Source: Blastococcus sp. LR1 (GTDB lineage: Bacteria > Actinomycetota > Actinomycetes > Mycobacteriales > Geodermatophilaceae). Taken from it: 64,000 bases of DNA. Every line of letters starts with the position of its first letter. The first letter of the stretch is position 1. The notes under the pieces were generated by a model. It saw nothing but the letters and a program-made list of their open reading frames with translations, was not told the DNA's origin and searched no databases. The stretch covers positions 682,001-746,000 of the forward strand of contig NZ_JAIUJY010000001.1 of NCBI RefSeq assembly GCF_020166105.1, given 5' to 3'. Shown here one piece after another: positions 1 to 64,000 of the stretch. Position numbers and translations under genes: made by a program.

Positions 1-291
1 CGGCAGCCCTACGCGGTGGACGACCTTCGCGTGACCATCGGCGCCAGCGTGGGAGTCGCGCGCGTGACCGGAGACGACGCGCCAGAGGCGACGGACCAGA
101 CGTCTCGTCCCGAGCGGCCATCGGCTCGCGCTACGGCACTGCTGCGACAAGCCGACGCCGCTATGTATCACGCGAAGCGCACACGTGCAGGGCTTCATGT
201 GCACGGCGCTATGGACCCAAACAGCTGGGGCTTGCCCTGCACCGAGAGTTCTGCACCCCAATACGGAACCGGTTCGGCTGGCAAGGTGTGA
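1..291 (+). CDS. C-terminal end of a GGDEF-domain protein (partial)
   Basis: The frame is open from base 1, so the gene starts outside the window. The visible 96 residues match the last third of a GGDEF (diguanylate cyclase) domain: a VTIGASVGVA strand and then the closing helix ALLRQADAAMYHAKRTRAG, the usual end of this fold. Intact family members make cyclic di-GMP from two GTP, but the GGDEF active-site loop is not in the window, so activity cannot be judged. About 35 unrelated residues follow the domain before the stop. It lies upstream of STAS and PP2C genes, giving a signalling context. Confidence 0.85.
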   Translation, partial: RQPYAVDDLRVTIGASVGVARVTGDDAPEATDQTSRPERPSARATALLRQADAAMYHAKRTRAGLHVHGAMDPNSWGLPCTESSAPQYGTGSAGKV

Positions 292-405
292 CAGCTGCGG
301 ATAAACTGAGGCACGGTCGAATCCCTGGCCTGTTCACCGTATACACGCAGTGGCCCGCGCATCGAATACTCCGTGGCGACCCGGCAGCTGCGCTGAGGTC
401 GCCAT

Positions 406-861
406 ATGCCCTTGCACCCCGTGTCCGCAGCTGAAGAAATTCGCCCCGAGTCAACGCTCCTCGGGGTGCACATCGATCTGACCGTCGGTCGACTGCAATT
501 GGCCGGCTCACTCATCCGCAGCACCACATTCCTTTTCCATGACGCCATCACAATCCTGTTGTTGCAGGGCAACGCCGAGTGGCTCGTCGATGCAACCGAA
601 CTCGACGCGTGCGACCTCGTCGGGGTTCGCTCAATCGGCACCGCCTACCGCCGAGCTCTTCGACATAACCGGCGAATGACCCTCGCAGGGGCATCGACGT
701 CGCTCCGGCACGAGTTGACCCGCCTGCGCCTCGACCGCCATCTTCTCGAAGCGGTGACCACAACTGTTCGACGCCTCGGCGAGCCGGACGCCATGTCGAC
801 CAGTCGCCCGACGCCGTCCACCGCCGCACCCTGCGGGAGTGAGACGAAGACTGCTCCGTAG
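406..861 (+). CDS. STAS-domain protein, anti-sigma factor antagonist-like
   Basis: A 151-residue protein whose central part (about residues 25-120) has the STAS pattern: a first strand (VGRLQLAGSL), a strand ending in VDATELDACDLVGVRSIG where the regulatory Ser/Thr loop normally lies, and a final strand-helix (RMTLAGASTSLRHELTRL). STAS proteins of this kind bind anti-sigma kinases or act in partner-switching cascades. The loop reads DLVGVRSIG, with no serine exactly at the usual DSSG position, so classic SpoIIAA phosphorylation is uncertain. The last 25 residues are low in structure. The PP2C phosphatase at 2484 could be its partner; that link is inference. Confidence 0.65.
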   Translation: MPLHPVSAAEEIRPESTLLGVHIDLTVGRLQLAGSLIRSTTFLFHDAITILLLQGNAEWLVDATELDACDLVGVRSIGTAYRRALRHNRRMTLAGASTSLRHELTRLRLDRHLLEAVTTTVRRLGEPDAMSTSRPTPSTAAPCGSETKTAP

Positions 862-1008
862 TGCACGAGCCCCGGCCGCCTCGTCGCTGCGATCCGAAGG
901 CGCACGACGCGCCGACGCGAGAGCAGTCACTGGTTAGCGATGGAGCTGAGCGAGGAGTTGGTGCCGAATTCGATACGCCGACCACCACCCGCCGCGCCCC
1001 ACGGCCAC

Positions 1009-1317
1009 CTAGTTGGAGTCGTTCACGTACCGGTCGGCCGCTCGCTCGAGTGCTCCCGCGAGCTGACGTGCCGACTGGCACTCCACCCATGCACAGCGCT
1101 GCAAGACCAACAGCCGTCCACGCTCGGTCAATGCGAGGCTGTTTTCCTCGGGCCCGCCGGCGAGCAACCATGCGTCCACGTCGGGGAGGTCCCGCGGTAG
1201 CCCGGCCGCGGCCAACGCCTCGGCCGCAGCGCGGAGCCCCACCCGGAGCTCAGCGATGGCGGCCGCCTCGTTACGTATGCGACTGACAGCCGAGGACCAC
1301 AGATCCGGAACCGACAT
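1009..1317 (-). CDS. small hypothetical protein
   Basis: A 102-residue protein rich in Ala, Leu and Glu, predicted mostly helical, with no signal peptide or membrane segment. It starts with ATG five bases after the stop of the small gene at 1323-1604 on the same strand, so the two probably form one transcript. The middle contains LTERGRLLVLQRCAWVECQSARQLAGALERAADRYVNDSN, quoted here in parts only for the pattern: a helix-turn-helix-sized segment without a recognisable DNA-binding signature. I do not recognise the family. Gene-like composition and operon spacing are the only support. Confidence 0.5.
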   Translation of the reverse strand: MSVPDLWSSAVSRIRNEAAAIAELRVGLRAAAEALAAAGLPRDLPDVDAWLLAGGPEENSLALTERGRLLVLQRCAWVECQSARQLAGALERAADRYVNDSN

Positions 1318-1322
1318 GAAGG

Positions 1323-1604
1323 TCAGAGGGCTTCAGTGGACGGCGGCGCGGCACCAGACTTCTTGGCGACCCTGCCGTCCGACCAGGCATTCGGCTCTTG
1401 CCACACCGGCTTCTGCGGACGGGGAACCCACGTGCGTATCCCGGCCCAGGCACCCACATCGCCCCGCTGCAGGGTGAACACCGCGGCGACACCTGTGCGC
1501 CCGCGCATCCAGTCCCGGGCCTTGCGGGCAGCCTTCGCCTCGTCGTCCGCCTCGAACGCGAACAGTTCACTGTCCTTATCGTCAACGAGCCGGTACAGCC
1601 CCAC
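1323..1604 (-). CDS. small hypothetical protein, paralogue of the gene at 2195-2428
   Basis: About 93 residues. The best start is GTG at 1604 with GGGAG seven bases upstream; the frame is open to a TTG at 1631. The N-terminus LYRLV, then an F.AD..EAA...AR helix, an F.L.R strand and a W...R.WVP strand are shared in the same order with the product of 2195-2428. The pattern (strand, acidic helix, two strands) suggests a small alpha/beta domain. It probably shares a transcript with the downstream gene at 1009-1317. Function unknown; I recognise no named family. Confidence 0.5.
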   Translation of the reverse strand: MGLYRLVDDKDSELFAFEADDEAKAARKARDWMRGRTGVAAVFTLQRGDVGAWAGIRTWVPRPQKPVWQEPNAWSDGRVAKKSGAAPPSTEAL

Positions 1605-1733
1605 GGCCGCGCTCCCATCCCCCAGTGGCAATTACGTTGCCCACAACCGATACGTGGAACGCGTGTCAGGTTACATGACACACGAGGCCTCTGACCGGGC
1701 AATTCGTGACCCGAGAAGGCTTTTTCGTCACGG

Positions 1734-2207
1734 ATGCTTATGGTGGGAAAGATGACGGCACGGCGATTCGGCGCACGGCCCCCACTCGCGCGACTGCTCC
1801 TTCTGGCCAGTCGCTGGTTCGACGAGCAGTCCCGCGCAGAACTCGAACGACGCGGCTGGCCGAAGCTGTCAGCAGCACAGACCGCCGTCTTCGCTCACCT
1901 CAGCGACTTCCCCGTCCCTCCCGCCGAGCTCGCGCGGCGACTGGGCAACACCAGGCAGGCCACCTCCGACCTCGTCCAGGGCCTGATCCGGCTCGGGCTG
2001 CTGGAGATGCTCGACGACCCCGCACGTCGCGGTGGTCGGCTGGTTTGCGTCACCCAGCGCGGCGTTCGGCTGGCCCAGGACGGGTACGTCGTCCTTCTCA
2101 AGCTGGAGGAGCAGTTGGCCGACGCCGAGGTCGTCAAGCAGCTGCACACACTGCTGGCCGGCCTACCGGCCGTCGCGACCGGCCCCAGCAAGTCTCAGGA
2201 TCCGTAA
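1734..2207 (+). CDS. MarR-family-like winged-helix transcriptional regulator
   Basis: A 157-residue protein with a winged-helix core. Helices 30-65 include KLSAAQTAVFAHLSDFPV; the recognition-helix region is PPAELARRLGNTRQATSDLVQGLIRLGLLE; the wing is MLDDPARRGGRLVCVTQRG. This follows the MarR order (helix, HTH, beta-hairpin, long C-terminal dimerisation helix), though the pattern is loose in places. MarR proteins usually repress a neighbouring gene until a small ligand or oxidant binds. The start is uncertain: ATG at 1734 is used, and ATG at 1752, just after GGGAAAG, is possible. The end overlaps by 13 bases the convergent small gene at 2195-2428. Confidence 0.75.
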   Translation: MLMVGKMTARRFGARPPLARLLLLASRWFDEQSRAELERRGWPKLSAAQTAVFAHLSDFPVPPAELARRLGNTRQATSDLVQGLIRLGLLEMLDDPARRGGRLVCVTQRGVRLAQDGYVVLLKLEEQLADAEVVKQLHTLLAGLPAVATGPSKSQDP

Positions 2208-2428
2208 CCGCGCAGCGGGATGATGCCCGCTTCGGGCACCCAGGCGCGCACCACCCGCCACCGGGTCTCATCCTCCCGCTCGAGCAGGAACGTCGGGAAG
2301 CGGCCCTGAGGCGGCACAGGAAGCTGGCATGCAGCGTGGCGCGCGTGCCGCTCCGCCGCTTCGTCGTCGTCAGCGTCGAACAGCACAGGATGAGTCCGCT
2401 CGAGGGCTACGAGCCGGTACAGAGACAC
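2195..2428 (-). CDS. small hypothetical protein, paralogue of the gene at 1323-1604
   Basis: About 77 residues from a GTG at 2428; the frame continues upstream to ATG codons at 2488 and 2500, which would run into the divergent phosphatase gene. The sequence repeats the order seen in the first copy: LYRLV at the N-terminus, an LFDADDDEAAERHARHAA helix, an F.LERED strand and a W..VRAWVP strand. The central loop is longer. It is transcribed divergently from the PP2C gene with a gap of about 55 bases. Function unknown; the duplication within 1 kb is the notable point. Confidence 0.5.
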   Translation of the reverse strand: MSLYRLVALERTHPVLFDADDDEAAERHARHAACQLPVPPQGRFPTFLLEREDETRWRVVRAWVPEAGIIPLRGYGS

Positions 2429-2483
2429 GCCCTCACGGTAGTGAGCAACGTCGCATCCCGCAGAAGTGATCGGATGTGGCGCC

Positions 2484-3728
2484 ATGATGTGGCCCGCCAT
2501 GGATCTGGATACGTTGCCCGTCGTGACGGACGCGGACCCACTGCAGGCCCTGCTCGACGACAGCCACCTGCTGGCTCCCGACCAACTGTCAGCGGTAGTT
2601 TCGCGTCGCGCCCGCGAGCTCGGCGCTGCCGAGACCGTCATCTACCTCACCGACTACGAGCAGCTCCTTCTGCAGCCCATCCGTGGCGAAGGCGTGCCGG
2701 TCCGGCAGGAGCTCACCGTCGACGGCACGGTCGGCGGCAGGGCGTTCCGCCGGGTAGAGGTGCAGTCCACCCGCATCAACCCCCGCGTACGCCGACTGTG
2801 GATGCCCCTGGTCGATGGTGTGCAGCGCGTGGGCGTCGTCGAGATGCTGGTCGCCGACCTCACGCCAGAACTCGAGGGCCGACTGCGGGCGTTCGCGGGC
2901 CTAATCGCCGAGCTACTCGTTGTCAGCGGCCAGTACACCGATATCTTTGCCCAGCTGCGCCGCCGCAAGACCCTCAGCCTGGCCGCCGAAATTCAGTGGG
3001 ACCTGCTGCCGCCACTGACCTTCGCCACCGACCGCGTCGTGATCGCCGGCGCACTGGAGCCGGCCTACGACATCGGCGGGGACACCTTCGACTACGCCGT
3101 CAACGGTCCCACGGCAGACCTGATGGTGCTCGACGCGGTCGGCCACGGCCTACCCGCCGCTCTGCTGGCCTCGGCCGCGGTCGGCGCCTACCGCCACGCC
3201 CGCCGCAACGCATGGGACCTGCCCGACATCGCCGCCACCATGGACGGCGTCATCGCCGGCGAGTTCACCGGCAGCCGATTCGCGACCGCCGCGATCGCCC
3301 GCCTGCACCTGGACACCGGCCAGTTGCGATGGGTCAACGCCGGCCACCCCGCGCCGCTCATCGTCCGCAACGGCGCCCTGCTGGACCCCGGTCAGTGCAA
3401 GCCGCACCCGCCCCTGGGGCTTCAGGTCCGCAAGCCAGACGTCTGCGTGACCCAGCTCCACCCGGGCGACCGGGTCGTCCTCTACACCGACGGCATCGTC
3501 GAAGCTCGCTCGCCGGACGGGGAGTTCTTCGGCGAGGACCGGCTGGCCGACTTCATCGACCGCGCCGCCGCCGACGGCGACCCGGCACCGGAGACCTTGC
3601 GCCGGCTCATGCGCCGCGTGCTCGACCACCAGGCAGACCACCTGCAGGACGACGCGAGCATCGTGCTGCTGGAGTGGCGGACCGGCACCGAGCGGCAGCT
3701 CGCCGGCCTCGGGCCCGCCGCGGCATAG
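2484..3728 (+). CDS. PP2C/SpoIIE-type protein serine phosphatase with N-terminal sensor domain
   Basis: About 414 residues. The N-terminal 150 residues look like a GAF-type sensor fold (ETVIYLTDYEQLLLQPI, a VGGRAFRR segment). The C-terminal half is a clear SpoIIE/RsbU phosphatase: the linker helix SLAAEIQWDLLPP, the metal-binding strand YDIGGDTFDY, the DAVGHGLPAALLAS loop, a WVNAGHPAPL strand, the VVLYTDGIVEARS hairpin and the terminal DDASIVLLEW with metal-binding Asp. Such enzymes dephosphorylate STAS anti-anti-sigma factors, consistent with the STAS gene at 406. Starts at GTG 2466, ATG 2484 or ATG 2499 are possible; none has a strong ribosome site. Phosphatase assignment is secure, the target is inferred. 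Confidence 0.88.
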   Translation: MMWPAMDLDTLPVVTDADPLQALLDDSHLLAPDQLSAVVSRRARELGAAETVIYLTDYEQLLLQPIRGEGVPVRQELTVDGTVGGRAFRRVEVQSTRINPRVRRLWMPLVDGVQRVGVVEMLVADLTPELEGRLRAFAGLIAELLVVSGQYTDIFAQLRRRKTLSLAAEIQWDLLPPLTFATDRVVIAGALEPAYDIGGDTFDYAVNGPTADLMVLDAVGHGLPAALLASAAVGAYRHARRNAWDLPDIAATMDGVIAGEFTGSRFATAAIARLHLDTGQLRWVNAGHPAPLIVRNGALLDPGQCKPHPPLGLQVRKPDVCVTQLHPGDRVVLYTDGIVEARSPDGEFFGEDRLADFIDRAAADGDPAPETLRRLMRRVLDHQADHLQDDASIVLLEWRTGTERQLAGLGPAAA

Positions 3729-3731
3729 CTT

Positions 3732-3998
3732 TTATCGCTCCAACGACCCGGTAAGGGTGAACTGGTAGGCGATGTCGCGCAGCTTGACGTTCCGCCGCTG
3801 ACTCGTGCGACGGAGCAACTCGAAGGCCCGCTGATCGGTCAACTTGTAACGCTCCATCAGGATGCCCATCGCGATCCCGATACGGCGGCACGACTTCAGC
3901 GCCTCGTTGCACGAGGCAAGTTCAGCCCGAGTGGCTTCGAGCTCAGCGACGACGCGGGCCAGCTCGCCCTCCACCAAGGGCGCATCTTGACCAGCCAC
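3732..3998 (-). CDS. ANTAR-domain RNA-binding antiterminator-like protein
   Basis: An 88-residue protein. The first 40 residues form an acidic helix or coiled coil (ELARVVAELEATRAELASCNEAL). The rest is an ANTAR three-helix domain with the standard A.GILMERYKLTDQRAFELLRRTSQ signature followed by the ..LRDIAYQ helix. ANTAR domains bind paired hairpins in nascent RNA and prevent termination. There is no receiver or GAF domain here, so it would need an upstream partner or work alone; a short ANTAR protein like this is usually longer. It is convergent with the PP2C gene, with three bases between stops. Confidence 0.85.
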   Translation of the reverse strand: MAGQDAPLVEGELARVVAELEATRAELASCNEALKSCRRIGIAMGILMERYKLTDQRAFELLRRTSQRRNVKLRDIAYQFTLTGSLER

Positions 3999-4285
3999 GA
4001 TGGGATTGTGCCCGATGCGGCGTCAGGAGACCTGACGTCGATGCTGAATGTGTGATGACTTCGGGGTGTAGAGCTCACGATCTGGCGGCGCTGCCAAGAA
4101 TTCGTCCGCGTGGCTTCGCGCCATCGCCGTCGCGACCGCCATCGCGGTCGACCGTCTAACCGGCGGTCAGGGGCGTCACGGGGGGCGCCCAGCGCTCACC
4201 TCCGCTCACGCGCTTCTCTCAGCGACGCCGCTTGGCGACTGCCATGGCGTCGAGCGCGCGTCACGCGTAACTCCCTCCTGCGCTG

Positions 4286-4756
4286 TCAGTTGAAAGTCGG
4301 GGTCCAATCCGACGGCTGTCCGCGCCAGTTGCCGTAGACGGGGGTGACCGAGTAGCGGACGGTTCCGAGGGTGACCAGTGATTCGTCGGTGCAGCTCTGA
4401 GTGGCCGCCATGGTGTCCGCGGGCACGTAGCGGTTACCGGTGAACAGGCCGGCACAGCTACCGCCGGAGAGCAGGGCCAAGCCGAGGAGGCTGGAGTTGC
4501 GGCTGATGATGTAGCCGGTGGCGGGCCGGCCGGACTGAAGCCAGGCGGTGGGCCAGGTGATCGTGTAGGCGCGTCCGACCACTCCAAGGCTGACGCCGGT
4601 GACGCTCACCGGGGTGGTGCCGGTCGGCATGGCCATGGCCTTCTGGGTGGCCGGACCGACGCCGGTCGTGGCCCAGGCCGCCTCCGCCGAGGGCGTGACG
4701 CCAAGCACGAGCGCGGCGGAGGCGGCGAGCAGCAGGCTCGCGAGACGGGCCAGCAC
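4286..4756 (-). CDS. secreted protein of unknown function
   Basis: A 156-residue protein with a clear Sec signal peptide (MLARLASLLLAASAALVLG then AEA-A cleavage near residue 26). The mature start AWATTGVGPATQKAMAMPTG resembles the mature start of the product of the upstream gene 4784-5320 (AAWTTSGTGAATAQA). The rest is a beta-rich, Ser/Thr/Gly-rich domain with four cysteines, probably in pairs. It begins 28 bases after the upstream gene stops, so the two likely form an operon. No enzyme motif is seen. Possibly a small extracellular or surface beta-sandwich; function unknown. Confidence 0.7.
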   Translation of the reverse strand: MLARLASLLLAASAALVLGVTPSAEAAWATTGVGPATQKAMAMPTGTTPVSVTGVSLGVVGRAYTITWPTAWLQSGRPATGYIISRNSSLLGLALLSGGSCAGLFTGNRYVPADTMAATQSCTDESLVTLGTVRYSVTPVYGNWRGQPSDWTPTFN

Positions 4757-4783
4757 GGGAGGGCCTCTCGGTCGGTGATGCCG

Positions 4784-5320
4784 TCAGGCCGACGCCGCGG
4801 TAAGCGTCAGCGTCAGGCTGATTGAGGCGCCCTGGCAACCGTCCTCGGCGGAGGAGATCATCTCGATCGCGCCTGGGATGTCCACGGCTGTGGGAGCGGA
4901 GTTGGCCGCGAGGCTGATGGGCGCGGTAAGCGTCATCGGACCGGGGGTCGAGGCGATGACGCTTCCGGCGGTGCAGGTCTTACCACTGACCGGGGTGATC
5001 GTGATCGCGCCGACAGTGGCCTGCGTGATCCGCACTGGATAAGCGTTGGGGTTGGACACCGTGGTGTGCACGGCGCCGACAGCGCCGTTGCCGTAGCCCC
5101 CGGCGGGCTTGGGGTAGAGCGTGCCAATCGGGGTCCCCGGGCCGACGACCAGGCTGTCGGCGGTGGTGGCCTGCGCCGTGGCAGCACCGGTTCCACTGGT
5201 CGTCCAGGCTGCCCAGGCGACGCCGCCACCGATGAGCAGCACGCTGGTGGAGAAGATGACGCCGGCGCGCTTGCGGTTGCGGTGGGCGGGCTTGACGTGG
5301 GTGTGGGTGCAGTCGCACAT
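4784..5320 (-). CDS. secreted or surface protein with SipW-type-like signal region
   Basis: A 178-residue protein. The start at ATG 5320 is chosen because GGAG lies eight bases upstream; the frame is open further. The N-terminus has CDCTHTH, a basic stretch and the hydrophobic segment VIFSTSVLLIGGGVAWAAWTTSG. Cleavage after AWA would leave a TTSGTGAATAQA-type start, as in SipW-dependent camelysin-like proteins. The mature part is a Thr/Ser/Val-rich beta domain ending in SLTLTLTAASA with three cysteines. No dedicated SipW peptidase gene is in the window. It is the first gene of a two-gene unit with 4286-4756. Function unknown. Confidence 0.7.
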   Translation of the reverse strand: MCDCTHTHVKPAHRNRKRAGVIFSTSVLLIGGGVAWAAWTTSGTGAATAQATTADSLVVGPGTPIGTLYPKPAGGYGNGAVGAVHTTVSNPNAYPVRITQATVGAITITPVSGKTCTAGSVIASTPGPMTLTAPISLAANSAPTAVDIPGAIEMISSAEDGCQGASISLTLTLTAASA

Positions 5321-5558
5321 GGCGGTCTCCATTCCTTGGTCGACCACCGTCCGTGGTGGTCGGAGTTTCGGAACCAGAATGGTTCTCTCGTACACAAGAC
5401 ATCGGCACACATGTGAGTCGCTTGAGGAATTTCCGGCGTGCGCTGATCACCCTTTGGAGGGAGCTGCCCCTCTGAGGCCGTTTGCCCCACCTGCACCAGG
5501 GGCAACGCGACGCGTCCGATTTCGCTAGCGCACAACCTTTGTGCCCTTGACTGGCCCC

Positions 5559-6020
5559 ATGGACACGGTCCCGCAGCCGAGCACGCTCCTCGACGACCAG
5601 ATCTGCTTCGCGCTGTATGCAGCTTCCAGGGCGGTGACCGCTCGCTACCGCCCGATGCTCGATGACCTGGGCATCACCTACCCTCAGTGGCTGGCGTTGA
5701 TGGCGCTGTGGGAGACCGACGGCATGTCCGTCAACGGGCTCGGCGCCCGGCTGGGTCTGGACTCGGGCACGATGTCCCCGCTCGTGAAGCGCCTCGAAAC
5801 GCTCGGCCTGGTCACTAGGCACCGTTCCACTGACGACGAGCGGCTGGTCTTGGTGCGACTCACGGACGCCGGCCGCGCCCTCCAGGACCCCTCGTGCTCG
5901 CTCTCGCAGATGATGATCGACGAGCTGGGCATGACCGTCGCCGAGTTCGCCGAGCTCAAGTCCGTCTTGGAGAACATCGCCCAGCGCATGGGCCGCCCGA
6001 TGTCCACCAGTCGCGTCTAG
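5559..6020 (+). CDS. ohrR: OhrR-type MarR-family organic peroxide sensor
   Basis: A 153-residue protein from ATG 5559 (GTG 5541 is also in frame). It follows the OhrR pattern closely: the N-terminal LDDQICFALYAASR contains the reactive cysteine near residue 17, then RYRPMLDDLGITYPQWLALMALWE, the recognition helix LGLDSGTMSPLVKRLE and the wing RHRSTDDERLVLVRLTDAG. In known OhrR proteins, oxidation of this cysteine by organic hydroperoxides releases DNA and derepresses the ohr peroxidase gene. No ohr gene is nearby, so the target must lie elsewhere or this is a relative with another regulon. It is divergent from the secreted-protein operon with about 240 bases between. Confidence 0.85.
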   Translation: MDTVPQPSTLLDDQICFALYAASRAVTARYRPMLDDLGITYPQWLALMALWETDGMSVNGLGARLGLDSGTMSPLVKRLETLGLVTRHRSTDDERLVLVRLTDAGRALQDPSCSLSQMMIDELGMTVAEFAELKSVLENIAQRMGRPMSTSRV

Positions 6021-6436
6021 CTCTGGCTCAGGTTGGGTGCTTCGTCTTATAGTCCAGCCACCCATCGTCGCCGAGCAAGTCGCTCGGCACTGACCGAGAC
6101 CGCCGTCGCCGGCGTGTCCTGGAGCACCAGCCGACCAGCCCCAGGACGACGGCACCAGGGCGCGGGAGACGTGCCCCCGGCCCCGCGACGATCGACCAAC
6201 AGCTGCCGGCGGACGGCGCGCTGAGCAGCATCCGGTGCTCGATGTCGTGGTGCACGGTGCCGGTGTCGGCCAGGGCCCGCTGCTTGTCCGCTTCGCCGGG
6301 GTCGAGGGTGAGGACCTCTTCCACACCCTTTGGTGGAGCACCAACTGCAGTCTGCGGGTGCCCGCCTCGACGGGCTCGCCAGCGATCCAGCTGAGCTGCC
6401 GGACCTTCACGCTGGTGTCGGTGGCACCGCGAGGCG
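6021..6436. other. gap between ohrR and tetR, possible broken small gene on the minus strand
   Basis: No intact gene is supported. On the minus strand a plausible N-terminus starts at GTG 6410 (VKVRQLSWIAGEPVEAG). After about 29 codons, around 6330, the gene-like sequence continues in another frame as GVEEVLTLDPGEADKQRAL and then TVHHDIEHRM. This looks like one small reading frame interrupted by a one-base shift. No family is recognised. Both possible products are short, so this may be chance. Confidence 0.3.
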
Positions 6437-7216
6437 TCAGCGACGCCGTCGGTCAGAACGCTGGGACTGCAGCAACCGCTCGAGGCGGTCGAGAAGGTTC
6501 TCCAGAGACTCCTCGAACTCGGCTGCGGACTCATCCTGGGACAGGAGCGGTTCCACCCGCAGAAGGTGGGGGTACTCGCTCAGATCCGTGGTCGACTCCT
6601 GCTCGGCAGCCTCCTTATCCCGCGAGCTGATCGGAACGCCCAACTGGGACACCTCCAGCAGGAGGTGACCGAGAAGGAAGCTGGTATAAGCCCGGTAGGC
6701 GGCCACCGCAGACTCGTCGGTGAACCCGTGCTCGGCGAGCGCATCGAGGAAAGACTCCACCCAGCGCAGGCTGCGCAGCGGAGGGCGGACCCAGGGGGCC
6801 GCCGGTGGCCTCGTGGCGATCAGCGGGAAGACCGCGGGATGGGCCAGCGCGATGCGCCGCAAACCGTGAGCGAGGCGCTGCAGGAAGTCCTGCCAGCCGT
6901 GCGTCGGCCGCAGGTGGACGTCCGGGTCTCCGTAGAGCTCGTCGATGACGGTTTCCACCACCCCGTCGAGCAGTGCGTCCCGGCCCGAGACGTGGCGATA
7001 CAGCGCCATGCCCTCCACGCCGAGGTAGGCGCCCAGACCGCGCATCGTCAAGGCGTCGAGGCCGTTCTCATCGATGAACGCGAGCGCCGCTCCCAGCACC
7101 CGCCTCCGATCCAACGAGGTTCGCCCAGCTCCCGGTGGTGCCGCCGGGATGGTCGCAGCCGCCCCGCCACGCGCCTCTGGGGTATCTGGATCCACGAAAC
7201 CGTCTGATCCGCTCAC
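6437..7216 (-). CDS. TetR/AcrR-family transcriptional regulator with TetR_C-like domain
   Basis: A 259-residue protein. The start is GTG 7216, four bases after a strong GGAGG; the frame is open to 7354 but without a ribosome site. After about 35 Gly/Ala/Pro-rich residues comes a TetR HTH: RRRVLGAALAFIDENGLDALTMRGLGAYLGVEGMALYRHVSGRDALLDGVVE, with the typical TMR.LA..LGV and LYRHV segments. The C-terminal helical ligand domain contains YTSFLLGHLLLE, as in TetR_C proteins. It is divergent from the PRC-barrel gene with 332 bases between, and may control itself or that gene. Ligand unknown. Confidence 0.88.
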   Translation of the reverse strand: MSGSDGFVDPDTPEARGGAAATIPAAPPGAGRTSLDRRRVLGAALAFIDENGLDALTMRGLGAYLGVEGMALYRHVSGRDALLDGVVETVIDELYGDPDVHLRPTHGWQDFLQRLAHGLRRIALAHPAVFPLIATRPPAAPWVRPPLRSLRWVESFLDALAEHGFTDESAVAAYRAYTSFLLGHLLLEVSQLGVPISSRDKEAAEQESTTDLSEYPHLLRVEPLLSQDESAAEFEESLENLLDRLERLLQSQRSDRRRR

Positions 7217-7548
7217 AGAACCTCCACGTCGCCCGTCTGGTTCCTCTGCAGCCAAGGCGCCCAGTCTTCCCGATGCTGGCCGCTGCCCGCCTCGTGAGGA
7301 CGTCACCGACCATGCAGCCCTCACCTCGCGCAGAACGCCGCCAGCCCCCATCACCGGTTGAGAGACCCAGCCATCCGGGTCCGGCCCCTACGCTGCGAGG
7401 CCGATGATCGCCATGTTTACCCCGTAAGCAGAGGGGCAGTTGAGTGCCCGCGGCTTGATTCCCAGGCCGCTTGCAGCGCCCCCGGCGTCACCTTGCACAG
7501 GGTTGCGCGGCGCATCTCCCTGTCCCAAGTAAGCCCGCGAGGAGTCTC
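7217..7548. other. divergent intergenic region between tetR and the PRC-barrel gene
   Basis: No gene is supported in these 332 bases. The region must carry the promoters of both neighbours. It holds the GTTTAC-NN-CGT motif at 7415, annotated separately. GAGGAG at 7539-7544 is the ribosome site of the gene that follows. Confidence 0.5.
7415..7439 (+). promoter_or_regulatory. candidate stress promoter or operator (GTTTAC-CC-CGT, also GTTT-N15-GGGCAG)
   Basis: GTTTACCCCGT at 7415-7425 matches a motif also found upstream of the small stress gene (13602-13612, minus) and of the asp23 operon (16595-16605, minus). The same GTTT is followed after 15 bases by GGGCAG, close to the GTTT-N14-16-GGGTA promoters of actinobacterial SigB/SigF-type sigma factors. 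It lies 124 bases before the PRC-barrel start. The two readings exclude each other as exact explanations. Confidence 0.35.
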
Positions 7549-8370
7549 ATGATCACCGAACAGCAGATCAGCCAGGTCATCGGCAGCACCGCGGTCGCCA
7601 GCGACGGCGGCAAGCTGGGCAAGGTCGGCGAGGTCTACCTCGACGACGAGACCGGGCAGCCGGAATGGGCGACGGTGAACACCGGCCTGTTCGGCACCAG
7701 GGAAACCTTCATCCCGCTGGCCCAGGCCGACTTCTCCGGCGACCAGCTCCGCTTCCCGTACGAGAAGGCGAAGGTCAAGGACGCTCCCCGCGTCGATGAC
7801 GAAAGCGGTCACCTGTCCCCGGAGGAGGAGGCCGAGCTCTACCGCTACTACGGGCTCGGCGGCCCCCAGCCCGACACCGGCCTGGCCGCCGGCAGGAGCG
7901 ACCGACCTGAGCGCCGCGACGCCGACGGCGACGGCGTGTTCGACGACGTCCAGGGCCGCACGGTCGGCCATGACACCTCCGGCCTCACCACCGACGACGC
8001 GATGACCCGCTCCGAGGAGCAGCTCAAGGTCGGCACCCAGCGGGTGGAGACGGGCAAGGCGCGGCTGCGCAAGTACGTGGTCACCGAGAACCAGACCGTC
8101 AACGTGCCCGTGTCGCGCGAAGAGGTGCGGCTGGAACGGGAGCCGATCACCGACGCCAACGTCGGCAACGCGATGGATGGCCCCGCGATCTCCGAGGAGG
8201 AGCACGAGGTGGTGCTGCACGCCGAGCGTCCGGTCGTGCAGAAGGAGGCCGTGCCGGTGGAGCGCGTGCGCCTTGACGTCGACACGGTGACCGAGCAGCA
8301 GCAGGTCAGCGAAACGGTGCGCAAGGAGCAGATCGAGCTGGACACCGACGCGGTCGACCGCAACCGCTGA
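7549..8370 (+). CDS. PRC-barrel and DUF2382 stress protein
   Basis: A 273-residue soluble, acidic protein. Residues 1-80 form a PRC-barrel (IGSTAVASDGGKLGKVGEVYLDDETGQPEWATVNTG followed by FIPL). A charged linker follows. Residues 160-265 are a DUF2382 domain with the repeated pattern EEQLKVGTQRVETGKARLRKYVVTE, VPVSREEVRLEREPI and RVRLDVDTVTEQQ. This combination is typical of actinobacterial and cyanobacterial stress proteins related to the YsnF type; no reaction is known. Start ATG 7549 follows GAGGAG. It ends in a strong terminator. Confidence 0.9.
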   Translation: MITEQQISQVIGSTAVASDGGKLGKVGEVYLDDETGQPEWATVNTGLFGTRETFIPLAQADFSGDQLRFPYEKAKVKDAPRVDDESGHLSPEEEAELYRYYGLGGPQPDTGLAAGRSDRPERRDADGDGVFDDVQGRTVGHDTSGLTTDDAMTRSEEQLKVGTQRVETGKARLRKYVVTENQTVNVPVSREEVRLEREPITDANVGNAMDGPAISEEEHEVVLHAERPVVQKEAVPVERVRLDVDTVTEQQQVSETVRKEQIELDTDAVDRNR

Positions 8371-8379
8371 GTCACCGCT

Positions 8380-8414
8380 GGAGCCAGACGGAGACGTCCT
8401 CTCCGTCTGGCTCC
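8380..8414 (+). terminator. intrinsic-type terminator hairpin after the PRC-barrel gene
   Basis: A perfect 15-base stem (8380-8394 paired with 8400-8414, arm GGAGCCAGACGGAGA) with a five-base loop, starting nine bases after the stop codon. No T-run follows, which is usual in high-GC actinobacteria. Confidence 0.85.
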
Positions 8415-8468
8415 CCGACGGCTCCCTGCAACACGATCGGTTGGGCTCGGATCTCCAGCGTCGGCTAG

Positions 8469-8650
8469 GTGCTGGCCGACGCCGTCTCGGCCGTGATCGT
8501 CGCCCTGGGTGTTGTTGCCGCGCTCGACCAGCTCGCGCTCGCGCAGAAGCTGGTCAACCCGGTCCTTCACACCATCCTGGTCGCGATCGTCGGCGTCATC
8601 GTCGTGGCTGTGGGCGGCGGCGGCATCGCCCGAGGCGTCAGCGCTGAGAG
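8469..8650 (+). pseudogene. remnant of a TM-helix (mechanosensitive channel-like) membrane protein
   Basis: Starting at GTG 8469, just after an in-frame stop, the translation reads ADAVSAVIVALGVVAALDQL then LVNPVLHTILVAIVGVIVVAVGGG. This matches the repeat unit of the conserved TM helix family (PF05552 type: a strongly hydrophobic helix, an ALDQL turn, a second helix ending in G-rich G.GGxIA). Only one unit remains, there is no ribosome site, and the reading frame runs into non-protein-like Arg/Ser/Pro-rich sequence to 8990. I read it as a truncated gene. The rest of the gap (8651-8904) holds nothing recognised. Confidence 0.5.
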
Positions 8651-8904
8651 ACCACTGTGGTCGAGGGGAGGCAGCGGCGCCCCGCGCCGACGCCGAATCT
8701 CGCGGGACCGCACCGGTCGATGGCGTCCGCACCCGAGACCCCAGTGGCACGACGGAGCCACCCGCACCATCAGTGAAGCCGGAGCCGCCCCAACGGCGGC
8801 GACACGGGCTAGCAGCGATGACCCCAGCAGTTCTGCACGACCGGGCCGGCGGACATCCAGCCCCGGTGCCCGCCGACCCGCCCCCACCGCACTCAGGAGC
8901 AACC

Positions 8905-9540
8905 ATGCCCGACCACGACCGCACGCGATCCGATCTCGACGCCACCGCCTCCACCGAGGGGGCGCATGCCACCCGCGGCGCCGCCCGTGACGCCGTCGAT
9001 GCCCAGCACGACCGCTACGGTGGCATCAAGTGGGGAGCGGCCTTCTTCGGCTGGCTCTCGGCGAACGGCCTGGCCGTCATCCTGCTCGCCATCTTGTCGG
9101 CGGCCGGCATTGCCTTCGGCCTCACCCAGATCTCCTCCGCCGACCAGGCCGCCGAGCGTGCGACCGACCAGGCCGACACCATCGGCATCGCCGGAGGCAT
9201 CGCCCTGGCCGTCGTCCTCTTCCTGGCCTACCTCGCCGGCGGCTACGTCGCCGGTCGGATGGCCCGCTTCGACGGCCTCAAGCAGGGACTCGCCGTCTGG
9301 TTGATCGGGCTGCTCATCGTCGCCGCCCTGACCATCGCCGGTGCCCTGCTCGGCTCGGAGTACAACGTGCTCTCCCAGCTCAACCTGCCCACCATCCCGG
9401 TCAGCGGCGACACCCTCACCACCGCCGGCATCATCGCCGGCATCGTCGCCCTGCTGATCACGCTGCTCGGCGCCATCCTCGGCGGCAAGCTCGGTGAGCG
9501 CTACCACCGCAAGGTCGACCGCGCCGGCTTCGGCGCCTGA
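8905..9540 (+). CDS. multi-pass membrane protein of unknown function
   Basis: A 211-residue protein from ATG 8905, behind AGGAG. After a charged N-terminal 40 residues there are four or five hydrophobic segments (about residues 45-68, 95-115, 130-152 and 172-200). Small residues and GxxxG spacing (GGYVAGRMARFDG) recall small stress-related membrane proteins sometimes annotated as YrzE/TIGR04086-like. A strong terminator follows. Location in the stress island between the PRC-barrel gene and the transaldolase suggests an envelope role; function unknown. Confidence 0.75.
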   Translation: MPDHDRTRSDLDATASTEGAHATRGAARDAVDAQHDRYGGIKWGAAFFGWLSANGLAVILLAILSAAGIAFGLTQISSADQAAERATDQADTIGIAGGIALAVVLFLAYLAGGYVAGRMARFDGLKQGLAVWLIGLLIVAALTIAGALLGSEYNVLSQLNLPTIPVSGDTLTTAGIIAGIVALLITLLGAILGGKLGERYHRKVDRAGFGA

Positions 9541-9552
9541 GCGCAGCCGGCC

Positions 9553-9595
9553 GACGCCCGTCGGACCGATCTCCTCGAGCGGTCCGACGGGCGTC
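9553..9595 (+). terminator. intrinsic-type terminator hairpin
   Basis: A perfect 16-base stem (9553-9568 with 9580-9595, arm GACGCCCGTCGGACCG) with an 11-base loop, 13 bases after the stop of the membrane-protein gene and just before the transaldolase fusion gene. Confidence 0.85.
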
Positions 9596-9613
9596 CCAGT
9601 GGGAAGAGCGACG

Positions 9614-11104
9614 ATGTCGAACTCCGACGGCGAGCCCTCAGGCAACGTCATCCGTGGTCCGGACAGCTGGGACCGTGGCCACGAGGCCCGGGCCTACAGC
9701 GGCCCGGCTCACGGCCAGCAATGGCAGGTGATCGATCCGGAACCGCCCGCCTATGTCGAGCTGCCGGTCGGCGCCGCGTCAGCGCTGTATCGCCTGGTCC
9801 GCCAGCCCCGCTCACACCGGCCGGCGCGCGATCAGCTCGGCAATTACCTGTACGTCCCCATGACGGACGCCCCCCACGAGCCGATGGACGAACGAACGCC
9901 GGACAGCTCGTTGCCTCCATCCTCCATCGGTATCGACCCGCCGACGCGCATCCGCCGAGACCGGCACCCGGTCGACGCCGAAGACGACGAAGAGAGCCGC
10001 GTGAGCACCTCGCTGCAGCGCCTGGCAGAAACCGGCCAGAGCACCTGGATCGACCACCTGTCCCGCCGATTCGTCCAAGACGGCGATCTCGCAACGCTGC
10101 TGGACCGCGGGGTCACCGGGCTCACCTCGAACCCGACGACCTTCCACACCGCGATCGCCGAGGGAGACGCCTACGACAAGCAGCTGCGCGACGTGCTCGC
10201 CGCCGAGACCGACCTCAAGGAGGTGTTCCTGGCGCTGGCCACCGACGACATCCGCGCGGCCTGCGACGCCTTGGCCGGAGTGCACACCCGCAGCGATCAG
10301 ACGCGGGACGGCTGGGTCTCCCTGAGAATTGATCCGCACCTGGCGCACGACACCGAAGCCACCGTTGCCGAGGCGGTCCGGCTGCACCGGCTCATCGACC
10401 GGCCCAACCTGTTGATCGAGATCCCGGGCACGGAAGAGGGGCTTGCCGCCGTCGAGGAGACCATCGCCGTCGGCATTCCGGTCAACGTCACCCTGCTCTT
10501 CTCCTTGGACCGTCACCGGGCCGCCGCGCACGCCTACATACGTGGGCTCCGCAAGCTGCAGTCGGCCGGTGGGGATCTGCAGTCAGTGGCGTCGGTCGCC
10601 TCCTTCTTCGTGTCCCGGGTCGACACCGAGGCCGACCGCTGGCTCGACGACCTCGGCAGCCACGAACACCTCAAGGGCACGCTGGCCATCGCCACCGCCA
10701 AGCTCGCCTACCAGACGTATCTGCTGCTGTTCACCGGCGCGGTATGGGATGACCTGGCAGCCGCCGGTGCCTCGCCCCAGCGCTGCCTGTGGGCGTCTAC
10801 CGGGGTGGAGAACACGGTCCACCACGACGTCCGCTACGCCGAGGAGCTGGTCGGCCCGCAGACGGTGACCTGCCTGGCTCGCGACACAGCCGAGGCCTTC
10901 CTCGACCACGGCAAGGTCGCGGAGACGCTGACCGCCGATGTCGACGGCGCCCGCCACACGCTGGAGGCGTTCACCGAGGCCGGCGTCGACTACGACGACC
11001 TGACCGCGGTGCTGGAGCAGGAGGGCGTGGAGGAGTTCGTCGCGTCCTTCGATGAGCTCATGGCCGGCGTCGCGGCCAAGCGCGACGAACTCATCCGGGA
11101 CTAG
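9614..11104 (+). CDS. transaldolase homologue lacking the Schiff-base lysine, with an N-terminal extension
   Basis: The frame is open without a stop from ATG 9614 to 11104 (496 residues). Residues 130-496, which could start alone at GTG 10001, cover a whole actinobacterial-type transaldolase: TWIDHLSRRF, GVTGLTSNPTTF, VNVTLLFSLDRHRA, SVASFFVSRVDTEADRWLDD and WASTGVEN. Transaldolase moves a dihydroxyacetone unit between sugar phosphates through a lysine Schiff base in a (F/I)IKIPAT strand. Here that strand reads LIEIPGT, with GAG at 10418-10420 in place of the lysine codon. ASTGVKN is also changed to ASTGVEN. Classical activity is therefore doubtful. The first 129 residues carry a separate small conserved-looking segment (WQVIDPEPPAYVELPVG, LGNYLYVP). 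It may be a real fusion or two genes that lost a stop. Confidence 0.8.
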   Translation: MSNSDGEPSGNVIRGPDSWDRGHEARAYSGPAHGQQWQVIDPEPPAYVELPVGAASALYRLVRQPRSHRPARDQLGNYLYVPMTDAPHEPMDERTPDSSLPPSSIGIDPPTRIRRDRHPVDAEDDEESRVSTSLQRLAETGQSTWIDHLSRRFVQDGDLATLLDRGVTGLTSNPTTFHTAIAEGDAYDKQLRDVLAAETDLKEVFLALATDDIRAACDALAGVHTRSDQTRDGWVSLRIDPHLAHDTEATVAEAVRLHRLIDRPNLLIEIPGTEEGLAAVEETIAVGIPVNVTLLFSLDRHRAAAHAYIRGLRKLQSAGGDLQSVASVASFFVSRVDTEADRWLDDLGSHEHLKGTLAIATAKLAYQTYLLLFTGAVWDDLAAAGASPQRCLWASTGVENTVHHDVRYAEELVGPQTVTCLARDTAEAFLDHGKVAETLTADVDGARHTLEAFTEAGVDYDDLTAVLEQEGVEEFVASFDELMAGVAAKRDELIRD

Positions 11105-11120
11105 GAGAGCCGCCAGGCCA

Positions 11121-11216
11121 GATACCGCCTTCCGCCGCGAACTCAGCCAGCAACTGCGGGTCGACTCGCTGCAGGAACTCCCGGGCCACCTGGGCGACAC
11201 GGGGTCGCTCGGCTGA
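11121..11216 (+). pseudogene. possible transketolase N-terminal remnant
   Basis: In one frame the sequence reads FRRELSQQLRVDSLQELPG and stops after 31 codons. The first half resembles the start of transketolases (EL..QLRVDS before the AGSGHPTSS helix). It directly follows a transaldolase-like gene, its usual pathway neighbour. The similarity covers only about 15 residues and there is no start codon, so this is a weak call. Confidence 0.25.
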
Positions 11217-11295
11217 ATCACCGACGTTCGACCCACATCACCGTCCGCGCATCCCCCGCGGCCGTTGCCAAGACACCTAGACTCGGAGCTGACAC

Positions 11296-11961
11296 ATGCC
11301 CTCAACACCCCCTCCCACCACCGGCCCGCAGGCTGGCGCCACCCCGGTCGGCGGCCGAAAGCCGACACGGAGACGGGCCGGCTGGCTCCTTCCGCTGCTG
11401 CTCCTCCTCGCTGCAGTCGTGATCGGTTCGCTGCTGCTCAGTCAGTGCGGCGACGACGGCGACTCCGACACCAGCGGCTCGTCCGCGGGCGCGGGTAGCA
11501 GCGCGTCCACGTCTCCCGAGTCCGGCAGCACCTCCCGCAGCGGATTGAGCACCGCAAGCCCGAACGACGGCGGCGCGAGCGGCCAACCCGGCACCATCAC
11601 CGCCGGCGACACCTCCGTGCTGCCGTTGACCGCAGGCGCCGATCCGGCCCCCGCCCTGGCACAGGTCTCGGGACAGCCGGCCCAAGGCAGCGCGGTGCAG
11701 GTGCTGTCGGTGCCGGCCGACGAAGGATTCTGGGTGGGCACCTCCGACACGGAGCGGATCTGGGTCCAGCTGACCGGCAGCGGCGAGTCGCCCTACCAGG
11801 TGCAGGAAGGCGACACGGTGGACTTCCAAGGCACCGTCGTCGCCCACTCCCCCGGTTTCGCCCAGCAGGTGGGTCTCGAAGTGGCAGAAGGCGCCGCTCA
11901 GCTCGACGCCCAAGGCCACCACCTCGAGGTTGATAAGACGTCCGTCACCCTGGCCGACTGA
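11296..11961 (+). CDS. membrane-anchored extracytoplasmic protein of unknown function
   Basis: A 221-residue protein. Residues 1-27 are cytoplasmic and basic (GGRKPTRRRAG), residues 28-50 are one transmembrane helix, and a Ser/Gly/Thr-rich linker runs to about residue 105. The C-terminal 110 residues form a beta-rich domain (VQVLSVPADEGFWVGTS, RIWVQLTG, VDFQGTVVAH) that looks like an OB-fold or similar small barrel, probably outside the membrane. No enzyme motif is seen. A strong hairpin follows. The island context suggests an envelope-stress role; this is inference. Confidence 0.7.
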   Translation: MPSTPPPTTGPQAGATPVGGRKPTRRRAGWLLPLLLLLAAVVIGSLLLSQCGDDGDSDTSGSSAGAGSSASTSPESGSTSRSGLSTASPNDGGASGQPGTITAGDTSVLPLTAGADPAPALAQVSGQPAQGSAVQVLSVPADEGFWVGTSDTERIWVQLTGSGESPYQVQEGDTVDFQGTVVAHSPGFAQQVGLEVAEGAAQLDAQGHHLEVDKTSVTLAD

Positions 11962-11981
11962 CGGCGGCCTGACACACTCAT

Positions 11982-12026
11982 AGCGGCAGCGGGTGCTCCC
12001 CAAGATGGGGACCACCCGCTGCCGCT
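11982..12026 (+). terminator. intrinsic-type terminator hairpin with nested stem
   Basis: A perfect 14-base outer stem (11982-11995 with 12013-12026, arm AGCGGCAGCGGGTG) enclosing a nested TCCCC/GGGGA stem, 20 bases after the stop codon. Confidence 0.85.
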
Positions 12027-12593
12027 CGTGTGGACCAGGTCAGGCGTTGTCAGGCCCAGCGGGCAAGTCGTCGACCTGGGAGTCGTCCTCCGTGGTCAAG
12101 GTGACCCCCGAGGTATCAGCCTCGGCATCGCCGCTCAACCCTGGAGAGACGTCGCTTCCATCGGTAGCTCTGGGGTTCTGCTCCGCTGGTGTTGTCGTGG
12201 TGCTGCCTCTCACATCTGGGTGATCGGGTCGCGCTGGCTCACGGTCGTGAGGCCCACTCTGCGAAGCCGCAGGAAGCCGGTCAGGTCTGGCTCGACGTGG
12301 GCGTCCTGCTGCTGCCGCGCATCAACCCGCGAAGTCAACTTCGTCTCGGGCCTGGGCAAGCGGATCTCAACCGAATTTCGAGGCGTGACGCACCGCAGCC
12401 CAGCGCGCCAGCGGAAGGCCACCGAGGGGAGCCAGCGCCAGGACGAGCTCGGTGGCAACCGGCCGGAGAAGCACACAGAAGTGCGGCGACTTCCGCCTCG
12501 TAGCGGAATCACGTCGGACGGAGGCCGTCGGCCGGCATGGCTCGATCCGACGGAGCGTCGACGAGAGCCAGGACCCGGTGGTGCAGCTGATCC
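12027..12593. other. gap without a supported gene
   Basis: Both strands have open frames here, but their translations are rich in Arg, Ser and Pro without protein-like patterns, and none has a ribosome site. I see no RNA gene, repeat or mobile element. It may be decayed sequence. Confidence 0.5.
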
Positions 12594-12917
12594 TCAATCG
12601 CCCGCAGGGCCATCCTCACCCATTTCTCGCGCAGAGCCGGTCCTGAAGACGCTGATCGAGATCGGCAGCCCCACCGCCAGCACGGCAAGCATGAACGGTG
12701 CGATTCCCGCGGGCGACAGTTCGCCGGAAGACAATATCGCTGCCCCGGACATCGCGGCGACCGCACCCGAGGCCGCCAGGCTCAGCCCCAACGACGCGGT
12801 CTCCACCGCGACGTCCTCGGAAGGCTGCATCTTTCTGGCCTGGACCATGATCGGTGCGGCATACGCCGAGAGCAGAGCGGCCAGGGCGAAGAGTGCCATC
12901 GTCACGAGGGCCGTCAC
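12594..12917 (-). CDS. small three-helix membrane protein
   Basis: A 107-residue protein with three hydrophobic segments (about residues 5-25, 40-62 and 70-90) separated by short charged loops (VQARKMQPSEDVAVE). The start GTG/ATG at 12917 is 45 bases after the stop of the GlsB-type gene on the same strand, so the two are probably co-transcribed. No family is recognised. Placement suggests a membrane stress protein. Confidence 0.65.
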   Translation of the reverse strand: MTALVTMALFALAALLSAYAAPIMVQARKMQPSEDVAVETASLGLSLAASGAVAAMSGAAILSSGELSPAGIAPFMLAVLAVGLPISISVFRTGSAREMGEDGPAGD

Positions 12918-12962
12918 GGGCTCGTCAGCTCCGGCGCAGTCTCGGGTTCTTCAGACCGGTGG

Positions 12963-13235
12963 TCAGCGGGATCGCGCGCCTCGTCGCCCAGTGACGGCGA
13001 CGTAGACGCCGAGCACCACGATGGCGCCGATGATGGAGCCGATCCATCCGGCGGTGCCGAGTTCGAAGCCTCGACCGCTGATGAGGCCCCCGAGCAGGTT
13101 GCCGACCAGCGAACCGATGACGCCCAGCACGATGGTCATGGCGATGCTGAGGTCCTGCTTGCCGGGGATGACCGCTCGGGCGATGAGGCCGGCGACGAGG
13201 CCGATGACGAGCAGAACGATAAAGTTCCAGATCAT
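12963..13235 (-). CDS. GlsB/YeaQ/YmgE-family stress membrane protein
   Basis: A 90-residue protein with three transmembrane segments and the family pattern MIWNFIVLLVIGLVAGLIAR, IPGKQ, TIVLGVIGSLVGNLLGG and GSIIGAIVVLGVYVAV (PF04226, called transglycosylase-associated). Proteins of this family are induced by general stress in many bacteria, and GlsB partners Gls24/Asp23 proteins in enterococci. That fits the asp23 operon 1 kb upstream on the same strand. Molecular function is unknown. Confidence 0.92.
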   Translation of the reverse strand: MIWNFIVLLVIGLVAGLIARAVIPGKQDLSIAMTIVLGVIGSLVGNLLGGLISGRGFELGTAGWIGSIIGAIVVLGVYVAVTGRRGARSR

Positions 13236-13368
13236 GATGTCTCCTGGGGATGCACCGGGACGGCTTCGACGAGTGCCCGGTCAACGGGTGATGACTTTTC
13301 GCACGCCATGTCTCCGGCGCGCAGACTGCTCGCCGGCAGCGCGCCGGCGGTAGTGCAAGTGCCGGCGA

Positions 13369-13566
13369 TTAGAGCCCGAGCTTGCCGCCCAACCCACCGC
13401 CGAGACCGCCGAGCAGCTGCTTCAGGTCGATGCCGAACTCGCTGAGCAGCCCGGCGTCCTTATCGGTGTCAACCTGAGCGGGGAGTTCACTGCTGGCCTG
13501 GTCGGCCTTGGCGCTGTCCCCGTTAGAGCGGAGGAACTCGAGGATCTGGTCCTTGGGAATCTGCAT
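13369..13566 (-). CDS. small conserved actinobacterial stress-associated protein
   Basis: A 65-residue protein from ATG 13566, with AGGAG six bases upstream. The pattern is MQIPKDQILEFLRSNGD, then a short helix ending SSELPAQVDTDKDAGLLSEFGID, then a Gly/Leu tail. Similar short proteins occur widely in actinobacteria as hypotheticals; no function is known. The motif GTTTACGTCGT (13602-13612, minus) lies 36 bases upstream of the start, as in front of the asp23 operon, supporting co-regulation. Confidence 0.75.
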   Translation of the reverse strand: MQIPKDQILEFLRSNGDSAKADQASSELPAQVDTDKDAGLLSEFGIDLKQLLGGLGGGLGGKLGL

Positions 13567-13601
13567 GAGAACTCCTGGCAAGCGGTGGCAGGCGCGCGGA
13601 T

Positions 13602-13612
13602 ACGACGTAAAC
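13602..13612 (-). promoter_or_regulatory. GTTTAC-GT-CGT motif upstream of the small stress gene
   Basis: On the minus strand the sequence is GTTTACGTCGT, one of three copies of GTTTAC-NN-CGT placed before stress genes in this window. It could be part of a promoter or an operator. Role inferred from position and repetition only. Confidence 0.4.
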
Positions 13613-13706
13613 GCCAATGCCCACGACTCGCCGAGTTGTCACCCAGTTGAAGGCAGATTCTCCGGTTCCCGTTCCGGGCAGGGCGTCCTACAGCCGGGAT
13701 CGCGGG

Positions 13707-14279
13707 TCAGAGGAGGCCTCGTCCACCCGACCGGGTCCGACTGGGCCGGAGCTCGATGTCGACCGGCAGCTGCGGGTCGTCCAGAGCCTGGCGCATGTTG
13801 CTGACCAACCGGTCCTCCAGGGCCTGCCGGACCTCGGCGATGTCGGCGTAGTCGGTCAGGTCCACGGCAAGGGCGACCCGTCGACCCCCTCGGTCGAGCA
13901 CGTGCGCAGATGCCCCGGCAACGCCGCGCAGGCTCTCGGCCTCGGCCTCCACGGCATCGGCGAGCGCACTGGTGTGGACGGTTGTGAGTCCGTCGCGGTC
14001 GTCGGTGGTCAGCTCCAGGCGCCCGATCCGGTCTGTGTGCAGCTGGGCCAGCAGCCATCGGAGTCCGAGCAGGGCCAGCAGGAGGCAGACGGCGGCGACG
14101 GCCCACCAGAACCACGGCTGGTTCCGGGCGAAGTCGCGCACGGGCTGCGGCAGAACGGGCTGATCGCCATCGCCGAAGGCCCCAAAACCCAGGGCCAGCC
14201 CGAGCCCGCCGGCAGCGAGCAGGAGCAACCCCAGCAACGCCAGGATCGTGCGGTTGACGCCATTGACACGTGAGCTCAT
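13707..14279 (-). CDS. amaP: alkaline shock response membrane anchor protein (AmaP family)
   Basis: A 190-residue protein with two transmembrane helices (about residues 10-32 and 58-80) in the pattern RVNRTILALLGLLLLAAGGLGL and WFWWAVAAVCLLLALLGLRWLLA. A cytoplasmic alpha/beta domain follows (TTVHTSALADAVEAEAESL, RRVALAVDLTDYADIAEVRQAL). AmaP proteins hold Asp23 at the membrane. It overlaps the DUF6286 gene upstream by four bases (ATGA) and is the last gene of the operon. Confidence 0.88.
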   Translation of the reverse strand: MSSRVNGVNRTILALLGLLLLAAGGLGLALGFGAFGDGDQPVLPQPVRDFARNQPWFWWAVAAVCLLLALLGLRWLLAQLHTDRIGRLELTTDDRDGLTTVHTSALADAVEAEAESLRGVAGASAHVLDRGGRRVALAVDLTDYADIAEVRQALEDRLVSNMRQALDDPQLPVDIELRPSRTRSGGRGLL

Positions 14280-14806
14280 CGCGAGGACTTTCCAGAGACG
14301 GTGACGCGCGGACGGAGGACGTCGGACAGCCCGAGCTCGCCGAGCCGCTCGGTCACGGCTGCGGTGACCGGCTGCTGCAGCTCTTGCGGGGAGCGCATGG
14401 CGGTGGCTGCCTTCACCCGCACGATGCGACGTCCGGCCTTGGCGCTGGCGCTCTTCACGCCGTCAGCTCGACGCGCGGCGGTGGACAGGGATCGCTCGAT
14501 ACCGCGGCGCGAGGCGGTGACGCGGACCCCGTCGGTGCGACCCGGCAGGGTGAGAGAGCCGGGCTTGCCGCGGCGGAGGGCGACCACCAGCAGGAGCAGC
14601 CCGATGATGATCAGACCGATGAGGACGGCGCGGACGACGCCGTCGGTGAAGGACTGTTCACCCAGCCATGTGCTCCACATCGGGTGGGGGACCAGCGAGT
14701 ACGGACGCCCCAGGGCGGCCAGGACGATCTCCACGACGGCGAGGAGGCCGCCGAGGAGGAGCGCCAGCGCCAGCACCGTCGCGATGACCCGGTTCACGAT
14801 GGACAT
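14276..14806 (-). CDS. DUF6286 membrane protein, AmaP-like
   Basis: A 176-residue protein from ATG 14806, five bases after AAGGAG (a GTG at 14812 overlaps the ribosome site and is less likely). It has two transmembrane helices (about 5-30 and 58-80), then LRRGKPGSLTLPGRTDGVRVTASRRGIERSL and a basic alpha/beta domain resembling that of AmaP. The end overlaps amaP by four bases. It lies between an asp23-type gene and amaP, so it probably forms part of a membrane-bound Asp23 assembly. Molecular role unknown. Confidence 0.85.
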   Translation of the reverse strand: MSIVNRVIATVLALALLLGGLLAVVEIVLAALGRPYSLVPHPMWSTWLGEQSFTDGVVRAVLIGLIIIGLLLLVVALRRGKPGSLTLPGRTDGVRVTASRRGIERSLSTAARRADGVKSASAKAGRRIVRVKAATAMRSPQELQQPVTAAVTERLGELGLSDVLRPRVTVSGKSSR

Positions 14807-14831
14807 GGACACTCCTTGGTCGAGTCGGGGC

Positions 14832-15278
14832 TCACTGGACGCGTCGCCGATGGGCGGAGGGCGTGCTCAGGCTGACGACGTCGATGTCGACGTGGGCAAC
14901 CCGGACGCCGGTGATGTGCTCGACATCCTTGCGGACCCGCTCGCGCACCCGGCTGGCCACGGTGCGGACCGAGGCGGGCCAGCCGATCGCCACGGTCGCG
15001 TCGACCGTGGCGGTGTGCCCGTCGACGCGGGCGTCGACGGACGCCTCCTTGTCCGGGCGGGCGTCCCCGACGTTGATGCCGAGCACCCGGCGTGGAGCGG
15101 CGGTCGCACCCTCGACCTGCGTGACTGCATAGCCGGCGACTCGCTCGACGACACGGTCGGCGATCTCGAGGGTGCCCCGCTCGGCGGGGTCGCCGAGCTC
15201 CGGGAGGGCGGCGCCGTGTTCGTCCGGCCCGGAGGTGGCCTGCGGGCCATCGGGGGGAAGTGTGACGGCGCTGCTCAC
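14832..15278 (-). CDS. Asp23/Gls24-family envelope stress protein (third copy of the operon)
   Basis: A 148-residue protein. After 35 variable residues comes the Asp23 fold: IADRVVERVAGYAVTQVEGA, VDARVDGHTATVDATVAIGWP, then VRTVASRVRERVRKDVEHITGVRVAHVDIDV, which is the family's closing helix-strand. Asp23 proteins form a membrane-associated network under the cytoplasmic membrane through AmaP. It starts with GTG 15278, whose bases overlap the stop of the DUF2273 gene, so translation is coupled. Confidence 0.9.
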   Translation of the reverse strand: MSSAVTLPPDGPQATSGPDEHGAALPELGDPAERGTLEIADRVVERVAGYAVTQVEGATAAPRRVLGINVGDARPDKEASVDARVDGHTATVDATVAIGWPASVRTVASRVRERVRKDVEHITGVRVAHVDIDVVSLSTPSAHRRRVQ

Positions 15279-15454
15279 CGCGGACCGCGCCCACCGAGGT
15301 AGGGCGTGAGGTCGAGCTGACCGGACACCACCTTGCCGATCACGAAGCCGATGACACCGAGCACCGCGGTTCCGACGAAGGCGTCGAAGCCGCCGATGAC
15401 CCAGGCGAGACCGAGCAGCAGACCGGTGAACAGACCCACGACGGTGGGTGGCAT
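15275..15454 (-). CDS. DUF2273 small membrane protein
   Basis: A 59-residue protein, short and easily missed. It starts at ATG 15454 with GGAGG seven bases upstream. Two transmembrane helices are visible (TVVGLFTGLLLGLAWVIGG and FVGTAVLGVIGFVIGKVV), with the GLxxGLAWVIGGFxxF pattern of DUF2273. Genes of this family lie in asp23 operons of Gram-positive bacteria, and the products probably help anchor Asp23. The stop overlaps the GTG of the next gene (GTGA). Confidence 0.88.
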   Translation of the reverse strand: MPPTVVGLFTGLLLGLAWVIGGFDAFVGTAVLGVIGFVIGKVVSGQLDLTPYLGGRGPR

Positions 15455-15488
15455 GGCAACCTCCAGGACAAGACGGGTTCAGGGCAGT

Positions 15489-15728
15489 TCAGACGACGCG
15501 CCGTGGTCTGCGGCGACGGTGGTACCAGGCTGCGATCCTGGCGAGACCCCGGGGCCGGCGGACGAAGCGGACGTCGTCCGCCGGCCGGGGGCCTGCTCTG
15601 CGGGCTCGCCCCTCGAGCTCCGCCATGACCCGGAGGAACTCGGACGGATCGCCCCCGAGGTCGGGATGGTGCGCGCGGAGCAGCGCCCGTCGTCGGCGAC
15701 GCTCCTCCGGGTCGGTGGTCTCAGGCAT
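15489..15728 (-). CDS. small J-domain-like protein with an HPD motif
   Basis: A 79-residue, very basic protein. Its first 45 residues read as the middle of a J-domain: an Arg-rich helix (EERRRRRALLRAHHPDLGG) carrying HPD, then the helix DPSEFLRVMAELEGRARR. HPD is the loop with which DnaJ proteins stimulate Hsp70 ATPase. The first J-domain helix is missing, so function as a co-chaperone is not certain. ATG 15728 overlaps the stop of the upstream Asp23-like gene (TGATG). The position inside an asp23 operon is unusual. Confidence 0.65.
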   Translation of the reverse strand: MPETTDPEERRRRRALLRAHHPDLGGDPSEFLRVMAELEGRARRAGPRPADDVRFVRRPRGLARIAAWYHRRRRPRRVV

Positions 15729-16105
15729 CAGGCCTGCGGAACCCCCACACCGGACGGCCCGGGGGGCAGGGCCGGCGGCTGTTCTTCGGGCAGCTGGAGG
15801 TCCGCGACGTGCACGTCTACCGGCTGTCCGGCCACGAGCGGCTCGACCGCGCGACGCACCTGGTCGGCGATCGCGATGATCGGAACGCCCTGGACGGCCA
15901 CGACCGACACCAGCACGCGGTTGGGTTCGATCCGCACCCCGTCGACCCGACGCCCCGGTAGGTATGTGGCGACGTTCCGCAGGCCGCTGCCGCGGGACAG
16001 CGACGCGACGGCGGGGCAGGCGACCGCGGCAGCGGCGATGGCGTCGGCAAGCTCGGCCTCCGACATCGCCGCGATCGCGGCCGAACCACTGGATGCTGAG
16101 GTCAC
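15728..16105 (-). CDS. divergent Asp23-like protein (second gene of the operon)
   Basis: A 125-residue protein with a reduced Asp23/Gls24 fold: the first helix ELADAIAAAAVACPAVASLSRG, the strands NVATYLPGRRVDGVRI and VLVSVVAVQGVPIIAIADQVRRAVEPLV, and the closing strand VDVHVADLQL. A Pro-rich tail follows. It starts at GTG 16105 overlapping the stop of the first asp23 gene (GTGA) and ends overlapping the HPD-protein start. It is probably another subunit of the Asp23 assembly. The family call rests on fold pattern and context. Confidence 0.75.
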   Translation of the reverse strand: MTSASSGSAAIAAMSEAELADAIAAAAVACPAVASLSRGSGLRNVATYLPGRRVDGVRIEPNRVLVSVVAVQGVPIIAIADQVRRAVEPLVAGQPVDVHVADLQLPEEQPPALPPGPSGVGVPQA

Positions 16106-16563
16106 TGGACCCGCGGAGGCTCCTGGGAGCCCTCGTCGTCGGACGGCAGGTGGATGTCGTTGACCGAGATGTTGACCTCGGTGACCTGCAGACCGGTCAT
16201 TCCCTCGACCGACGCGATGACGTTTCGCCGGACCGACCGGGCGACATCGGCGATGGGGGCGCCGTACTCGGTGACCAGGTCCAGGTCGACCGCTGCCTGC
16301 TTCTCCCCGACCTCGACCGAAACGCCCTGACCGGCCGACTGCGTGGCGCCCGGGATGCGCTCGCGGAGCGCGCCGAGGGTGCGTGCCGCGCCGCCGCCGA
16401 GAGCGTAGACGCCGGACACCTCGCGCGCAGCCAGGCCGGCGATCTTCTGGACGACGTTGTCGGCGACGGTGGTGGTGCCCTGGCTGGTCTGCAGAGCCGA
16501 CGGCGACGCCTGGGTGACCGCGCTCGACGACGCGGAGGTGCTGGAGCTCGGGGACTGCGTCAC
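16102..16563 (-). CDS. Asp23/Gls24-family envelope stress protein (first gene of the operon)
   Basis: A 153-residue protein. A Ser/Thr-rich 30-residue start is followed by the canonical family sequence: TTVADNVVQKIAGLAAREVSGVYALGGG, VSVEVGEKQAAVDLDLVTEYGAPIADVARSVRRNVIASVE and MTGLQVTEVNISVNDIHLP, here cited in pieces as fold landmarks. It heads a seven-gene minus-strand unit reaching amaP. Start GTG 16563 has AGAGG upstream. The motif GTTTACGACGT (16595-16605, minus) lies 32 bases before the start and may belong to its promoter. It is divergent from the ECF sigma gene. Confidence 0.93.
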   Translation of the reverse strand: MTQSPSSSTSASSSAVTQASPSALQTSQGTTTVADNVVQKIAGLAAREVSGVYALGGGAARTLGALRERIPGATQSAGQGVSVEVGEKQAAVDLDLVTEYGAPIADVARSVRRNVIASVEGMTGLQVTEVNISVNDIHLPSDDEGSQEPPRVQ

Positions 16564-16594
16564 TGGGTGACCTCTTCTTCCGTGATGGGAGATA

Positions 16595-16605
16595 ACGTCG
16601 TAAAC
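16595..16605 (-). promoter_or_regulatory. GTTTAC-GA-CGT motif upstream of the asp23 operon
   Basis: On the minus strand the sequence is GTTTACGACGT. It sits 32 bases upstream of the first asp23 start, close to the 36-base distance of the copy before the small stress gene at 13566. Candidate promoter or operator element; not tested. Confidence 0.4.
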
Positions 16606-16646
16606 CGACGGGCGGCCCGGTCGTGCCCTCGGGTCGCCGACTTACA

Positions 16647-16664
16647 CCAGTTGGACACAACTGG
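16647..16664. promoter_or_regulatory. inverted repeat between the asp23 operon and the sigma gene, candidate operator
   Basis: CCAGTTG-GACA-CAACTGG is a perfect seven-base inverted repeat with a four-base centre. It lies in the 158-base divergent region, 58 bases before the sigma gene start and 84 bases before the asp23 start. It is too short to be a terminator and is placed well for a dimeric regulator. Binding protein unknown. Confidence 0.4.
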
Positions 16665-16721
16665 ATGGGAAGGGTTACAGCAGATGGCGAAAAAAGCTCC
16701 GCGGAAGCGAGAGCTTCACCG

Positions 16722-17300
16722 GTGACCCGAGAGGCAGAGCCCGCCGCCGACCACACCAATCCGATGGAAGAGCACTGGGTCGCGCTGGCTGCGCAGGGCA
16801 ACGAGGACGCCTTCGCATCGCTCGTCCGCGCGCATCAAGACCGGCTCTACCGCGTGGCGCTGCGCCTGGTGGGGCATCCTGCAGACGCTCAGGAGGCCGT
16901 GCAGGAGTCCCTCCTGCAGGCTTGGCAGCACCTGGATGGCTTCCGCGGCGACGCGAAGTTCTCGACGTGGGTCACGCGCATTCTGATCAACCGCTGCCAC
17001 AACGTGCTGCGCGCTCGCAAGCTCACCGTCCCCCTGCCCGACGATCCGGGATCCGACCGTGGCCTGCCTCAGGCGCCGGCAACCGAGGACCTGGCCGTGC
17101 GTGCTCAGCGCAGGGACGCCGTCCGCGCCGCGGTGCTGTCGCTACCTTTCGACCAACGCGCGCCACTTGTCCTGACCGTCTTCGGCGGTTACACACACGC
17201 TGAAACGGGGCGCATTCTCGGCATCTCCGAGACAGCAGCCAAGGTGAGGGCGCATCGTGGACGCAAGACCCTGCTGTCCCGGCTCCAGGAATGGAGGTGA
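16722..17300 (+). CDS. ECF-type RNA polymerase sigma factor
   Basis: About 192 residues from GTG 16722 (open to 16623; ATG 16764 is also possible). Region 2 reads FASLVRAHQDRLYRVALRLV then DAQEAVQESLLQAWQHLDGFRGDAKFSTWVTRILINRC, with the DAxxxxQExxxxxW core-binding signature. Region 4 reads LPFDQRAPLVLTVFGGYTHAETGRILGISETAAKVRAHRGRKTLL, a normal HTH. It overlaps or abuts the next gene, whose product carries an anti-sigma-like HxxxCxxC motif joined to an Asp23 domain. Divergent from the asp23 operon, it likely directs that regulon; this is inference. Confidence 0.92.
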   Translation: MTREAEPAADHTNPMEEHWVALAAQGNEDAFASLVRAHQDRLYRVALRLVGHPADAQEAVQESLLQAWQHLDGFRGDAKFSTWVTRILINRCHNVLRARKLTVPLPDDPGSDRGLPQAPATEDLAVRAQRRDAVRAAVLSLPFDQRAPLVLTVFGGYTHAETGRILGISETAAKVRAHRGRKTLLSRLQEWR

Positions 17301-17305
17301 CTCCC

Positions 17306-17950
17306 GTGTCCCCGAGCAACAGAGCAGACGACGACCGCCTGCCCTGCGGCGTAGGCGTCGACGATCTGCTCACCCAGGTGGCCGAGCATGCTCACCCCCG
17401 TGACCCGGCACACCAACGCAGCTGTCCGCATTGCCGGGCCGCCCTGGCGGCGCTGGCCGACCTGTGGGCCCCCGTCACCGAACTGGCAGCGGAAGACGTC
17501 CGCGCACCGGCCAGCCTGCTGCAGGAAGTCATGGCACAGATCCGCGAACTGTCCCGCAACGCCTGGCACGCCGTCCTGACCGACCCGACCGGGCAGACCC
17601 GCATCGCGGCACGCGTCGTCGGCGCCGTCGCACGACTGGCCGCCGAGTCCGTTCCGCACGTCTCGGTCGCCCTCGGCAACGGTCGCCCCGAGACCCGGGC
17701 CGGACAGTCGCCCTCCCCCACCGAGATCGCCGGCGCCGCGGGAGAACCTGCCACCGACGTCGGAGTCGCGGGCTCGCACGTCATCATCGACGTCCAGATC
17801 GCCGTCGACTACGGCGTTCCCATCGCGCACGTCGCGCAGGCGGTTCGGAGCCGGATCATCGAGCACCTCGTGGCGCACACCGGGTTGACCACCAGCGAGG
17901 TGAACGTCATCGTCATCGACGTCCTCGCATCGCCTCCTACGGAGACCTAA
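17306..17950 (+). CDS. putative zinc anti-sigma motif fused to an Asp23/Gls24 domain
   Basis: About 214 residues. GTG 17306 has GGAGG seven bases upstream; ATG 17291 inside the sigma gene is an alternative. Residues 10-70 contain CGVGVDDLLTQVAEH and then HQRSCPHCRAAL, an HxxxCxxC zinc anti-sigma (ZAS) pattern, followed by a helix like those that wrap ECF sigma factors. Residues 95-210 form an Asp23 domain in two parts (IAARVVGAVARLAAESVPHVSV; VIIDVQIAVDYGVPIAHVAQAVRSRIIEHLV; LTTSEVNVIVIDV). There is no transmembrane segment, unlike most ECF anti-sigmas. It could tie sigma activity to the Asp23 membrane network. The domains are seen; the mechanism is inferred. Confidence 0.8.
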   Translation: MSPSNRADDDRLPCGVGVDDLLTQVAEHAHPRDPAHQRSCPHCRAALAALADLWAPVTELAAEDVRAPASLLQEVMAQIRELSRNAWHAVLTDPTGQTRIAARVVGAVARLAAESVPHVSVALGNGRPETRAGQSPSPTEIAGAAGEPATDVGVAGSHVIIDVQIAVDYGVPIAHVAQAVRSRIIEHLVAHTGLTTSEVNVIVIDVLASPPTET

Positions 17951-18514
17951 GAACGCGCCCCCCAGCGCCGGCCACATCGTCTCCAAGGAGCAGTGACGGG
18001 CGACCGCTCATCAGGTTCAGGCGACCTGACGCTCCAGCGGGCCCTGCGCCGACGTCAGCAGGTCCGCCCACCATGTGGTCGCCCTGACCGCCGGCCTCGA
18101 CAGCACCGGCCCGGACGGCGCCACGACGAGCGCTGGAGGCAACCTTGCCGGATCGAGGGAGGCGTGTAACACGCAACCACCTTCATCAGCCTGTCGTCGC
18201 ATGGTGCTTCGGAGCTGGTTGCGAAACCGCCGTCGCCGGTAGGTGTTCGCCGGACCCCGCCCTTCTCGTGACGAGGCCGTGCTCGCGCCGACGGCGTCGG
18301 CGGACGGTGCAGAGTGATGAGCAGCCGAGAGTGCCCTTGGTGCGCTCGTGGTTAAAGGCACACGAAAGGCACGGGATCCACCCGCGCCGATGCTGACCAG
18401 CCGAGATCCAGCCAACAGCTCAAGCCTTCCAAGCTGGCCATGCCGGTTCGATCCCGGTCACCCGCTCCACCCACGGCCCGACGAGGACCGGTGGCGGCGT
18501 CGCTATTGCGAGGA
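17951..18514. other. gap containing a tRNA remnant, otherwise no gene
   Basis: No convincing reading frame lies here. The only recognisable element is the tRNA-Gly 3' fragment at 18423-18470, annotated separately. The sequence to its left may be decayed element DNA. Confidence 0.6.
18423..18470 (+). other. 3' fragment of tRNA-Gly(TCC), probable attachment site of an integrated element
   Basis: From 18423 the sequence runs as a tRNA-Gly(TCC) would from the anticodon stem to the end: AGC-CTTCCAA-GCTGG (anticodon TCC), a variable loop, the T arm CCGGTTCGATCCCGG and the acceptor strand TCACCCGCTCCA-type end. No matching 5' half (GCGGGTG acceptor strand and D arm) lies upstream, so this is not a functional tRNA. 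Integrases of actinobacterial elements recombine in this part of tRNA genes and leave such a partial copy at one end. It separates the stress island from the following more ordinary genes. Confidence 0.7.
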
Positions 18515-20203
18515 TCAGGTGCCGAGGCTGATGCGGTCGGTCTCCGGAGCGGCGACCGGCTCGCCGGACAGGTACGTCACCAGTGCGTCGACCTCGACGC
18601 CGGGCTGGTCGACCGGGTTCGTGCCTTCGGTCAGAACCGTGAAGCCGTCGCCGCCGCCGGCCAGGAAGCTGTTCACCGTGATCCGGTAGGTCTGATCGAG
18701 GACGACGGCCTCGCCGTCGATGGTCAGGGAACCGGGCACGACTCCGCTGCCGGCAGCGGTGACCGTGTAGGCCACCGTGCCGGATGGGGCCAGCACGCTG
18801 TCGACCTCGAACTGCTGGTCGAGCAGCGCGTACAGCTGCCGACCGGTCAGGTCCAGCGTGGTGAGCAGGTTGTCGAACGGCTGCACCGTGAAGGCCTCGC
18901 CGTAGGTGACGACCCCGTCGCCCTCACCGGCGGCGGATGAGGCGAAGGTCAGGTCGGCCCGCACCCCGCCGGGGTTCGTGAAGGCTGCGACGGCACTGGC
19001 CTCGTCGTCGGTCGCCGCGAGCTGGGCGTCGGCGATCAGGTCGACCAGTGGGGACTCCCCGCTCAGGCCACCGGCCAGCGCCTCCCGGGTGCGAACGATC
19101 TCCTCGGCGACCGCGCCGACCGGCTCGTCGGCGATCGGCCGGGCGATCTCGGCGTACCGGTCGACGAGCGCCTGTGCCTGCGGATCGGCCGGGACGTCCC
19201 GGGTGACGACGACGTTCTCGGCGGTGCTGGTCACGACGTCCCCGCCGCGACGGTCGATGGTCAGGTCGACGTCGGTGATCAGACGGCCGTTCGACAGCCC
19301 CTGGGCGACCAGCTTTCCGTCGACCTCGCACACGAACCCTCTGTGGGAGTGCCCCGTGAGGACGACGTCGACCGCGTCGTCGATCGCTCCGGCGATGTCG
19401 AACGCAGGCCCCGTCGGACCGGTGCAGCCGTTGGCGTCGGCGCCGGCCGAGCCGCCTTCGTGCAGCGACACGACGATCGCCTCGACGCCGTCGGCGCGCA
19501 GTTCGGCGACGTACCGGTTGATCGTCGCGACCTCGTCGGAGAACTCGACGTCGGTGATGCCCGCCGCGGAGACGAGAGAGGGCGTCTCGTCGAGAGTCAG
19601 CCCGATCACGCCCAGCTCCACGCCCTGGAACGTGTAGACCCGGTACGGCGGCAGGATCGGCTCCCGGCTCTGCCGGTCGACGACGTTGGCGGCGAGCCAG
19701 TCGGCGTCGGAGCCGTTCCAGCCGTCACCGTCCAGGCAGCCGTCGTCGGGGTGGCACGCACCGCCGTCGACGATCCGGCGCAGTTCGTCGACGCCTTCGT
19801 CGAATTCGTGGTTGCCGACGGTGGCGATGTCCAGGCCCAGCTGGTCCATCGCGTCCACGGTCGGCTCGTCGCGGAACAGAGCCGACAGGAGGGGGCTCCC
19901 GCCGATCAGGTCGCCGTTGCTGATGGTCAGGGTGTTGTTCTCGTTCTCGGCCTCGAGCGCGCGGTGGTGGGTGGCGAGGTACGCGAGGCCGCCGGCGTCG
20001 ACTCTGCTGTCAGGGGACGCGACTCGTCCGCCGGAGCCCGTCGGCGGCTCGAGGGCCCCGTGGAAGTCGTTGAAGGCCAGCAGCTGGACCTTCACCGGCC
20101 TCGGCTCCGCCGACGCCGGTGCGGGGACCACGACGGCGACGGCGACGGCGACGGCAGACAGGCAAGCGGTGGCGCCTAGGGCCGCGAGGTGGCGCTTCCT
20201 CAT
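18515..20203 (-). CDS. secreted bifunctional metallophosphatase/5'-nucleotidase
   Basis: A 562-residue protein from ATG 20203 behind GAGGAG. A Sec signal peptide (about residues 1-31, ending ASA) is followed by the calcineurin-like metallophosphatase domain with all motifs: LLAFNDFHG, NGDLIGG, TVGNHEFDEG, VVSLHEGG and VVLTGHSHRG. The C-terminal 5'-nucleotidase domain (about 350-540) contains NPGGVRADL and the GGGDGFTVL loop that stacks the base. It hydrolyses nucleotides outside the cell, probably for phosphate and nucleoside recovery. It has no cell-wall sorting signal at the C-terminus. Its stop lies 45 bases beyond the tRNA fragment. Confidence 0.93.
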   Translation of the reverse strand: MRKRHLAALGATACLSAVAVAVAVVVPAPASAEPRPVKVQLLAFNDFHGALEPPTGSGGRVASPDSRVDAGGLAYLATHHRALEAENENNTLTISNGDLIGGSPLLSALFRDEPTVDAMDQLGLDIATVGNHEFDEGVDELRRIVDGGACHPDDGCLDGDGWNGSDADWLAANVVDRQSREPILPPYRVYTFQGVELGVIGLTLDETPSLVSAAGITDVEFSDEVATINRYVAELRADGVEAIVVSLHEGGSAGADANGCTGPTGPAFDIAGAIDDAVDVVLTGHSHRGFVCEVDGKLVAQGLSNGRLITDVDLTIDRRGGDVVTSTAENVVVTRDVPADPQAQALVDRYAEIARPIADEPVGAVAEEIVRTREALAGGLSGESPLVDLIADAQLAATDDEASAVAAFTNPGGVRADLTFASSAAGEGDGVVTYGEAFTVQPFDNLLTTLDLTGRQLYALLDQQFEVDSVLAPSGTVAYTVTAAGSGVVPGSLTIDGEAVVLDQTYRITVNSFLAGGGDGFTVLTEGTNPVDQPGVEVDALVTYLSGEPVAAPETDRISLGT

Positions 20204-20369
20204 ACGGATCTCCTCGGGGAGAAGCAGGGGCGCTCGCGACGCTAGGAGCGCTCCGTGCACTTCCGGCAAGGAGCAGATGAACCCCGGAGGACCGTGCGAT
20301 GCACTTACCCCGGGACCGGAGGAGGTCCGCATCCGGCCAGGTCAGCGGGGAGCTCGGGGCGCCGGACGG

Positions 20370-22400
20370 TCACTGCGCCGCGGGCGAGGACTCCGCCTCG
20401 GGAGCCGCTCCGGCCGGCGCGGGCACCGTCACCTCGTCGACGAAGCAGTAGCCCCAGCTCTCCCCCGGCTCGGCCGACGCGATCAGCGGGTGGTCGTCGG
20501 CGGCCGCGTGCGCACGGGCGTGCCGACGCGGCGAGGAGTCGCAGCAGCCGACGTACCCGCAGCTCAGGCAGGTGCGCAGGTGCACCCACTCGGTCCCCTC
20601 CTGCAGGCAGCCGACGCACCCCGACGCCAGGGGCACCACCGGCCGGGACGCTGCACCGTGCTCGCAGCCGCTGCCCGTCGGCCACGCGTACCGGACCACC
20701 CGGGCGGTGTCGACGACGGTCCCGTCCCGGTCGGCTACCTGGTGACCGAGCTCCGCGAGCACCGAGCGCAGCAGCGCCTGGCCGGAGAGCCGGTCGCGAT
20801 CGAGGATGTGGTCCGCGCCCGCGTCGGCCAGCTCGGCGACGTCGACGGCGCCCAGCGGCCGGGCCAGGATCGGCGCGGACGTGACCGCCCGTGCGGCGGC
20901 GACGACCCGCACCGCCTGCTCGGGGTCGTCCTCGGCGATCACGGCGAGCCGGGCCTCGGGCACCCCCGCCGTCCGCAGGATCTCCCCCTTCGTCGGGTCG
21001 CCGCGGACGACGGCGTGACCGGCGGCCTCGGCCTGGCGCGCGCCGTCGGGGTTGAGCGTGGTCATGACGACGTCGACGCCGCGGCTGCGCAGGGTGGCGG
21101 CGAGGTCGAGGGCGGTGGGACCCCAGCCGATGATCGCGACGTGCTCGCGGGGCGTGCCGCCGTCGGCGTCGGAACCGTCGTCCGCGACGGTGTGCCGCCG
21201 GTCGATCCGGGCGCCCGCGGCGGCGAGCTGCGGGGTGAGGAGCATCAGCAGGACCGTGGTCGCGACGACGACCTGCGAGCCGTCGTCGCCGAGCCCCAGC
21301 GGAGCCAGTCCTGCGGCGGTCCCCACGGTGAGGAGCACGAAGGAGAACTCGCCGATCTGCGCGAGGAGCAGACCGGTGGCGACCGCCGTGCGCAGCGGGA
21401 TGCGGGCCACCGTCGCGGCGGCTGCCGTGGTGAGCGTCTTGACGAGCAGGACGACGGCGGCGGCGCCCAGCACCAGCGGGAGGTTGGCGAGCATGAACCC
21501 GACGTCGAGCAGCATGCCGACGGAGACGAAGAAGACCGCGCTGAACACGATCTGCAGCGGCAGCACCTCGGCGAACGCCTGACTGCTGGCCCGGCTCTCG
21601 CTCACCACCAGGCCGGCCAGGAAGGCGCCGAGGGAGACGCTGACGCCGGCCAGCGCGGTCAGGTAGGCGGTGCCGAAGCAGACGGCGACGATCGCGAGGA
21701 GGAACACCTCCGGCGAGCAGGTCCGCGCCACGACGTCGAGCACCGCGGGCATGACCCGGCGGGCCACGACCAGGACGACGACGATCACCGCGACGGCGGT
21801 GAGCAGGGCCCACAGCAGCGAGCTGCCGCCGGACCCCTCGCCGTCCGCGGAGGGGCCCAGCAGGGGGACGACGAGCACCATGGCCACCACGGCCAGGTCC
21901 TGGGCGATGAGCACCGCCAGCGCCAGTCGGCCGCGCACCGCGGAGTTCTCCCGCCGCTCCCCCAGCAGCTTCAGCACGATGGCGGTGGACGACAGCGCGA
22001 GCAGGAACCCGGTGAACAGCCCGTCGCGCCACCCGCCGCCGGCCAGCAGGGTCAGCCCCAGTCCGGCCCCGGTCGCCGTCAGCAGCTGCAGGCCGCCGGC
22101 GACGGCGATCCAGGTCCAGACCCGTGCCAGCCGGTCGAGCGAGAACTCGATCCCGATGGTGAAGAGCAGCAGGATGACGCCGATGTCGGCGGCGGCCTCC
22201 ACCGCCTCGCCGTTCTCGACGATGCCGAGTTGCGCCGGGCCGATCAGGACGCCGGCCACCAGGAAGCCGACGATCGGGACCACCCGGGCGCGGGCCGACA
22301 GGTAGCCGATCACCGCGGCCGCCACGATGAGCGCCGCGGTCGGCCCCAGGTAGCCCGGCACCTCGCCGGCCGCGAGAACGAGTTCTGCCTCCGGAGCCAT
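20370..22400 (-). CDS. KefB-type cation:proton antiporter with RCK and UBP zinc-finger domains
   Basis: A 676-residue protein from ATG 22400. Residues 10-390 form a CPA2 exchanger with 12 or 13 transmembrane helices (VVPIVGFLVAGVLIGP; the helix pair FTIGIEFSLDRL and LALSSTAIVLKLL; LIAQDLAVVAMVL). A TrkA-N/RCK nucleotide-binding domain follows (HVAIIGWGPTALDLAATLRSRG, VVRGDPT). The last 90 residues are a UBP-type zinc finger: CEHG, CVGCLQEG, WVHLRTCLSCGYVGCCDSSPRRHARAH and HPLI. In eukaryotes this finger binds the ubiquitin C-terminus; in a bacterial antiporter its ligand is unknown. It moves K+ or Na+ against protons, with gating by the soluble domains likely. Divergent from the efflux pump gene. 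Confidence 0.9.
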   Translation of the reverse strand: MAPEAELVLAAGEVPGYLGPTAALIVAAAVIGYLSARARVVPIVGFLVAGVLIGPAQLGIVENGEAVEAAADIGVILLLFTIGIEFSLDRLARVWTWIAVAGGLQLLTATGAGLGLTLLAGGGWRDGLFTGFLLALSSTAIVLKLLGERRENSAVRGRLALAVLIAQDLAVVAMVLVVPLLGPSADGEGSGGSSLLWALLTAVAVIVVVLVVARRVMPAVLDVVARTCSPEVFLLAIVAVCFGTAYLTALAGVSVSLGAFLAGLVVSESRASSQAFAEVLPLQIVFSAVFFVSVGMLLDVGFMLANLPLVLGAAAVVLLVKTLTTAAAATVARIPLRTAVATGLLLAQIGEFSFVLLTVGTAAGLAPLGLGDDGSQVVVATTVLLMLLTPQLAAAGARIDRRHTVADDGSDADGGTPREHVAIIGWGPTALDLAATLRSRGVDVVMTTLNPDGARQAEAAGHAVVRGDPTKGEILRTAGVPEARLAVIAEDDPEQAVRVVAAARAVTSAPILARPLGAVDVAELADAGADHILDRDRLSGQALLRSVLAELGHQVADRDGTVVDTARVVRYAWPTGSGCEHGAASRPVVPLASGCVGCLQEGTEWVHLRTCLSCGYVGCCDSSPRRHARAHAAADDHPLIASAEPGESWGYCFVDEVTVPAPAGAAPEAESSPAAQ

Positions 22401-22531
22401 GCCGGACATTCTGCTCGCCGCCACGCCGCCGGCCGAGGCCCCGTCGGGCGGGAATCCCTGCTGGCCGCCCGCGTTGACCAGCGGCGGGCAGCGCGGCGAT
22501 GCTGTCGGCTACCGGCCGAGGAGGTACGGGC

Positions 22532-24055
22532 ATGACCGCTCCTCCCGCGGGGCTGCGCATGGGCACGGCCCGGGCCCGCTGGGTGCTGCTCGCCACCGTC
22601 CTCGGCTCGGGCGTGGCCCTGCTGGACGCGACTGTCGTCAACGTGGCGCTGGAGCGGATCGGCGGCGACCTCGACGCCGACTTCTCCGGCCTGCAGTGGA
22701 CGGTCAACGCCTACACGCTGACCCTCGCCTCGCTGATCCTGCTCGGCGGATCGCTGAGCGACCGCTTCGGACGACGCCGGGTCTTCCTCGTCGGCGTGTG
22801 CTGGTTCGCGGCGGCCTCGGCGCTGTGCGGCCTGGCCCCGGACATCGGCACTCTCGTGGCGGCGCGGGCCCTGCAGGGCGTCGGCGGGGCACTGCTCACC
22901 CCGGGCAGTCTGGCCATCATCGCGGCATCCTTCTCCGGGCCCGATCGAGCCAAGGCGGTCGGAGCGTGGTCCGGTCTCACCGGTGTCGCCGCCGCCGTCG
23001 GGCCGTTCGTCGGCGGCTGGCTGGTGGAGTGGAGCTGGCGGGCGGTCTTCCTGATCAACCTGCCGCTGGCCGCCGTGGTCATCGTCGTCGCGGCCCGGCA
23101 CGTGCCCGAGTCGCGGGACCCCCAAGCCGCGCCCCGGCTCGACTGGGCGGGCACGGCGCTGGTGGCCGCGGGACTCGGCGCGCTCACCTACGCCCTGACC
23201 GCCGCCGGGGACCGCGGAGTGGTGCCGGCGGTGTGGCTGGGTGCCGCGGTCGGCGTCCTCTGCCTGACGGCGTTCGTCGCGGTGGAGCGGCGATCACGGC
23301 ACCCGCTTATCCCTCCGGAGCTGTTCGCCGACCGGCAGTTCAGCGCGGCCAACGCCACCACGCTGTTCGTGTACGCCGCGCTGGGCGCCCTGTTCGTGCT
23401 CCTGGTGCTGCAGCTGCAGGTGGTCTCCGGGTTCAGCCCGCTGCTGGCCGGCACCGCACTGCTCCCCCTCACGGCCCTGATGCTCGTGTTCTCCGCCCGG
23501 GTCGGGGCGCTGGCCCAGCGGATCGGGCCGCGCCCCCTGCTCACCGCCGGGCCGCTGGTGGCCGCGGGCGGGGTGCTGCTGATGCTCCGGGTCGGCCCGG
23601 AGGCCTCCTACCTGTCCGACGTGCTGCCCGCCGTCACCCTCTTCGGCGCGGGCCTCACCCTGCTGGTCGCCCCGCTGACGGCGACCGTCCTGGACTCCGC
23701 CGAGGACCGGCACGCGGGGGTCGCCTCGGGCGTGAACAACGCCGTAGCGCGCGCGGCCGGACTCCTCGCGGTGGCGGTTGTCCCGGCCGCTGCCGGCCTG
23801 GGCGGAGAGGACTACACCGATCCGACGGCGTTCGCCGCCGGCTTCCGCGCCGCGGTGGTGATCCTCGCCGGGCTGCTGGTCGCCGGCGCCCTGGTCTCCT
23901 TCGCGTTCGTGCGGCGCCCCCTGGGCGCCGAGGCACCCGCAGCGACCGGGCGGGTTCCGGTCGAGCGGTGCCTGCACTGCGGCGTGAGCGGCCCCGCCGT
24001 CCACCCGCCGGACCACAGCCCAGAGACCGCTGACGCAGCCGCCCCGGATCGCTGA
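22532..24055 (+). CDS. DHA2-family (EmrB/QacA) drug efflux MFS transporter
   Basis: A 507-residue protein with 14 predicted transmembrane helices. ATG 22532 follows GAGGAG. Family marks are LLDATVVNVALERIGGDL (motif D1 of 14-helix pumps), the A-loop GGSLSDRFGRRRVF, RALQGVGGALLTPGSLAII and GLTGVAAAVGPFVGGWL (motif C). It exports drugs or other toxic organic compounds using the proton gradient. The C-terminal tail has an unusual CLHCG pair that might bind metal. It ends ten bases before the end of the convergent monooxygenase gene. Substrate unknown. Confidence 0.92.
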   Translation: MTAPPAGLRMGTARARWVLLATVLGSGVALLDATVVNVALERIGGDLDADFSGLQWTVNAYTLTLASLILLGGSLSDRFGRRRVFLVGVCWFAAASALCGLAPDIGTLVAARALQGVGGALLTPGSLAIIAASFSGPDRAKAVGAWSGLTGVAAAVGPFVGGWLVEWSWRAVFLINLPLAAVVIVVAARHVPESRDPQAAPRLDWAGTALVAAGLGALTYALTAAGDRGVVPAVWLGAAVGVLCLTAFVAVERRSRHPLIPPELFADRQFSAANATTLFVYAALGALFVLLVLQLQVVSGFSPLLAGTALLPLTALMLVFSARVGALAQRIGPRPLLTAGPLVAAGGVLLMLRVGPEASYLSDVLPAVTLFGAGLTLLVAPLTATVLDSAEDRHAGVASGVNNAVARAAGLLAVAVVPAAAGLGGEDYTDPTAFAAGFRAAVVILAGLLVAGALVSFAFVRRPLGAEAPAATGRVPVERCLHCGVSGPAVHPPDHSPETADAAAPDR

Positions 24056-24064
24056 CGCCGGCCG

Positions 24065-25858
24065 TCAGCCGGCCGTGCGGCCGAGGACGCCGGTCAGCGC
24101 CTCCCGGAGCCAGTCGGAGGCCGCCTGCCCCGAGGACGGCGCGGACACGTGGCGAGCGGCGACGACCATGTCCGGCCGCACCAGCAGCACGCCGCCGTCG
24201 TCCATCTCGCTGAGATCCGCCCAGGTCCCGTACGGGTCCTCGAACTCCTGGCCCGGACCGATCGCGACGGGCGTGATCGCCAGCCCGAACTCCGCGCCGA
24301 GGGCCACTGCCGCCTCCAGCCAGGCCTCTCCCCCGATGCCGGTGACGAGGCTGAACCGGCCGCGACCGACCAGGTCCAGGGTGGACACCCGGTGGCCGCC
24401 GCGGGTCACCCAGGTGTGCGGGATCTTCGCGCCCGGCCAGGTGGTCGGCTGGGCGTAGAGCTGCGGGTCGCGGCGGAACTCCGGCATCGGCGTTCCGTCG
24501 GGGACGACGGCGGACGACGCGTACCGGTGATTGTGCTCCACGCCGTGGGCGTCGAACTCGTAGGCCTTGTAGGCGATCGCCTCGCGCAGCGCCGCTCGGA
24601 CCTTCTCCCCTTCCGGTCCCGGGGCCTTGCGCAGCGCGAGCTGGGCCTCGAGCTTCTCGACGTCCGTGGTGTCGGTCAGGTCGAGCGCGGTGATGATCTT
24701 CCCCGTGTCCGCGATGCTCTGGTTGGCCCGCTCGACGATCTGGCGGGCGACCGGAGCCCGCTCGGCGTCGTAGGAGTCCAGGAGCGCCGGGGACGCCGCC
24801 CCGGAGAGCACGTGCGCGATCTTCCAGGCGAGGTTGTAGGCGTCCTGGATCGAGGTGTTGGAACCGAGCCCGTTCGTCGGCGGGTGGCGGTGGATCGCGT
24901 CACCGGCGCAGAAGACCCGGCCCCGGGCGATCGTCGTCGCGAAGTGGTGGTTGACGGTCCACGGCGAGCGGGACTTCACCCGCATCTCGAAGTCGTCGGT
25001 CCCGACCAGCGCGACCGCCAGCTCCCGGACGACGTCGTCGGTCAGCTCCGGCGGCCCGGCGGCGACCTCGTAGCCCCACATGAGCATCCACTCGGTCCAC
25101 GGCTTGATCATGCGGAGCACGCCCAGCCCGACGCCCTCCTTCTCGGCGCCTGGCTGCAGCATCCAGTAGAGGACCGAGGGCCGGTGCGCGACGAAGCGCG
25201 AGAGGTCGGCCTCGAAGACGATGCTCAGCGCCCCGCCCACGGCGCCCGGCCCCTCGAACGGCAGGTCCAGGTCCGCGGCGACCTTGCTGCGGGCGCCGTC
25301 GGCACCGATCAGGTACTTCGACCGGATCACGTACTCGGCGCCGGTGAGCCGGTCGCGGACCGTGGTGCTGACGCCGTCGTCGTCCTGCACGGAGCTCAGG
25401 TACTCGACGTCGAACCGCACGCGGGCCCCGCGCTCCTGCGCGGCCTGGATCAGCACGGGCTCGGTGATCGTCTGCGGCGCGTCGAGCATCGTGCACGGGC
25501 TCTGCAGCTCGTAGTCGGCGTGCCGGACGGTGTCGGTGCCCCAGGAGGGGATCCGGCCCAGCTCCTCGCCGGCCAGGCTCGTGCAGAAGGTCGTGTTCCC
25601 CATGAACTCCCACGGGGTGGCCTCGCGCATGAGCCGGTCCTCCAGGCCCATGTCCCGCAGCGCCTCCATGGTGCGCTGGTTGGTGATGTGCGCCCGAGGG
25701 GTGTCCGACAGCCGGGAGTACTTGGTGATCAGCAGCGCCGGAACCCCGTAGGTGGCCAGGAAGAGGACGGCGGATGCGCCGGCCGGCCCGGACCCCACCA
25801 CCAGCACGTCGGTCGTGACGGCGGGGTCGGGAGAAGTGCTCGTGGGCGAGTCGGTCAT
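24065..25858 (-). CDS. FAD-dependent aromatic monooxygenase (TfdB/PheA-like)
   Basis: A 597-residue protein from ATG 25858 with GAGAGGA upstream. It has the flavoprotein hydroxylase motifs: GxGxxG (VLVVGSGPAGASAVLFLA), a DG motif (YLIGADGARSKVA) and the GD motif (VFCAGDAIHRHPPTNGLGSNTSIQDAYNLAWKI). The C-terminal 150 residues are a thioredoxin-like domain, as in phenol 2-monooxygenase and 2,4-dichlorophenol 6-monooxygenase. It would hydroxylate a phenolic ring with NAD(P)H and O2. There is no ring-cleavage gene nearby, so the substrate is open. The 188 bases upstream are shared with the divergent membrane-protein gene. Confidence 0.88.
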   Translation of the reverse strand: MTDSPTSTSPDPAVTTDVLVVGSGPAGASAVLFLATYGVPALLITKYSRLSDTPRAHITNQRTMEALRDMGLEDRLMREATPWEFMGNTTFCTSLAGEELGRIPSWGTDTVRHADYELQSPCTMLDAPQTITEPVLIQAAQERGARVRFDVEYLSSVQDDDGVSTTVRDRLTGAEYVIRSKYLIGADGARSKVAADLDLPFEGPGAVGGALSIVFEADLSRFVAHRPSVLYWMLQPGAEKEGVGLGVLRMIKPWTEWMLMWGYEVAAGPPELTDDVVRELAVALVGTDDFEMRVKSRSPWTVNHHFATTIARGRVFCAGDAIHRHPPTNGLGSNTSIQDAYNLAWKIAHVLSGAASPALLDSYDAERAPVARQIVERANQSIADTGKIITALDLTDTTDVEKLEAQLALRKAPGPEGEKVRAALREAIAYKAYEFDAHGVEHNHRYASSAVVPDGTPMPEFRRDPQLYAQPTTWPGAKIPHTWVTRGGHRVSTLDLVGRGRFSLVTGIGGEAWLEAAVALGAEFGLAITPVAIGPGQEFEDPYGTWADLSEMDDGGVLLVRPDMVVAARHVSAPSSGQAASDWLREALTGVLGRTAG

Positions 25859-26046
25859 GACGTCCTCTCGAGGAACTGGCGCACGGGTGCTCGCGCGGAT
25901 TAGTTGAGGATTTGACCAACGTCTCCACTGCTGTGTCAAGGGTCACACGGCGCGGCGCCGCCGGGACTGTCGCGGCGGCCTTCGCGCGAGCCCGCTCCCT
26001 CGCGATCACCCCTACGATCGCCCCTCACATCGGGGACGGGGAGCAC

Positions 26047-26601
26047 ATGACGACGTGGGGCTGGGCAGGGCTGTTGGTCGGGGTCGCGGCGATCGTCGGG
26101 ATCGTGGCGTTCGCCGTGCCGGGCGTGCGACGCATGCGCTACGGACTCCTGCTCTGCGCCGGCGTGCTCGTCCTGGGAGGCGTCGTCATGGGCGTGGTCG
26201 CACTGAGCGGCTCGAACTCCGACGACTCGGCGTCGGGCCCCGTGGCGGACGGACCGGTGACGGTGACCGTCGACAACCGGGTCACCGATGGCTCCGGTAT
26301 GCGGGAGGACTCCGGCCCCGCCGTCCTCTCCACCGTGGCGGAGAACTACTGCTCGTCCCGCGGTTGCGCCCTCCCGGACACCGGCATGGGATCCGGCGAC
26401 ACCGTGACGGCGATCTGCCGGACCGAGGGTGAGCGCACCACGAACGGCGACGACTCGAGCGCCGCCGACGACGAGAACCCGGACCTCTACACCTCGACCC
26501 TCTGGTACCGCGTCGAGATGCCCGACGGCCGGACCGGCTTCCTCTCGGAGGTGTGGCTCAGCGCGGACGCCCGGGGCGGCCTGGGCCTTCCGGCCTGCTG
26601 A
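26047..26601 (+). CDS. membrane protein with C-terminal SH3-like domain
   Basis: A 184-residue protein from ATG 26047, behind GGAG. It has two transmembrane helices (about 5-25 and 33-55) and an outside domain of 120 residues. That domain has paired cysteines (NYCSSRGCAL) and a bacterial-SH3-like ending (LWYRVEMPDGRTGFLSEVWL), as in proteins that hold on to peptidoglycan or other wall polymers. Function unknown. It is 26 bases upstream of the PPOX gene and may share its transcript. Confidence 0.75.
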   Translation: MTTWGWAGLLVGVAAIVGIVAFAVPGVRRMRYGLLLCAGVLVLGGVVMGVVALSGSNSDDSASGPVADGPVTVTVDNRVTDGSGMREDSGPAVLSTVAENYCSSRGCALPDTGMGSGDTVTAICRTEGERTTNGDDSSAADDENPDLYTSTLWYRVEMPDGRTGFLSEVWLSADARGGLGLPAC

Positions 26602-26627
26602 AACCGCCGCCCTCTACCGTTCGCGCC

Positions 26628-27224
26628 ATGAGCGCGCCCGATCCCCTCCCCGGCTACGAGCCGGCCATGCAGAACGCATGGGACAAGGAGGTCGACCACC
26701 TGGACCGGCACTGCCAGGCCTTTGTCCGGCAGTCCCCCTGGCTGACGCTCGCGACCTCCGACGCCGACGGCTTCCCCGACGTCTCACCCCGCGGCGGCGA
26801 GGCCGGCTTCGTGAAGGTCCTGGACGCGCACCGCCTGGTGCTCCCCGACCGTCCGGGCAACAACCGGATCGACAGCCTGCGCAACGTCACGGCCAACCCG
26901 CAGGTCGCGCTGATGTTCGTCATCCCGGGCGTCCAGGAGACCCTCCGGGTGTTCGGGACGGCGGCGGTCGTGGCCCCCGACGAGCTGGACGTGGACCTCA
27001 CCGAGTTCGGCCGCGCCCCGCGCAGCGCCCTGGTCGTGCAGGTGCGCAAGGCGTTCGTCCAGTGCGCCCGGTCGTTGCTGCGGTCGGGCCTCTGGAAGCC
27101 CGAGAGCTGGCCCGGGCGCGGGGACCTCGCGCCGATGGGCGAGGTCTTCCGCGACCACTGCCGGCTGCCCGCCCCGCTCCCGGCGGACGACGTGATGCAC
27201 GCCGACCTCGCGCAGAACCTCTAG
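26628..27224 (+). CDS. pyridoxamine 5'-phosphate oxidase-like FMN flavoprotein (MSMEG_1061-type)
   Basis: A 198-residue protein from ATG 26628 with a split-barrel FMN-binding fold: [59 protein letters not shown] and [12 protein letters not shown] conserved C-terminal segment ([16 protein letters not shown]) matches the FMN-dependent PPOX-type family that includes MSMEG_1061. Relatives use FMN or F420 for redox reactions; this substrate is unknown. Its stop TAG overlaps the stop of the convergent ABC ATPase in one CTAG. Confidence 0.88.
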
Positions 27225-28039
27225 GCGGTACCGGCCGCCGACGTCGTGTGGTGCCGGCCGAGCGGCAGCATCAGCGGCCGGCCCGACGTCGGGTCGACGA
27301 TGACCCGGCTCTCCAACCCGAAGACGGCGCGGATGCAGTCCTCGGTCAGCACGTCGGTCGGCTCCCCCGCGGCGTGCACCCGACCACCCGCGAGCGCGAC
27401 CAGGTGGTCGGCGTAGCGAGCGGCCAGATTCAGGTCGTGCAGCACCATCACGATCGTCGTCCCGCGGGTGCGGTTGAGGTCGGTCAGCAGGTCGAGCACC
27501 TCGACCTGGTGGGCGACGTCGAGGAAGGTCGTCGGCTCGTCGAGCAGCAGCAGATCGGTCTGCTGGGCCAGTGCCATCGCGATCCACACCCGCTGCCGCT
27601 GGCCGCCGGAGAGCTCGTCCACCGCGCGGTCGGCCAGCGTGGTCGTCTGCGTCGCCTCCAGGGCTGCGGCCACGGCGGCGTCGTCGTCCCGGCTCCAGCG
27701 GGAGAAGACTCCCTGGTGCGGGTGCCGGCCACGGCCGACGAGGTCGGCGACGGTGATCCCCTCCGGCGCGATCGGCGACTGCGGCAGCAGGCCGAGCGTG
27801 CGGGCGAGCTCCTTGGCCGGCGTCCTGTGCACGGCTCGTCCGTCGAGCAGCACCGTGCCCGCGCGCGGTGCCAGCAGCCGGGACATCGACCGCAGCAGCG
27901 TCGACTTCCCGCACGCGTTGGCGCCCACGATCGCGGTGATCCGCCCCGCCGGCACGGCCAGGTCCAGGTGTTCGATGACGATGCGCTCGCCGTAGGCCAG
28001 CGCGAGATCCTGCGCCACGAGCGAGTGGTCAGTGGTCAG
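27221..28039 (-). CDS. ferric-siderophore ABC transporter ATP-binding protein (FecE/FepC type)
   Basis: A 272-residue ATPase: Walker [16 protein letters not shown]-loop [15 protein letters not shown], signature [17 protein letters not shown], Walker [13 protein letters not shown] and the H-loop VLHDLN. Family tail details such as [13 protein letters not shown] match siderophore importers. The most likely start is CTG 28039, six bases after GGAGG and overlapping the stop of the permease gene as CTGA. No ATG is near, and the only other choice is GTG 28018. It powers the two permeases just upstream. Confidence 0.92.
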
Positions 28040-29088
28040 AGCGAGCCTCCGGCGCGGTTGGTGCGGATGATCAGGTACAGCAGGTACGGCGCCCCGAGCA
28101 CTCCGGTGACGACGCCGACCGGATAGCGCGTCCCGAGGGCGAACTGCCCCACGAGGTCGGCGACGAGCACCAGCAGCGCGCCCACGAGCGCGCCCGGCAC
28201 GAGCAGCGAGCCGTTCGGCCCGACGAGGCGGGCCGCGATGGGCCCGGCGAGGAACGACACGAACGCGATCGGCCCGCACGCGGCCGTGGCGAAGGCGACC
28301 AGGCCGACGGCGGTGACGATGGCGATCAGCCGGGTGCGCTCGACCCGGACGCCCAGCGCCGAGGCGGTGTCGTCACCCAGCTGCAGCGCCGCGAGGTTGC
28401 GCGTCTGGCCCAGCAGGACCGGCGTCAGCACCAGCAGCGCGACCAGCGCCGGGCCCACCGCCACCCAGGTGGTTCCGTTGAGGCTGCCGGTCAGCCAGCG
28501 CAGCGCCTCCTGGTAGTCCCACTGCCCGGCCCTGGTCAGCACGTAGTTGACGACGCTGTTGAGCATCGCGCCGACGCCGATGCCGATCAGGATCAGCCGG
28601 GTGCCGGCGACGCCGTTGCGGGACGACAGCAGGTAGATCAGCAGCGCCACGCCCAGCGCCGCCGCGACCGCCAGGGTCGACACCGCCGTTCCGCTCAGCC
28701 CGAACACCACGATGCCGACCACCGCGGCGGCACTGGCGCCCGAGCTGATCCCGATCACGTCCGGGCTGGCCAGCGGATTGCGCAGCATGGTCTGGAAGGT
28801 GACGCCGGCCAGGCCGAAGCTCAGCCCCGCGACGACGGCGAGCACCGCCCGCGGCAGCCGCAGCCGCCCGACGGTGAAGCTCGCGCCCGGCACCTGCTCG
28901 CCGAGCACCACCCGCCAGACGTCGCCCATCGGGTAGAAGGTCCGCCCCACCATGAGCGTGAGGGCGAAGGTGGCGACGACGAGCACCGAGAGCAGGGCGA
29001 TCACCAGGCGGCGGCGCGAGGCGCGGCGGACCCGGTCGCGGGCCACCGCGTCGACGGTTCCCTCGGGAGAGGCGACGACGGCGGTCAC
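28036..29088 (-). CDS. ferric-siderophore ABC transporter permease (FecD/FepG type)
   Basis: A 350-residue FecCD-family permease with about ten transmembrane helices and landmarks [46 protein letters not shown], read in parts. The coupling loop [15 protein letters not shown] contacts the ATPase, and [20 protein letters not shown] is the conserved late motif. It starts at GTG 29088, overlapping the stop of the partner permease (GTGA), so the pair is translationally coupled. It forms a heterodimer with the product of 29085-30128. Confidence 0.93.
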
Positions 29089-30128
29089 AGCTCGCGCACC
29101 TTCTGCCGGCGCACGATGGCGATGAACAGCGGAGCCCCGACGAGCGCGGTGATGATGCCGACGTCGAGCTCGCTCGGGCGGGCCACGATGCGCCCCACCA
29201 CGTCGGAGAGGGTCAGCAGGCAGCCGCCGGTCAGCGCCGAGAACGGCAGGAGCCAGCGGTGGTCCACGCCGACCAGCAGCCGGCACAGGTGCGGCACGAC
29301 CAGTCCGACGAACCAGATGGGCCCGGCGACGGCGGTGGCGGCGCCGCACAGCACCACCGAGCCGAAAGCGGCGAGCGCGCGGGCGAGGGCGACCCGCTCA
29401 CCGAGGCCTGCCGCGAGCTCGTCGCCCAGCGCGAGGGAGTTCAGGCTGCGGGCCGACAGCAGGCTGATGACCAGCCCGGCAGCCAGGAAGGGCAGCACCG
29501 GAACGAGGGTGGCGAAGGTCGCGCCGCCCACGCCGCCGACCTGCCAGGACTGCACGCCGGCGGCGATGTCACCGCGGGGCAGGGCGATCGCGGTGATGAA
29601 GGAGGTGAGAGCCGCAGACGTGGCGGCGCCGGCCAGCGCCAGCTTCAGCGGCGTCGGCCCGCCGCGCCCCAGCGACCCGACGACGTAGACGAAGACCGCG
29701 GCGAGGGCGGCTCCGGAGATCGCGGTCAGGATGATGCTGGTCGCGGAGAACAGGCCGAACCAGGCCAGGCCGGTGACCACGGCCAGCGAGGCGCCCATGT
29801 TGATGCCCAGGACGCCTGGGTCGGCCAGCGGATTCCGGGTGACGCCCTGCATGACCGCGCCGGACAGGCCCAGGGCCGCGCCCACCAGGACGGCGAGGAC
29901 CGTGCGCGGGATCCGCTTGGTCACCGCGGCCTCGGCGATGGTGTCGGTGGACCCCCCCAGCGCGCCGACGATGTCGGACCAGCCGACACCGCGGGAACCG
30001 ATGGCCACCGAGGCGATCATCAGCAGCACGAGCAGGCCGACGACGGCCAGCAGCCAGAGGAACCGCACCGACCCCGGGCGCCGCGCGGGAGCGGCGTCCG
30101 GGGTCGGGGCGGGGTGGAGCGCGGTCAC
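29085..30128 (-). CDS. ferric-siderophore ABC transporter permease (FecC/FepD type)
   Basis: A 347-residue FecCD-family permease with the pattern RIPRTVLAVLVGAALGLSGAVMQGVTRNPLADPGVLGINMGAS (read in parts), the coupling loop GDELAAGLGERVALAR and AGPIWFVGLVVPHLCRLLVGVDHRWLLP. It starts at GTG 30128, ten bases after the stop of the binding-protein gene, and overlaps the second permease by four bases. It is part of the importer operon 31158 to 27221. Confidence 0.93.
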   Translation of the reverse strand: MTALHPAPTPDAAPARRPGSVRFLWLLAVVGLLVLLMIASVAIGSRGVGWSDIVGALGGSTDTIAEAAVTKRIPRTVLAVLVGAALGLSGAVMQGVTRNPLADPGVLGINMGASLAVVTGLAWFGLFSATSIILTAISGAALAAVFVYVVGSLGRGGPTPLKLALAGAATSAALTSFITAIALPRGDIAAGVQSWQVGGVGGATFATLVPVLPFLAAGLVISLLSARSLNSLALGDELAAGLGERVALARALAAFGSVVLCGAATAVAGPIWFVGLVVPHLCRLLVGVDHRWLLPFSALTGGCLLTLSDVVGRIVARPSELDVGIITALVGAPLFIAIVRRQKVREL

Positions 30129-30138
30129 GGAGTGGTCG

Positions 30139-31158
30139 TCACGCCGTCTTGTCGGCGGCCTCGGCGAGCATGGACACGTAGTCCTCGAGCACCCAGGAGA
30201 TCGCCAGCGGGGTCGGGTTCGCCGCGGTGCCGAGCGGGGTGTCCGGCAGCAGGACGATGGAACCGTTGGCGACGGCCGGCATGCGCGAGAGCAGCGGGTC
30301 GGCCTTCAGCGCGTCCACCAGTTCCTGGTCGCCGTAGGTGACGATGATCTGCACATCGTCGAGGGTGTCGATCTGCTCGGCGCTGATCGTGCCCGAGAAC
30401 TGCTCGGGGTCGGTCGCGGCCGCCTCGACGCTGGCCGGAGTGGCCAGTCCGAGGTCCTCGAAGAACGCGCTGCGGGTGTCGAACGGCGTGTAGTAGCTGA
30501 CCACGCTGAGGTCGGTCGTGTCGACGTGCGTCAGGAACATCGTGTTCTTGCCCTCGAGCTCGGGGTGCTCCCCGACGGTGTCGTCGATCTGCTTCTCGAG
30601 GTCGGCGACGAGCTCCTCGCCCTCGGCCTCCATGCCCATGCCCTTGGCGTTGACCTCGATCATCTCCCGCCACGGGGTCGCCCACGGCGCCTCGGGGTAG
30701 GCGACGACGGGCGCGATCTCGCTGAGGGTGTCGTAGTCCTCCTGGGTCAGCCCGGAGTAGCCCGCGAGAATCACGTCGGGGTTGGTGTCGGCGACGGCCT
30801 CGAAGTCGATGCCGTCGGTCTCGTCGAACAGCACGGGGGTCTCGGCGTCGAGCTCCTCGAGCCGCTCCTTCACCCACGGCAGCAGGCCGTCGCCGTCGTC
30901 GTCGCCGAAGTTGGCGGCGGCCATGCCCACGGGGACGACGCCGAGCGCCAGGGGCACCTCGTGGTTGGCCCACTGGACCGTCGCCACGCGCTCGGGCTTG
31001 GCGTCGATGACCGTCGTGCCGAGCGCGTGCTCGATGGTCACGGGGGTGAAGTCAGCGCTGCCGCCGGGCTCCGTCGTGGAGTCGGAGGAGCAGCCGGCGA
31101 GACCGCCGGTCAGCACCAGCGCAGCAGAGAGGGCGACCAGGGTCGTTGCTCGGGTCAT
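30139..31158 (-). CDS. siderophore-binding lipoprotein of the iron ABC importer (FepB/FecB type)
   Basis: A 339-residue protein with a lipoprotein signal (LVALSAALVLTGGLAGC, lipobox LAGC at residues 20-23). The mature part is a class III solute-binding protein: VTIEHALGTTVIDAKPERVATVQW, a long linking helix (EEYDTLSE-type region near residue 140) and ISWVLEDYVSMLAEA at the end. It captures a ferric siderophore outside the membrane and hands it to the permeases. First gene of the operon. The start lies about 130 bases downstream of an IdeR/DtxR-like box. Confidence 0.93.
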   Translation of the reverse strand: MTRATTLVALSAALVLTGGLAGCSSDSTTEPGGSADFTPVTIEHALGTTVIDAKPERVATVQWANHEVPLALGVVPVGMAAANFGDDDGDGLLPWVKERLEELDAETPVLFDETDGIDFEAVADTNPDVILAGYSGLTQEDYDTLSEIAPVVAYPEAPWATPWREMIEVNAKGMGMEAEGEELVADLEKQIDDTVGEHPELEGKNTMFLTHVDTTDLSVVSYYTPFDTRSAFFEDLGLATPASVEAAATDPEQFSGTISAEQIDTLDDVQIIVTYGDQELVDALKADPLLSRMPAVANGSIVLLPDTPLGTAANPTPLAISWVLEDYVSMLAEAADKTA

Positions 31159-31286
31159 GGGGGCCTTCCGTCGTCAGGCCGTGCCGCAGGGGGACGGCAC
31201 GGGAGTCACGCGCTCCGGTGCGTGACCCGCGACGGACGTGCGGGTGAGAACCCGGGAGGACGCCGCTGCGCCGGAGCGAAGCGGAC

Positions 31287-31305
31287 TGAGGTTAGCCTTA
31301 CCTGA
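31287..31305 (-). promoter_or_regulatory. IdeR/DtxR-type iron box upstream of the siderophore importer
   Basis: TGAGGTTAGCCTTACCTGA matches the 19-base consensus TTAGGTTAGSCTAACCTAA at 16 positions. It lies 129 bases before the binding-protein start and just after the end of the sigma-factor gene. IdeR with Fe2+ would bind here and silence the operon when iron is sufficient. Confidence 0.8.
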
Positions 31306-31352
31306 CTGGCAAGATCAACGAGGGTCCCCGCCGCCGTCGGGGACGCCCTCGA

Positions 31353-32339
31353 TCACAGCTCCGTCGGCAGGCCCAGCGCGGCGAAGAGCTCGCAGTCCAG
31401 GTTCAGGAAGCTGGAGATGTGGGCGATCCGGCCGTCCTCGATCTCCAGCACGTGCAGACCCCACGGCACGTGCCCACCACCCTCGACCGGGCGGTACTGG
31501 GCCACCGCCGGCGTTCCGTTGGCCGAGGTCTGGATCAGCTTGGAGTTCTTGCAGCCGGCACCCGGACCGAGCATCCAGGTGCCGATGTCCTCACGGCCCT
31601 TGAGCCACATCTCGAACGGCGGCATGTGCTGGGTCGCGTCCTCCGCGAGCAGCTGCACGAAGGCGTCGATGTCGTAGCGCTCGAAGGCGTCCAGGTAGCG
31701 GGCGAGCAGGGCGCGGTCGTCGGAGTCCAGCGAGCGGGGCGCCGGCCGCCCCTCGAGGTCGGCCAGCGTGGCGCGCGCCCGCTGCAGGGCGCTGTTCACC
31801 GACGCCACCGTCGTGTCGAGCAGCTGCGCGACCTCCTCGGCCTTCCAGCGCAGCACCTCGCGCAGGATCAGCACCGCCCGCTGGCGCGGGGGCAGGTGCT
31901 GCAGCGCCGCGACGAACGCCAGCCGCACCGACTCCCTGGCCACCGCCTGCTCGGCCGGGTCGCCGTCCTCGGGGATGACCTGGCGGTCGAGCACCGGCTC
32001 GACCCAGGCCGAGGCGGGCAGGCGACCTGCCAGCGAGGCCTCCACCGGCGCATAGGGCGAACCGGAGAGGTCCATCGGCAGCGCCCGCCGCTGCCGGCCG
32101 TTGAGCTGGTCCAGGCAGACGTTGGTCGCGATCCGGTAGAGCCACGAGCGCAGCGCTGACCGGCCCTCGAAGTCGGCGATCCCGCGCCAAGCGCGCACCA
32201 TCGTCTCCTGCACCGCGTCCTCGGCGTCGAAGATCGAGCCGAGCATCCGGTAGCAGTAGCCGGTGAGCTCACGGCGGTGCTCGAGCAACCGCGGATCCAG
32301 CTGGTCGATCGGGCCGAGCGCGACGCTGGTCACCTGCAT
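31353..32339 (-). CDS. ECF sigma factor with C-terminal SnoaL-like domain (SigG/SigJ type)
   Basis: A 328-residue protein from ATG 32339 behind GGAGG. Region 2 is RRELTGYCYRMLGSIFDAEDAVQETMVRAWR; region 4 is LPPRQRAVLILREVLRWKAEEVAQLLDTTVASVNSALQRARATL. The last 120 residues form a SnoaL/NTF2-like cup (LLARYLDAFERYDIDAFVQLLAEDATQHMPPFEMWLKG). In ECF sigma factors of this architecture the tail takes the regulatory role of an anti-sigma. It matches the M. tuberculosis SigG/SigJ type. No anti-sigma gene is adjacent. Target genes unknown. Confidence 0.9.
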   Translation of the reverse strand: MQVTSVALGPIDQLDPRLLEHRRELTGYCYRMLGSIFDAEDAVQETMVRAWRGIADFEGRSALRSWLYRIATNVCLDQLNGRQRRALPMDLSGSPYAPVEASLAGRLPASAWVEPVLDRQVIPEDGDPAEQAVARESVRLAFVAALQHLPPRQRAVLILREVLRWKAEEVAQLLDTTVASVNSALQRARATLADLEGRPAPRSLDSDDRALLARYLDAFERYDIDAFVQLLAEDATQHMPPFEMWLKGREDIGTWMLGPGAGCKNSKLIQTSANGTPAVAQYRPVEGGGHVPWGLHVLEIEDGRIAHISSFLNLDCELFAALGLPTEL

Positions 32340-32407
32340 GCACCTCCGGGGAGCGACGAGGCGATCAGCAGACCACAGCCCACCGACGGAACGGGAGGGG
32401 TCGCGCG

Positions 32408-34024
32408 CTACTGGTAGCTGATCAGGTCGGGAACGGGCGCCACGCCGCTGATCGTCTCGCCGGGGGTCAGCATCGGGAGGTCCTCGTCGTGGAAGTTCTT
32501 CCAGCCCCACGACAGACCGGCGGGCGCATCGCGGTGCAGCGCCGCCCAGGTCGCCTGCTTGTCGCCCTGGCCACCCTGGCCGTCGGCGTGGATCATCACC
32601 GCGAGCTCGTCGCGGCTCGTGTCCACGCGCTCCCGGCCGGGCAGCATGTCCAGCCGGAACTGGTGCAGGACGAGGAGCTTCTGCGGCAGCGCGCTCTCCC
32701 GCGTGAGATCGGCCAGCCAGGTGACCACCTGGTTGACCTCCTCGACGCCCACCGAGCCGATCTGCTCGAGGTGCACCTCACCCGGCCCCAGCCGCCACTC
32801 GGGGTCCAGCGCCAGGCCCACGTGCGGGAGCTCCAGCAGCGAGCGGTACTGCTCGGCCTGGGTGACGAAGTCGGTGCGCCCCGGCTGCAGGTCGAGAACG
32901 ACGTAGAGCCCGGCCTTCCCGGCCGCCTCCACCCACGGACGGAGGAACTCGGGATCGGCCTCGGCGGAGTAGTTGCCGTCGCTGCCGGCGGACGACGAGG
33001 CGACGGTCGCGATGATCTCGAACGCCGGCACCACCGTCGCGTCGACGAGCGGCTCGTAGGAGGCGGCGTACTCCTGCGCCCGCTCGATGGCCGCGTCCAG
33101 CGGCTGCTCGCCCATGACCCCGAGGGCGCCCGTGCCCGGGTGGCCGTACAGGGCCACGATCAGCCGGCCCGGGAAGAGCAGCTGCCCACCGCCGGGCAGC
33201 TGCTCGCCCGTCGCGGCGGTCGCCGTCTTCCAGTCCAGCCCGTCCTCGGCGGCGAAGCCGGCGCCGAGCGCGACGACGGACGTGTTCGGCGCGTCCGCCA
33301 GCGCGCTCACGACGTCGGCCGAAGCCCGCGGGTCGGTGGCACCGCCGGTGAGGACCACCTGCGCTCCGGCCGCCCGGGCAGTGGCGATGCCGGCCACCGA
33401 CTCCCCCGTCGCCAGCACGACGACGTCCTCCAGCGGCTCGGGACGGTCGACCGCGGGCAGCGTGCCGTCGCCCGCCTCGCCCGACGGTTCCTCGCCCCCG
33501 GCGCGCAGCGCGGCGGGCTCCGAGCCGTTCAAGCCGGCGACGGCCGCGGCGTCGCCGTCGACCGGCACCTCCTCCGCGTCCGCGAACTCCAGGCCGGTCG
33601 CCTCCTCGACGGCCTCGGGGCTCGCCGGGACGGCGAGGACCTCGGGTCCGTCGGAGCCCAGCTCCACGTTCCCGACCGCCAGCACGTCCGTGGCACCCAG
33701 CCGCTCCAGCTCCTCGGCCACCGGCGCGGCGTCGGACTCCACGACCAGCAGCGGAACGCCCAGGCCGACGGCCGCGGAGGCCCCGAGCAGCGTGCCGGCC
33801 CGGTCGTCGGCGTCCGCGACGACGGCGACGCCGGACCTCTCGAACAGGGTGCGGCTCGTGCTGACCGAGGCCCCCGCCGGGTCCTCGTCGGCGACCAGGG
33901 TGAGCTGCTGGCCCGGCTCGGCGAGGGTGACGGTCGCCTGTTCGTCGCCGGACGGCTCGTCGGTTCCGGTGCACGCGGCCAGCAGGCCTGCGGTGAGCAC
34001 GAGCGGCAACGCGCGGGAGCGCAC
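32408..34024 (-). CDS. lipoprotein with cell-wall-binding-repeat-like N-terminal half
   Basis: A 538-residue protein. GTG 34024 has GGAGG seven bases upstream. A lipobox (LLAAC) is at residues 14-18. Residues 45-270 contain two segments like the CWB2 repeat: SRTLFERSGVAVVADADDRA with LGVPLLVVES and LERLGATDVLAVG, then VVVLATGESVAGIATARAAG with VVLTGG and TSVVALG. The C-terminal half (about 280-538) looks like a TIM-barrel-type domain (LYVVLDLQPGRTDF, HVGLALDPEW) without a named catalytic motif. It is probably anchored outside the membrane and in contact with the wall. Function unknown. Confidence 0.7.
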   Translation of the reverse strand: MRSRALPLVLTAGLLAACTGTDEPSGDEQATVTLAEPGQQLTLVADEDPAGASVSTSRTLFERSGVAVVADADDRAGTLLGASAAVGLGVPLLVVESDAAPVAEELERLGATDVLAVGNVELGSDGPEVLAVPASPEAVEEATGLEFADAEEVPVDGDAAAVAGLNGSEPAALRAGGEEPSGEAGDGTLPAVDRPEPLEDVVVLATGESVAGIATARAAGAQVVLTGGATDPRASADVVSALADAPNTSVVALGAGFAAEDGLDWKTATAATGEQLPGGGQLLFPGRLIVALYGHPGTGALGVMGEQPLDAAIERAQEYAASYEPLVDATVVPAFEIIATVASSSAGSDGNYSAEADPEFLRPWVEAAGKAGLYVVLDLQPGRTDFVTQAEQYRSLLELPHVGLALDPEWRLGPGEVHLEQIGSVGVEEVNQVVTWLADLTRESALPQKLLVLHQFRLDMLPGRERVDTSRDELAVMIHADGQGGQGDKQATWAALHRDAPAGLSWGWKNFHDEDLPMLTPGETISGVAPVPDLISYQ

Positions 34025-34224
34025 GAGGCGGCCTCCGTTCCTCGGGAGTGAAACGTCCGACCCTAGCGAGGGAGCCGGGCACGGACCGGTGCTGGACACG
34101 GCGCCACGGCTGCCGGGAGCATCGACGCGGAGATGAGCGCACACGCACGGTCGGGCCAGCCCGACCACGAGGAGACCGGGCAGCGGGATGGGTTCGGCGT
34201 CCCCGGCCGAGCAGGGTCGACGGC

Positions 34225-35526
34225 ATGACCACAGACACCCTCGTCCTCCCGCCGCCGCCGGCCGTCGCCTCGCCGCCGGACCTCCGTTCCCGCCTCCGCC
34301 AGCTCGGGATCGACACCGGGTACACGCTGAGCAACTTCCCGATCGGGATCGCCGCGTTCGTCGTCGTCGTCACCGGCCTGGCGCTGGGGGCGGGTCTGCT
34401 GGTGATCTGGGTGGGCGTGGCGGTGCTCGCCGCGACCCTGCTGGCGGCGCGCGGCTTCGCCATGGCCGAGCGGGCCTGGCTGCCCGCCGTCCTCGGTCGC
34501 CCGGTCCCCCGCCCGGCCTACCTCCGGCCCGAGGGCCGACCGGTGCGCAAGCTCGTGACGCCGCTGCGCGATCCGCAGACCTGGCTGGACGTGCTGCACG
34601 CGCTGGTGCGGTTCCCCTTCACCATCGCGGGCTTCGTCGTGACCGTGACGATGTGGGCCGGCGCGCTCGGGGGCCTGACCCGCGGTCTCTGGGACTGGGC
34701 TCTGCCGAACGGCCCCGGCGACCGGGACCTGCCGGAGCTGCTCGGACTCGGTAACGGCGCCACCACCCGGATCATCTTCTACACCGTCGTGGGTCTGCTC
34801 TTCGCCGTCGTGCTGCCGTTCGCCGTCCGCGGCATCGCGCTGCTGCAGGCGCAGCTCGGCCGGGTCCTGCTGACCTCGCGGGCGGCCGCCCAGGCCGAGA
34901 TCGGCCGGCTCTCCGAGGGTCGCGACGCCGCCGTCGCTGCCGAGGCAGTGGCGCTGCGCCGCCTGGAGCGCGACATCCACGACGGCCCGCAGCAGCGCCT
35001 GGTCCGCCTCGGCATGGACCTGGCCCGCGCCCAGCGCCAGCTCGACCGCGACCCGCAGGCCGCGCGCGACACCCTCGGTGAGGCAGCCGATCTGGCCCGC
35101 GAGACCCTCGAGGAGCTGCGCGCGCTCTCCCGCGGGATCGCGCCGCCGGTGCTCGCCGACCGCGGCCTGGCCGCCGCGCTGGCCGCGCTCGCCGCCCGCT
35201 CCCCCGTGCCGGTCGACCTCGCCGTCGACCTGCCCACCGAGCGGCTCGCTCCGGTCACCGAGAACACCGCCTACTTCGTCGTCAGCGAGGCGCTGGCGAA
35301 CGTGGCCAAGCACAGCGAGGCCGACCTCTGCCGGGTGGTGCTGGCCTGCGACGCCGGCCGGCTCCGGGTCGTCGTCGAGGACGACGGCACCGGCGGCGCG
35401 GTGCTCGCGCCCGGCCACGGCCTGGCCGGGCTCGCCGACCGGCTGCAGGCGGTGGACGGCGTCCTGGCCGTCGACAGCCCGCGCGGCGGCCCGACCCGGC
35501 TCACCGCGGAGCTCCCGTGCGGGTAG
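34225..35526 (+). CDS. membrane sensor histidine kinase of the NarL/LuxR-partner type
   Basis: A 433-residue protein from ATG 34225. Four transmembrane helices lie in residues 40-215 (two pairs), the pattern of a putative sensor of the DUF4118-free Streptomyces type. The HisKA_3 dimerisation helix has the phospho-acceptor in RRLERDIHDGPQQRLVRLGMDL, and the HATPase part has ENTAYFVVSEALANVAKHS, VVVEDDGTGG and GHGLAGLADRL. The stop overlaps the regulator gene by ten bases, so the two are coupled. Signal unknown, likely envelope related. Confidence 0.92.
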   Translation: MTTDTLVLPPPPAVASPPDLRSRLRQLGIDTGYTLSNFPIGIAAFVVVVTGLALGAGLLVIWVGVAVLAATLLAARGFAMAERAWLPAVLGRPVPRPAYLRPEGRPVRKLVTPLRDPQTWLDVLHALVRFPFTIAGFVVTVTMWAGALGGLTRGLWDWALPNGPGDRDLPELLGLGNGATTRIIFYTVVGLLFAVVLPFAVRGIALLQAQLGRVLLTSRAAAQAEIGRLSEGRDAAVAAEAVALRRLERDIHDGPQQRLVRLGMDLARAQRQLDRDPQAARDTLGEAADLARETLEELRALSRGIAPPVLADRGLAAALAALAARSPVPVDLAVDLPTERLAPVTENTAYFVVSEALANVAKHSEADLCRVVLACDAGRLRVVVEDDGTGGAVLAPGHGLAGLADRLQAVDGVLAVDSPRGGPTRLTAELPCG

Positions 35527-36161
35527 TGCTCGCCGACGACTCCGTCCTCCTGCGGGAGGGCCTGGTCCGGCTGCTGGAGGAGGCGGGCACCGAGGTGGTG
35601 GCCGCGGTCGGCGACGGGCTCTCGCTCGTGCGCGCGGTCACCGAGCACCGCCCGGACGTCGCCGTCGTCGACGTGCGGATGCCGCCGACGCACACCGACG
35701 AGGGTCTGCGCGCCGCCGTCGACGCGCGCCGGGCGGTGCCCGGCACCGCCGTCCTCGTGCTCTCCCAGTACGTCGAGGTCGCCTACGCCGACGAGCTGCT
35801 GGCCGACGGCGCCGGCGGGGTCGGCTACCTGCTCAAGGACCGGGTGGCCGACGTCGACGCGTTCCTCACCGCGCTCGAGGACGTCGTGGCCGGCGGCACG
35901 GTGCTCGACCCGCAGGTGGTGGCCCAGCTGTTCGCGCGTCGGCGCTCCGACGACCCGGTGCGCCGGTTGACCGCGCGCGAGCGGGAGGTGCTGGGGCTGA
36001 TCGCCGAGGGGCACTCGAACGGCGCGATCGCCCGGCTCCTGGTGGTCACCCCGGGCGCGGTGGAGAAGCACACCCAGCACATCTTCGCCAAGCTCGGGCT
36101 CGCTCCGGACGAGGACCAGCACCGCCGGGTGATGGCCACGCTGGCCTATCTGCGCGGCTGA
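35517..36161 (+). CDS. LuxR/NarL-family response regulator
   Basis: A 214-residue protein. GTG 35517 lies inside the kinase gene end. The receiver domain (1-120) has the acid pair ADDS, the phospho-acceptor Asp in VAVVDVRMPP, and the switch residues VLVLSQY and LLKDRV. The C-terminal HTH is RRLTAREREVLGLIAEGHSNGAIARLLVVTPGAVEKHTQHIFAKLGL. VTPGAVEKH is the standard NarL recognition region. Phosphorylated by the upstream kinase, it should act as a transcription activator. Target genes are not evident next to it. Confidence 0.93.
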   Translation: MRVVLADDSVLLREGLVRLLEEAGTEVVAAVGDGLSLVRAVTEHRPDVAVVDVRMPPTHTDEGLRAAVDARRAVPGTAVLVLSQYVEVAYADELLADGAGGVGYLLKDRVADVDAFLTALEDVVAGGTVLDPQVVAQLFARRRSDDPVRRLTAREREVLGLIAEGHSNGAIARLLVVTPGAVEKHTQHIFAKLGLAPDEDQHRRVMATLAYLRG

Positions 36162-36898
36162 GCGGCCGCCTCCTGGTCGGGGGGCGGTCCGCCGGGGATG
36201 GGCGGACGGACGTCATGTCCGCGTTGCAGTTCTGGGTGCCACACGCTCGCCCACCTCCCGCTCCGGGGCTCGCTGCCCCGACGCTGGAGGGCGGTCCTGA
36301 CCCGCCGGTGCAGCTTGTCGAGGCGATGCCGCTCGGTCCTGAACCCGGCGGTGACGATGTCGTTCCTCGTCCCCGAACACCGGTAGCGAGGCGACTCGCG
36401 GTAGTGGAGGGCCCCGGTCCACCCATCGTTCGCGAGCACCTGGACGGAGCAGTAGGCCTTGTCATGGAGAGCCAGGAGCGCCTCCAACGTCCGGCCCTTG
36501 GACGACACCCCTTCGTGCCCCCAGGCGTGCAGGCGTTCCTCCGTGCGCTGGGTCATCTGCTCCACCTCCAGGTGGAGGATGGTGTGCGCCCGGGGCCCCA
36601 GCGTCTTCATGTCCGCCGGCGATGTCGCGAAGCGGAGCGACATGGACGTGCCTGCACGTCCAGGGTCGACGCCCTCTGCGAAGACGCGCGCATGAAGTTC
36701 TGCCGCTGCGATGGAGCGGAGCCAGCTCGCATTCTTGACCTTGACCCGATAGGCCGATCCGCTGCGCTTCGTCGAGTCCGGCCACTTGCTGATGAACGGT
36801 GACCACTTCAGCCGGGGCGTCAGCAAGAGCTGGGCGATGGTCCAGGCGACGACGCCGGTGACCAGCCCTCCGGCAACAGACGCGACTGTGCTCCCCAT
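36146..36898 (-). CDS. hypothetical membrane-anchored protein
   Basis: A 250-residue protein. It has one N-terminal membrane helix (VASVAGGLVTGVVAWTIAQLLL) followed by a soluble domain of about 180 residues with strands such as AYRVKVKNASWLRSIAAAELHARVFA and AHTILHLEVEQM. The last 40 residues are Arg/Pro-rich and overlap the end of the regulator gene by 16 bases. Codon use is less G/C-biased than in neighbours, and the 120 bases upstream contain no gene, so it may be acquired. No family is recognised. Confidence 0.55.
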   Translation of the reverse strand: MGSTVASVAGGLVTGVVAWTIAQLLLTPRLKWSPFISKWPDSTKRSGSAYRVKVKNASWLRSIAAAELHARVFAEGVDPGRAGTSMSLRFATSPADMKTLGPRAHTILHLEVEQMTQRTEERLHAWGHEGVSSKGRTLEALLALHDKAYCSVQVLANDGWTGALHYRESPRYRCSGTRNDIVTAGFRTERHRLDKLHRRVRTALQRRGSEPRSGRWASVWHPELQRGHDVRPPIPGGPPPDQEAAAQPRR

Positions 36899-37018
36899 GT
36901 CCGGCCCCCGTCGTCCTCGTCCCTGGAAGCAGGGTGGCGGATGCGTTTCACGGACGCCAGACTGTGCGGCACGGCCGGTCCACGGGCCAGGGCTTGCGTG
37001 CTCGGCGCGCAGAGAGCC

Positions 37019-37594
37019 TCAGACGTTCGCGCGGTACGCCTCGGCCAGCAGATCGCGCACCTCGTCGTCGACGTCATCCACCGACGTCAGCGCGATCCGG
37101 ACGGCGCAGTCGCGGTTGCCGACGCTGCGCGCGGGAAGCAGCCGCCCGCCCGGTTCGCGGTCGTCGAGCCGCAGCCCCAGGTCGACCCGGCTCTTCGTGG
37201 AGGCCTGGAGGACGGCGAAGGTGCGCCGCGGGCCGACCAGCGAGACGTAGCCCTTGCGCGCCTGCACGTGCACCTCGCCGAGCGCCAGCGCGGCCGCGAC
37301 GACGGCGTCGTACACCGGCCGCAGGTCCGGCCGGTCGGCGTACTGCGCCTCGACCAGCTCGTCGGCCGACGCGGTGAGGAACGCGAGATATCCGAACCGC
37401 TCCATGACCAGCAGCATCTGCGCGTAGCCGGTGATGCCCCGCTCGGCGAGCCACGCCCGCAGCTCCGGCTCGGTGGTCGCTCCGGACTCCTGCACCCGCG
37501 CGTTCCAGGTCGGGACGTCGTCGCCGGTGGTCGCCACCAGTCGTTCGGCGATCCCGCTCATCATCTCCGCCCAGCTGCGCGTCACGGCCGCCAT
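37019..37594 (-). CDS. DUF4287/DUF5655-type protein of unknown function
   Basis: About 191 residues from ATG 37594 (ATG 37564 is also possible; neither has a strong ribosome site). The N-terminal 80 residues have the DUF4287 pattern (TTGDDVPTWNARVQESGATTEPELRAWLAERGITGYAQMLLVMERFGY, read in parts). The C-terminal part is DUF5655-like (GEVHVQARKGYVSLVGPRRTFAVLQASTKSRVDLGLRL, then DCAVRIALTSVDDVDDEVRDLLAEAY). Both are small conserved domains without known activity. It is divergent from the acetyltransferase gene with 56 bases between starts. Confidence 0.75.
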   Translation of the reverse strand: MAAVTRSWAEMMSGIAERLVATTGDDVPTWNARVQESGATTEPELRAWLAERGITGYAQMLLVMERFGYLAFLTASADELVEAQYADRPDLRPVYDAVVAAALALGEVHVQARKGYVSLVGPRRTFAVLQASTKSRVDLGLRLDDREPGGRLLPARSVGNRDCAVRIALTSVDDVDDEVRDLLAEAYRANV

Positions 37595-37650
37595 CCTGGC
37601 GCACCGATATCCGCTGGCCCGCTGTCGGACCCGGCGGGTAGACACGACCC

Positions 37651-38895
37651 GTGGCCGACGACGTCTCCTCCCAGCTGCGCCCGTTCACCGTCGACGAGTG
37701 GCCGCTGGTCAGTCGCGCCATGAGCTCGGTGTTCGCCCACGACCCGAGCGGCCCGTACCAGGACGAGCCCTCCCCCATCGCCGAGCTGGACCGGTCCCTG
37801 GGCCTCGTCGAGGACGGCCGCGTGGTGGCGACCTCGGGGATCTACAGCATGCAGCTGACCGTGCCCGGGGCAGTCGTGCCGATGGCCGGCGTCACCTGGG
37901 TGACCGTCTCCCCCACCCACCGCCGGCGCGGCATCCTGACCGCGATCATGCGGCGCCAGCTCACCGAGCTGCACGAGCAGGAGCGGGAGGCGGTCGCCGG
38001 GCTCTGGGCGGCCGAGGCGCCGATCTACGGCCGTTTCGGATACGGCGTCGCGAGCCGTCGTGGCGGCTGGACCGGGCGGATCGAGCGGCTGCGACTGCGC
38101 GGCGACGTCGACACCGGCAGTGGCCGGGTGCGCATCGTCGAGCAGGACGAGTTCCGGGGGCCGGCCGCGGCGGTGCACGAGACCCTGCGCCGGTTCGTGC
38201 CGGGCAACACCGCCCGCGACGAGCGCTGGTGGGACCGCGCGCTGCACGACGACCCGGAGCAGCGGCACGGCGCGACCGCCCGCCGGTTCGCGCTGCACAC
38301 CGAGACCGACGGCTCGGTGACCGGCTACGCGACCTACCGGGTCAAGGAGGGGTGGACCGACGCCGCCGAGCCCAACGGCACGCTTCTCGTGGAGGACGTG
38401 CGAGCGACCAGCTCGGCGGCGTACGCCTCGCTCTGGCAGTTCCTGCTCGCCCACGACCTGATGCGGACCCTCGAGGCGCCGAACCTCTCCTCGGAGGATC
38501 CCCTGCTCCACCTGCTGCAGGACTGGCGGGCGCTCAACGCCCGGACCGTCGACGGGCTGTGGGTGCGCCTGGTCGACGTCGGCCGCGCACTGGCGGCCCG
38601 CCGCTACCCGACGCCGATCGACCTGGTGATCGGGGTGCGCGATCCGTTCTGCCCGTGGAACGACGGGAACTGGCGGCTCTCCGGGCATCCCGCCGGCGGC
38701 TACTGCGGAAAGACCGACCGCGATCCCGACCTGGTGCTGGACATCGAGGCGCTCTCGTCGGCGTACCTGGGTGGCATCTCGCTCGGAACGCTGCAGGCCG
38801 CAGGACGGGTGACCGAGGTGAGCCCGGGCGCGGTCACGATGGCCAGCACCGCGTTCGGCTGGCCGGTCGCGCCCTGGTGCCCCGAAGAATTCTAG
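37651..38895 (+). CDS. Eis-family GNAT N-acetyltransferase
   Basis: A 414-residue protein from GTG 37651. The N-terminal GNAT fold carries the acetyl-CoA site VTVSPTHRRRGILTAIMRRQ. A second degenerate GNAT domain and a sterol-carrier-like C-terminal domain follow, as in Eis. The last residues are PWCPEEF; Eis uses its C-terminal carboxylate as part of the active site, and a terminal Phe agrees with that. Eis proteins acetylate amines, including aminoglycosides and polyamines, at several positions. Length is close to the usual 400-410. Substrate unknown here. Confidence 0.9.
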   Translation: MADDVSSQLRPFTVDEWPLVSRAMSSVFAHDPSGPYQDEPSPIAELDRSLGLVEDGRVVATSGIYSMQLTVPGAVVPMAGVTWVTVSPTHRRRGILTAIMRRQLTELHEQEREAVAGLWAAEAPIYGRFGYGVASRRGGWTGRIERLRLRGDVDTGSGRVRIVEQDEFRGPAAAVHETLRRFVPGNTARDERWWDRALHDDPEQRHGATARRFALHTETDGSVTGYATYRVKEGWTDAAEPNGTLLVEDVRATSSAAYASLWQFLLAHDLMRTLEAPNLSSEDPLLHLLQDWRALNARTVDGLWVRLVDVGRALAARRYPTPIDLVIGVRDPFCPWNDGNWRLSGHPAGGYCGKTDRDPDLVLDIEALSSAYLGGISLGTLQAAGRVTEVSPGAVTMASTAFGWPVAPWCPEEF

Positions 38896-38935
38896 AAGGA
38901 CCCCGCCGCCCCCACACCTCGCTCCGCTCGGCGCG

Positions 38936-38953
38936 GGCCCCTGCAGCGGGGCC
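38936..38953. terminator. possible terminator between convergent eis-like and rpiB genes
   Basis: GGCCCC-TGCAGC-GGGGCC gives a six-base GC stem with a six-base loop, 40 bases after the acetyltransferase stop and 11 bases from the rpiB stop. It is short, so the call is weak. Confidence 0.4.
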
Positions 38954-38964
38954 GTTCCATCCGG

Positions 38965-39444
38965 TTACCTGGTGGGCAGGCCGCCCGCGGGGCGGTGCCG
39001 GTCGCGCTCGTAGTCGGTGATCAGACCGATCCGGCGGACGTGCCGCTCGTCCTCGCTGAACGGCGTCTTCAGGAACTCCAGGACGAGGGCGGAGGCCTCC
39101 TCGTCGCTGTGCTGACGGGCGCCGATCGAGACGACGTTGGCGTTGTTGTGCTCGCGGGCGAGCTGCGCGGTGGCGGTGTTCCACACCAGCGCGGCGCGGA
39201 CGCCGGGCACCTTGTTGGCAGCCATCTGCTCGCCGTTGCCGGAACCGCCGATGACGACGCCCAGCGAGCCGGGCTCGGCGACGGTCCGCTCACCGACCTC
39301 GAAGCAGAACGGCGGGTAGTCGTCCTGGGCGTCGTACTCGAACGCCCCGCAGTCCACCGGGTCGTGGCCTGCCTCGGCCAGCACCTTCTTCAGGTACTCC
39401 TTGAACTCCAGGCCTGCGTGGTCGGTACCGATGAAGACGCGCAT
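38965..39444 (-). CDS. rpiB: ribose-5-phosphate isomerase B
   Basis: A 159-residue protein of the LacAB/RpiB family, interconverting ribose 5-phosphate and ribulose 5-phosphate in the pentose phosphate pathway. Motifs: MRVFIGTDHAGLEFKEYL, VDCGAFEYDAQDDYPPFC, VIGGSGNGEQMAANKVPGVRAALVW and AREHNNANVVSIGARQ. Actinobacterial enzymes use the Glu in GNGEQ as base, which is present (SGNGEQ). ATG 39444. In M. tuberculosis its gene is next to the DsbA-like Rv2466c gene; here 2.2 kb of other genes separate the two. Confidence 0.95.
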   Translation of the reverse strand: MRVFIGTDHAGLEFKEYLKKVLAEAGHDPVDCGAFEYDAQDDYPPFCFEVGERTVAEPGSLGVVIGGSGNGEQMAANKVPGVRAALVWNTATAQLAREHNNANVVSIGARQHSDEEASALVLEFLKTPFSEDERHVRRIGLITDYERDRHRPAGGLPTR

Positions 39445-39470
39445 GGCGACCAGTTTGGCAGGCTCGCCCC

Positions 39471-40039
39471 GTGGCGGTGCTCGGGGTCGACGGCTGGCGG
39501 GGTCGGTGGGTCGGCGAGCGCCCGGAGGGCCAGTACGTCCGGCTGATGGTGCTGGAGGACGTCGCCGCCGTCCTCGCCGTACCGGACGTCGAGCTGATCG
39601 CCATCGACATGCCGATCGGGCTCTCGGAGACCGGCCGCCGCACCTGTGACGACCTCGCCAGGAAGCGCCTCGGACGAGCCGGCAGCTCGGTGTTCCCCGC
39701 TCTCCTGCGCCAGGTCCTGGCCGCCGGCGACTACGCCCTGGGTGACCGACCGAGCGGATCGTGGAGGTGCACCCGGAGCTGGCCTTCCGCCAGATGGACC
39801 TGCGGGTGACCGGCCCGAAGGTCACCACCCGCGGCACCATGCAGCGACTCACCGCGCTGTGCGGCGTCATGGACGTCGAGCGGGCGCTCGCGGAAGCGCC
39901 GCCGCTCGTGCCGATGATCGACGCCCTCGACGCCTGCGCTGCGGCCTGGTCGGCGCAGCGCCTCGCTCGGAACCGGGGCGAGTGCCTCGGCGACGGCACC
40001 CTCGACAGTCGCGGCCGCCCGATGCGGATCTGCTTCTAG
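39471..40039 (+). pseudogene. broken DUF429-family gene (frameshift with internal deletion)
   Basis: The first part, from GTG 39471, reads VLGVDGWRGRWVG, VELIAIDMPIGL and SSVFPALLRQVLAAGDYALG, as in DUF429 proteins. The second part continues in another frame from about 39749 as TERIVEVHPELAFRQMD and DALDACAAAWSAQRLA to the stop at 40039. The junction lies near 39740-39750. About 30-40 residues usually present between DYA and ERIVEVHPE are missing, so an out-of-frame deletion is the best explanation. An in-frame TGA at 39743 blocks read-through of the second frame. Confidence 0.8.
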
Positions 40040-40116
40040 GACCCGGAAAACCACGGGCCATCCCGGCCCTGGCCCGCCAGAATCCCGGAGCACCGACCGT
40101 TCCGGGAGGCACGTCC

Positions 40117-40875
40117 ATGCGCATCACGACCGAACGACTGCTCGACGGCGGGCTCCTCGAGCGCGGGTTCACCCTCGGCGACATCCCCGGGATCTTGTGG
40201 ACGCCAACGTCCGCTTCCGGTTCGGTCCCGCTGATCCTGCTCGGCCACCCGCCACTGGGCCTGCGACAGATGTACCCGAGGCTTCTCGCCCGGGCCCGTA
40301 GCGCAAGCGCCGACGGCTTCGCCGCAGCGACCATCGAGCTCCCTGGGAGCGGGGAGCGGCCGCGGGAGGACGCTCTCGAGCAGGGCCGGGGCGACCTGCT
40401 CCGGGTGACGCAGGCCGGTGGACCGGTTCCGGCCGCGGTCGTCGACGCCCTGATCCTGCCCCTGGTGGAGCGCGCGGTCCCCGAATGGCGGGCCGCCCTG
40501 GACGCGCTGCTGTCGCTGCCCGGGATCGGCGGTCCGGTCGGCTACTCGGGCGGGGTCATCGCCATCGGTGTCCGCCTGGCGGTCGTCGAGCCGCGGATCG
40601 TGGCCGTCGGCCTCTTCGCCGGCAGCCTCGTACCCCGCGCCGTCCTCGAGGAGGCCCGACGAGTGACCGTTCCGGTGCACGTGCTGCTGCAGTGGGACGA
40701 CGAGGGCAACGACCGGCAGGCGTCTCTGGACCTCTTCGACGCCTTCGCCTCCGCGGAGAAGACCCTCCAGGCCAACACCGGCGGGCACACCGGAGTCCCG
40801 GAGCACGCCGCGCACGACGTGTCCCGGTTCTTCCGCCGCCACCTCGGGCGACCAGCGGTCCCTAGGAGCCGGTGA
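40117..40875 (+). CDS. alpha/beta hydrolase family protein
   Basis: A 252-residue protein from ATG 40117 behind GGGAGG. The alpha/beta hydrolase fold is visible: strand IPLILLGHPPLG (oxyanion region), the nucleophile elbow VGYSGGVIAIG (Ser in GYSGG), VTVPVHVLLQWDDEG (acid strand, Asp) and the His loop NTGGHTGVPEH. Substrate class is unknown; dienelactone-hydrolase-like or simple esterase activity is possible. It overlaps by 14 bases the end of the convergent SDR gene. Confidence 0.82.
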   Translation: MRITTERLLDGGLLERGFTLGDIPGILWTPTSASGSVPLILLGHPPLGLRQMYPRLLARARSASADGFAAATIELPGSGERPREDALEQGRGDLLRVTQAGGPVPAAVVDALILPLVERAVPEWRAALDALLSLPGIGGPVGYSGGVIAIGVRLAVVEPRIVAVGLFAGSLVPRAVLEEARRVTVPVHVLLQWDDEGNDRQASLDLFDAFASAEKTLQANTGGHTGVPEHAAHDVSRFFRRHLGRPAVPRSR

Positions 40876-41623
40876 GCTTGCGGACCACCGAGAGCGGCAG
40901 CGCGCGGAGCAGTCCGGCGACCGGCCGCCACGGGAGCTCGGGCACGTAGCCGCGCACCGGCTCCCGCTCGATGACCTCGGTGAGCGCCTTCACGCCCTTG
41001 TCCAGGCCCACGGTGAGCGGGCCACGGCGGCCGACGTTGATGTCGGTGGCGATGTACCCGGGCAGGATCGCCGAGATCACGATCTGCGAGCCATAGACGT
41101 CGGAGCGCATGCCCTCGGCCAGTGAGTTGAGCGCGGCCTTGCTCGCGCCGTACGCCGTCCGGGTCCCCGGCATGCCGCGCACCGAGGCGACCGAGGAGAT
41201 CAGCACCAGGTGCCCCATCCCCTGGGCGCGGAACAGCTCCATCGCCGCCTCGCACTGGGCGTGCGAGCCGAGTACGTTGGTGTGCAGGACGGCCCGGTTG
41301 GCCGCGGCCTTCCCGGTGCCGATCGAGGCGCCCGCGCCGATGCCGGCGTTGACGATCACCCGGTCCAGCCCGCCCAGCCGGTCGGCCAGCTCCGGGAACA
41401 CCGTGGCGACCGACTCCGGGTCGTCGACGTCCATAGCGGCGACCTCCACCCGGATGCCCGGGTGCTCGGCCAGCAGCTGCTCGCGCAGCGCCTCGAGCCG
41501 GTCGACGCGTCGGGCGCAGAGCGCGAGGTCGCGTCCCATGGCGGCGAACCGGCGGGCCATGCCCTCGCCGAGTCCCGCGCTGGCGCCGGAGATGAAGATG
41601 CGCTGACGAGTGGGGTGCGGCAC
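40862..41623 (-). CDS. short-chain dehydrogenase/reductase
   Basis: About 253 residues from GTG 41623 (GTG 41641 is also in frame). Classical SDR marks: IFISGASAGLGEGMARRFA (TGxxxGxG-type cofactor site with SGASAGLG), an NAG motif in VIVNAGIGAG, the catalytic Ser in VLISSVASV and YGASKAAL (YxxxK). A basic CARRVDRL after the second strand suggests NADP(H). The C-terminal tail (REPVRGYVPELPWRPVAGLLRALPLSVVRKLTG) recalls SDRs that work near membranes on lipids. Substrate unknown. Confidence 0.92.
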   Translation of the reverse strand: MPHPTRQRIFISGASAGLGEGMARRFAAMGRDLALCARRVDRLEALREQLLAEHPGIRVEVAAMDVDDPESVATVFPELADRLGGLDRVIVNAGIGAGASIGTGKAAANRAVLHTNVLGSHAQCEAAMELFRAQGMGHLVLISSVASVRGMPGTRTAYGASKAALNSLAEGMRSDVYGSQIVISAILPGYIATDINVGRRGPLTVGLDKGVKALTEVIEREPVRGYVPELPWRPVAGLLRALPLSVVRKLTGS

Positions 41624-41650
41624 ACCGACAGCATGCCGCACCCCCCGCCG

Positions 41651-42313
41651 TCAGCTGCGGGTGAGCTCCAGGGCGTCGGCGGGCACCGAGTCCATGTCCG
41701 GGCCGGTCGACCGGGTGCGCTTGAGCTCCCAGAAGTCGGGGAGGTTGGCCAGCAGGACGGCGCCGTCGAAGGCCTTGCCGGCGTCCTCACCGGTGGGCAC
41801 CTTGCTGATGACCGGACCGAAGAACGCCACGCCGTCGATGTGCATGACGGGGGTGCCGACGTCGTCGCCGACCGGGTCCATGCCCGCGTGGTGGCTCTTC
41901 TCCAGCGCCTCGTCGTACTCGGTCGACGTCGCCGCCTCGGCCAGCGACGCCGGCAGGCCGACCCGCTCCAGCGCCGGAGCGATGAGCTCGTCGAGCTCCT
42001 TCTGCTCGTGGTGCCGCAGGGTGCCCATGGCGGTGTAGAGGTCGCCGAGCACCTCGTCGCCGTGCTGCTGGGCGGCGGCGATGGCCACGCGGACCGGGCC
42101 GATCGCCTGCTTCATCATCTCCTGGTACTCCTCCGGCAGGTCCCGCCCGCGGTTGAGGACCGCCAGGGACATGACGTGCCAGTGCAGGTCGATCTCCCGC
42201 ACCTTGGCGGCCTCGAGCACCCAGCGGCTGGTCAGCCAGGCCCACGGGCACAGCGGGTCGAACCAGAAGTCGACCCGGGCCTTCGTGGGGGCGCTCTGCA
42301 CTGCCTCGGTCAT
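41651..42313 (-). CDS. DsbA-family mycothiol-dependent oxidoreductase homologue (Rv2466c-like) with CPWA site
   Basis: A 220-residue protein close to M. tuberculosis Rv2466c along its whole length: [77 protein letters not shown] and [12 protein letters not shown]. Rv2466c is a mycothiol-linked nitroreductase with a CPWC centre. Here the second cysteine is Ala (CPWA), leaving one thiol, which would allow a mixed disulfide with mycothiol but not an internal disulfide. Start ATG 42313. It is divergent from pepN, as in M. tuberculosis. Confidence 0.9.
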
Positions 42314-42440
42314 CCGTACTCCTCGCTCCGTGGTCGGGCGGCTGTGCCCCGACGTCGTCTGGTGGCTGGCAAGCCGGGGCGGGCGACGGTTGTTCCCGTG
42401 TACCGGGCGGACGGGCGCGCCCCCATGACAAGCTGCCGGG

Positions 42441-45002
<2,562 letters not shown>

Positions 45003-45008
45003 CCGCAC

Positions 45009-45056
45009 GAACGACGGAGCCCCGTCCACCAGCTGGTGGACGGGGCTCCGTCGTTC
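45009..45056. terminator. bidirectional terminator, 48-base perfect palindrome
   Basis: Bases 45009-45056 form an exact palindrome: the 24-base arm 45009-45032 is repeated in reverse complement to 45056, with the centre at AG/CT. It starts seven bases after the pepN stop and ends 13 bases before the stop of the convergent phosphotransferase gene, so it can end both transcripts. Confidence 0.9.
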
Positions 45057-45068
45057 CCGGCCCGTGGT

Positions 45069-46013
45069 TCAGGCCGCCTCCAGGGACGCACGGAGCCACT
45101 CGCGGAGGCGCTGCGCGTGCGCTGCCAGGTACTCGGCCACGTCGGCCGGGCGACGGACGTTCAGGGTCAGGTTCACCTGGTGGAGGACCCGGGCCGCGAG
45201 CAGCGTCTCCAGCAGCTCGTCGGGGAGCACCGGCCAGGGCCGGAGCTCCGCGTAGCCGCTCCGGAAGGCGTCGACCAGTCGGGTCCCGCCGGAGGTGCGA
45301 CGGAGCGCGGCGATGCTGATGGCCAGGTCCTGGACGTCGAAGCCCCACACGAGGTCCTGGAAGTCGATCGGCACGAGCCCTCCGTCCCGGGCCACGATGA
45401 CGTTGGCCGGTGTGAGGTCGCCGTGGAGCAGGTACGGGCGGTGCGGCGGGTTCCGCCACAGCTGGTCCAGTCCGGCCTGCGCCCGCTCGAGGGCATCGGC
45501 GAAGACGCCGCCGCACGGCACCTCCGGTTCAGTCAGGCGGGTGGGGAGGCGCCAGTGGAGCACCCGGTCGGCGACGAGCACGTCCGGTCGGCCCGGAAGG
45601 ACCCACGCCTCGGCGTCCGCGTGCAGACGCGCGGCGAGCCGGCCCAGCGCCGCAGCGGTCGGCGCGGTCAGCCGGGTGCGCAGCGAACGTCCGCCGATCC
45701 AGTCGAACAGCGCACAGGTCCGGGTTTCCCCGTCCCCCGTGTCGACCTCTGTGCCGACGGCGCCGGTCCGGTTCGCGCGGAGTGCGGGCACGGCCATGCC
45801 CCGCTCTCCGAGTCGGCGGAGCCAGTCGCCCTCCGTCTCCAGCGTGCCCTCGGGATGGATCTGCAGCCGCGCCCCCACGCGAAGGGCGTAAGTGCCGGAG
45901 GCCGTGGTGACCCGGGAGACGCTGTTGAACGACTCGGCCGCCCGGGAGACCCGGCGCGGGACGAGGTCGTAGCGCCGCAGGGCCGTCAGCGCGATCTCCC
46001 GCGGGTCGTCCAC
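45069..46013 (-). CDS. aminoglycoside phosphotransferase-like kinase
   Basis: A 314-residue protein of the APH/homoserine kinase fold. Visible motifs are the N-lobe SFNSVSRVTTASGTYALRV, the catalytic loop YLLHGDLTPANVIV (HGDxxxxN) and the metal-binding IDFQDLVWGFDVQDLA. The IDFQD sequence and the overall layout are typical of small-metabolite kinases, so antibiotic resistance should not be assumed. Start ATG 46013. Substrate unknown. A hairpin lies upstream of it, ending the next gene. Confidence 0.87.
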   Translation of the reverse strand: MDDPREIALTALRRYDLVPRRVSRAAESFNSVSRVTTASGTYALRVGARLQIHPEGTLETEGDWLRRLGERGMAVPALRANRTGAVGTEVDTGDGETRTCALFDWIGGRSLRTRLTAPTAAALGRLAARLHADAEAWVLPGRPDVLVADRVLHWRLPTRLTEPEVPCGGVFADALERAQAGLDQLWRNPPHRPYLLHGDLTPANVIVARDGGLVPIDFQDLVWGFDVQDLAISIAALRRTSGGTRLVDAFRSGYAELRPWPVLPDELLETLLAARVLHQVNLTLNVRRPADVAEYLAAHAQRLREWLRASLEAA

Positions 46014-46046
46014 GAGGGCATCGTGCCCGCCGGAGCGCGGAAGGAC

Positions 46047-46081
46047 GAAGGCGCCGCAGCCCCGAGGGGTGCGGCGCCTTC
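46047..46081 (-). terminator. intrinsic-type terminator hairpin
   Basis: A perfect 12-base stem (46047-46058 with 46070-46081, arm GAAGGCGCCGCA) with a nested CCCC/GGGG loop. It lies 39 bases after the stop of the DUF5130 gene on the minus strand. Confidence 0.85.
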
Positions 46082-46120
46082 GGCGTCGTGCGCCCCGTCC
46101 GGGGGGACGAGGCGGTGCGT

Positions 46121-46576
46121 TCAGTGGCGCAGGGACGCCGGGTGGCCCGCCTGGTCCGACAGCTGGCGCAGCCCGTTGACGATGCCGCCCACGATGTCGC
46201 CGTTGCCGAACGAGCTGGTCATGGAGAGCACCGCCAGCGCGCAGGCGCGGTCGGGCAGCCGGCGGGCCGCGCCGGCACCGGTCACGACCTCCACCACCCG
46301 CTGCCCGGGCGAGAGCGCGATCAGCACGGCGTCGCTCGGGTGGGCACCGGAGCGGGCGTGCAGCTCCTCGGCATGCGAGCGGGTGGGGGTGCGCAGCTCA
46401 CCCACATAGAGGGTGAAGCGCAGGCCGGTCTCCCGGGAGGACATGGTGAGCGCCTCGTCGAGGCGGGCCAGCTCCTTGTAGGTGAACACGTCCTCGATGC
46501 TGCTCTCGTCGGTGCGGGCAGCAGCGGTCGTGGCGGTGGCGGTGTCGTGGGAGTCAACTTCGAGCGCGCGGGTCAT
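46121..46576 (-). CDS. DUF5130 (TPM-like) protein
   Basis: A 151-residue protein of an actinobacterial family related to TPM domains. After 30 Thr/Ala-rich residues it reads DVFTYKELARLDEALTMSSRETGLRFTLYVGEL, SDAVLIALSPGQRVVEVVTG and ALAVLSMTSSFGNGDIVGGIVNGLRQL. TPM relatives often take part in photosystem repair or membrane remodelling elsewhere, but DUF5130 has no known activity. Start ATG 46576. It is 56 bases downstream of the ctaJ stop on the same strand, so they may be co-transcribed. Confidence 0.88.
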   Translation of the reverse strand: MTRALEVDSHDTATATTAAARTDESSIEDVFTYKELARLDEALTMSSRETGLRFTLYVGELRTPTRSHAEELHARSGAHPSDAVLIALSPGQRVVEVVTGAGAARRLPDRACALAVLSMTSSFGNGDIVGGIVNGLRQLSDQAGHPASLRH

Positions 46577-46631
46577 CGCCGGTCTCCGGGGGTGTTCGTG
46601 AGGACGTCGGAAGGGGTCACCGGAGCACCGG

Positions 46632-46982
46632 TCACCAGGTGCCGCGGGCGCCGCCGAGCGGACCCGCGGGCTGGGCGGCGTGCGCGGTGGAGGAGGAACC
46701 GTGCGACTGGCCGCCGCTCACGGCGTGGGTGGCGGTCGCGTCGCTGCCGTGCCGCTCGCCGTAGACCGAGGAGCCGATCGCGGCGGTCTCGCCGCCACCG
46801 TGGCCGCCGCCGGGGGCGTGCGCGGGGTGCGGCTCGAACCAGAGGGGTGCGTGGTCCCAGGCCTGACCCGGCTTGTACCGCGGACGCCGGTTGGCGCCGG
46901 GCTTCAGGGTCAGCAGCGCGAGGACGACGACGATGGCCAGCGGGATGCCCGCGAACACGAGGAGGGCTTCGGCGACGTTCAC
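46632..46982 (-). CDS. ctaJ: aa3-type cytochrome oxidase subunit CtaJ
   Basis: A 116-residue protein with one N-terminal transmembrane helix (VAEALLVFAGIPLAIVVVLALLTL), then RPRYKPGQAWDHAPLWFEPHP, the family's conserved post-helix segment, and a Gly/His/Ser-rich tail. CtaJ is an extra subunit of the actinobacterial cytochrome bcc-aa3 supercomplex. The start is uncertain: GTG 46982 leaves the helix at the N-terminus as in homologues, while TTG 46991 is the longest option. The low-complexity tail is longer than usual. Confidence 0.82.
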   Translation of the reverse strand: MNVAEALLVFAGIPLAIVVVLALLTLKPGANRRPRYKPGQAWDHAPLWFEPHPAHAPGGGHGGGETAAIGSSVYGERHGSDATATHAVSGGQSHGSSSTAHAAQPAGPLGGARGTW

Positions 46983-47012
46983 GGGGGACAACTTACCGGT
47001 GGCGCGCCCGGT

Positions 47013-48446
47013 TCACCGGCTCGCCGCCCAGACGGCGGGGCGTCGTCCCGCCCACGGCCGGGCTTCCTCCAGCTGGGCCGAGAGCGCGACCAGCGTGGCC
47101 TCGTCCGCGGGCCGCCCCACGAGCATGCTGCCGATGGGCAGATCGTCCGCCGTCCAGTGCAGCGGCACGCTCACCGCGGGCTGCCCGGTCACGTTGAACA
47201 GCGCGGTGAACGCCGCGTAGCGCTTTTGCCGCTCGAAGTCCGGGCCGCCCTCGCCGTCCTCGGTGAACCAGCCGATCGGCCGGGGCGTCATGGTGAGCAC
47301 AGGTGCGAGCAGCACGTCGTAGCCGGCGGTGGCACGGAGGAACTGCCGGGAGAACATCCGCAGCGCGAACATGGCCTCCATCGCGTCGCGGGCCGACAGC
47401 GCCAGGCCGCGGTCCTGCATCCACCGGGTGAGCGGCGCCAGCCGGTCCTCCCGCCCCGCGGGCACCGGCAGCGTGGTCGCGCTCAGCGCCCACACCCGCT
47501 CGAAGGAGGGCAGCACCGCCGGGTCCAGCAGCCCGTGCGGCACGTCCTCGACCGTGTGCCCGAGCGACTCCAGCAGCCGGCCCGCGTCGTCGAGCGCCTC
47601 TGCCACCTCCGGCTCCAGCTCGGTGCCAGGCATCGCCGACTCGGTGTAGCGCCCGATCCGCAGTCGGCCCGGGTCGCGGTCGGCCCACCCGAGGAAGCTC
47701 TCCCCCGGCGGCAGCGGCGGCGCCCAGGACGGGTCACCGATCTCCGGACCGGCCATCGCGTCGAGCATCGCGGCGGCGTCGCGAACCGTGCGGGCCAGCG
47801 GGCCGCTGGTGCCCAGTCCGGTCACCTCGCTGCCGTACGGGGCGTTGCTGATCCGCCCGCGCGTCGGCTTGATCCCGAACAGACCGTTGATGCTGGCCGG
47901 GATGCGAATCGAGCCGCCGCCGTCACTGCCCTGGGCGAAGGGCACGAACCCCGCGGCGACGGCGACCGCCGCTCCCCCGCTGGAGCCGCCGGCCAGCCGC
48001 GAGGGATCCCAGGGCGACCGCGCCGGGCCGACGAGCTGGTTGTCGGTGTAGCAGGGGAAGCCGAACTCCGGGGTGTTCGTCTTGCCCAGGCTGATCGTGC
48101 CGGCGTCGGCCAGCCGGGTGACGACGGCGTCGTCCACCGAGGGCACGAAGTCGGCGAGCGCCGCGGAGCCGAACGTCGTCCGCACGCCGGCCGTGTTGTT
48201 CAGGTCCTTGATCGCGGTCGGGACGCCGAGCAGCGGCGGCAGCTCCCCGCCGGCCCGGACGCGGGCCTCCGCCTCGGCGGCCTGTGCGCGGGCGCGCTCC
48301 GGCGTGACGGTGAGAAACGCTCCGAGGGCGGCGTCATGCGCCTCGATCCGCGCCAGTGCGTGGTCCACCAGCTCGGTCGGGCTGATCTCCTTGGCGCGGA
48401 CGGCGGCGGCCTGCTCGAGCGCGGTGAGGTCGTGCAGCTGCGTCAC
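47013..48446 (-). CDS. amidase (amidase signature family)
   Basis: A 477-residue enzyme with the Ser-cisSer-Lys triad: Lys in GVPTAIKDLNNTAGV, the Gly/Ser-rich loop RLAGGSSGGAAVAVAAGF, and the nucleophile region QGSDGGGSIRIPAS. It hydrolyses an amide to acid and ammonia. Length and the tail match general amidases rather than GatA, and no gatB or gatC is near. GTG 48446 is the best start. Substrate unknown. Confidence 0.92.
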   Translation of the reverse strand: MTQLHDLTALEQAAAVRAKEISPTELVDHALARIEAHDAALGAFLTVTPERARAQAAEAEARVRAGGELPPLLGVPTAIKDLNNTAGVRTTFGSAALADFVPSVDDAVVTRLADAGTISLGKTNTPEFGFPCYTDNQLVGPARSPWDPSRLAGGSSGGAAVAVAAGFVPFAQGSDGGGSIRIPASINGLFGIKPTRGRISNAPYGSEVTGLGTSGPLARTVRDAAAMLDAMAGPEIGDPSWAPPLPPGESFLGWADRDPGRLRIGRYTESAMPGTELEPEVAEALDDAGRLLESLGHTVEDVPHGLLDPAVLPSFERVWALSATTLPVPAGREDRLAPLTRWMQDRGLALSARDAMEAMFALRMFSRQFLRATAGYDVLLAPVLTMTPRPIGWFTEDGEGGPDFERQKRYAAFTALFNVTGQPAVSVPLHWTADDLPIGSMLVGRPADEATLVALSAQLEEARPWAGRRPAVWAASR

Positions 48447-48486
48447 GACCAGGACGTTAGCCGTCCCCGCCGACAGCGACCGGGGG

Positions 48487-49152
48487 TCAGGACGCGACGG
48501 CGAAGACCACGAGGTTCTCGGTCGCCGCCCGCGCACCGGCGCGCTGGAAGCAGGTGATCAGCACGAGGCGGCCCGGCACGGCCTCCCACACCTCGACGGC
48601 GTCGGGGAGGTCGTCCTTGTCGTACCGCGCGGTGCGCTCGACGGTGTAGTCCGCCGTCCCCTCGGGCGTGCTCACCTGGACCAGGTCCCCCGCCGAGACG
48701 GCGCTGTCGCGGCGGTCCGCGGACAGCAGCGGGTCGAATCCGTCGCTGCCGCGACCCGCCGAGTGGGCGGCGATGTAGACGGTGTTGTCCACCGCTGCCG
48801 GATCGGCGGCCGGAACGCCGTAGGGCTCGATCCAGTAGCCGGCGGTGAGCGCCGGCGGGTTGATGACCCCGCGCCGCGGCGTGTGCGCGAGCAGCGGCAG
48901 GTCCAGTCCCACGGAGGGCACCAGCAGGTGCACCGGCGAGGTGGGGACGACGCGGGGGGCCTCCCCCGACGTCGCCGCGACGACGGCTGCCGGGAGATCA
49001 CCCGGAGCGGCGGGCGACTCGACGAGAGCCCTCGAGCCGACCAACGGCTCCGGAGACAGACCAACACCGAGCACGGTGGCGCCGGCCAGGGCGAGGGCGG
49101 TCAGGCCGGCGCCCAGGGTGCGCCGGCCCGGCCGCCGCCTCAGTCCGCGCAC
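48487..49152 (-). CDS. class F-like sortase
   Basis: About 221 residues from GTG 49152, overlapping the end of the surface-protein gene. An N-terminal membrane helix (LGAGLTALALAGATVLGVGL) anchors it. The sortase barrel has the catalytic His in VYIAAHSAG, Cys in LVLITCFQR and a likely Arg in AGARAATENLVVF. This order and size match actinobacterial class E/F sortases, which join surface proteins to the cell wall or to each other. Its substrate is probably the product of 49140-50444. Confidence 0.88.
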   Translation of the reverse strand: MRGLRRRPGRRTLGAGLTALALAGATVLGVGLSPEPLVGSRALVESPAAPGDLPAAVVAATSGEAPRVVPTSPVHLLVPSVGLDLPLLAHTPRRGVINPPALTAGYWIEPYGVPAADPAAVDNTVYIAAHSAGRGSDGFDPLLSADRRDSAVSAGDLVQVSTPEGTADYTVERTARYDKDDLPDAVEVWEAVPGRLVLITCFQRAGARAATENLVVFAVAS

Positions 49153-50444
49153 GTCCCGGACGTCCGCCGGGTCCGCGCCAGGGCGACACCGCCGGCACCG
49201 GCGGCCAGGAGCATGCCGGCGCCCGTCGCCAGCAGCGGCCACGAGCCCGAGGCCTCGTCGTCGATCCAGCCGGTGTCGGAGCGGAGACCGGCGTTCACCG
49301 GCATGGCCACCACGGGCGCCGCCGGAGCCACGACGGGCGCAGCGGCGACCTCGAGGAAGACGACGGTCGTGGCGTAGCGGCTGCCGGGGGTCCCGTCACC
49401 CTCGCTGATGAACAGCGCGTGGCTGCCGGCCTCGGTGTCGGCCGGCAGGGTCATCGTGGCCGCGTAGGGCCCGGTGGCCACGAGGGTCGGCTCGACCAGC
49501 TCGTGTCCGGCGGCGGTCACCGGCGCGGCATCCGCGGCGAGGACACCTGCGGCCGCCGGAGAGGCGCCGCCGGCGTCCGGGGCACCGCCGGTCACGGGCG
49601 CACTGCCGGCCAGCAGCTCCGCGGCGAACGGGGGGACCTCGGCCGCCGTCTCGGCGGGCAGCTCGGGAGTGAGCTCGCCGCCGACGTACTGCTCCTCGCC
49701 GACGGACTCCCAGTGGAAGTACTCCTCGTCGTCCATGGGCAGCAGCATCACCTCGGCGTCGGCGAGGTTGCCCACGCCCGCCGCACGCAGCGCCGAGGTG
49801 GGCGGAACGCTGAGCGCCAGCTCGTCCCCTGCGGTCACCGGGATGCCGTCGCAGACGGACTCGTACTGGTCGCACGGCACGGAGGAGTCCACGAGCACGG
49901 CCGGGGAGACCGTCTGAGTCGCCGGGAACGCGGCGTCCAGCTCGAAGAAGTAGGCCAGCCCGGTGTCCGCGAGCTCGCTGCCGGTCATCGTGGCGGTCAA
50001 TCCCTCCATCACGAGGATCGCCATCGAGTCGCCCAGATTGGCGTCGACCGGCATCTCCACCTCGAGCTCCCCGTCGCCGAGGTCGGTCACGACCAGCACC
50101 CCGGGCGGGGGCATCTCGGTGGACGGCTCGGTGCTGAAGATGCGGGACGGCTCCTCGGCCTCCTCCTCGCCCAGCAGCAACTCGGCGGTCAGGTCGGTGG
50201 CGTCCACGCCGTCGGGCAGCTGGACCACGACCGACCCACCCCACTGCACCTGCACCGGGGTGAAGTCCTCCTCGCCGAAGTTCTCCATGGGGTACAGGGA
50301 GATCGCGAGCGCGGAGGGCTCCAGCGGGATGGCGATCCCGGCGGCAGCGGCGGACGGGGCCCCCGCGAGGAGGAGGAGCGCGGCCGCAGCCCCCGTCGCT
50401 CCGGTGCGACAGAGGCGGGCACGGCGGGTGTGTGAGCTGGCCAT
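49140..50444 (-). CDS. large secreted surface protein, probable sortase substrate
   Basis: A 434-residue protein with a Sec signal (about residues 1-35, ending SAAAA). The acidic, Thr/Val/Ala-rich beta body (residues 40-370) has two cysteines in VPCDQYESVCDGIP. Near the C-terminus comes LRSDTGWIDDEA, a membrane helix (WPLLATGAGMLLAAGAGGVALA) and a basic tail (RTRR). This is the layout of a cell-wall sorting signal, but the LPxTG is not canonical; LRSDTG is the nearest candidate. It overlaps the sortase gene by 13 bases. Confidence 0.78.
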   Translation of the reverse strand: MASSHTRRARLCRTGATGAAAALLLLAGAPSAAAAGIAIPLEPSALAISLYPMENFGEEDFTPVQVQWGGSVVVQLPDGVDATDLTAELLLGEEEAEEPSRIFSTEPSTEMPPPGVLVVTDLGDGELEVEMPVDANLGDSMAILVMEGLTATMTGSELADTGLAYFFELDAAFPATQTVSPAVLVDSSVPCDQYESVCDGIPVTAGDELALSVPPTSALRAAGVGNLADAEVMLLPMDDEEYFHWESVGEEQYVGGELTPELPAETAAEVPPFAAELLAGSAPVTGGAPDAGGASPAAAGVLAADAAPVTAAGHELVEPTLVATGPYAATMTLPADTEAGSHALFISEGDGTPGSRYATTVVFLEVAAAPVVAPAAPVVAMPVNAGLRSDTGWIDDEASGSWPLLATGAGMLLAAGAGGVALARTRRTSGTCAD

Positions 50445-50548
50445 CGACGGGCGTCCTTCGCAGCGGGGGCGCTTCCGTGCGCCGACGATGCGGAACCTAT
50501 TGGTACCAAGCCCTCACGATGAGGTGCGACACGCCCACCGACCTGCGG

Positions 50549-51154
50549 TCAGGCGCTGACGCTCTCCGGCACGCCCAGCCACTCCCGCCAGCGCGGGTCG
50601 ACGGTGCGCGCCCCCAGCAGGCGCCAGGCCGCACCGCTCGGCGTGCGCGGCGGCTGCGGGAGCTTCCAGCCCATCTCGGCCAGCGAGCGGTCGGCCTTGA
50701 CGTGGTTGCAGCGGCGGCAGGCGGCCACCACGTTGTCCCACGTGTGCGTGCCACCCCGGCTGCGCGGAACGACGTGGTCGATGCTCGTCGCCGAGCCGCC
50801 GCAGTAGACGCAGGTCGAGGCGTCGCGGGTGAAGACCGCCCGCCGCGACAGCGGAACCGACGCGGGGAACGGCACCCGGACGTAGCGGGTGAGCCGCGCG
50901 ACGACCGGCACCGGCAGGCTGACCGTGGCCGCGTGCACCACGTCGGCGGTGACGTCGACCGGCTCCGCCTTGGCGGCGAGGACCAGCACGATCGCCCGCC
51001 GGCTGGAGACGACGCACAGCGGCTCGTACGTCGCGTTGAGCAGCAGCGTGGCCGCCGTCGTGGCGGGCGCGGGCACGGGGACGAGCGGCAGGACGGGGTC
51101 GCGACGCGAGCCTGGGTGACCCGCCGTCGACGACCCGGGCGCGGAACGCGGCAC
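50549..51154 (-). CDS. HNH endonuclease family protein
   Basis: A 201-residue protein. After a helical N-terminal part (TLLLNATYEPLCVVSSRRAIVLVLAAKAE) comes a compact HNH domain: CVYCGG, SIDHVVPRSRGGTHTWDNVVAACRRCNHVK, with two CxxC pairs for structural zinc and the His/Asn catalytic residues. Relatives next to glbO are common in actinobacteria (Rv2469c in M. tuberculosis). DNA cleavage is inferred; a role in repair is suspected only. The start is uncertain. Confidence 0.9.
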   Translation of the reverse strand: MPRSAPGSSTAGHPGSRRDPVLPLVPVPAPATTAATLLLNATYEPLCVVSSRRAIVLVLAAKAEPVDVTADVVHAATVSLPVPVVARLTRYVRVPFPASVPLSRRAVFTRDASTCVYCGGSATSIDHVVPRSRGGTHTWDNVVAACRRCNHVKADRSLAEMGWKLPQPPRTPSGAAWRLLGARTVDPRWREWLGVPESVSA

Positions 51155-51296
51155 GGATCACCTCCGGACGCCCCGGACCACCGGGTGCTGCGCGACCCGC
51201 GGGCAGCCCCATTCTGACCTGACGGAGCCCGCTCGGCGCAGTCAATTCTCCGCAGGGCCCGGATCGCCGTCGGTGGCCGGGACTAGCGTGCCAGCC

Positions 51297-53366
51297 ATGC
51301 GCTACCCGGAGGCCCCGCGCCTGGACCTCGTCGACGACCTGCACGGCCACCGCGTCGCCGACCCCTACCGATGGCTCGAGGACCCCGCCGACCCCCGCAC
51401 GCAGGAGTGGTCGCGGGCGCAGGACGCGCTGGCCGGCGATGTGCTCTCCGCTCTCCCGCTGCGCGCCCGCTTCGCCGAGCGCCTCGAGCAGCTGGTGCAC
51501 GCCGGCGCCGTGGGCATCCCGGTGTGGCGGGGCGAGCGCGCCTTCTCCACCCGCCGCGACCCCGGTCAGGAGCACGCGGTCCTCCGGGTGCGCGAGGCCG
51601 ACGGCACGGTGCGCGTGCTGGTCGACCCGATGCAGCTCGACCCCGAGGGGACGACGACGCTGGACGCGTGGTCGCCGTCCTGGGAGGGCGACCGGCTGGC
51701 CTACCAGGTGAGCAGCGGCGGCGACGAGGAGTCGACGCTCTACGTCCTCGACGTCACCACCGGGGAGCTCGTCGACGGGCCGGTCGACCGCTGCCGCTAC
51801 TCCCCCGTCGGCTGGCTGCCCGGCGGCGAGGAGCTCTTCTACGTCCGCCGGCTGGCGCCGGACCAGGTACCCGCCGGCGAGGAGCAGTTCCACCGCCGCG
51901 TGTGGCGTCACCGTGTGGGCGACGACCCGGCCGAGGACGTGCTGATTCACGGCGAGGGCCTGGACCCGACCAACTACTACGGGGTCCGCACCAGCGCCGA
52001 CGGCCGCTGGCTGGTCGTCTCCGCCTCGGCGGGCACCGCCCCGCGCGACGACGTCTGGCTCGCCGATCTCGCCGGGGACGGCGACCTCCGCGAGCTCCAG
52101 GTCGGCGTCGACGCGCAGACCGCCGCCTGGGTCGCCCGGGACGGCCGGCTGTGGCTGATGAGCGACCGGGGCACGCCGCGCTGGCGGGTGGCGGTGGCCG
52201 ACCCCGCCGACCCCGCGACGTGGGCTCCGGAGGCGTGGACCGACGTCGTTCCGCAGCAGGACGACGCCGTGCTCTCCGACATCGCCCTGGTCGACTCCGC
52301 CGACGGCGCGCTGCAGGTGCTGGCCGTGCACGCCGTCGACGCCACCGACCGGCTCTCGCTCTGGGCCGCGGACGGCTCCGGCCGGCTGGCCGACATCACC
52401 CCGCCGGGTGCCGGCAGCATCGCCGGGGTCAGCGCCCCGCACTCCGGCGGCACCACCGCGTGGGTGGGCTACACCGACTACGCCACTCCCCCGTCGGTGC
52501 TGCGCTGGAACTCCACCGACCCGGCCGCACTCACCGAATGGGAGAAGGCGCCCGTCGCGGGCGAGGTCCCCGAGCTGACCGTCGTCGAGACGCACGCGAC
52601 GTCGAAGGACGGCACACCCGTGCACCTCTTCGTGCTGTCCGGCACCGGCGCGCCGGACCGGCCGCGCCCGACGGTTCTCTACGGCTACGGCGGCTTCAAC
52701 GTCTCCCTCACGCCCGCCTACTCGGCGCAGGCTCTCTCCTGGGTCGCCGCGGGTGGCGTGTGGGTGGTGGCGAACCTGCGCGGCGGCTCCGAGCACGGCG
52801 AGGAGTGGCACCGCGCCGGAATGCGGGAGCGCAAGCAGAACGTGTTCGACGACTTCGCCGCCGCCGGTGAGCACCTGGTGGCGCAGGGCTGGACGACGCA
52901 CGAGCAGCTCGGGGTCATGGGCGGCTCGAACGGCGGGCTGCTGGTGGGCGCCACGCTCACCCAACGGCCCGACCTCGCGGCCGCCGTCGTCTGCAGCGCT
53001 CCGCTGCTGGACATGGTCAGGTACGAGCTGTTCGGTCTCGGCCGGACCTGGAACGACGAGTACGGCACCGCCGAGGACCCCACCGAGCTCGGCTGGCTGC
53101 TCGGCTACTCGCCGTACCACGCGGTCCGCGAGGGCACTGCCTATCCGGCGACGCTGTTCACCACGTTCGGGTCCGACACCCGGGTCGATCCGCTGCACGG
53201 CCGCAAGCTCGCCGCGGCGCTCCAGTCCGCCACCTCCGCCGAGGCGCCGATCGTGCTGCGCAGCGAGTCGTCGGTCGGGCACGGCGCACGGGCGGTCAGC
53301 CGGACGGTCGGGCTGGCCGCCGACCAGCTCGCCTTCCTCGCGGCGCACACCGGTCTCACCTCGTGA
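51297..53366 (+). CDS. prolyl oligopeptidase-family serine peptidase
   Basis: A 689-residue S9A peptidase from ATG 51297. An N-terminal seven-blade beta-propeller (residues 70-410) carries the usual [10 protein letters not shown] start. The catalytic domain has the nucleophile Ser544 in MGGSNGGLL, Asp in [10 protein letters not shown] and His in [18 protein letters not shown] forms the oxyanion region. It cleaves short peptides after proline inside the cell. There is no signal peptide. Divergent from the HNH gene. Confidence 0.95.
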
Positions 53367-53442
53367 GATTCCGGAACCCGCCCGGCCGGACACGCGCAAA
53401 GGAGGGCTGACGGCGACCGATCCACCTGACAAGATTTCGGTA

Positions 53443-54444
53443 ATGACCGGATCACCGAGCGTGCTCGCAGCGGACGAGGGCGCCGTCGACTGCGCGGACT
53501 ACTGGCTCTGCCAGAAGGTCTACGACTGGTCCGGCATGGACTGGCTCGCCGAGAACGCCCGCACGCTCATCGCCACTCCGGCGCGGATCCTGCTGGTCGT
53601 CGTGCTCGCCGTCGTCGCACGCGGGCTCGCCCACCGCGCCCTCCGGCGACTGACCGACCGCACGGCCACCGGCGCGATGCCGACGATCCTGCGTCCGCTG
53701 CGCAACCGCTCCGCCCAGGCCGGCGAAGCGATCGACCAGGTCGCCGCCCGCCGCACCCAGCGCGCCGAGGCGATCGGCTCGGTCCTGCGCAGCTTCGCCT
53801 CGATCGTGATCATGGGCATCGCCGTCGTCCTCGTGCTGGGCGAGCTCGGCATCAACCTGGCGCCGATCGTGGCGAGCGCCGGCGTGGTGGGCGTCGCGCT
53901 GGGCTTCGGCGCACAGAACCTGATCAAGGACTTCATCGCCGGGATCGGGATCATCCTCGAGGACCAGTACGGCGTCGGCGACGTCGTCGACCTCGGCGAG
54001 GCAATCGGCACCGTCGAGGCGGTGGGGCTGCGGATCACCCGGCTCCGCGACGTCAACGGTGTGGTCTGGTACGTCCGCAACGGCGAGGTCCTCCGGGTGG
54101 GGAACAAGAGCCAGGGCTTCGCGCAGGTGGTCGTGGACATGCCGGTCGCGCACGACACCGACCTCGAGCGCTGCCGCGCGGTGATGCAGGAGGTCGCCGA
54201 CGCGATGGTGGCCGAGGACCAGTGGGGCGAGGTCGTCCTGGCCGAGCCGGAGTCGCTGGGCGTCGAGCAGATCACCGCCGAAGGCGTATTCATGCGACTG
54301 GTCGTGCGCACCACGAACGCCGACCAGTGGCGGGTCGGACGCGAGCTGCGCATGCGTCTCAAGGAGCGCTTCGTGGCCGAGGGCATCCGCACCCCCGTGC
54401 CCCTGCTGGGCAGCTCGGCCGGCGCCGGGTCGGGGTCCCGCTGA
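53443..54444 (+). CDS. MscS-family mechanosensitive ion channel
   Basis: A 333-residue protein from ATG 53443. Three transmembrane helices are followed by the pore-lining [36 protein letters not shown] region, the MscS hallmark, and a cytoplasmic beta/alpha domain ([33 protein letters not shown]). It opens under osmotic downshock to release solutes. The stop overlaps the apparent CTG start of the downstream transporter (CTGA). Confidence 0.94.
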
Positions 54445-55754
54445 CCACCGACACGGCGAAGGGCGGCACCTCGGGGGCGCCGGTCCGCCAGGCCACCTTC
54501 CGGCAGGTCTTCGCCGTCCGGGAGTTCCGGGCGCTGTTCGGCACCTTCCTGCTGTCGGCCGCCGGGGACGAGCTCGCCCGCGTGGCCCTCACCGTGCTGG
54601 TCTACGCCCGCACCGAGTCCCCGCTGCTGGCCGCGCTCACCTTCGCCATCGGCTACCTGCCCTGGCTGCTCGGTGGCCCGCTGCTGTCGGCGCTGGCCGA
54701 CCGGTTCCCCCGCCGCGAGGTGCTCATCGCGACGGACCTGGCCCGGGCGGCGCTGGTCGCGCTGATGGCGCTGCCCGGCGTCCCGCTGTGGCTGCTGCTG
54801 TTCCTGCTCTTCGTCGTCGGCCTCTGCGCGCCGCCGTTCGAGTCGGCCCGGTCCGCGCTCATGACCGACGTCCTGGACGACGACCGGTATGCCGTCGCCA
54901 CCTCGATCGTCGGCAGCACCGTGCAGCTGGCCCAGGTGGGCGGCTTCCTCGCCGGCGGGGCGCTGCTGCTGGTCTTCAGCCCCAGCACCGCCCTGCTCGT
55001 CGATGCCGCCACCTTCCTGATCTCCGCTGTCTGGTTGGGGGCCAGGCTGCAGCGCCGACCGGCCCCGGCCGCGGCGGACGACGCGACCGGACCGCCCTCG
55101 CTCTGGCAGGACGCGCTCGCGGGACTGCGGCTCGTCCGCGGCACCCCTCGGCTGCTGGCCATCATCGGAGTCGTCTGGCTGGGGACCGGGTTCCTCTACG
55201 CACCGGAGGGCATCGCCGCTCCGTTGGCCGACGAACTCGGCGGAGGGCCGACCGCGGTCGGAGTGCTACTGGCGGCCAATCCGCTGGGCCTCACGATCGG
55301 CGGGCTGGGAATCGCGCGGCTCGTGCCGCCTCATCACCGGGAGCGCCTGGTCGAGCCGCTCGTCGTCCTCTCGCTGGCCGCGGTGCTCGCGAGTGGGCTG
55401 GTCGCGGTTCTCGCCGGCCCCGGGCCCTCCACCTACTGGACCGTGGTGGCCCTGCTGTTCGTCTCCGGCCTCGGCGGCGCCTGGACGATCCCGCTCAACG
55501 TGGCCTTCGTGCAGGCTGTGCCCCGCGCCTATCGCGGACGGGCGTTCGGGGTCGCGGTCAGCGGCATCGCGGGCATCCAGGGCATCGGAGCGCTCGCCTC
55601 GGGGCTGGCCGCCGAGGCCGTCGGCCCCTCGATGGTGGTGGCACTGGCCGGGGGGCTCGGAATGATCGCGCTGGCGCCGGTGCTGTGGGCCTATCGGGGG
55701 ACGCGGATCCAGGCCCCCGCCACGGTCGACGCTGAGGGAGCATCTCGGGAATGA
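54441..55754 (+). CDS. MFS transporter (enterobactin exporter EntS-like group)
   Basis: About 437 residues, 12 transmembrane helices. The first motif A is [17 protein letters not shown] and motif B-like ARAALVAL follows. The layout resembles the EntS/DHA3 group of exporters. No ATG or GTG lies near the expected N-terminus; CTG 54441, overlapping the mscS stop as CTGA, is the best start and gives [12 protein letters not shown] as the first residues. It ends in ATGA overlap with the globin gene. Substrate unknown. Confidence 0.88.
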
Positions 55755-56185
55755 GCGAGTCGAGGCGGTCCCTGCCGTCGGCACGGACCTTCTACGACGA
55801 GGTCGGCGGCGAGCCCACCTTCCGCGCGCTCGTGCAGCGCTTCTACGCCGCGGTCCGCACCGACCCCGTGCTCCAGCCGATGTACCCCCAGGACGACTGG
55901 GAGGGCGCCGAGACCCGGCTGCGCGGCTTCCTGCAGCAGTACTGGGGCGGCCCCACGACCTACTCCGAGCAGCGCGGCCACCCCCGACTGCGCATGCGGC
56001 ACGCGCCGTTCGCCATCGGGCCCGCCGAGCGGGACGCCTGGCTCTCGCACATGCGCGACGCGGTCGACTCCCTCGGGCTCCCTCCCGAGCAGGACGCGAC
56101 GCTCTGGGGTTACCTGGAGATGGCGGCGCGCAGCATGCAGAACCGCTTCCCGGCCGACAGCGACGGCGACCTCTCCCCCGCCTGA
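55751..56185 (+). CDS. glbO: truncated hemoglobin, group II
   Basis: A 144-residue globin. Group II marks are [22 protein letters not shown], the YP..D region ([28 protein letters not shown]), the proximal-His segment RMRHAPFAI and the [13 protein letters not shown] helix. These proteins bind O2 and react with NO; GlbO of M. tuberculosis is the reference. ATG 55751 overlaps the transporter stop (ATGA). Next to the alpha-glucosidase gene, the order matches Rv2470-Rv2471. Confidence 0.95.
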
Positions 56186-56315
56186 CGACCCTTCCGGCGG
56201 CGTTCTGTGCCGTTGTTCGCGCTCTGGCCGTCCTCCAGGGATGCGTGAGGGCGAGAACCACTGCCACAGCCGCGCCACCGCACCGCACCGCACGTACCGA
56301 CCCCTGAGGAGCCCG

Positions 56316-57896
56316 GTGTCCCCGGAGCCGACGACGACCCCGTCCGCCGAGTGGTGGCGGAACGCGGTCTTCTACCAGATCTACATCCGCAGCTTCTCCG
56401 ACGGCAACGGCGACGGCGTCGGCGATCTGGCCGGCATCCGGTCCCGCCTGCCCTACCTCGCCGACCTCGGCGTCGACGCGCTGTGGATCACGCCGTTCTA
56501 CCCCTCGCCGATGGCCGACCACGGCTACGACGTCGCCGATCCCCGCGACGTCGAGCCGGTGTTCGGGGACCTCGCCGAGTTCGACGCGATGCTCGCCGAG
56601 GCGCACGCCCTGGGCATCCGGGTGACCGTCGACCTGGTGCCCAACCACAGCTCGCACGACCACGAGTGGTTCCAGGCCGCGCTGACCGCCGCCCCCGGTT
56701 CCCCCGAGCGGGCGCGGTACCTCTTCCGCGACGGCCGCGGCCCCGCCGGGAGCGAGCCGCCCAACAACTGGCCCTCGGTGTTCGGCGGGCCGGCATGGAC
56801 GCGGGTGCCCGACGGCCAGTGGTACCTGCACATCTTCGCCCCCGAGCAGCCGGACCTGAACTTCGCGAACCCCGAGGTGGTCGCCGACCTCGAGGAGACG
56901 ATGCGCTTCTGGCTCGACCGCGGCGTCGACGGCTTCCGGATCGACGTCGCCCACGGCATGGCCAAGCCCGACGGCCTGCCGGACATGGTCCCGATGGAGG
57001 ACACCGGCCTGCTCGACGACCACGGCCCCGGGGACAACCGCTTCGACCAGGACGGCGTGCACGTCCTCCACCGCCGGATCCGGGCGGTGCTGGACCAGTA
57101 CCCCGGAACGATGGCCGTCGGCGAGGTCTGGGTGTCCGACGACGCCCGGCTGGCGCAGTACCTGGCCCCCGACGAGCTGCAGCTGGCGTTCAACTTCAAG
57201 CTGCTGACGGCGGACTGGACGCCGGAGGGCCTGCGGGACGCGATCACCCACTCGCTCGCCGCGGTCTCCGGAACGCCCGCGCCGGCCTGCTGGGTGCTGT
57301 CCAACCACGACCGGCCGCGGCACGTGACCCGCTACGGCGGCGGCGAGCTCGGCACCCGGCGGGCCCGGGCCGCGGCGCTGCTGCAGCTCGCCCTGCCCGG
57401 GGCTGCCTACCTCTACAACGGCGACGAGCTCGGCATGCCCGACGTCGATCTGCCCGACGAGGTGCTGCAGGACCCGATCTGGTTCCGGTCGCAGGGCGCC
57501 GAGCGAGGCCGCGACGCCTGCCGCATCCCGGTGCCGTGGTCGGGCGACGAGCCCTCGTACGGCTTCTCGTCGCGTCCGGACACCTGGCTGCCCATGCCGG
57601 AGGGCTGGGGGCCGTTGACCGCTGCGGCCCAGCGGGACGACGACGGGTCGATGCTGTCACTGTACCGAGAGGCGCTCGCCCTGCGCGGCTCCAGCACGGC
57701 TCTGACCGGCGAGGATGTCGACTGGTTACAGGCACCCGACCGATGTGTCGCCTTCAGGCGGCCGGGTGGACTGGTCTGCTTCCTCAACCTCTCGGGCGCC
57801 CCGGTACCGCTGCCCGAGGGTCGAGTGCTGCTGAGCAGCGCCCCCCTGAACGACGGGACGGTTCCCGACGACACCGCCGTATGGCTGCGGGGCTGA
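56316..57896 (+). CDS. alpha-glucosidase, GH13 family
   Basis: A 526-residue enzyme from GTG 56316 behind GAGGAG. The GH13 barrel is complete: DALWITPFYPSPMADHGYDV, VDLVPNHSSHDHEWF, the nucleophile Asp in GFRIDVAHGM, the acid/base Glu in AVGEVWV and the transition-state Asp in VLSNHDRPR. It cleaves alpha-1,4 or 1,6 glucosides, probably maltose or isomaltose type. There is no signal peptide. It corresponds by position to aglA (Rv2471). Confidence 0.92.
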   Translation: MSPEPTTTPSAEWWRNAVFYQIYIRSFSDGNGDGVGDLAGIRSRLPYLADLGVDALWITPFYPSPMADHGYDVADPRDVEPVFGDLAEFDAMLAEAHALGIRVTVDLVPNHSSHDHEWFQAALTAAPGSPERARYLFRDGRGPAGSEPPNNWPSVFGGPAWTRVPDGQWYLHIFAPEQPDLNFANPEVVADLEETMRFWLDRGVDGFRIDVAHGMAKPDGLPDMVPMEDTGLLDDHGPGDNRFDQDGVHVLHRRIRAVLDQYPGTMAVGEVWVSDDARLAQYLAPDELQLAFNFKLLTADWTPEGLRDAITHSLAAVSGTPAPACWVLSNHDRPRHVTRYGGGELGTRRARAAALLQLALPGAAYLYNGDELGMPDVDLPDEVLQDPIWFRSQGAERGRDACRIPVPWSGDEPSYGFSSRPDTWLPMPEGWGPLTAAAQRDDDGSMLSLYREALALRGSSTALTGEDVDWLQAPDRCVAFRRPGGLVCFLNLSGAPVPLPEGRVLLSSAPLNDGTVPDDTAVWLRG

Positions 57897-57933
57897 CGAA
57901 GGCTCGCCAGCGGGCTCCGGTACCTTCCGCCGC

Positions 57934-58500
57934 GTGAAGTCCAGGGATCTCGCCTACGTCGCCCTCTTCGCCGCCATCGTCGCGGTGCTGGGGCTGATTC
58001 CGCCCGTCGCCGTTCCGGGCCTGCCCGTTCCGATCACCGCGCAGACCCTCGGCGTGATGCTCGCCGGTTCGGTGCTCGGTGCCAAGCGCGGCGGACTGGC
58101 GCTGCTGGTCTTCCTGGTGCTGGTCGCCGCCGGCGCCCCCCTGCTCTCGGGTGGCCGCGGCGGGCTGAGCGTCTTCGCCGGCCCCACCGCCGGCTACCTC
58201 TACAGCTGGCCGATCGCCGCCTTCGTCATCGGCCTGCTCACCCAGCTGTTCTGGAAGCGCTTCAACCTGGCGTGGGCGCTGATCGCGAACATGATCGGCG
58301 GGATCGTCGTCATCTACGCGATCGGGGTCCCCTTCACCGCTCTCTACGGCGACATCTCCCTGGGGGCCTCGTTCACCGGCTCCCTGACCTTCATCCCGGG
58401 CGACCTGGTCAAGGCCGTGGCCGCGTCGGTGGTGGCGGTCGCCGTGCGCCGCGCCTACCCGGTCATCGAGCTGCCTGGCCGGCGCGCCGCCGCGAGCTGA
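57934..58500 (+). CDS. bioY: biotin ECF transporter substrate-binding protein BioY
   Basis: A 188-residue membrane protein with six helices. BioY marks are [62 protein letters not shown] and [14 protein letters not shown]. It captures biotin from outside. GTG 57934. The energising genes bioM and bioN follow directly, so this is a complete dedicated importer. Confidence 0.95.
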
Positions 58501-58505
58501 CGCGC

Positions 58506-59240
58506 GTGCGCTGGGGACGGCGTCCCGCGGCGGACGCGGACGACGCCGTCGTCGTGCCCGGCGCCGGCATCGAGCTGCGGGACGTCGAGCACGTCTACGG
58601 CGAGCGCGTCGTCCTCGACGGCGTCTCGCTGACCCTGACCGAGCGTCGCGTCGGGGTCATCGGCGCCAACGGCTCGGGCAAGAGCACCTTCGCGCGGCTG
58701 CTCAACGGCCTCGTCGTCCCCACCTCGGGGACGGTGCTGGTCGACGGGCTGGACACCCGCAGCCAGGCGCGCGCGGTGCGCCGCCGGGTCGGCTTCGTCT
58801 TCCAGGACCCGGACGCGCAGATCGTGCACCCGACGGTCGCCGAGGACCTCGCCTTCGGGCCGCACAACCAGGGCGTGCCGGACGACGAGGTGCAGCGGCG
58901 GGTCGAGGAGATGCTGGACCGCTACGGACTGGCCGGGCACCGCGACCACCCCGCCCACCTGCTCTCCGGCGGGCAGAAGCAACTGCTCGCGATCGCCGGG
59001 GTGCTGGCGATGCGGCCGCAGCGGATCGTGTTCGACGAGCCGACGACGCTGCTCGACCTCGCCAACACGCGCCGGGTGGCCCGGGTGATCGACGAGCTGG
59101 AGCAGGACGTCGTCGTGGTCACCCACCATCTCAACCTCCTCGCCGGGTTCGACCGGGTGCTGGTGGTCGAGGACGGGCGCGTGGTCGCCGACGGGGCGCC
59201 CGCCGAGACGGTCCCCTGGTACGTGGGCAGGATGGACTGA
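58506..59240 (+). CDS. bioM: biotin ECF transporter ATPase BioM
   Basis: A 244-residue ECF-type ATPase from GTG 58506, five bases after bioY: Walker [21 protein letters not shown]-loop [28 protein letters not shown], signature [18 protein letters not shown], Walker [13 protein letters not shown] and the H-loop VVTHHLNL. The QDPDAQIV and FGP segments are typical of ECF ATPases. TGATG overlap with bioN. Confidence 0.95.
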
Positions 59241-59878
59241 TGCTGTCGCTGTACGTGCCGGGCGACAGCGTCGTCCACCGGGCGAGAGCCGGCCTGAAGC
59301 TGGCGGTGCTGGCTGCCCTGGGCATCGGCCTGTTCCTGGTGGAGTCCCCGGCTGCGATGGCCGGTGCGCTGGCGCTGGTCGTCGTCGTCGGTGTGACGGC
59401 GGCCCGGCTGCCGTGGCGCGCTCTCGCCGTGCAGGTCCGGCCGGTGTGGCTCTGGCTCGCGCTCCTCTTCGGCTTCCACCTGCTCGCGACCGACCTGCGG
59501 ACCGGGAGCGTGGCGGTGCTCCGGCTGCTGGCGCTGCTCGTCGCGGCGGCCGTGGTGACGGCGACGACCCGGGTGACCGCGCTGGTGGCGGTGATCGAGT
59601 GGCTCGCCGCGCCGCTGCGGGTGTTCGGGGTGCGCCCGGCGCGGATCGGGCTGGTGCTGGCGATGACACTCCGGTTCATCCCGCTGGTCGCCGAGAAGGC
59701 GGCGCGGATCCGCGAGGCACAGGCCGCCCGGGGTGCGGACCGGATCCGGCTGGGCATGGCCGTGCCGCTGCTGATCCAGGTGCTGCGGATGGCGACGACG
59801 GTCGGCGAGGCGCTGGACGCCCGCGGCGCCGACGACGCCCCGGCCCGCCGGCCCCGGCGGACGGCAGCGGCGTCATGA
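59240..59878 (+). CDS. bioN: biotin ECF transporter transmembrane protein BioN
   Basis: A 212-residue EcfT-type protein with four or five helices. The two coupling motifs are present: EAQAARGAD and EALDARGAD (the Ala-Arg-Gly signatures that contact the ATPase). [21 protein letters not shown] is the usual start. ATG 59240 overlaps the bioM stop, and the end overlaps the MOSC gene (ATGA). Confidence 0.94.
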   Translation: MLSLYVPGDSVVHRARAGLKLAVLAALGIGLFLVESPAAMAGALALVVVVGVTAARLPWRALAVQVRPVWLWLALLFGFHLLATDLRTGSVAVLRLLALLVAAAVVTATTRVTALVAVIEWLAAPLRVFGVRPARIGLVLAMTLRFIPLVAEKAARIREAQAARGADRIRLGMAVPLLIQVLRMATTVGEALDARGADDAPARRPRRTAAAS

Positions 59879-60408
59879 GCGGCACGGTCCACGAGATTTG
59901 GCTGACCGACTCCGCGGCGTCGCCCATGCGGCGGGTGCCCGGTGGGCGACTGGTCCCCGGCGTCGGGCTGGACGGCGACCGCTACGCCCGCGGTGGCGGC
60001 ACCTGGGCGCAGTACCCCGACCTGGAGAAGCAGCTCACGCTCATCGACCGGGACGACGTCGCCACCGTCGCCGCGGAGGTGGGCGCCGACCTCTCCCCCG
60101 GCGACACCCGCCGCAACCTGGTGACGACGGGCATCGAGCTGCCGTCGCTGGTCGGCAGCTGGTTCGCGGTCGGCGACGCGCTGCTGTTCGGCATGAAGCG
60201 CTGCCCGCCGTGCACGCACCTGGAGCGCCTCACCGGGCTGAAGCTGGTAAAGGCGATGGTGCACCGCGGCGGGATCAACGCCGCGGTGTTCGGCGGCGGT
60301 CAGATCACCGAGGGCGCGGTCGTGCGGCCGGTGTCGGACGAGGAGGCGGCCCGCCGGGGTGCGCCCACCGGCGCAGCCCGGCCGGTGCCGCGGATCGTCA
60401 ACGGTTGA
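59875..60408 (+). CDS. MOSC-domain protein
   Basis: A 177-residue protein with a beta-rich MOSC fold (VPGVGLDGDRYARGGG, LTLIDRDDVATVAAEVG, TRRNLVTTGIEL, LLFGMKRCPPCTHLERLTG). The conserved cysteine is in CPPC. MOSC domains accept sulfur from cysteine desulfurases and transfer it, as in molybdenum cofactor sulfurases. Its overlap with bioN by four bases makes co-expression with biotin uptake likely, though a biochemical link is unknown. Confidence 0.93.
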   Translation: MSGTVHEIWLTDSAASPMRRVPGGRLVPGVGLDGDRYARGGGTWAQYPDLEKQLTLIDRDDVATVAAEVGADLSPGDTRRNLVTTGIELPSLVGSWFAVGDALLFGMKRCPPCTHLERLTGLKLVKAMVHRGGINAAVFGGGQITEGAVVRPVSDEEAARRGAPTGAARPVPRIVNG

Positions 60409-60412
60409 GCCG

Positions 60413-60820
60413 TCAGTCCTCGTCGCTCCAGCGGGCGAGGAACTCCTTCTCCTCGGCGGTGAGCCGGCGCGGCCGGTTCAGCGAGAAGTCGAAGGGCACG
60501 AGCAGCGTGCTGCCGGTGACCGCCAGGGCGCCGTGGTCGAACAGCTCGTAGGAGCAGGTGAAGGCGGCGGCCCGGACGCCGGACACCCAGAGCTGCACCT
60601 CGAGCGGCTCTTGCCCGTAGACGACCGGCCGCTTGTAGGCGATCTCGTGCGAGGCGACGATCAGGCCGCGGCGCATGCCCGTGTGCTCGTCGTGCGTGGG
60701 CTGCTCGAAGAACAGGTTGACGCGGGCCATCTCGAAGTAGCCGAGGAAGGCGACGTTGTTGATGTGCTGATAGGCGTCCATGTCCGACCAGCGCATCGGG
60801 ACCTGCACGGTGTGCCTCAT
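60413..60820 (-). CDS. acyl-CoA thioesterase, 4-hydroxybenzoyl-CoA thioesterase-like
   Basis: A 135-residue hot-dog fold protein from ATG 60820. Marks: PMRWSDMDAYQHINNVAFLGYFEMARVNLF (catalytic Asp in DMDAYQHINN) and GLIVASHEIAYKRPVVYGQ. It hydrolyses an acyl-CoA thioester; the acyl group is unknown. It is convergent with the MOSC gene. A similar gene lies near ettA in mycobacteria (Rv2475c region). Confidence 0.92.
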   Translation of the reverse strand: MRHTVQVPMRWSDMDAYQHINNVAFLGYFEMARVNLFFEQPTHDEHTGMRRGLIVASHEIAYKRPVVYGQEPLEVQLWVSGVRAAAFTCSYELFDHGALAVTGSTLLVPFDFSLNRPRRLTAEEKEFLARWSDED

Positions 60821-60863
60821 CCGCTGCACCCTGCCCTACTGGTGCCGGAGCGCGCAGACGGAC

Positions 60864-61508
60864 TCAGCCGGGACGGCGCATGAGACGGACGCACACGGCG
60901 GCGACGTGGGTCCGGGCAGCCACCTCGGCACCGGCCGCGTCGCCGGCCTCCACCGCATCCACGATGCGCCGGTGCTCGGCGACGGCGAACCGGCGGTCCT
61001 CCGCGTGGTCCCAGGTGGCCGAGCGGTAGAGGTGGCCCTGGACGTGCAGCCGGTGCAGCGTCGTCGCGAGCGGGACGTTGCGGGCGAGGTGCCGGACCAG
61101 GGAGTGGAAGGCGAGGTCCAGCTCGGCGTCCCGGCGCGCTTCGACGTCGGCGTCCAGCAGCCGCTCCTGCTCGGCGAGCATGCCGCGGAGGACGCCGATG
61201 TCCGCCGCGGTGGCGTGGCCGACGGCCTCGCGGGCGGCCAGCCCGTCGAGGACCTCGCGCACCGCGAGCAGGGAGCGCATCGTCGAGTCGTCGATCGTCG
61301 CGACCCGGGCGCCCGACCGCGGCGTCGAGACGGCGAGGCCCTCGTGGATCAGTTGCTGCACGGCCTCGCGCACGGGACTGCGGGACACCTCGAGGCGGGC
61401 AGCGAGCGCCGGGACGCTCAATGCGGCGCCCGGCGGCAGCGACCCGTCGAGCACCTCCTCGCGCAACCGCCGGAGGACGGTCTCGGTGAGCAGCGCGCCG
61501 TCCTCCAT
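60864..61508 (-). CDS. GntR-family transcriptional regulator with FCD domain
   Basis: A 214-residue regulator. N-terminal winged helix: VLRRLREEVLDGSLPPGAALSVPALAARLEVSRSPVREAVQQLIHEGLAVSTPRSGARVA. The FCD ligand domain follows, with metal-binding candidates (LAFHSLVRHLA, EHRRIVDAVEAGD). It is divergent from the oxygenase gene across a 133-base region with three TTACAT elements, so it probably represses that gene, and itself, until a small acid binds. Confidence 0.93.
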   Translation of the reverse strand: MEDGALLTETVLRRLREEVLDGSLPPGAALSVPALAARLEVSRSPVREAVQQLIHEGLAVSTPRSGARVATIDDSTMRSLLAVREVLDGLAAREAVGHATAADIGVLRGMLAEQERLLDADVEARRDAELDLAFHSLVRHLARNVPLATTLHRLHVQGHLYRSATWDHAEDRRFAVAEHRRIVDAVEAGDAAGAEVAARTHVAAVCVRLMRRPG

Positions 61509-61527
61509 CCCTGCCCTTCCACCGTCG

Positions 61528-61589
61528 TTACATCGGCATTACATGTCACGCGGTCCCTGGCGGGACGATCTGCGAGGAGGTTACATGTA
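61528..61589. promoter_or_regulatory. three TTACAT elements between gntR and the oxygenase gene, candidate GntR operator
   Basis: TTACAT at 61528-61533, TTACATGT at 61539-61546 and TTACATGTA at 61581-61589 recur in the divergent region. TACATGTA (61582-61589) is itself a palindrome. FCD-type GntR proteins bind short A/T-rich palindromes, so these are good operator candidates. Spacing between the copies varies. Confidence 0.55.
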
Positions 61590-61641
61590 GCGCAGAGCCG
61601 CGACGGGTGCGTCGTGCGGCCACGCGAGAGGTCCTCCGACC

Positions 61642-62625
61642 ATGACCACCTTCTCCCTGACCGAGCTCGAGCTGGAATCCCGCATGGGCGCCGTCGGCAA
61701 CGAGAGCTCCACGCGCGAGATCCGGCAGATCAGCCTCACCGACTTCGCGGCCCGCCGGGACGAGATCGCCGACCAGCTGTGGGCGGCCGCCACCGACATC
61801 GGCTTCTTCCAGCTCGTCGACCACGGCATCGACCTGGCCGACGTGGAGCGGGCGTTCGACCTGGCCCGGCAGTTCTTCGCCCTGCCGGAGGAGGTCAAGG
61901 CGAAGTACCCGCTGAAGAAGGGCCTCAACTCGGGCTGGGAGTCCAAGACGCAGGTCCGCCCCTCCACCGGGACGCCGGACCAGAAGGAGTCCTGGCAGCT
62001 GACCCGGCCGCACATGGACGGGCTGTGGCCCACCGAGGAGGAGGTCGCGGGGTTCCAGGAGACGATCCTGGCGTTCGAGGCGGACTGCTGGCGCCTGGCG
62101 ATGGACGTGCTGTCCTGCTTCGCGACCAAGCTGGGGTTCGACGAGAACTTCTTCACGGTCGCGCACGACCCGGCCAAGCCCACCTACCAGAGCACCCTGC
62201 GGCTGATCCACTACTTCGCCTTCCCGCCGGAGCTGGTCGGCACCCCGAACCTCTGGCGGGCGGGCGCGCACACCGACTTCGACTGCCTGACCCTGCTCTT
62301 CCAGCGGGCCGGACAGGGTGGCCTGCAGGTGCTCCCCGGCGCGGAGGTGGAAGGCCAGGAGTGGACGCCCGTCGAGCCCTCGGACGAGGCGATCACCTGC
62401 AACATCGGTGACATGCTCATGCGGTGGAGCGACGACCTGCTGCCGTCGAACTTCCACCGGGTGAAGGCGCCGGCGGAGGGCGACCACATGGGGCCGCGCT
62501 TCAGCATCGCGTTCTTCGCCCAGGCCGACAAGGACGCAGTGATCGAGTCGCCGAAGGGCACCTACGAGCCGATCACCGCGGGCGACTACCTGCAGCAGCG
62601 GATCCAGGCGAACTTCCGAAAGTGA
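61642..62625 (+). CDS. 2-oxoglutarate/Fe(II)-dependent oxygenase (isopenicillin N synthase-like)
   Basis: A 327-residue protein from ATG 61642. The N-terminal DIOX region has QISLTDFAARRDEIADQLWAAATDIGFFQLVDHGI. The metal triad is His and Asp in AGAHTDFDCLTLLF and His in LPSNFHRVKAP. The RxS cosubstrate motif is GPRFSIAFF. It oxidises an unknown small substrate with O2 and 2-oxoglutarate. Regulated probably by the divergent GntR protein. Confidence 0.93.
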   Translation: MTTFSLTELELESRMGAVGNESSTREIRQISLTDFAARRDEIADQLWAAATDIGFFQLVDHGIDLADVERAFDLARQFFALPEEVKAKYPLKKGLNSGWESKTQVRPSTGTPDQKESWQLTRPHMDGLWPTEEEVAGFQETILAFEADCWRLAMDVLSCFATKLGFDENFFTVAHDPAKPTYQSTLRLIHYFAFPPELVGTPNLWRAGAHTDFDCLTLLFQRAGQGGLQVLPGAEVEGQEWTPVEPSDEAITCNIGDMLMRWSDDLLPSNFHRVKAPAEGDHMGPRFSIAFFAQADKDAVIESPKGTYEPITAGDYLQQRIQANFRK

Positions 62626-62635
62626 TCCGGCGCGG

Positions 62636-63070
62636 GTGACCGGGGGCGACTGGGATCCCTCGGCGCCCGGCCTGCTGGTGCTGCCGTCGGGACGGCGGGT
62701 GCGCGGGCGCGGCCTGCGCGCACCGCTGCCTGCGGGGCCACTGCCGTCGTTCGGGCTCTACCTGCTCGGTCGGCGGCCGGCGCCCGTGCCGTGGGAGAGC
62801 CGGTGGGTGCGGTGGCCGGACTTCCGGCTGCCGGCAGACCCGGCGGCGCTGAGGACGGCGCTGCTGGAGGTGTGGGAGCGGTCGGCGGACGAGCCCGTCG
62901 AGATCGCCTGCGGCGGCGGCACCGGCCGAACCGGAACCGCGCTGGCCTGCCTCGCGGTACTCGAGGGGGTGCCGCCCGCCGAGGCCGTTCCCTTCGTCCG
63001 GGACAACTACCGGCGTCGCGCCGTGGAGACGCCGGGGCAGCGCCGGTTCGTCACCGGGTTCGCCGGCTGA
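62636..63070 (+). CDS. protein-tyrosine phosphatase-like protein
   Basis: A 144-residue protein. The P-loop is EIACGGGTGRTGTALACL, matching Cx5R (Cys and Arg in CGGGTGR) of dual-specificity or tyrosine phosphatases. It is near the 140-residue minimum of the fold; the WPD-loop region may be RWPDFRLP. Starts at GTG 62636, ten bases after the oxygenase stop, so the two may share a transcript. Substrate unknown. Confidence 0.82.
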   Translation: MTGGDWDPSAPGLLVLPSGRRVRGRGLRAPLPAGPLPSFGLYLLGRRPAPVPWESRWVRWPDFRLPADPAALRTALLEVWERSADEPVEIACGGGTGRTGTALACLAVLEGVPPAEAVPFVRDNYRRRAVETPGQRRFVTGFAG

Positions 63071-63098
63071 CGCCTCGGCACGTCCGCCTGCTTCCGGC

Positions 63099-63722
63099 TC
63101 AGGCGGCGACCCGGCGTGCGACCTGCGGCTGACCCGGACCGGAGAGCTCGCCGACGGCGGCCCGTCGTCCCGCCACGGTCATGAGGATCGCCTCCCCCGC
63201 CCCCCGCACCTCGGGACCGCGTCCGAACGACCAGTCGATGTCCGTGGCGACCAGGCGGACGTCCCGCACGCGCAGCACCCCGAGGAGGGTCGGCGCGAAC
63301 AGCGCCGTCCGAAGAGCAGGGATCAGCCGGTCGGCGGGGATGGAGCGGGGCAGCCCCAGCGGTCGGCGGATGTCCTGCTGGTGGATCATCCCGTCGGTCA
63401 GGCCGATGGCTCCACCCATCCCGGCCGTGAGCCCGGTCGGGGTCAGGTGATCATCGAGGAGCTCGATCAGCTCGGCGGGAGTGCGCGTCGAGCACTCCCG
63501 GAGCCGCAGGGCGTTGACCCGGTCGACGACGAGCAGGCCGCGGGCGAATCGTTGCGCGAGTTGCCCCCAGCCGAGCTCCTCGTAGCCGAGCAGGTGCGCC
63601 ACGACGTCCTGCACCGACCAGCCCTCGCACAGGGACGGCGCCCGCCACTGCTCGGGGCTCAGCGTGACCAGGAGCTCTCGCAGTTCCTCGCGCTCTGCTC
63701 GCGCCAGAGGCATCAGGGTCAT
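63099..63722 (-). CDS. DinB/maleylpyruvate isomerase N-terminal domain protein
   Basis: A 207-residue protein with the four-helix mycothiol-dependent maleylpyruvate isomerase N-terminal type domain: LLVTLSPEQWRAPSLCEGWSVQDVVAHLLGYEEL, and GLTDGMIHQQDIRRPLG, with His residues placed for metal binding (AHL, IHQQD). Proteins of this type often use mycothiol as cofactor. The C-terminal SCP-like part has DIDWSFGRGPEVRGAGEAILMTVAGR. Activity unknown. Confidence 0.88.
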   Translation of the reverse strand: MTLMPLARAEREELRELLVTLSPEQWRAPSLCEGWSVQDVVAHLLGYEELGWGQLAQRFARGLLVVDRVNALRLRECSTRTPAELIELLDDHLTPTGLTAGMGGAIGLTDGMIHQQDIRRPLGLPRSIPADRLIPALRTALFAPTLLGVLRVRDVRLVATDIDWSFGRGPEVRGAGEAILMTVAGRRAAVGELSGPGQPQVARRVAA

Positions 63723-63810
63723 CCGAACTCCGCGACGTCACGGCCGCGCCGGTGCGCGACGGGAGGCCCGCGACGCTAGAGGACTGAGGGCGAACACCGC
63801 ACCCAGATGC

Positions 63811-63853
63811 GCGTCAGGCCGGTCTCCCCCGGGGGGGAAGACCGGCCTGACGC
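63811..63853. terminator. terminator hairpin between ettA and the DinB-like gene
   Basis: A perfect 15-base stem (63811-63825 with 63839-63853, arm GCGTCAGGCCGGTCT) with a C/G-rich loop. It lies 31 bases after the ettA stop on the minus strand. Confidence 0.85.
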
Positions 63854-63883
63854 GGATCTCAGCGGTCGAGGTCGGGAACGAAC

Positions 63884-64000
63884 TCAGTCGCGGGCGAGCT
63901 TGCGGTACGTCGCGCGGTGCGGACGCGTCGCGTCGGCGCCGAGCCGCTCGACCTTGTTCTTCTCGTAGTCGTCGAAATTGCCCTCGAACCAGAACCACTT
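63884..64000 (-). CDS. ettA: C-terminal end of the ABC-F translation factor EttA (partial)
   Basis: Only the last 38 residues are inside the window: KWFWFEGNFDDYEKNKVERLG and then RPHRATYRKLARD before the stop TGA at 63884. The WFEGNF..YE..K..RLG...RPHR.TYRKL.RD ending is characteristic of EttA, the energy-dependent translational throttle that binds the ribosomal E site. The gene continues beyond base 64000. In mycobacteria ettA (Rv2477c) lies at the same end of this conserved block. Confidence 0.93.
   Translation of the reverse strand, partial: KWFWFEGNFDDYEKNKVERLGADATRPHRATYRKLARD

Follow-up and report, generated by a model that had tools for sequence, protein, structure and literature searches.

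Pairs of an ECF sigma factor and a neighbouring soluble Asp23-family protein, the latter predicted to be the anti-sigma factor, have been described as the groups ECF286 and ECF292 (Casas-Pastor 2021, cited in PMC8999054), so that the pairing and the predicted anti-sigma role are already in print. The window analysed here, a stretch of 64,000 nucleotides from the soil actinobacterium Blastococcus sp. LR1, resembles these groups in that it too encodes a soluble Asp23-family protein next to an ECF sigma factor. In contrast, the review passage on the two groups (PMC8999054) mentions neither a zinc domain nor a promoter directed at asp23, nor does it speak of zinc-less forms; some of this may be described in the classification paper itself. 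RsrA and ChrR share with the window protein solubility, an HxxxCxxC anti-sigma domain and an adjoining ECF sigma factor, but the family of the window protein can lose the zinc bundle and its second domain is Asp23. RsiW, the partner of SigW, is a membrane protein that is cleaved upon envelope stress. The SigW-RsiW complex (5wuq) holds the closest solved relatives of both window proteins, with four zinc-ligand positions and helix 4 in common. In contrast to the membrane-bound RsiW, however, the window protein is soluble and carries an Asp23 domain at its end.

As in Staphylococcus aureus, Asp23 and AmaP-type membrane proteins are encoded within one operon. The asp23 operon of S. aureus, however, is controlled by SigB and not by an ECF pair of its own whose anti-sigma factor bears Asp23. 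Asp23 of this organism polymerises and is tethered by AmaP, and loss of either protein induces a wall-stress response, according to the relevant part of PMC6954212. In Streptomyces, an Asp23 gene falls after ethanol shock, and the pertinent part of that study (PMC9769785) reports nothing further on Asp23. An experimental study of such a sigma/Asp23-partner pair was not found in the open literature searched.

The ECF sigma factor gene of the window lies on the plus strand (16722..17300). Pfam recognised Sigma70_r2 (8.9e-19) and Sigma70_r4_2 (1.3e-13) in the product of 16764-17297, and the closest solved relative is SigW (5wuq_A, E 1.4e-20), which is the partner of RsiW in the same complex. GTG 16722 is the likely start codon and ATG 16764 a possible one, because an in-frame GTG is kept at, or at most one codon from, the former position in four relatives (L106, L107, L108 and L111), and ATG 16764 is missing in five (L107, L108, L110, L114 and L116). 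The nearest named relatives are Blastococcus strains with 92% identity. A ribosome-binding-like sequence, GGAGGTGA (17293..17300, plus strand), overlaps the sigma stop codon TGA 17298-17300, and the GTG start codon of the next gene (17306..17950, plus strand; 214 amino acids) follows just 3′ of it. We infer from this arrangement that both genes are translationally coupled through GGAGGTGA.

On the minus strand, a divergent operon begins 159 bases from the sigma start. Its first gene is a canonical asp23 (16102..16563; PF03780, 7.5e-30), followed by a weak Asp23-like gene (15728..16150; PF03780 E 0.099, below cut-off) with relatives in 49/94 stretches and by a gene for a 79-residue HPD-motif protein (15489..15728) without Pfam match and with relatives in 38/94 stretches. 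The HPD motif of this protein resembles the middle of a J domain. Further along are a DUF2273-like small membrane protein (15275..15454), a second asp23 (14832..15278; PF03780, 1.1e-14), an AmaP/DUF6286-type membrane protein (14276..14812; DUF6286 1.2e-22, AmaP model 2.1e-11 and below cut-off) and an AmaP-type membrane protein (13707..14279; NF033218 1.7e-17, above cut-off), all on the minus strand. The original prediction had placed Asp23, DUF2273 and AmaP proteins in this operon. The first and the last were recovered, whereas DUF2273 gave only a weak match (PF10031 E 0.029) below cut-off. The whole genome contains three Asp23 matches at E ≤ 0.001, all of them at this locus.

In the protein encoded downstream of the sigma factor, Pfam recognised the Asp23 domain alone (PF03780, E 9.7e-12; residues 95-206, 17588..17923, plus strand) and no anti-sigma domain in the N-terminal part. 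With 45.7 bits against a curated PF03780 cut-off of 28, the protein belongs to the Asp23 family. Its highest 19-residue hydropathy is 1.44, which by this simple measure indicates no membrane helix. Residues 36-43 read HQRSCPHC and a fourth ligand-like cysteine is residue 14. The coupled pair of an ECF sigma factor and a soluble ZAS-motif/Asp23 fusion is present as originally described. The zinc-ligand-like residues C14, H36, C40 and C43 (C..HxxxCxxC; 17345..17434, plus strand) align with the ligand positions of RsiW and are invariant in 27/27 aligned rows.

A profile of the N-terminal domain (N-domain) from 27 relatives, with invariant C4, G5, H26, C30, H32, C33 and L61, retrieved RsiW among solved chains with an E value of 8.5e-6 over profile positions 4-73 of 76. 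The first cysteine and HxxxCxxC, i.e. all four zinc ligands, were matched, as was helix 4. Weaker matches were 3hug_B (E 0.012) and DdvA (0.13), and from 0.17 onwards the chains were unrelated. 3hug_B, whose entry is titled probable membrane protein, is another ECF partner, which we take to be RslA. An AlphaFold model of the fusion (overall pLDDT 83.4, pTM 0.57) contains helices at residues 18-26, 34-39, 41-62 and 69-84, followed by the alpha/beta Asp23 domain. The pLDDT is 96-98 at residues 11-60, which comprise helices 1-3, and about 83-87 at residues 61-80, with helix 4 near 83. This fourth helix (residues 69-84; 17510..17557, plus strand) is also retained in an alignment with zinc-less partners discussed below. 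Measured against the features of Class I anti-sigma domains (ASDI) in the respective part of PMC7406223, the N-domain shows a relation to a solved ASDI over its whole length, a three-helix bundle plus helix 4, and an adjoining ECF sigma factor. The RsiW match with its four aligned zinc ligands and the four-helix model thus support the predicted anti-sigma nature of the N-domain, and the profile search proposed along with the original prediction came out in its favour.

A survey for the N-domain covered 397 genomes of the order and found it in 75 of them (E ≤ 1e-8). Canonical Asp23, defined by our own cut-off of a best E ≤ 1e-20, occurs in 74/75 genomes with the N-domain compared to 90/322 without it (Fisher p 8e-33, kinship ignored). 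We compared 80 further loci with the window. In all 81 loci, the sigma gene is located directly upstream of the N-domain partner with a gap of 5-104 bases. A separate Asp23 is encoded within 6 kb in 76 of them, divergently in 20 and in line in 56; in the remaining five none was found within the stretch. The fused Asp23 domain was recognised at E < 1e-3 in 37/81 partners. The others are mostly shorter and diverged, five of them with fewer than 150 residues, and the 115-residue partners of L167 and L168 lack an Asp23 domain. Both of these loci come from other classes of the phylum. In L167 (6153-6722), the gene after the partner has a match to PF05552, the mechanosensitive-channel helix (E 4.1e-8), an arrangement reminiscent of the SigX mechanosensing complex mentioned in a passage of PMC8999054. 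Genome G647 has three sigma/anti-sigma pairs of this type (L121, L125 and L128) and eleven Asp23 matches.

The connection to the separate Asp23 genes is supported by more than the domains and gene order on which the original prediction was based. A sigma-type promoter-like element, TGTAACCCTTC-N10-GTGTCCAA (16651..16679, minus strand), points at the canonical asp23 and emerged as a footprint in divergent relatives, in which the GTAAC, GTGTC and AA of the window element are invariant (9/9). No second exact copy occurs in the genome. The one other near copy (G000 C1:161387-161415, L187) has three mismatches, and a zf-HC2 gene (C1:161935) is located some 520 bases away from it. Many in-line loci carry CGTGACG, about 15 bases and GTGTCC 5′ of the sigma gene. 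A weight matrix trained solely on 25 such sigma-upstream sites gave 68 matches in 95 stretches (2.08 Mb, strands summed) at a score of at least 17, a cut-off picked after the test scores of the divergent loci were known. Of these matches, 29 lie 20-420 bases before a sigma gene, 25 of which are the training sites. Another 29, no two of them in the same locus, precede a separate canonical asp23, and the remaining ten are found elsewhere. With 4.8 stray matches per Mb, the number expected before asp23 is far below one.

Such a match before canonical asp23 is present in 29/69 sigma-bearing loci (63 of the 81 zinc-type loci plus six zinc-less ones) compared to 0/8 sigma-less stretches from seven genomes; 40/69 sigma-bearing loci with canonical Asp23 stay below 17. 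Fifteen loci have the element before both sigma and asp23, and the best match faces asp23 in 17/20 divergent loci. Asp23 upstream regions reached p ≤ 0.05 in 8/19 zinc-type divergent loci and 6/6 zinc-less loci versus 1/8 sigma-less stretches (L192, p 0.02), and their scores exceeded those of sigma-less stretches in a Mann-Whitney test (p 0.005 with all sigma-bearing loci included, 0.022 when restricted to the zinc type), p values that are optimistic because the loci are related. The −35-like half is different in the clade of the window. Under the general matrix, the window element itself reaches a score of only 9.9 (p 0.03-0.04), and four members of this clade (L107, L110, L111 and L114) were not significant; the evidence for the element in the window clade is its own footprint. 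Before the sigma gene of the window, the sense strand showed no such element. In family f2 loci, the −35 half is different again and the GTGTC half is the same. A −35 half that shifts between sigma clades next to a constant −10 half is what would be expected if the linked sigma factor reads the element. Taken as sequence evidence, the element suggests that the sigma factor turns on the neighbouring asp23 genes. What we consider new here is this promoter-like element aimed at a separate canonical asp23 in sigma-bearing loci.

From the domains, their homology, the gene linkage and the element we infer sigma binding and inhibition, transcription by the sigma factor and the sign of a regulatory loop. 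In our main reading, to which we assign a probability of roughly 0.6, a soluble anti-sigma factor holds the ECF sigma factor, the latter transcribes asp23-amaP, and the Asp23 domain of the former reads the AmaP-tethered layer in a homeostatic manner. Helix 4 of the RsiW-like N-domain would make the chief contribution to holding the sigma factor, and the zinc bundle would serve as a scaffold. Through its Asp23 domain, the fusion would either become part of the AmaP-tethered Asp23 layer beneath the membrane or be read by it. As long as this layer is intact, the anti-sigma factor would remain competent; its loss or disturbance would free the sigma factor and lead to more Asp23 and AmaP.

The same genetics, including the Asp23 domain in the anti-sigma factor and the 15 loci in which the element precedes the sigma gene as well as asp23, would fit a loop of opposite sign. 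In that case, new or displaced Asp23 would capture the anti-sigma factor by Asp23-Asp23 contacts and free the sigma factor, and positive feedback would commit the cell to building the layer. We regard this as rather unlikely, since loss of Asp23 or AmaP in S. aureus induces rather than silences the stress response, as stated in the part of PMC6954212 referred to above. For this reason we prefer the homeostatic sign with moderate confidence. A more specific idea is put forward tentatively: the system might be a self-measuring regulator, in which the subunit whose synthesis the sigma factor switches on is present as a copy within the anti-sigma factor, and the assembled Asp23 layer beneath the membrane serves as the signal.

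Alternatively, the CxnHxxxCxxC motif might sense thiol or oxidative stress in the manner of RsrA or ChrR and thereby free the sigma factor, in which case the Asp23 domain would merely stabilise or localise the protein. Zinc proteins tied to redox sensing are common among soluble anti-sigma factors, as noted in a section of PMC7406223. All four ligands of such a ZAS redox switch are present in the window protein, and C, H, C and C are kept in 81/81 bundle-bearing partners, a set that was chosen by a motif-holding model and shows this conservation partly by construction. On the other hand, RsiW as the nearest match binds its sigma factor independently of zinc (same section of PMC7406223), and the zinc site is not found in every sigma-linked partner. 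Among 13 Geodermatophilaceae genomes with Asp23 and without an N-domain match, six have a sigma gene adjoining asp23. The partner in these six is devoid of helices 1-2 and of the zinc ligands, whereas an Asp23-like domain and a segment resembling helix 4 are retained. Conservation of HxxxCxxC in homologues, on which the original prediction had staked itself, thus holds for the bundle-bearing partners and fails in these six loci, which encode a sigma factor and an Asp23-domain partner all the same. To our reading of the sources above, sigma-linked partners without the zinc bundle are also new.

In the sigma tree, the zinc-less locus L190 forms a group with L117 and L124, both zinc-bearing (support 0.997). 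The remaining five cluster in a clade of their own (0.994) in the opposite half, with a support of 0.0 for its exact placement. Because L190 and the five-member clade fall into separate halves, the pattern reads as loss of the zinc bundle in two lineages. That the bundle was lost whereas helix 4 and the Asp23 domain persisted speaks for a sensor of the Asp23 state rather than for zinc redox sensing, and we consider the redox switch unlikely. Both zinc-less lineages are natural variants that separate the zinc site from the Asp23 domain. It is improbable that the fusion is something other than an anti-sigma factor, either a subunit of the Asp23 layer or a co-activator of the sigma factor, and is coupled to the sigma gene by chance: inhibition is reported for no member in the open literature searched and the zinc-less forms retain only part of the anti-sigma domain, but the full-length match of the N-domain profile to RsiW, the sigma linkage in 81/81 loci and the same anti-sigma prediction in the published classification (as given in the passage of PMC8999054) argue against it.

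The molecular role of Asp23 is described as still unclear in the cited part of PMC6954212, and the signal of ECF groups located beside Asp23 proteins was left undiscussed for lack of data in that of PMC8999054. These two questions merge here into whether the state of the layer sets sigma activity and whether the sigma factor makes the layer. If the tentative idea of a self-measuring regulator is true, the sigma-anti-sigma pair would gauge an intracellular protein layer instead of acting as a redox sensor or a transmembrane receptor.
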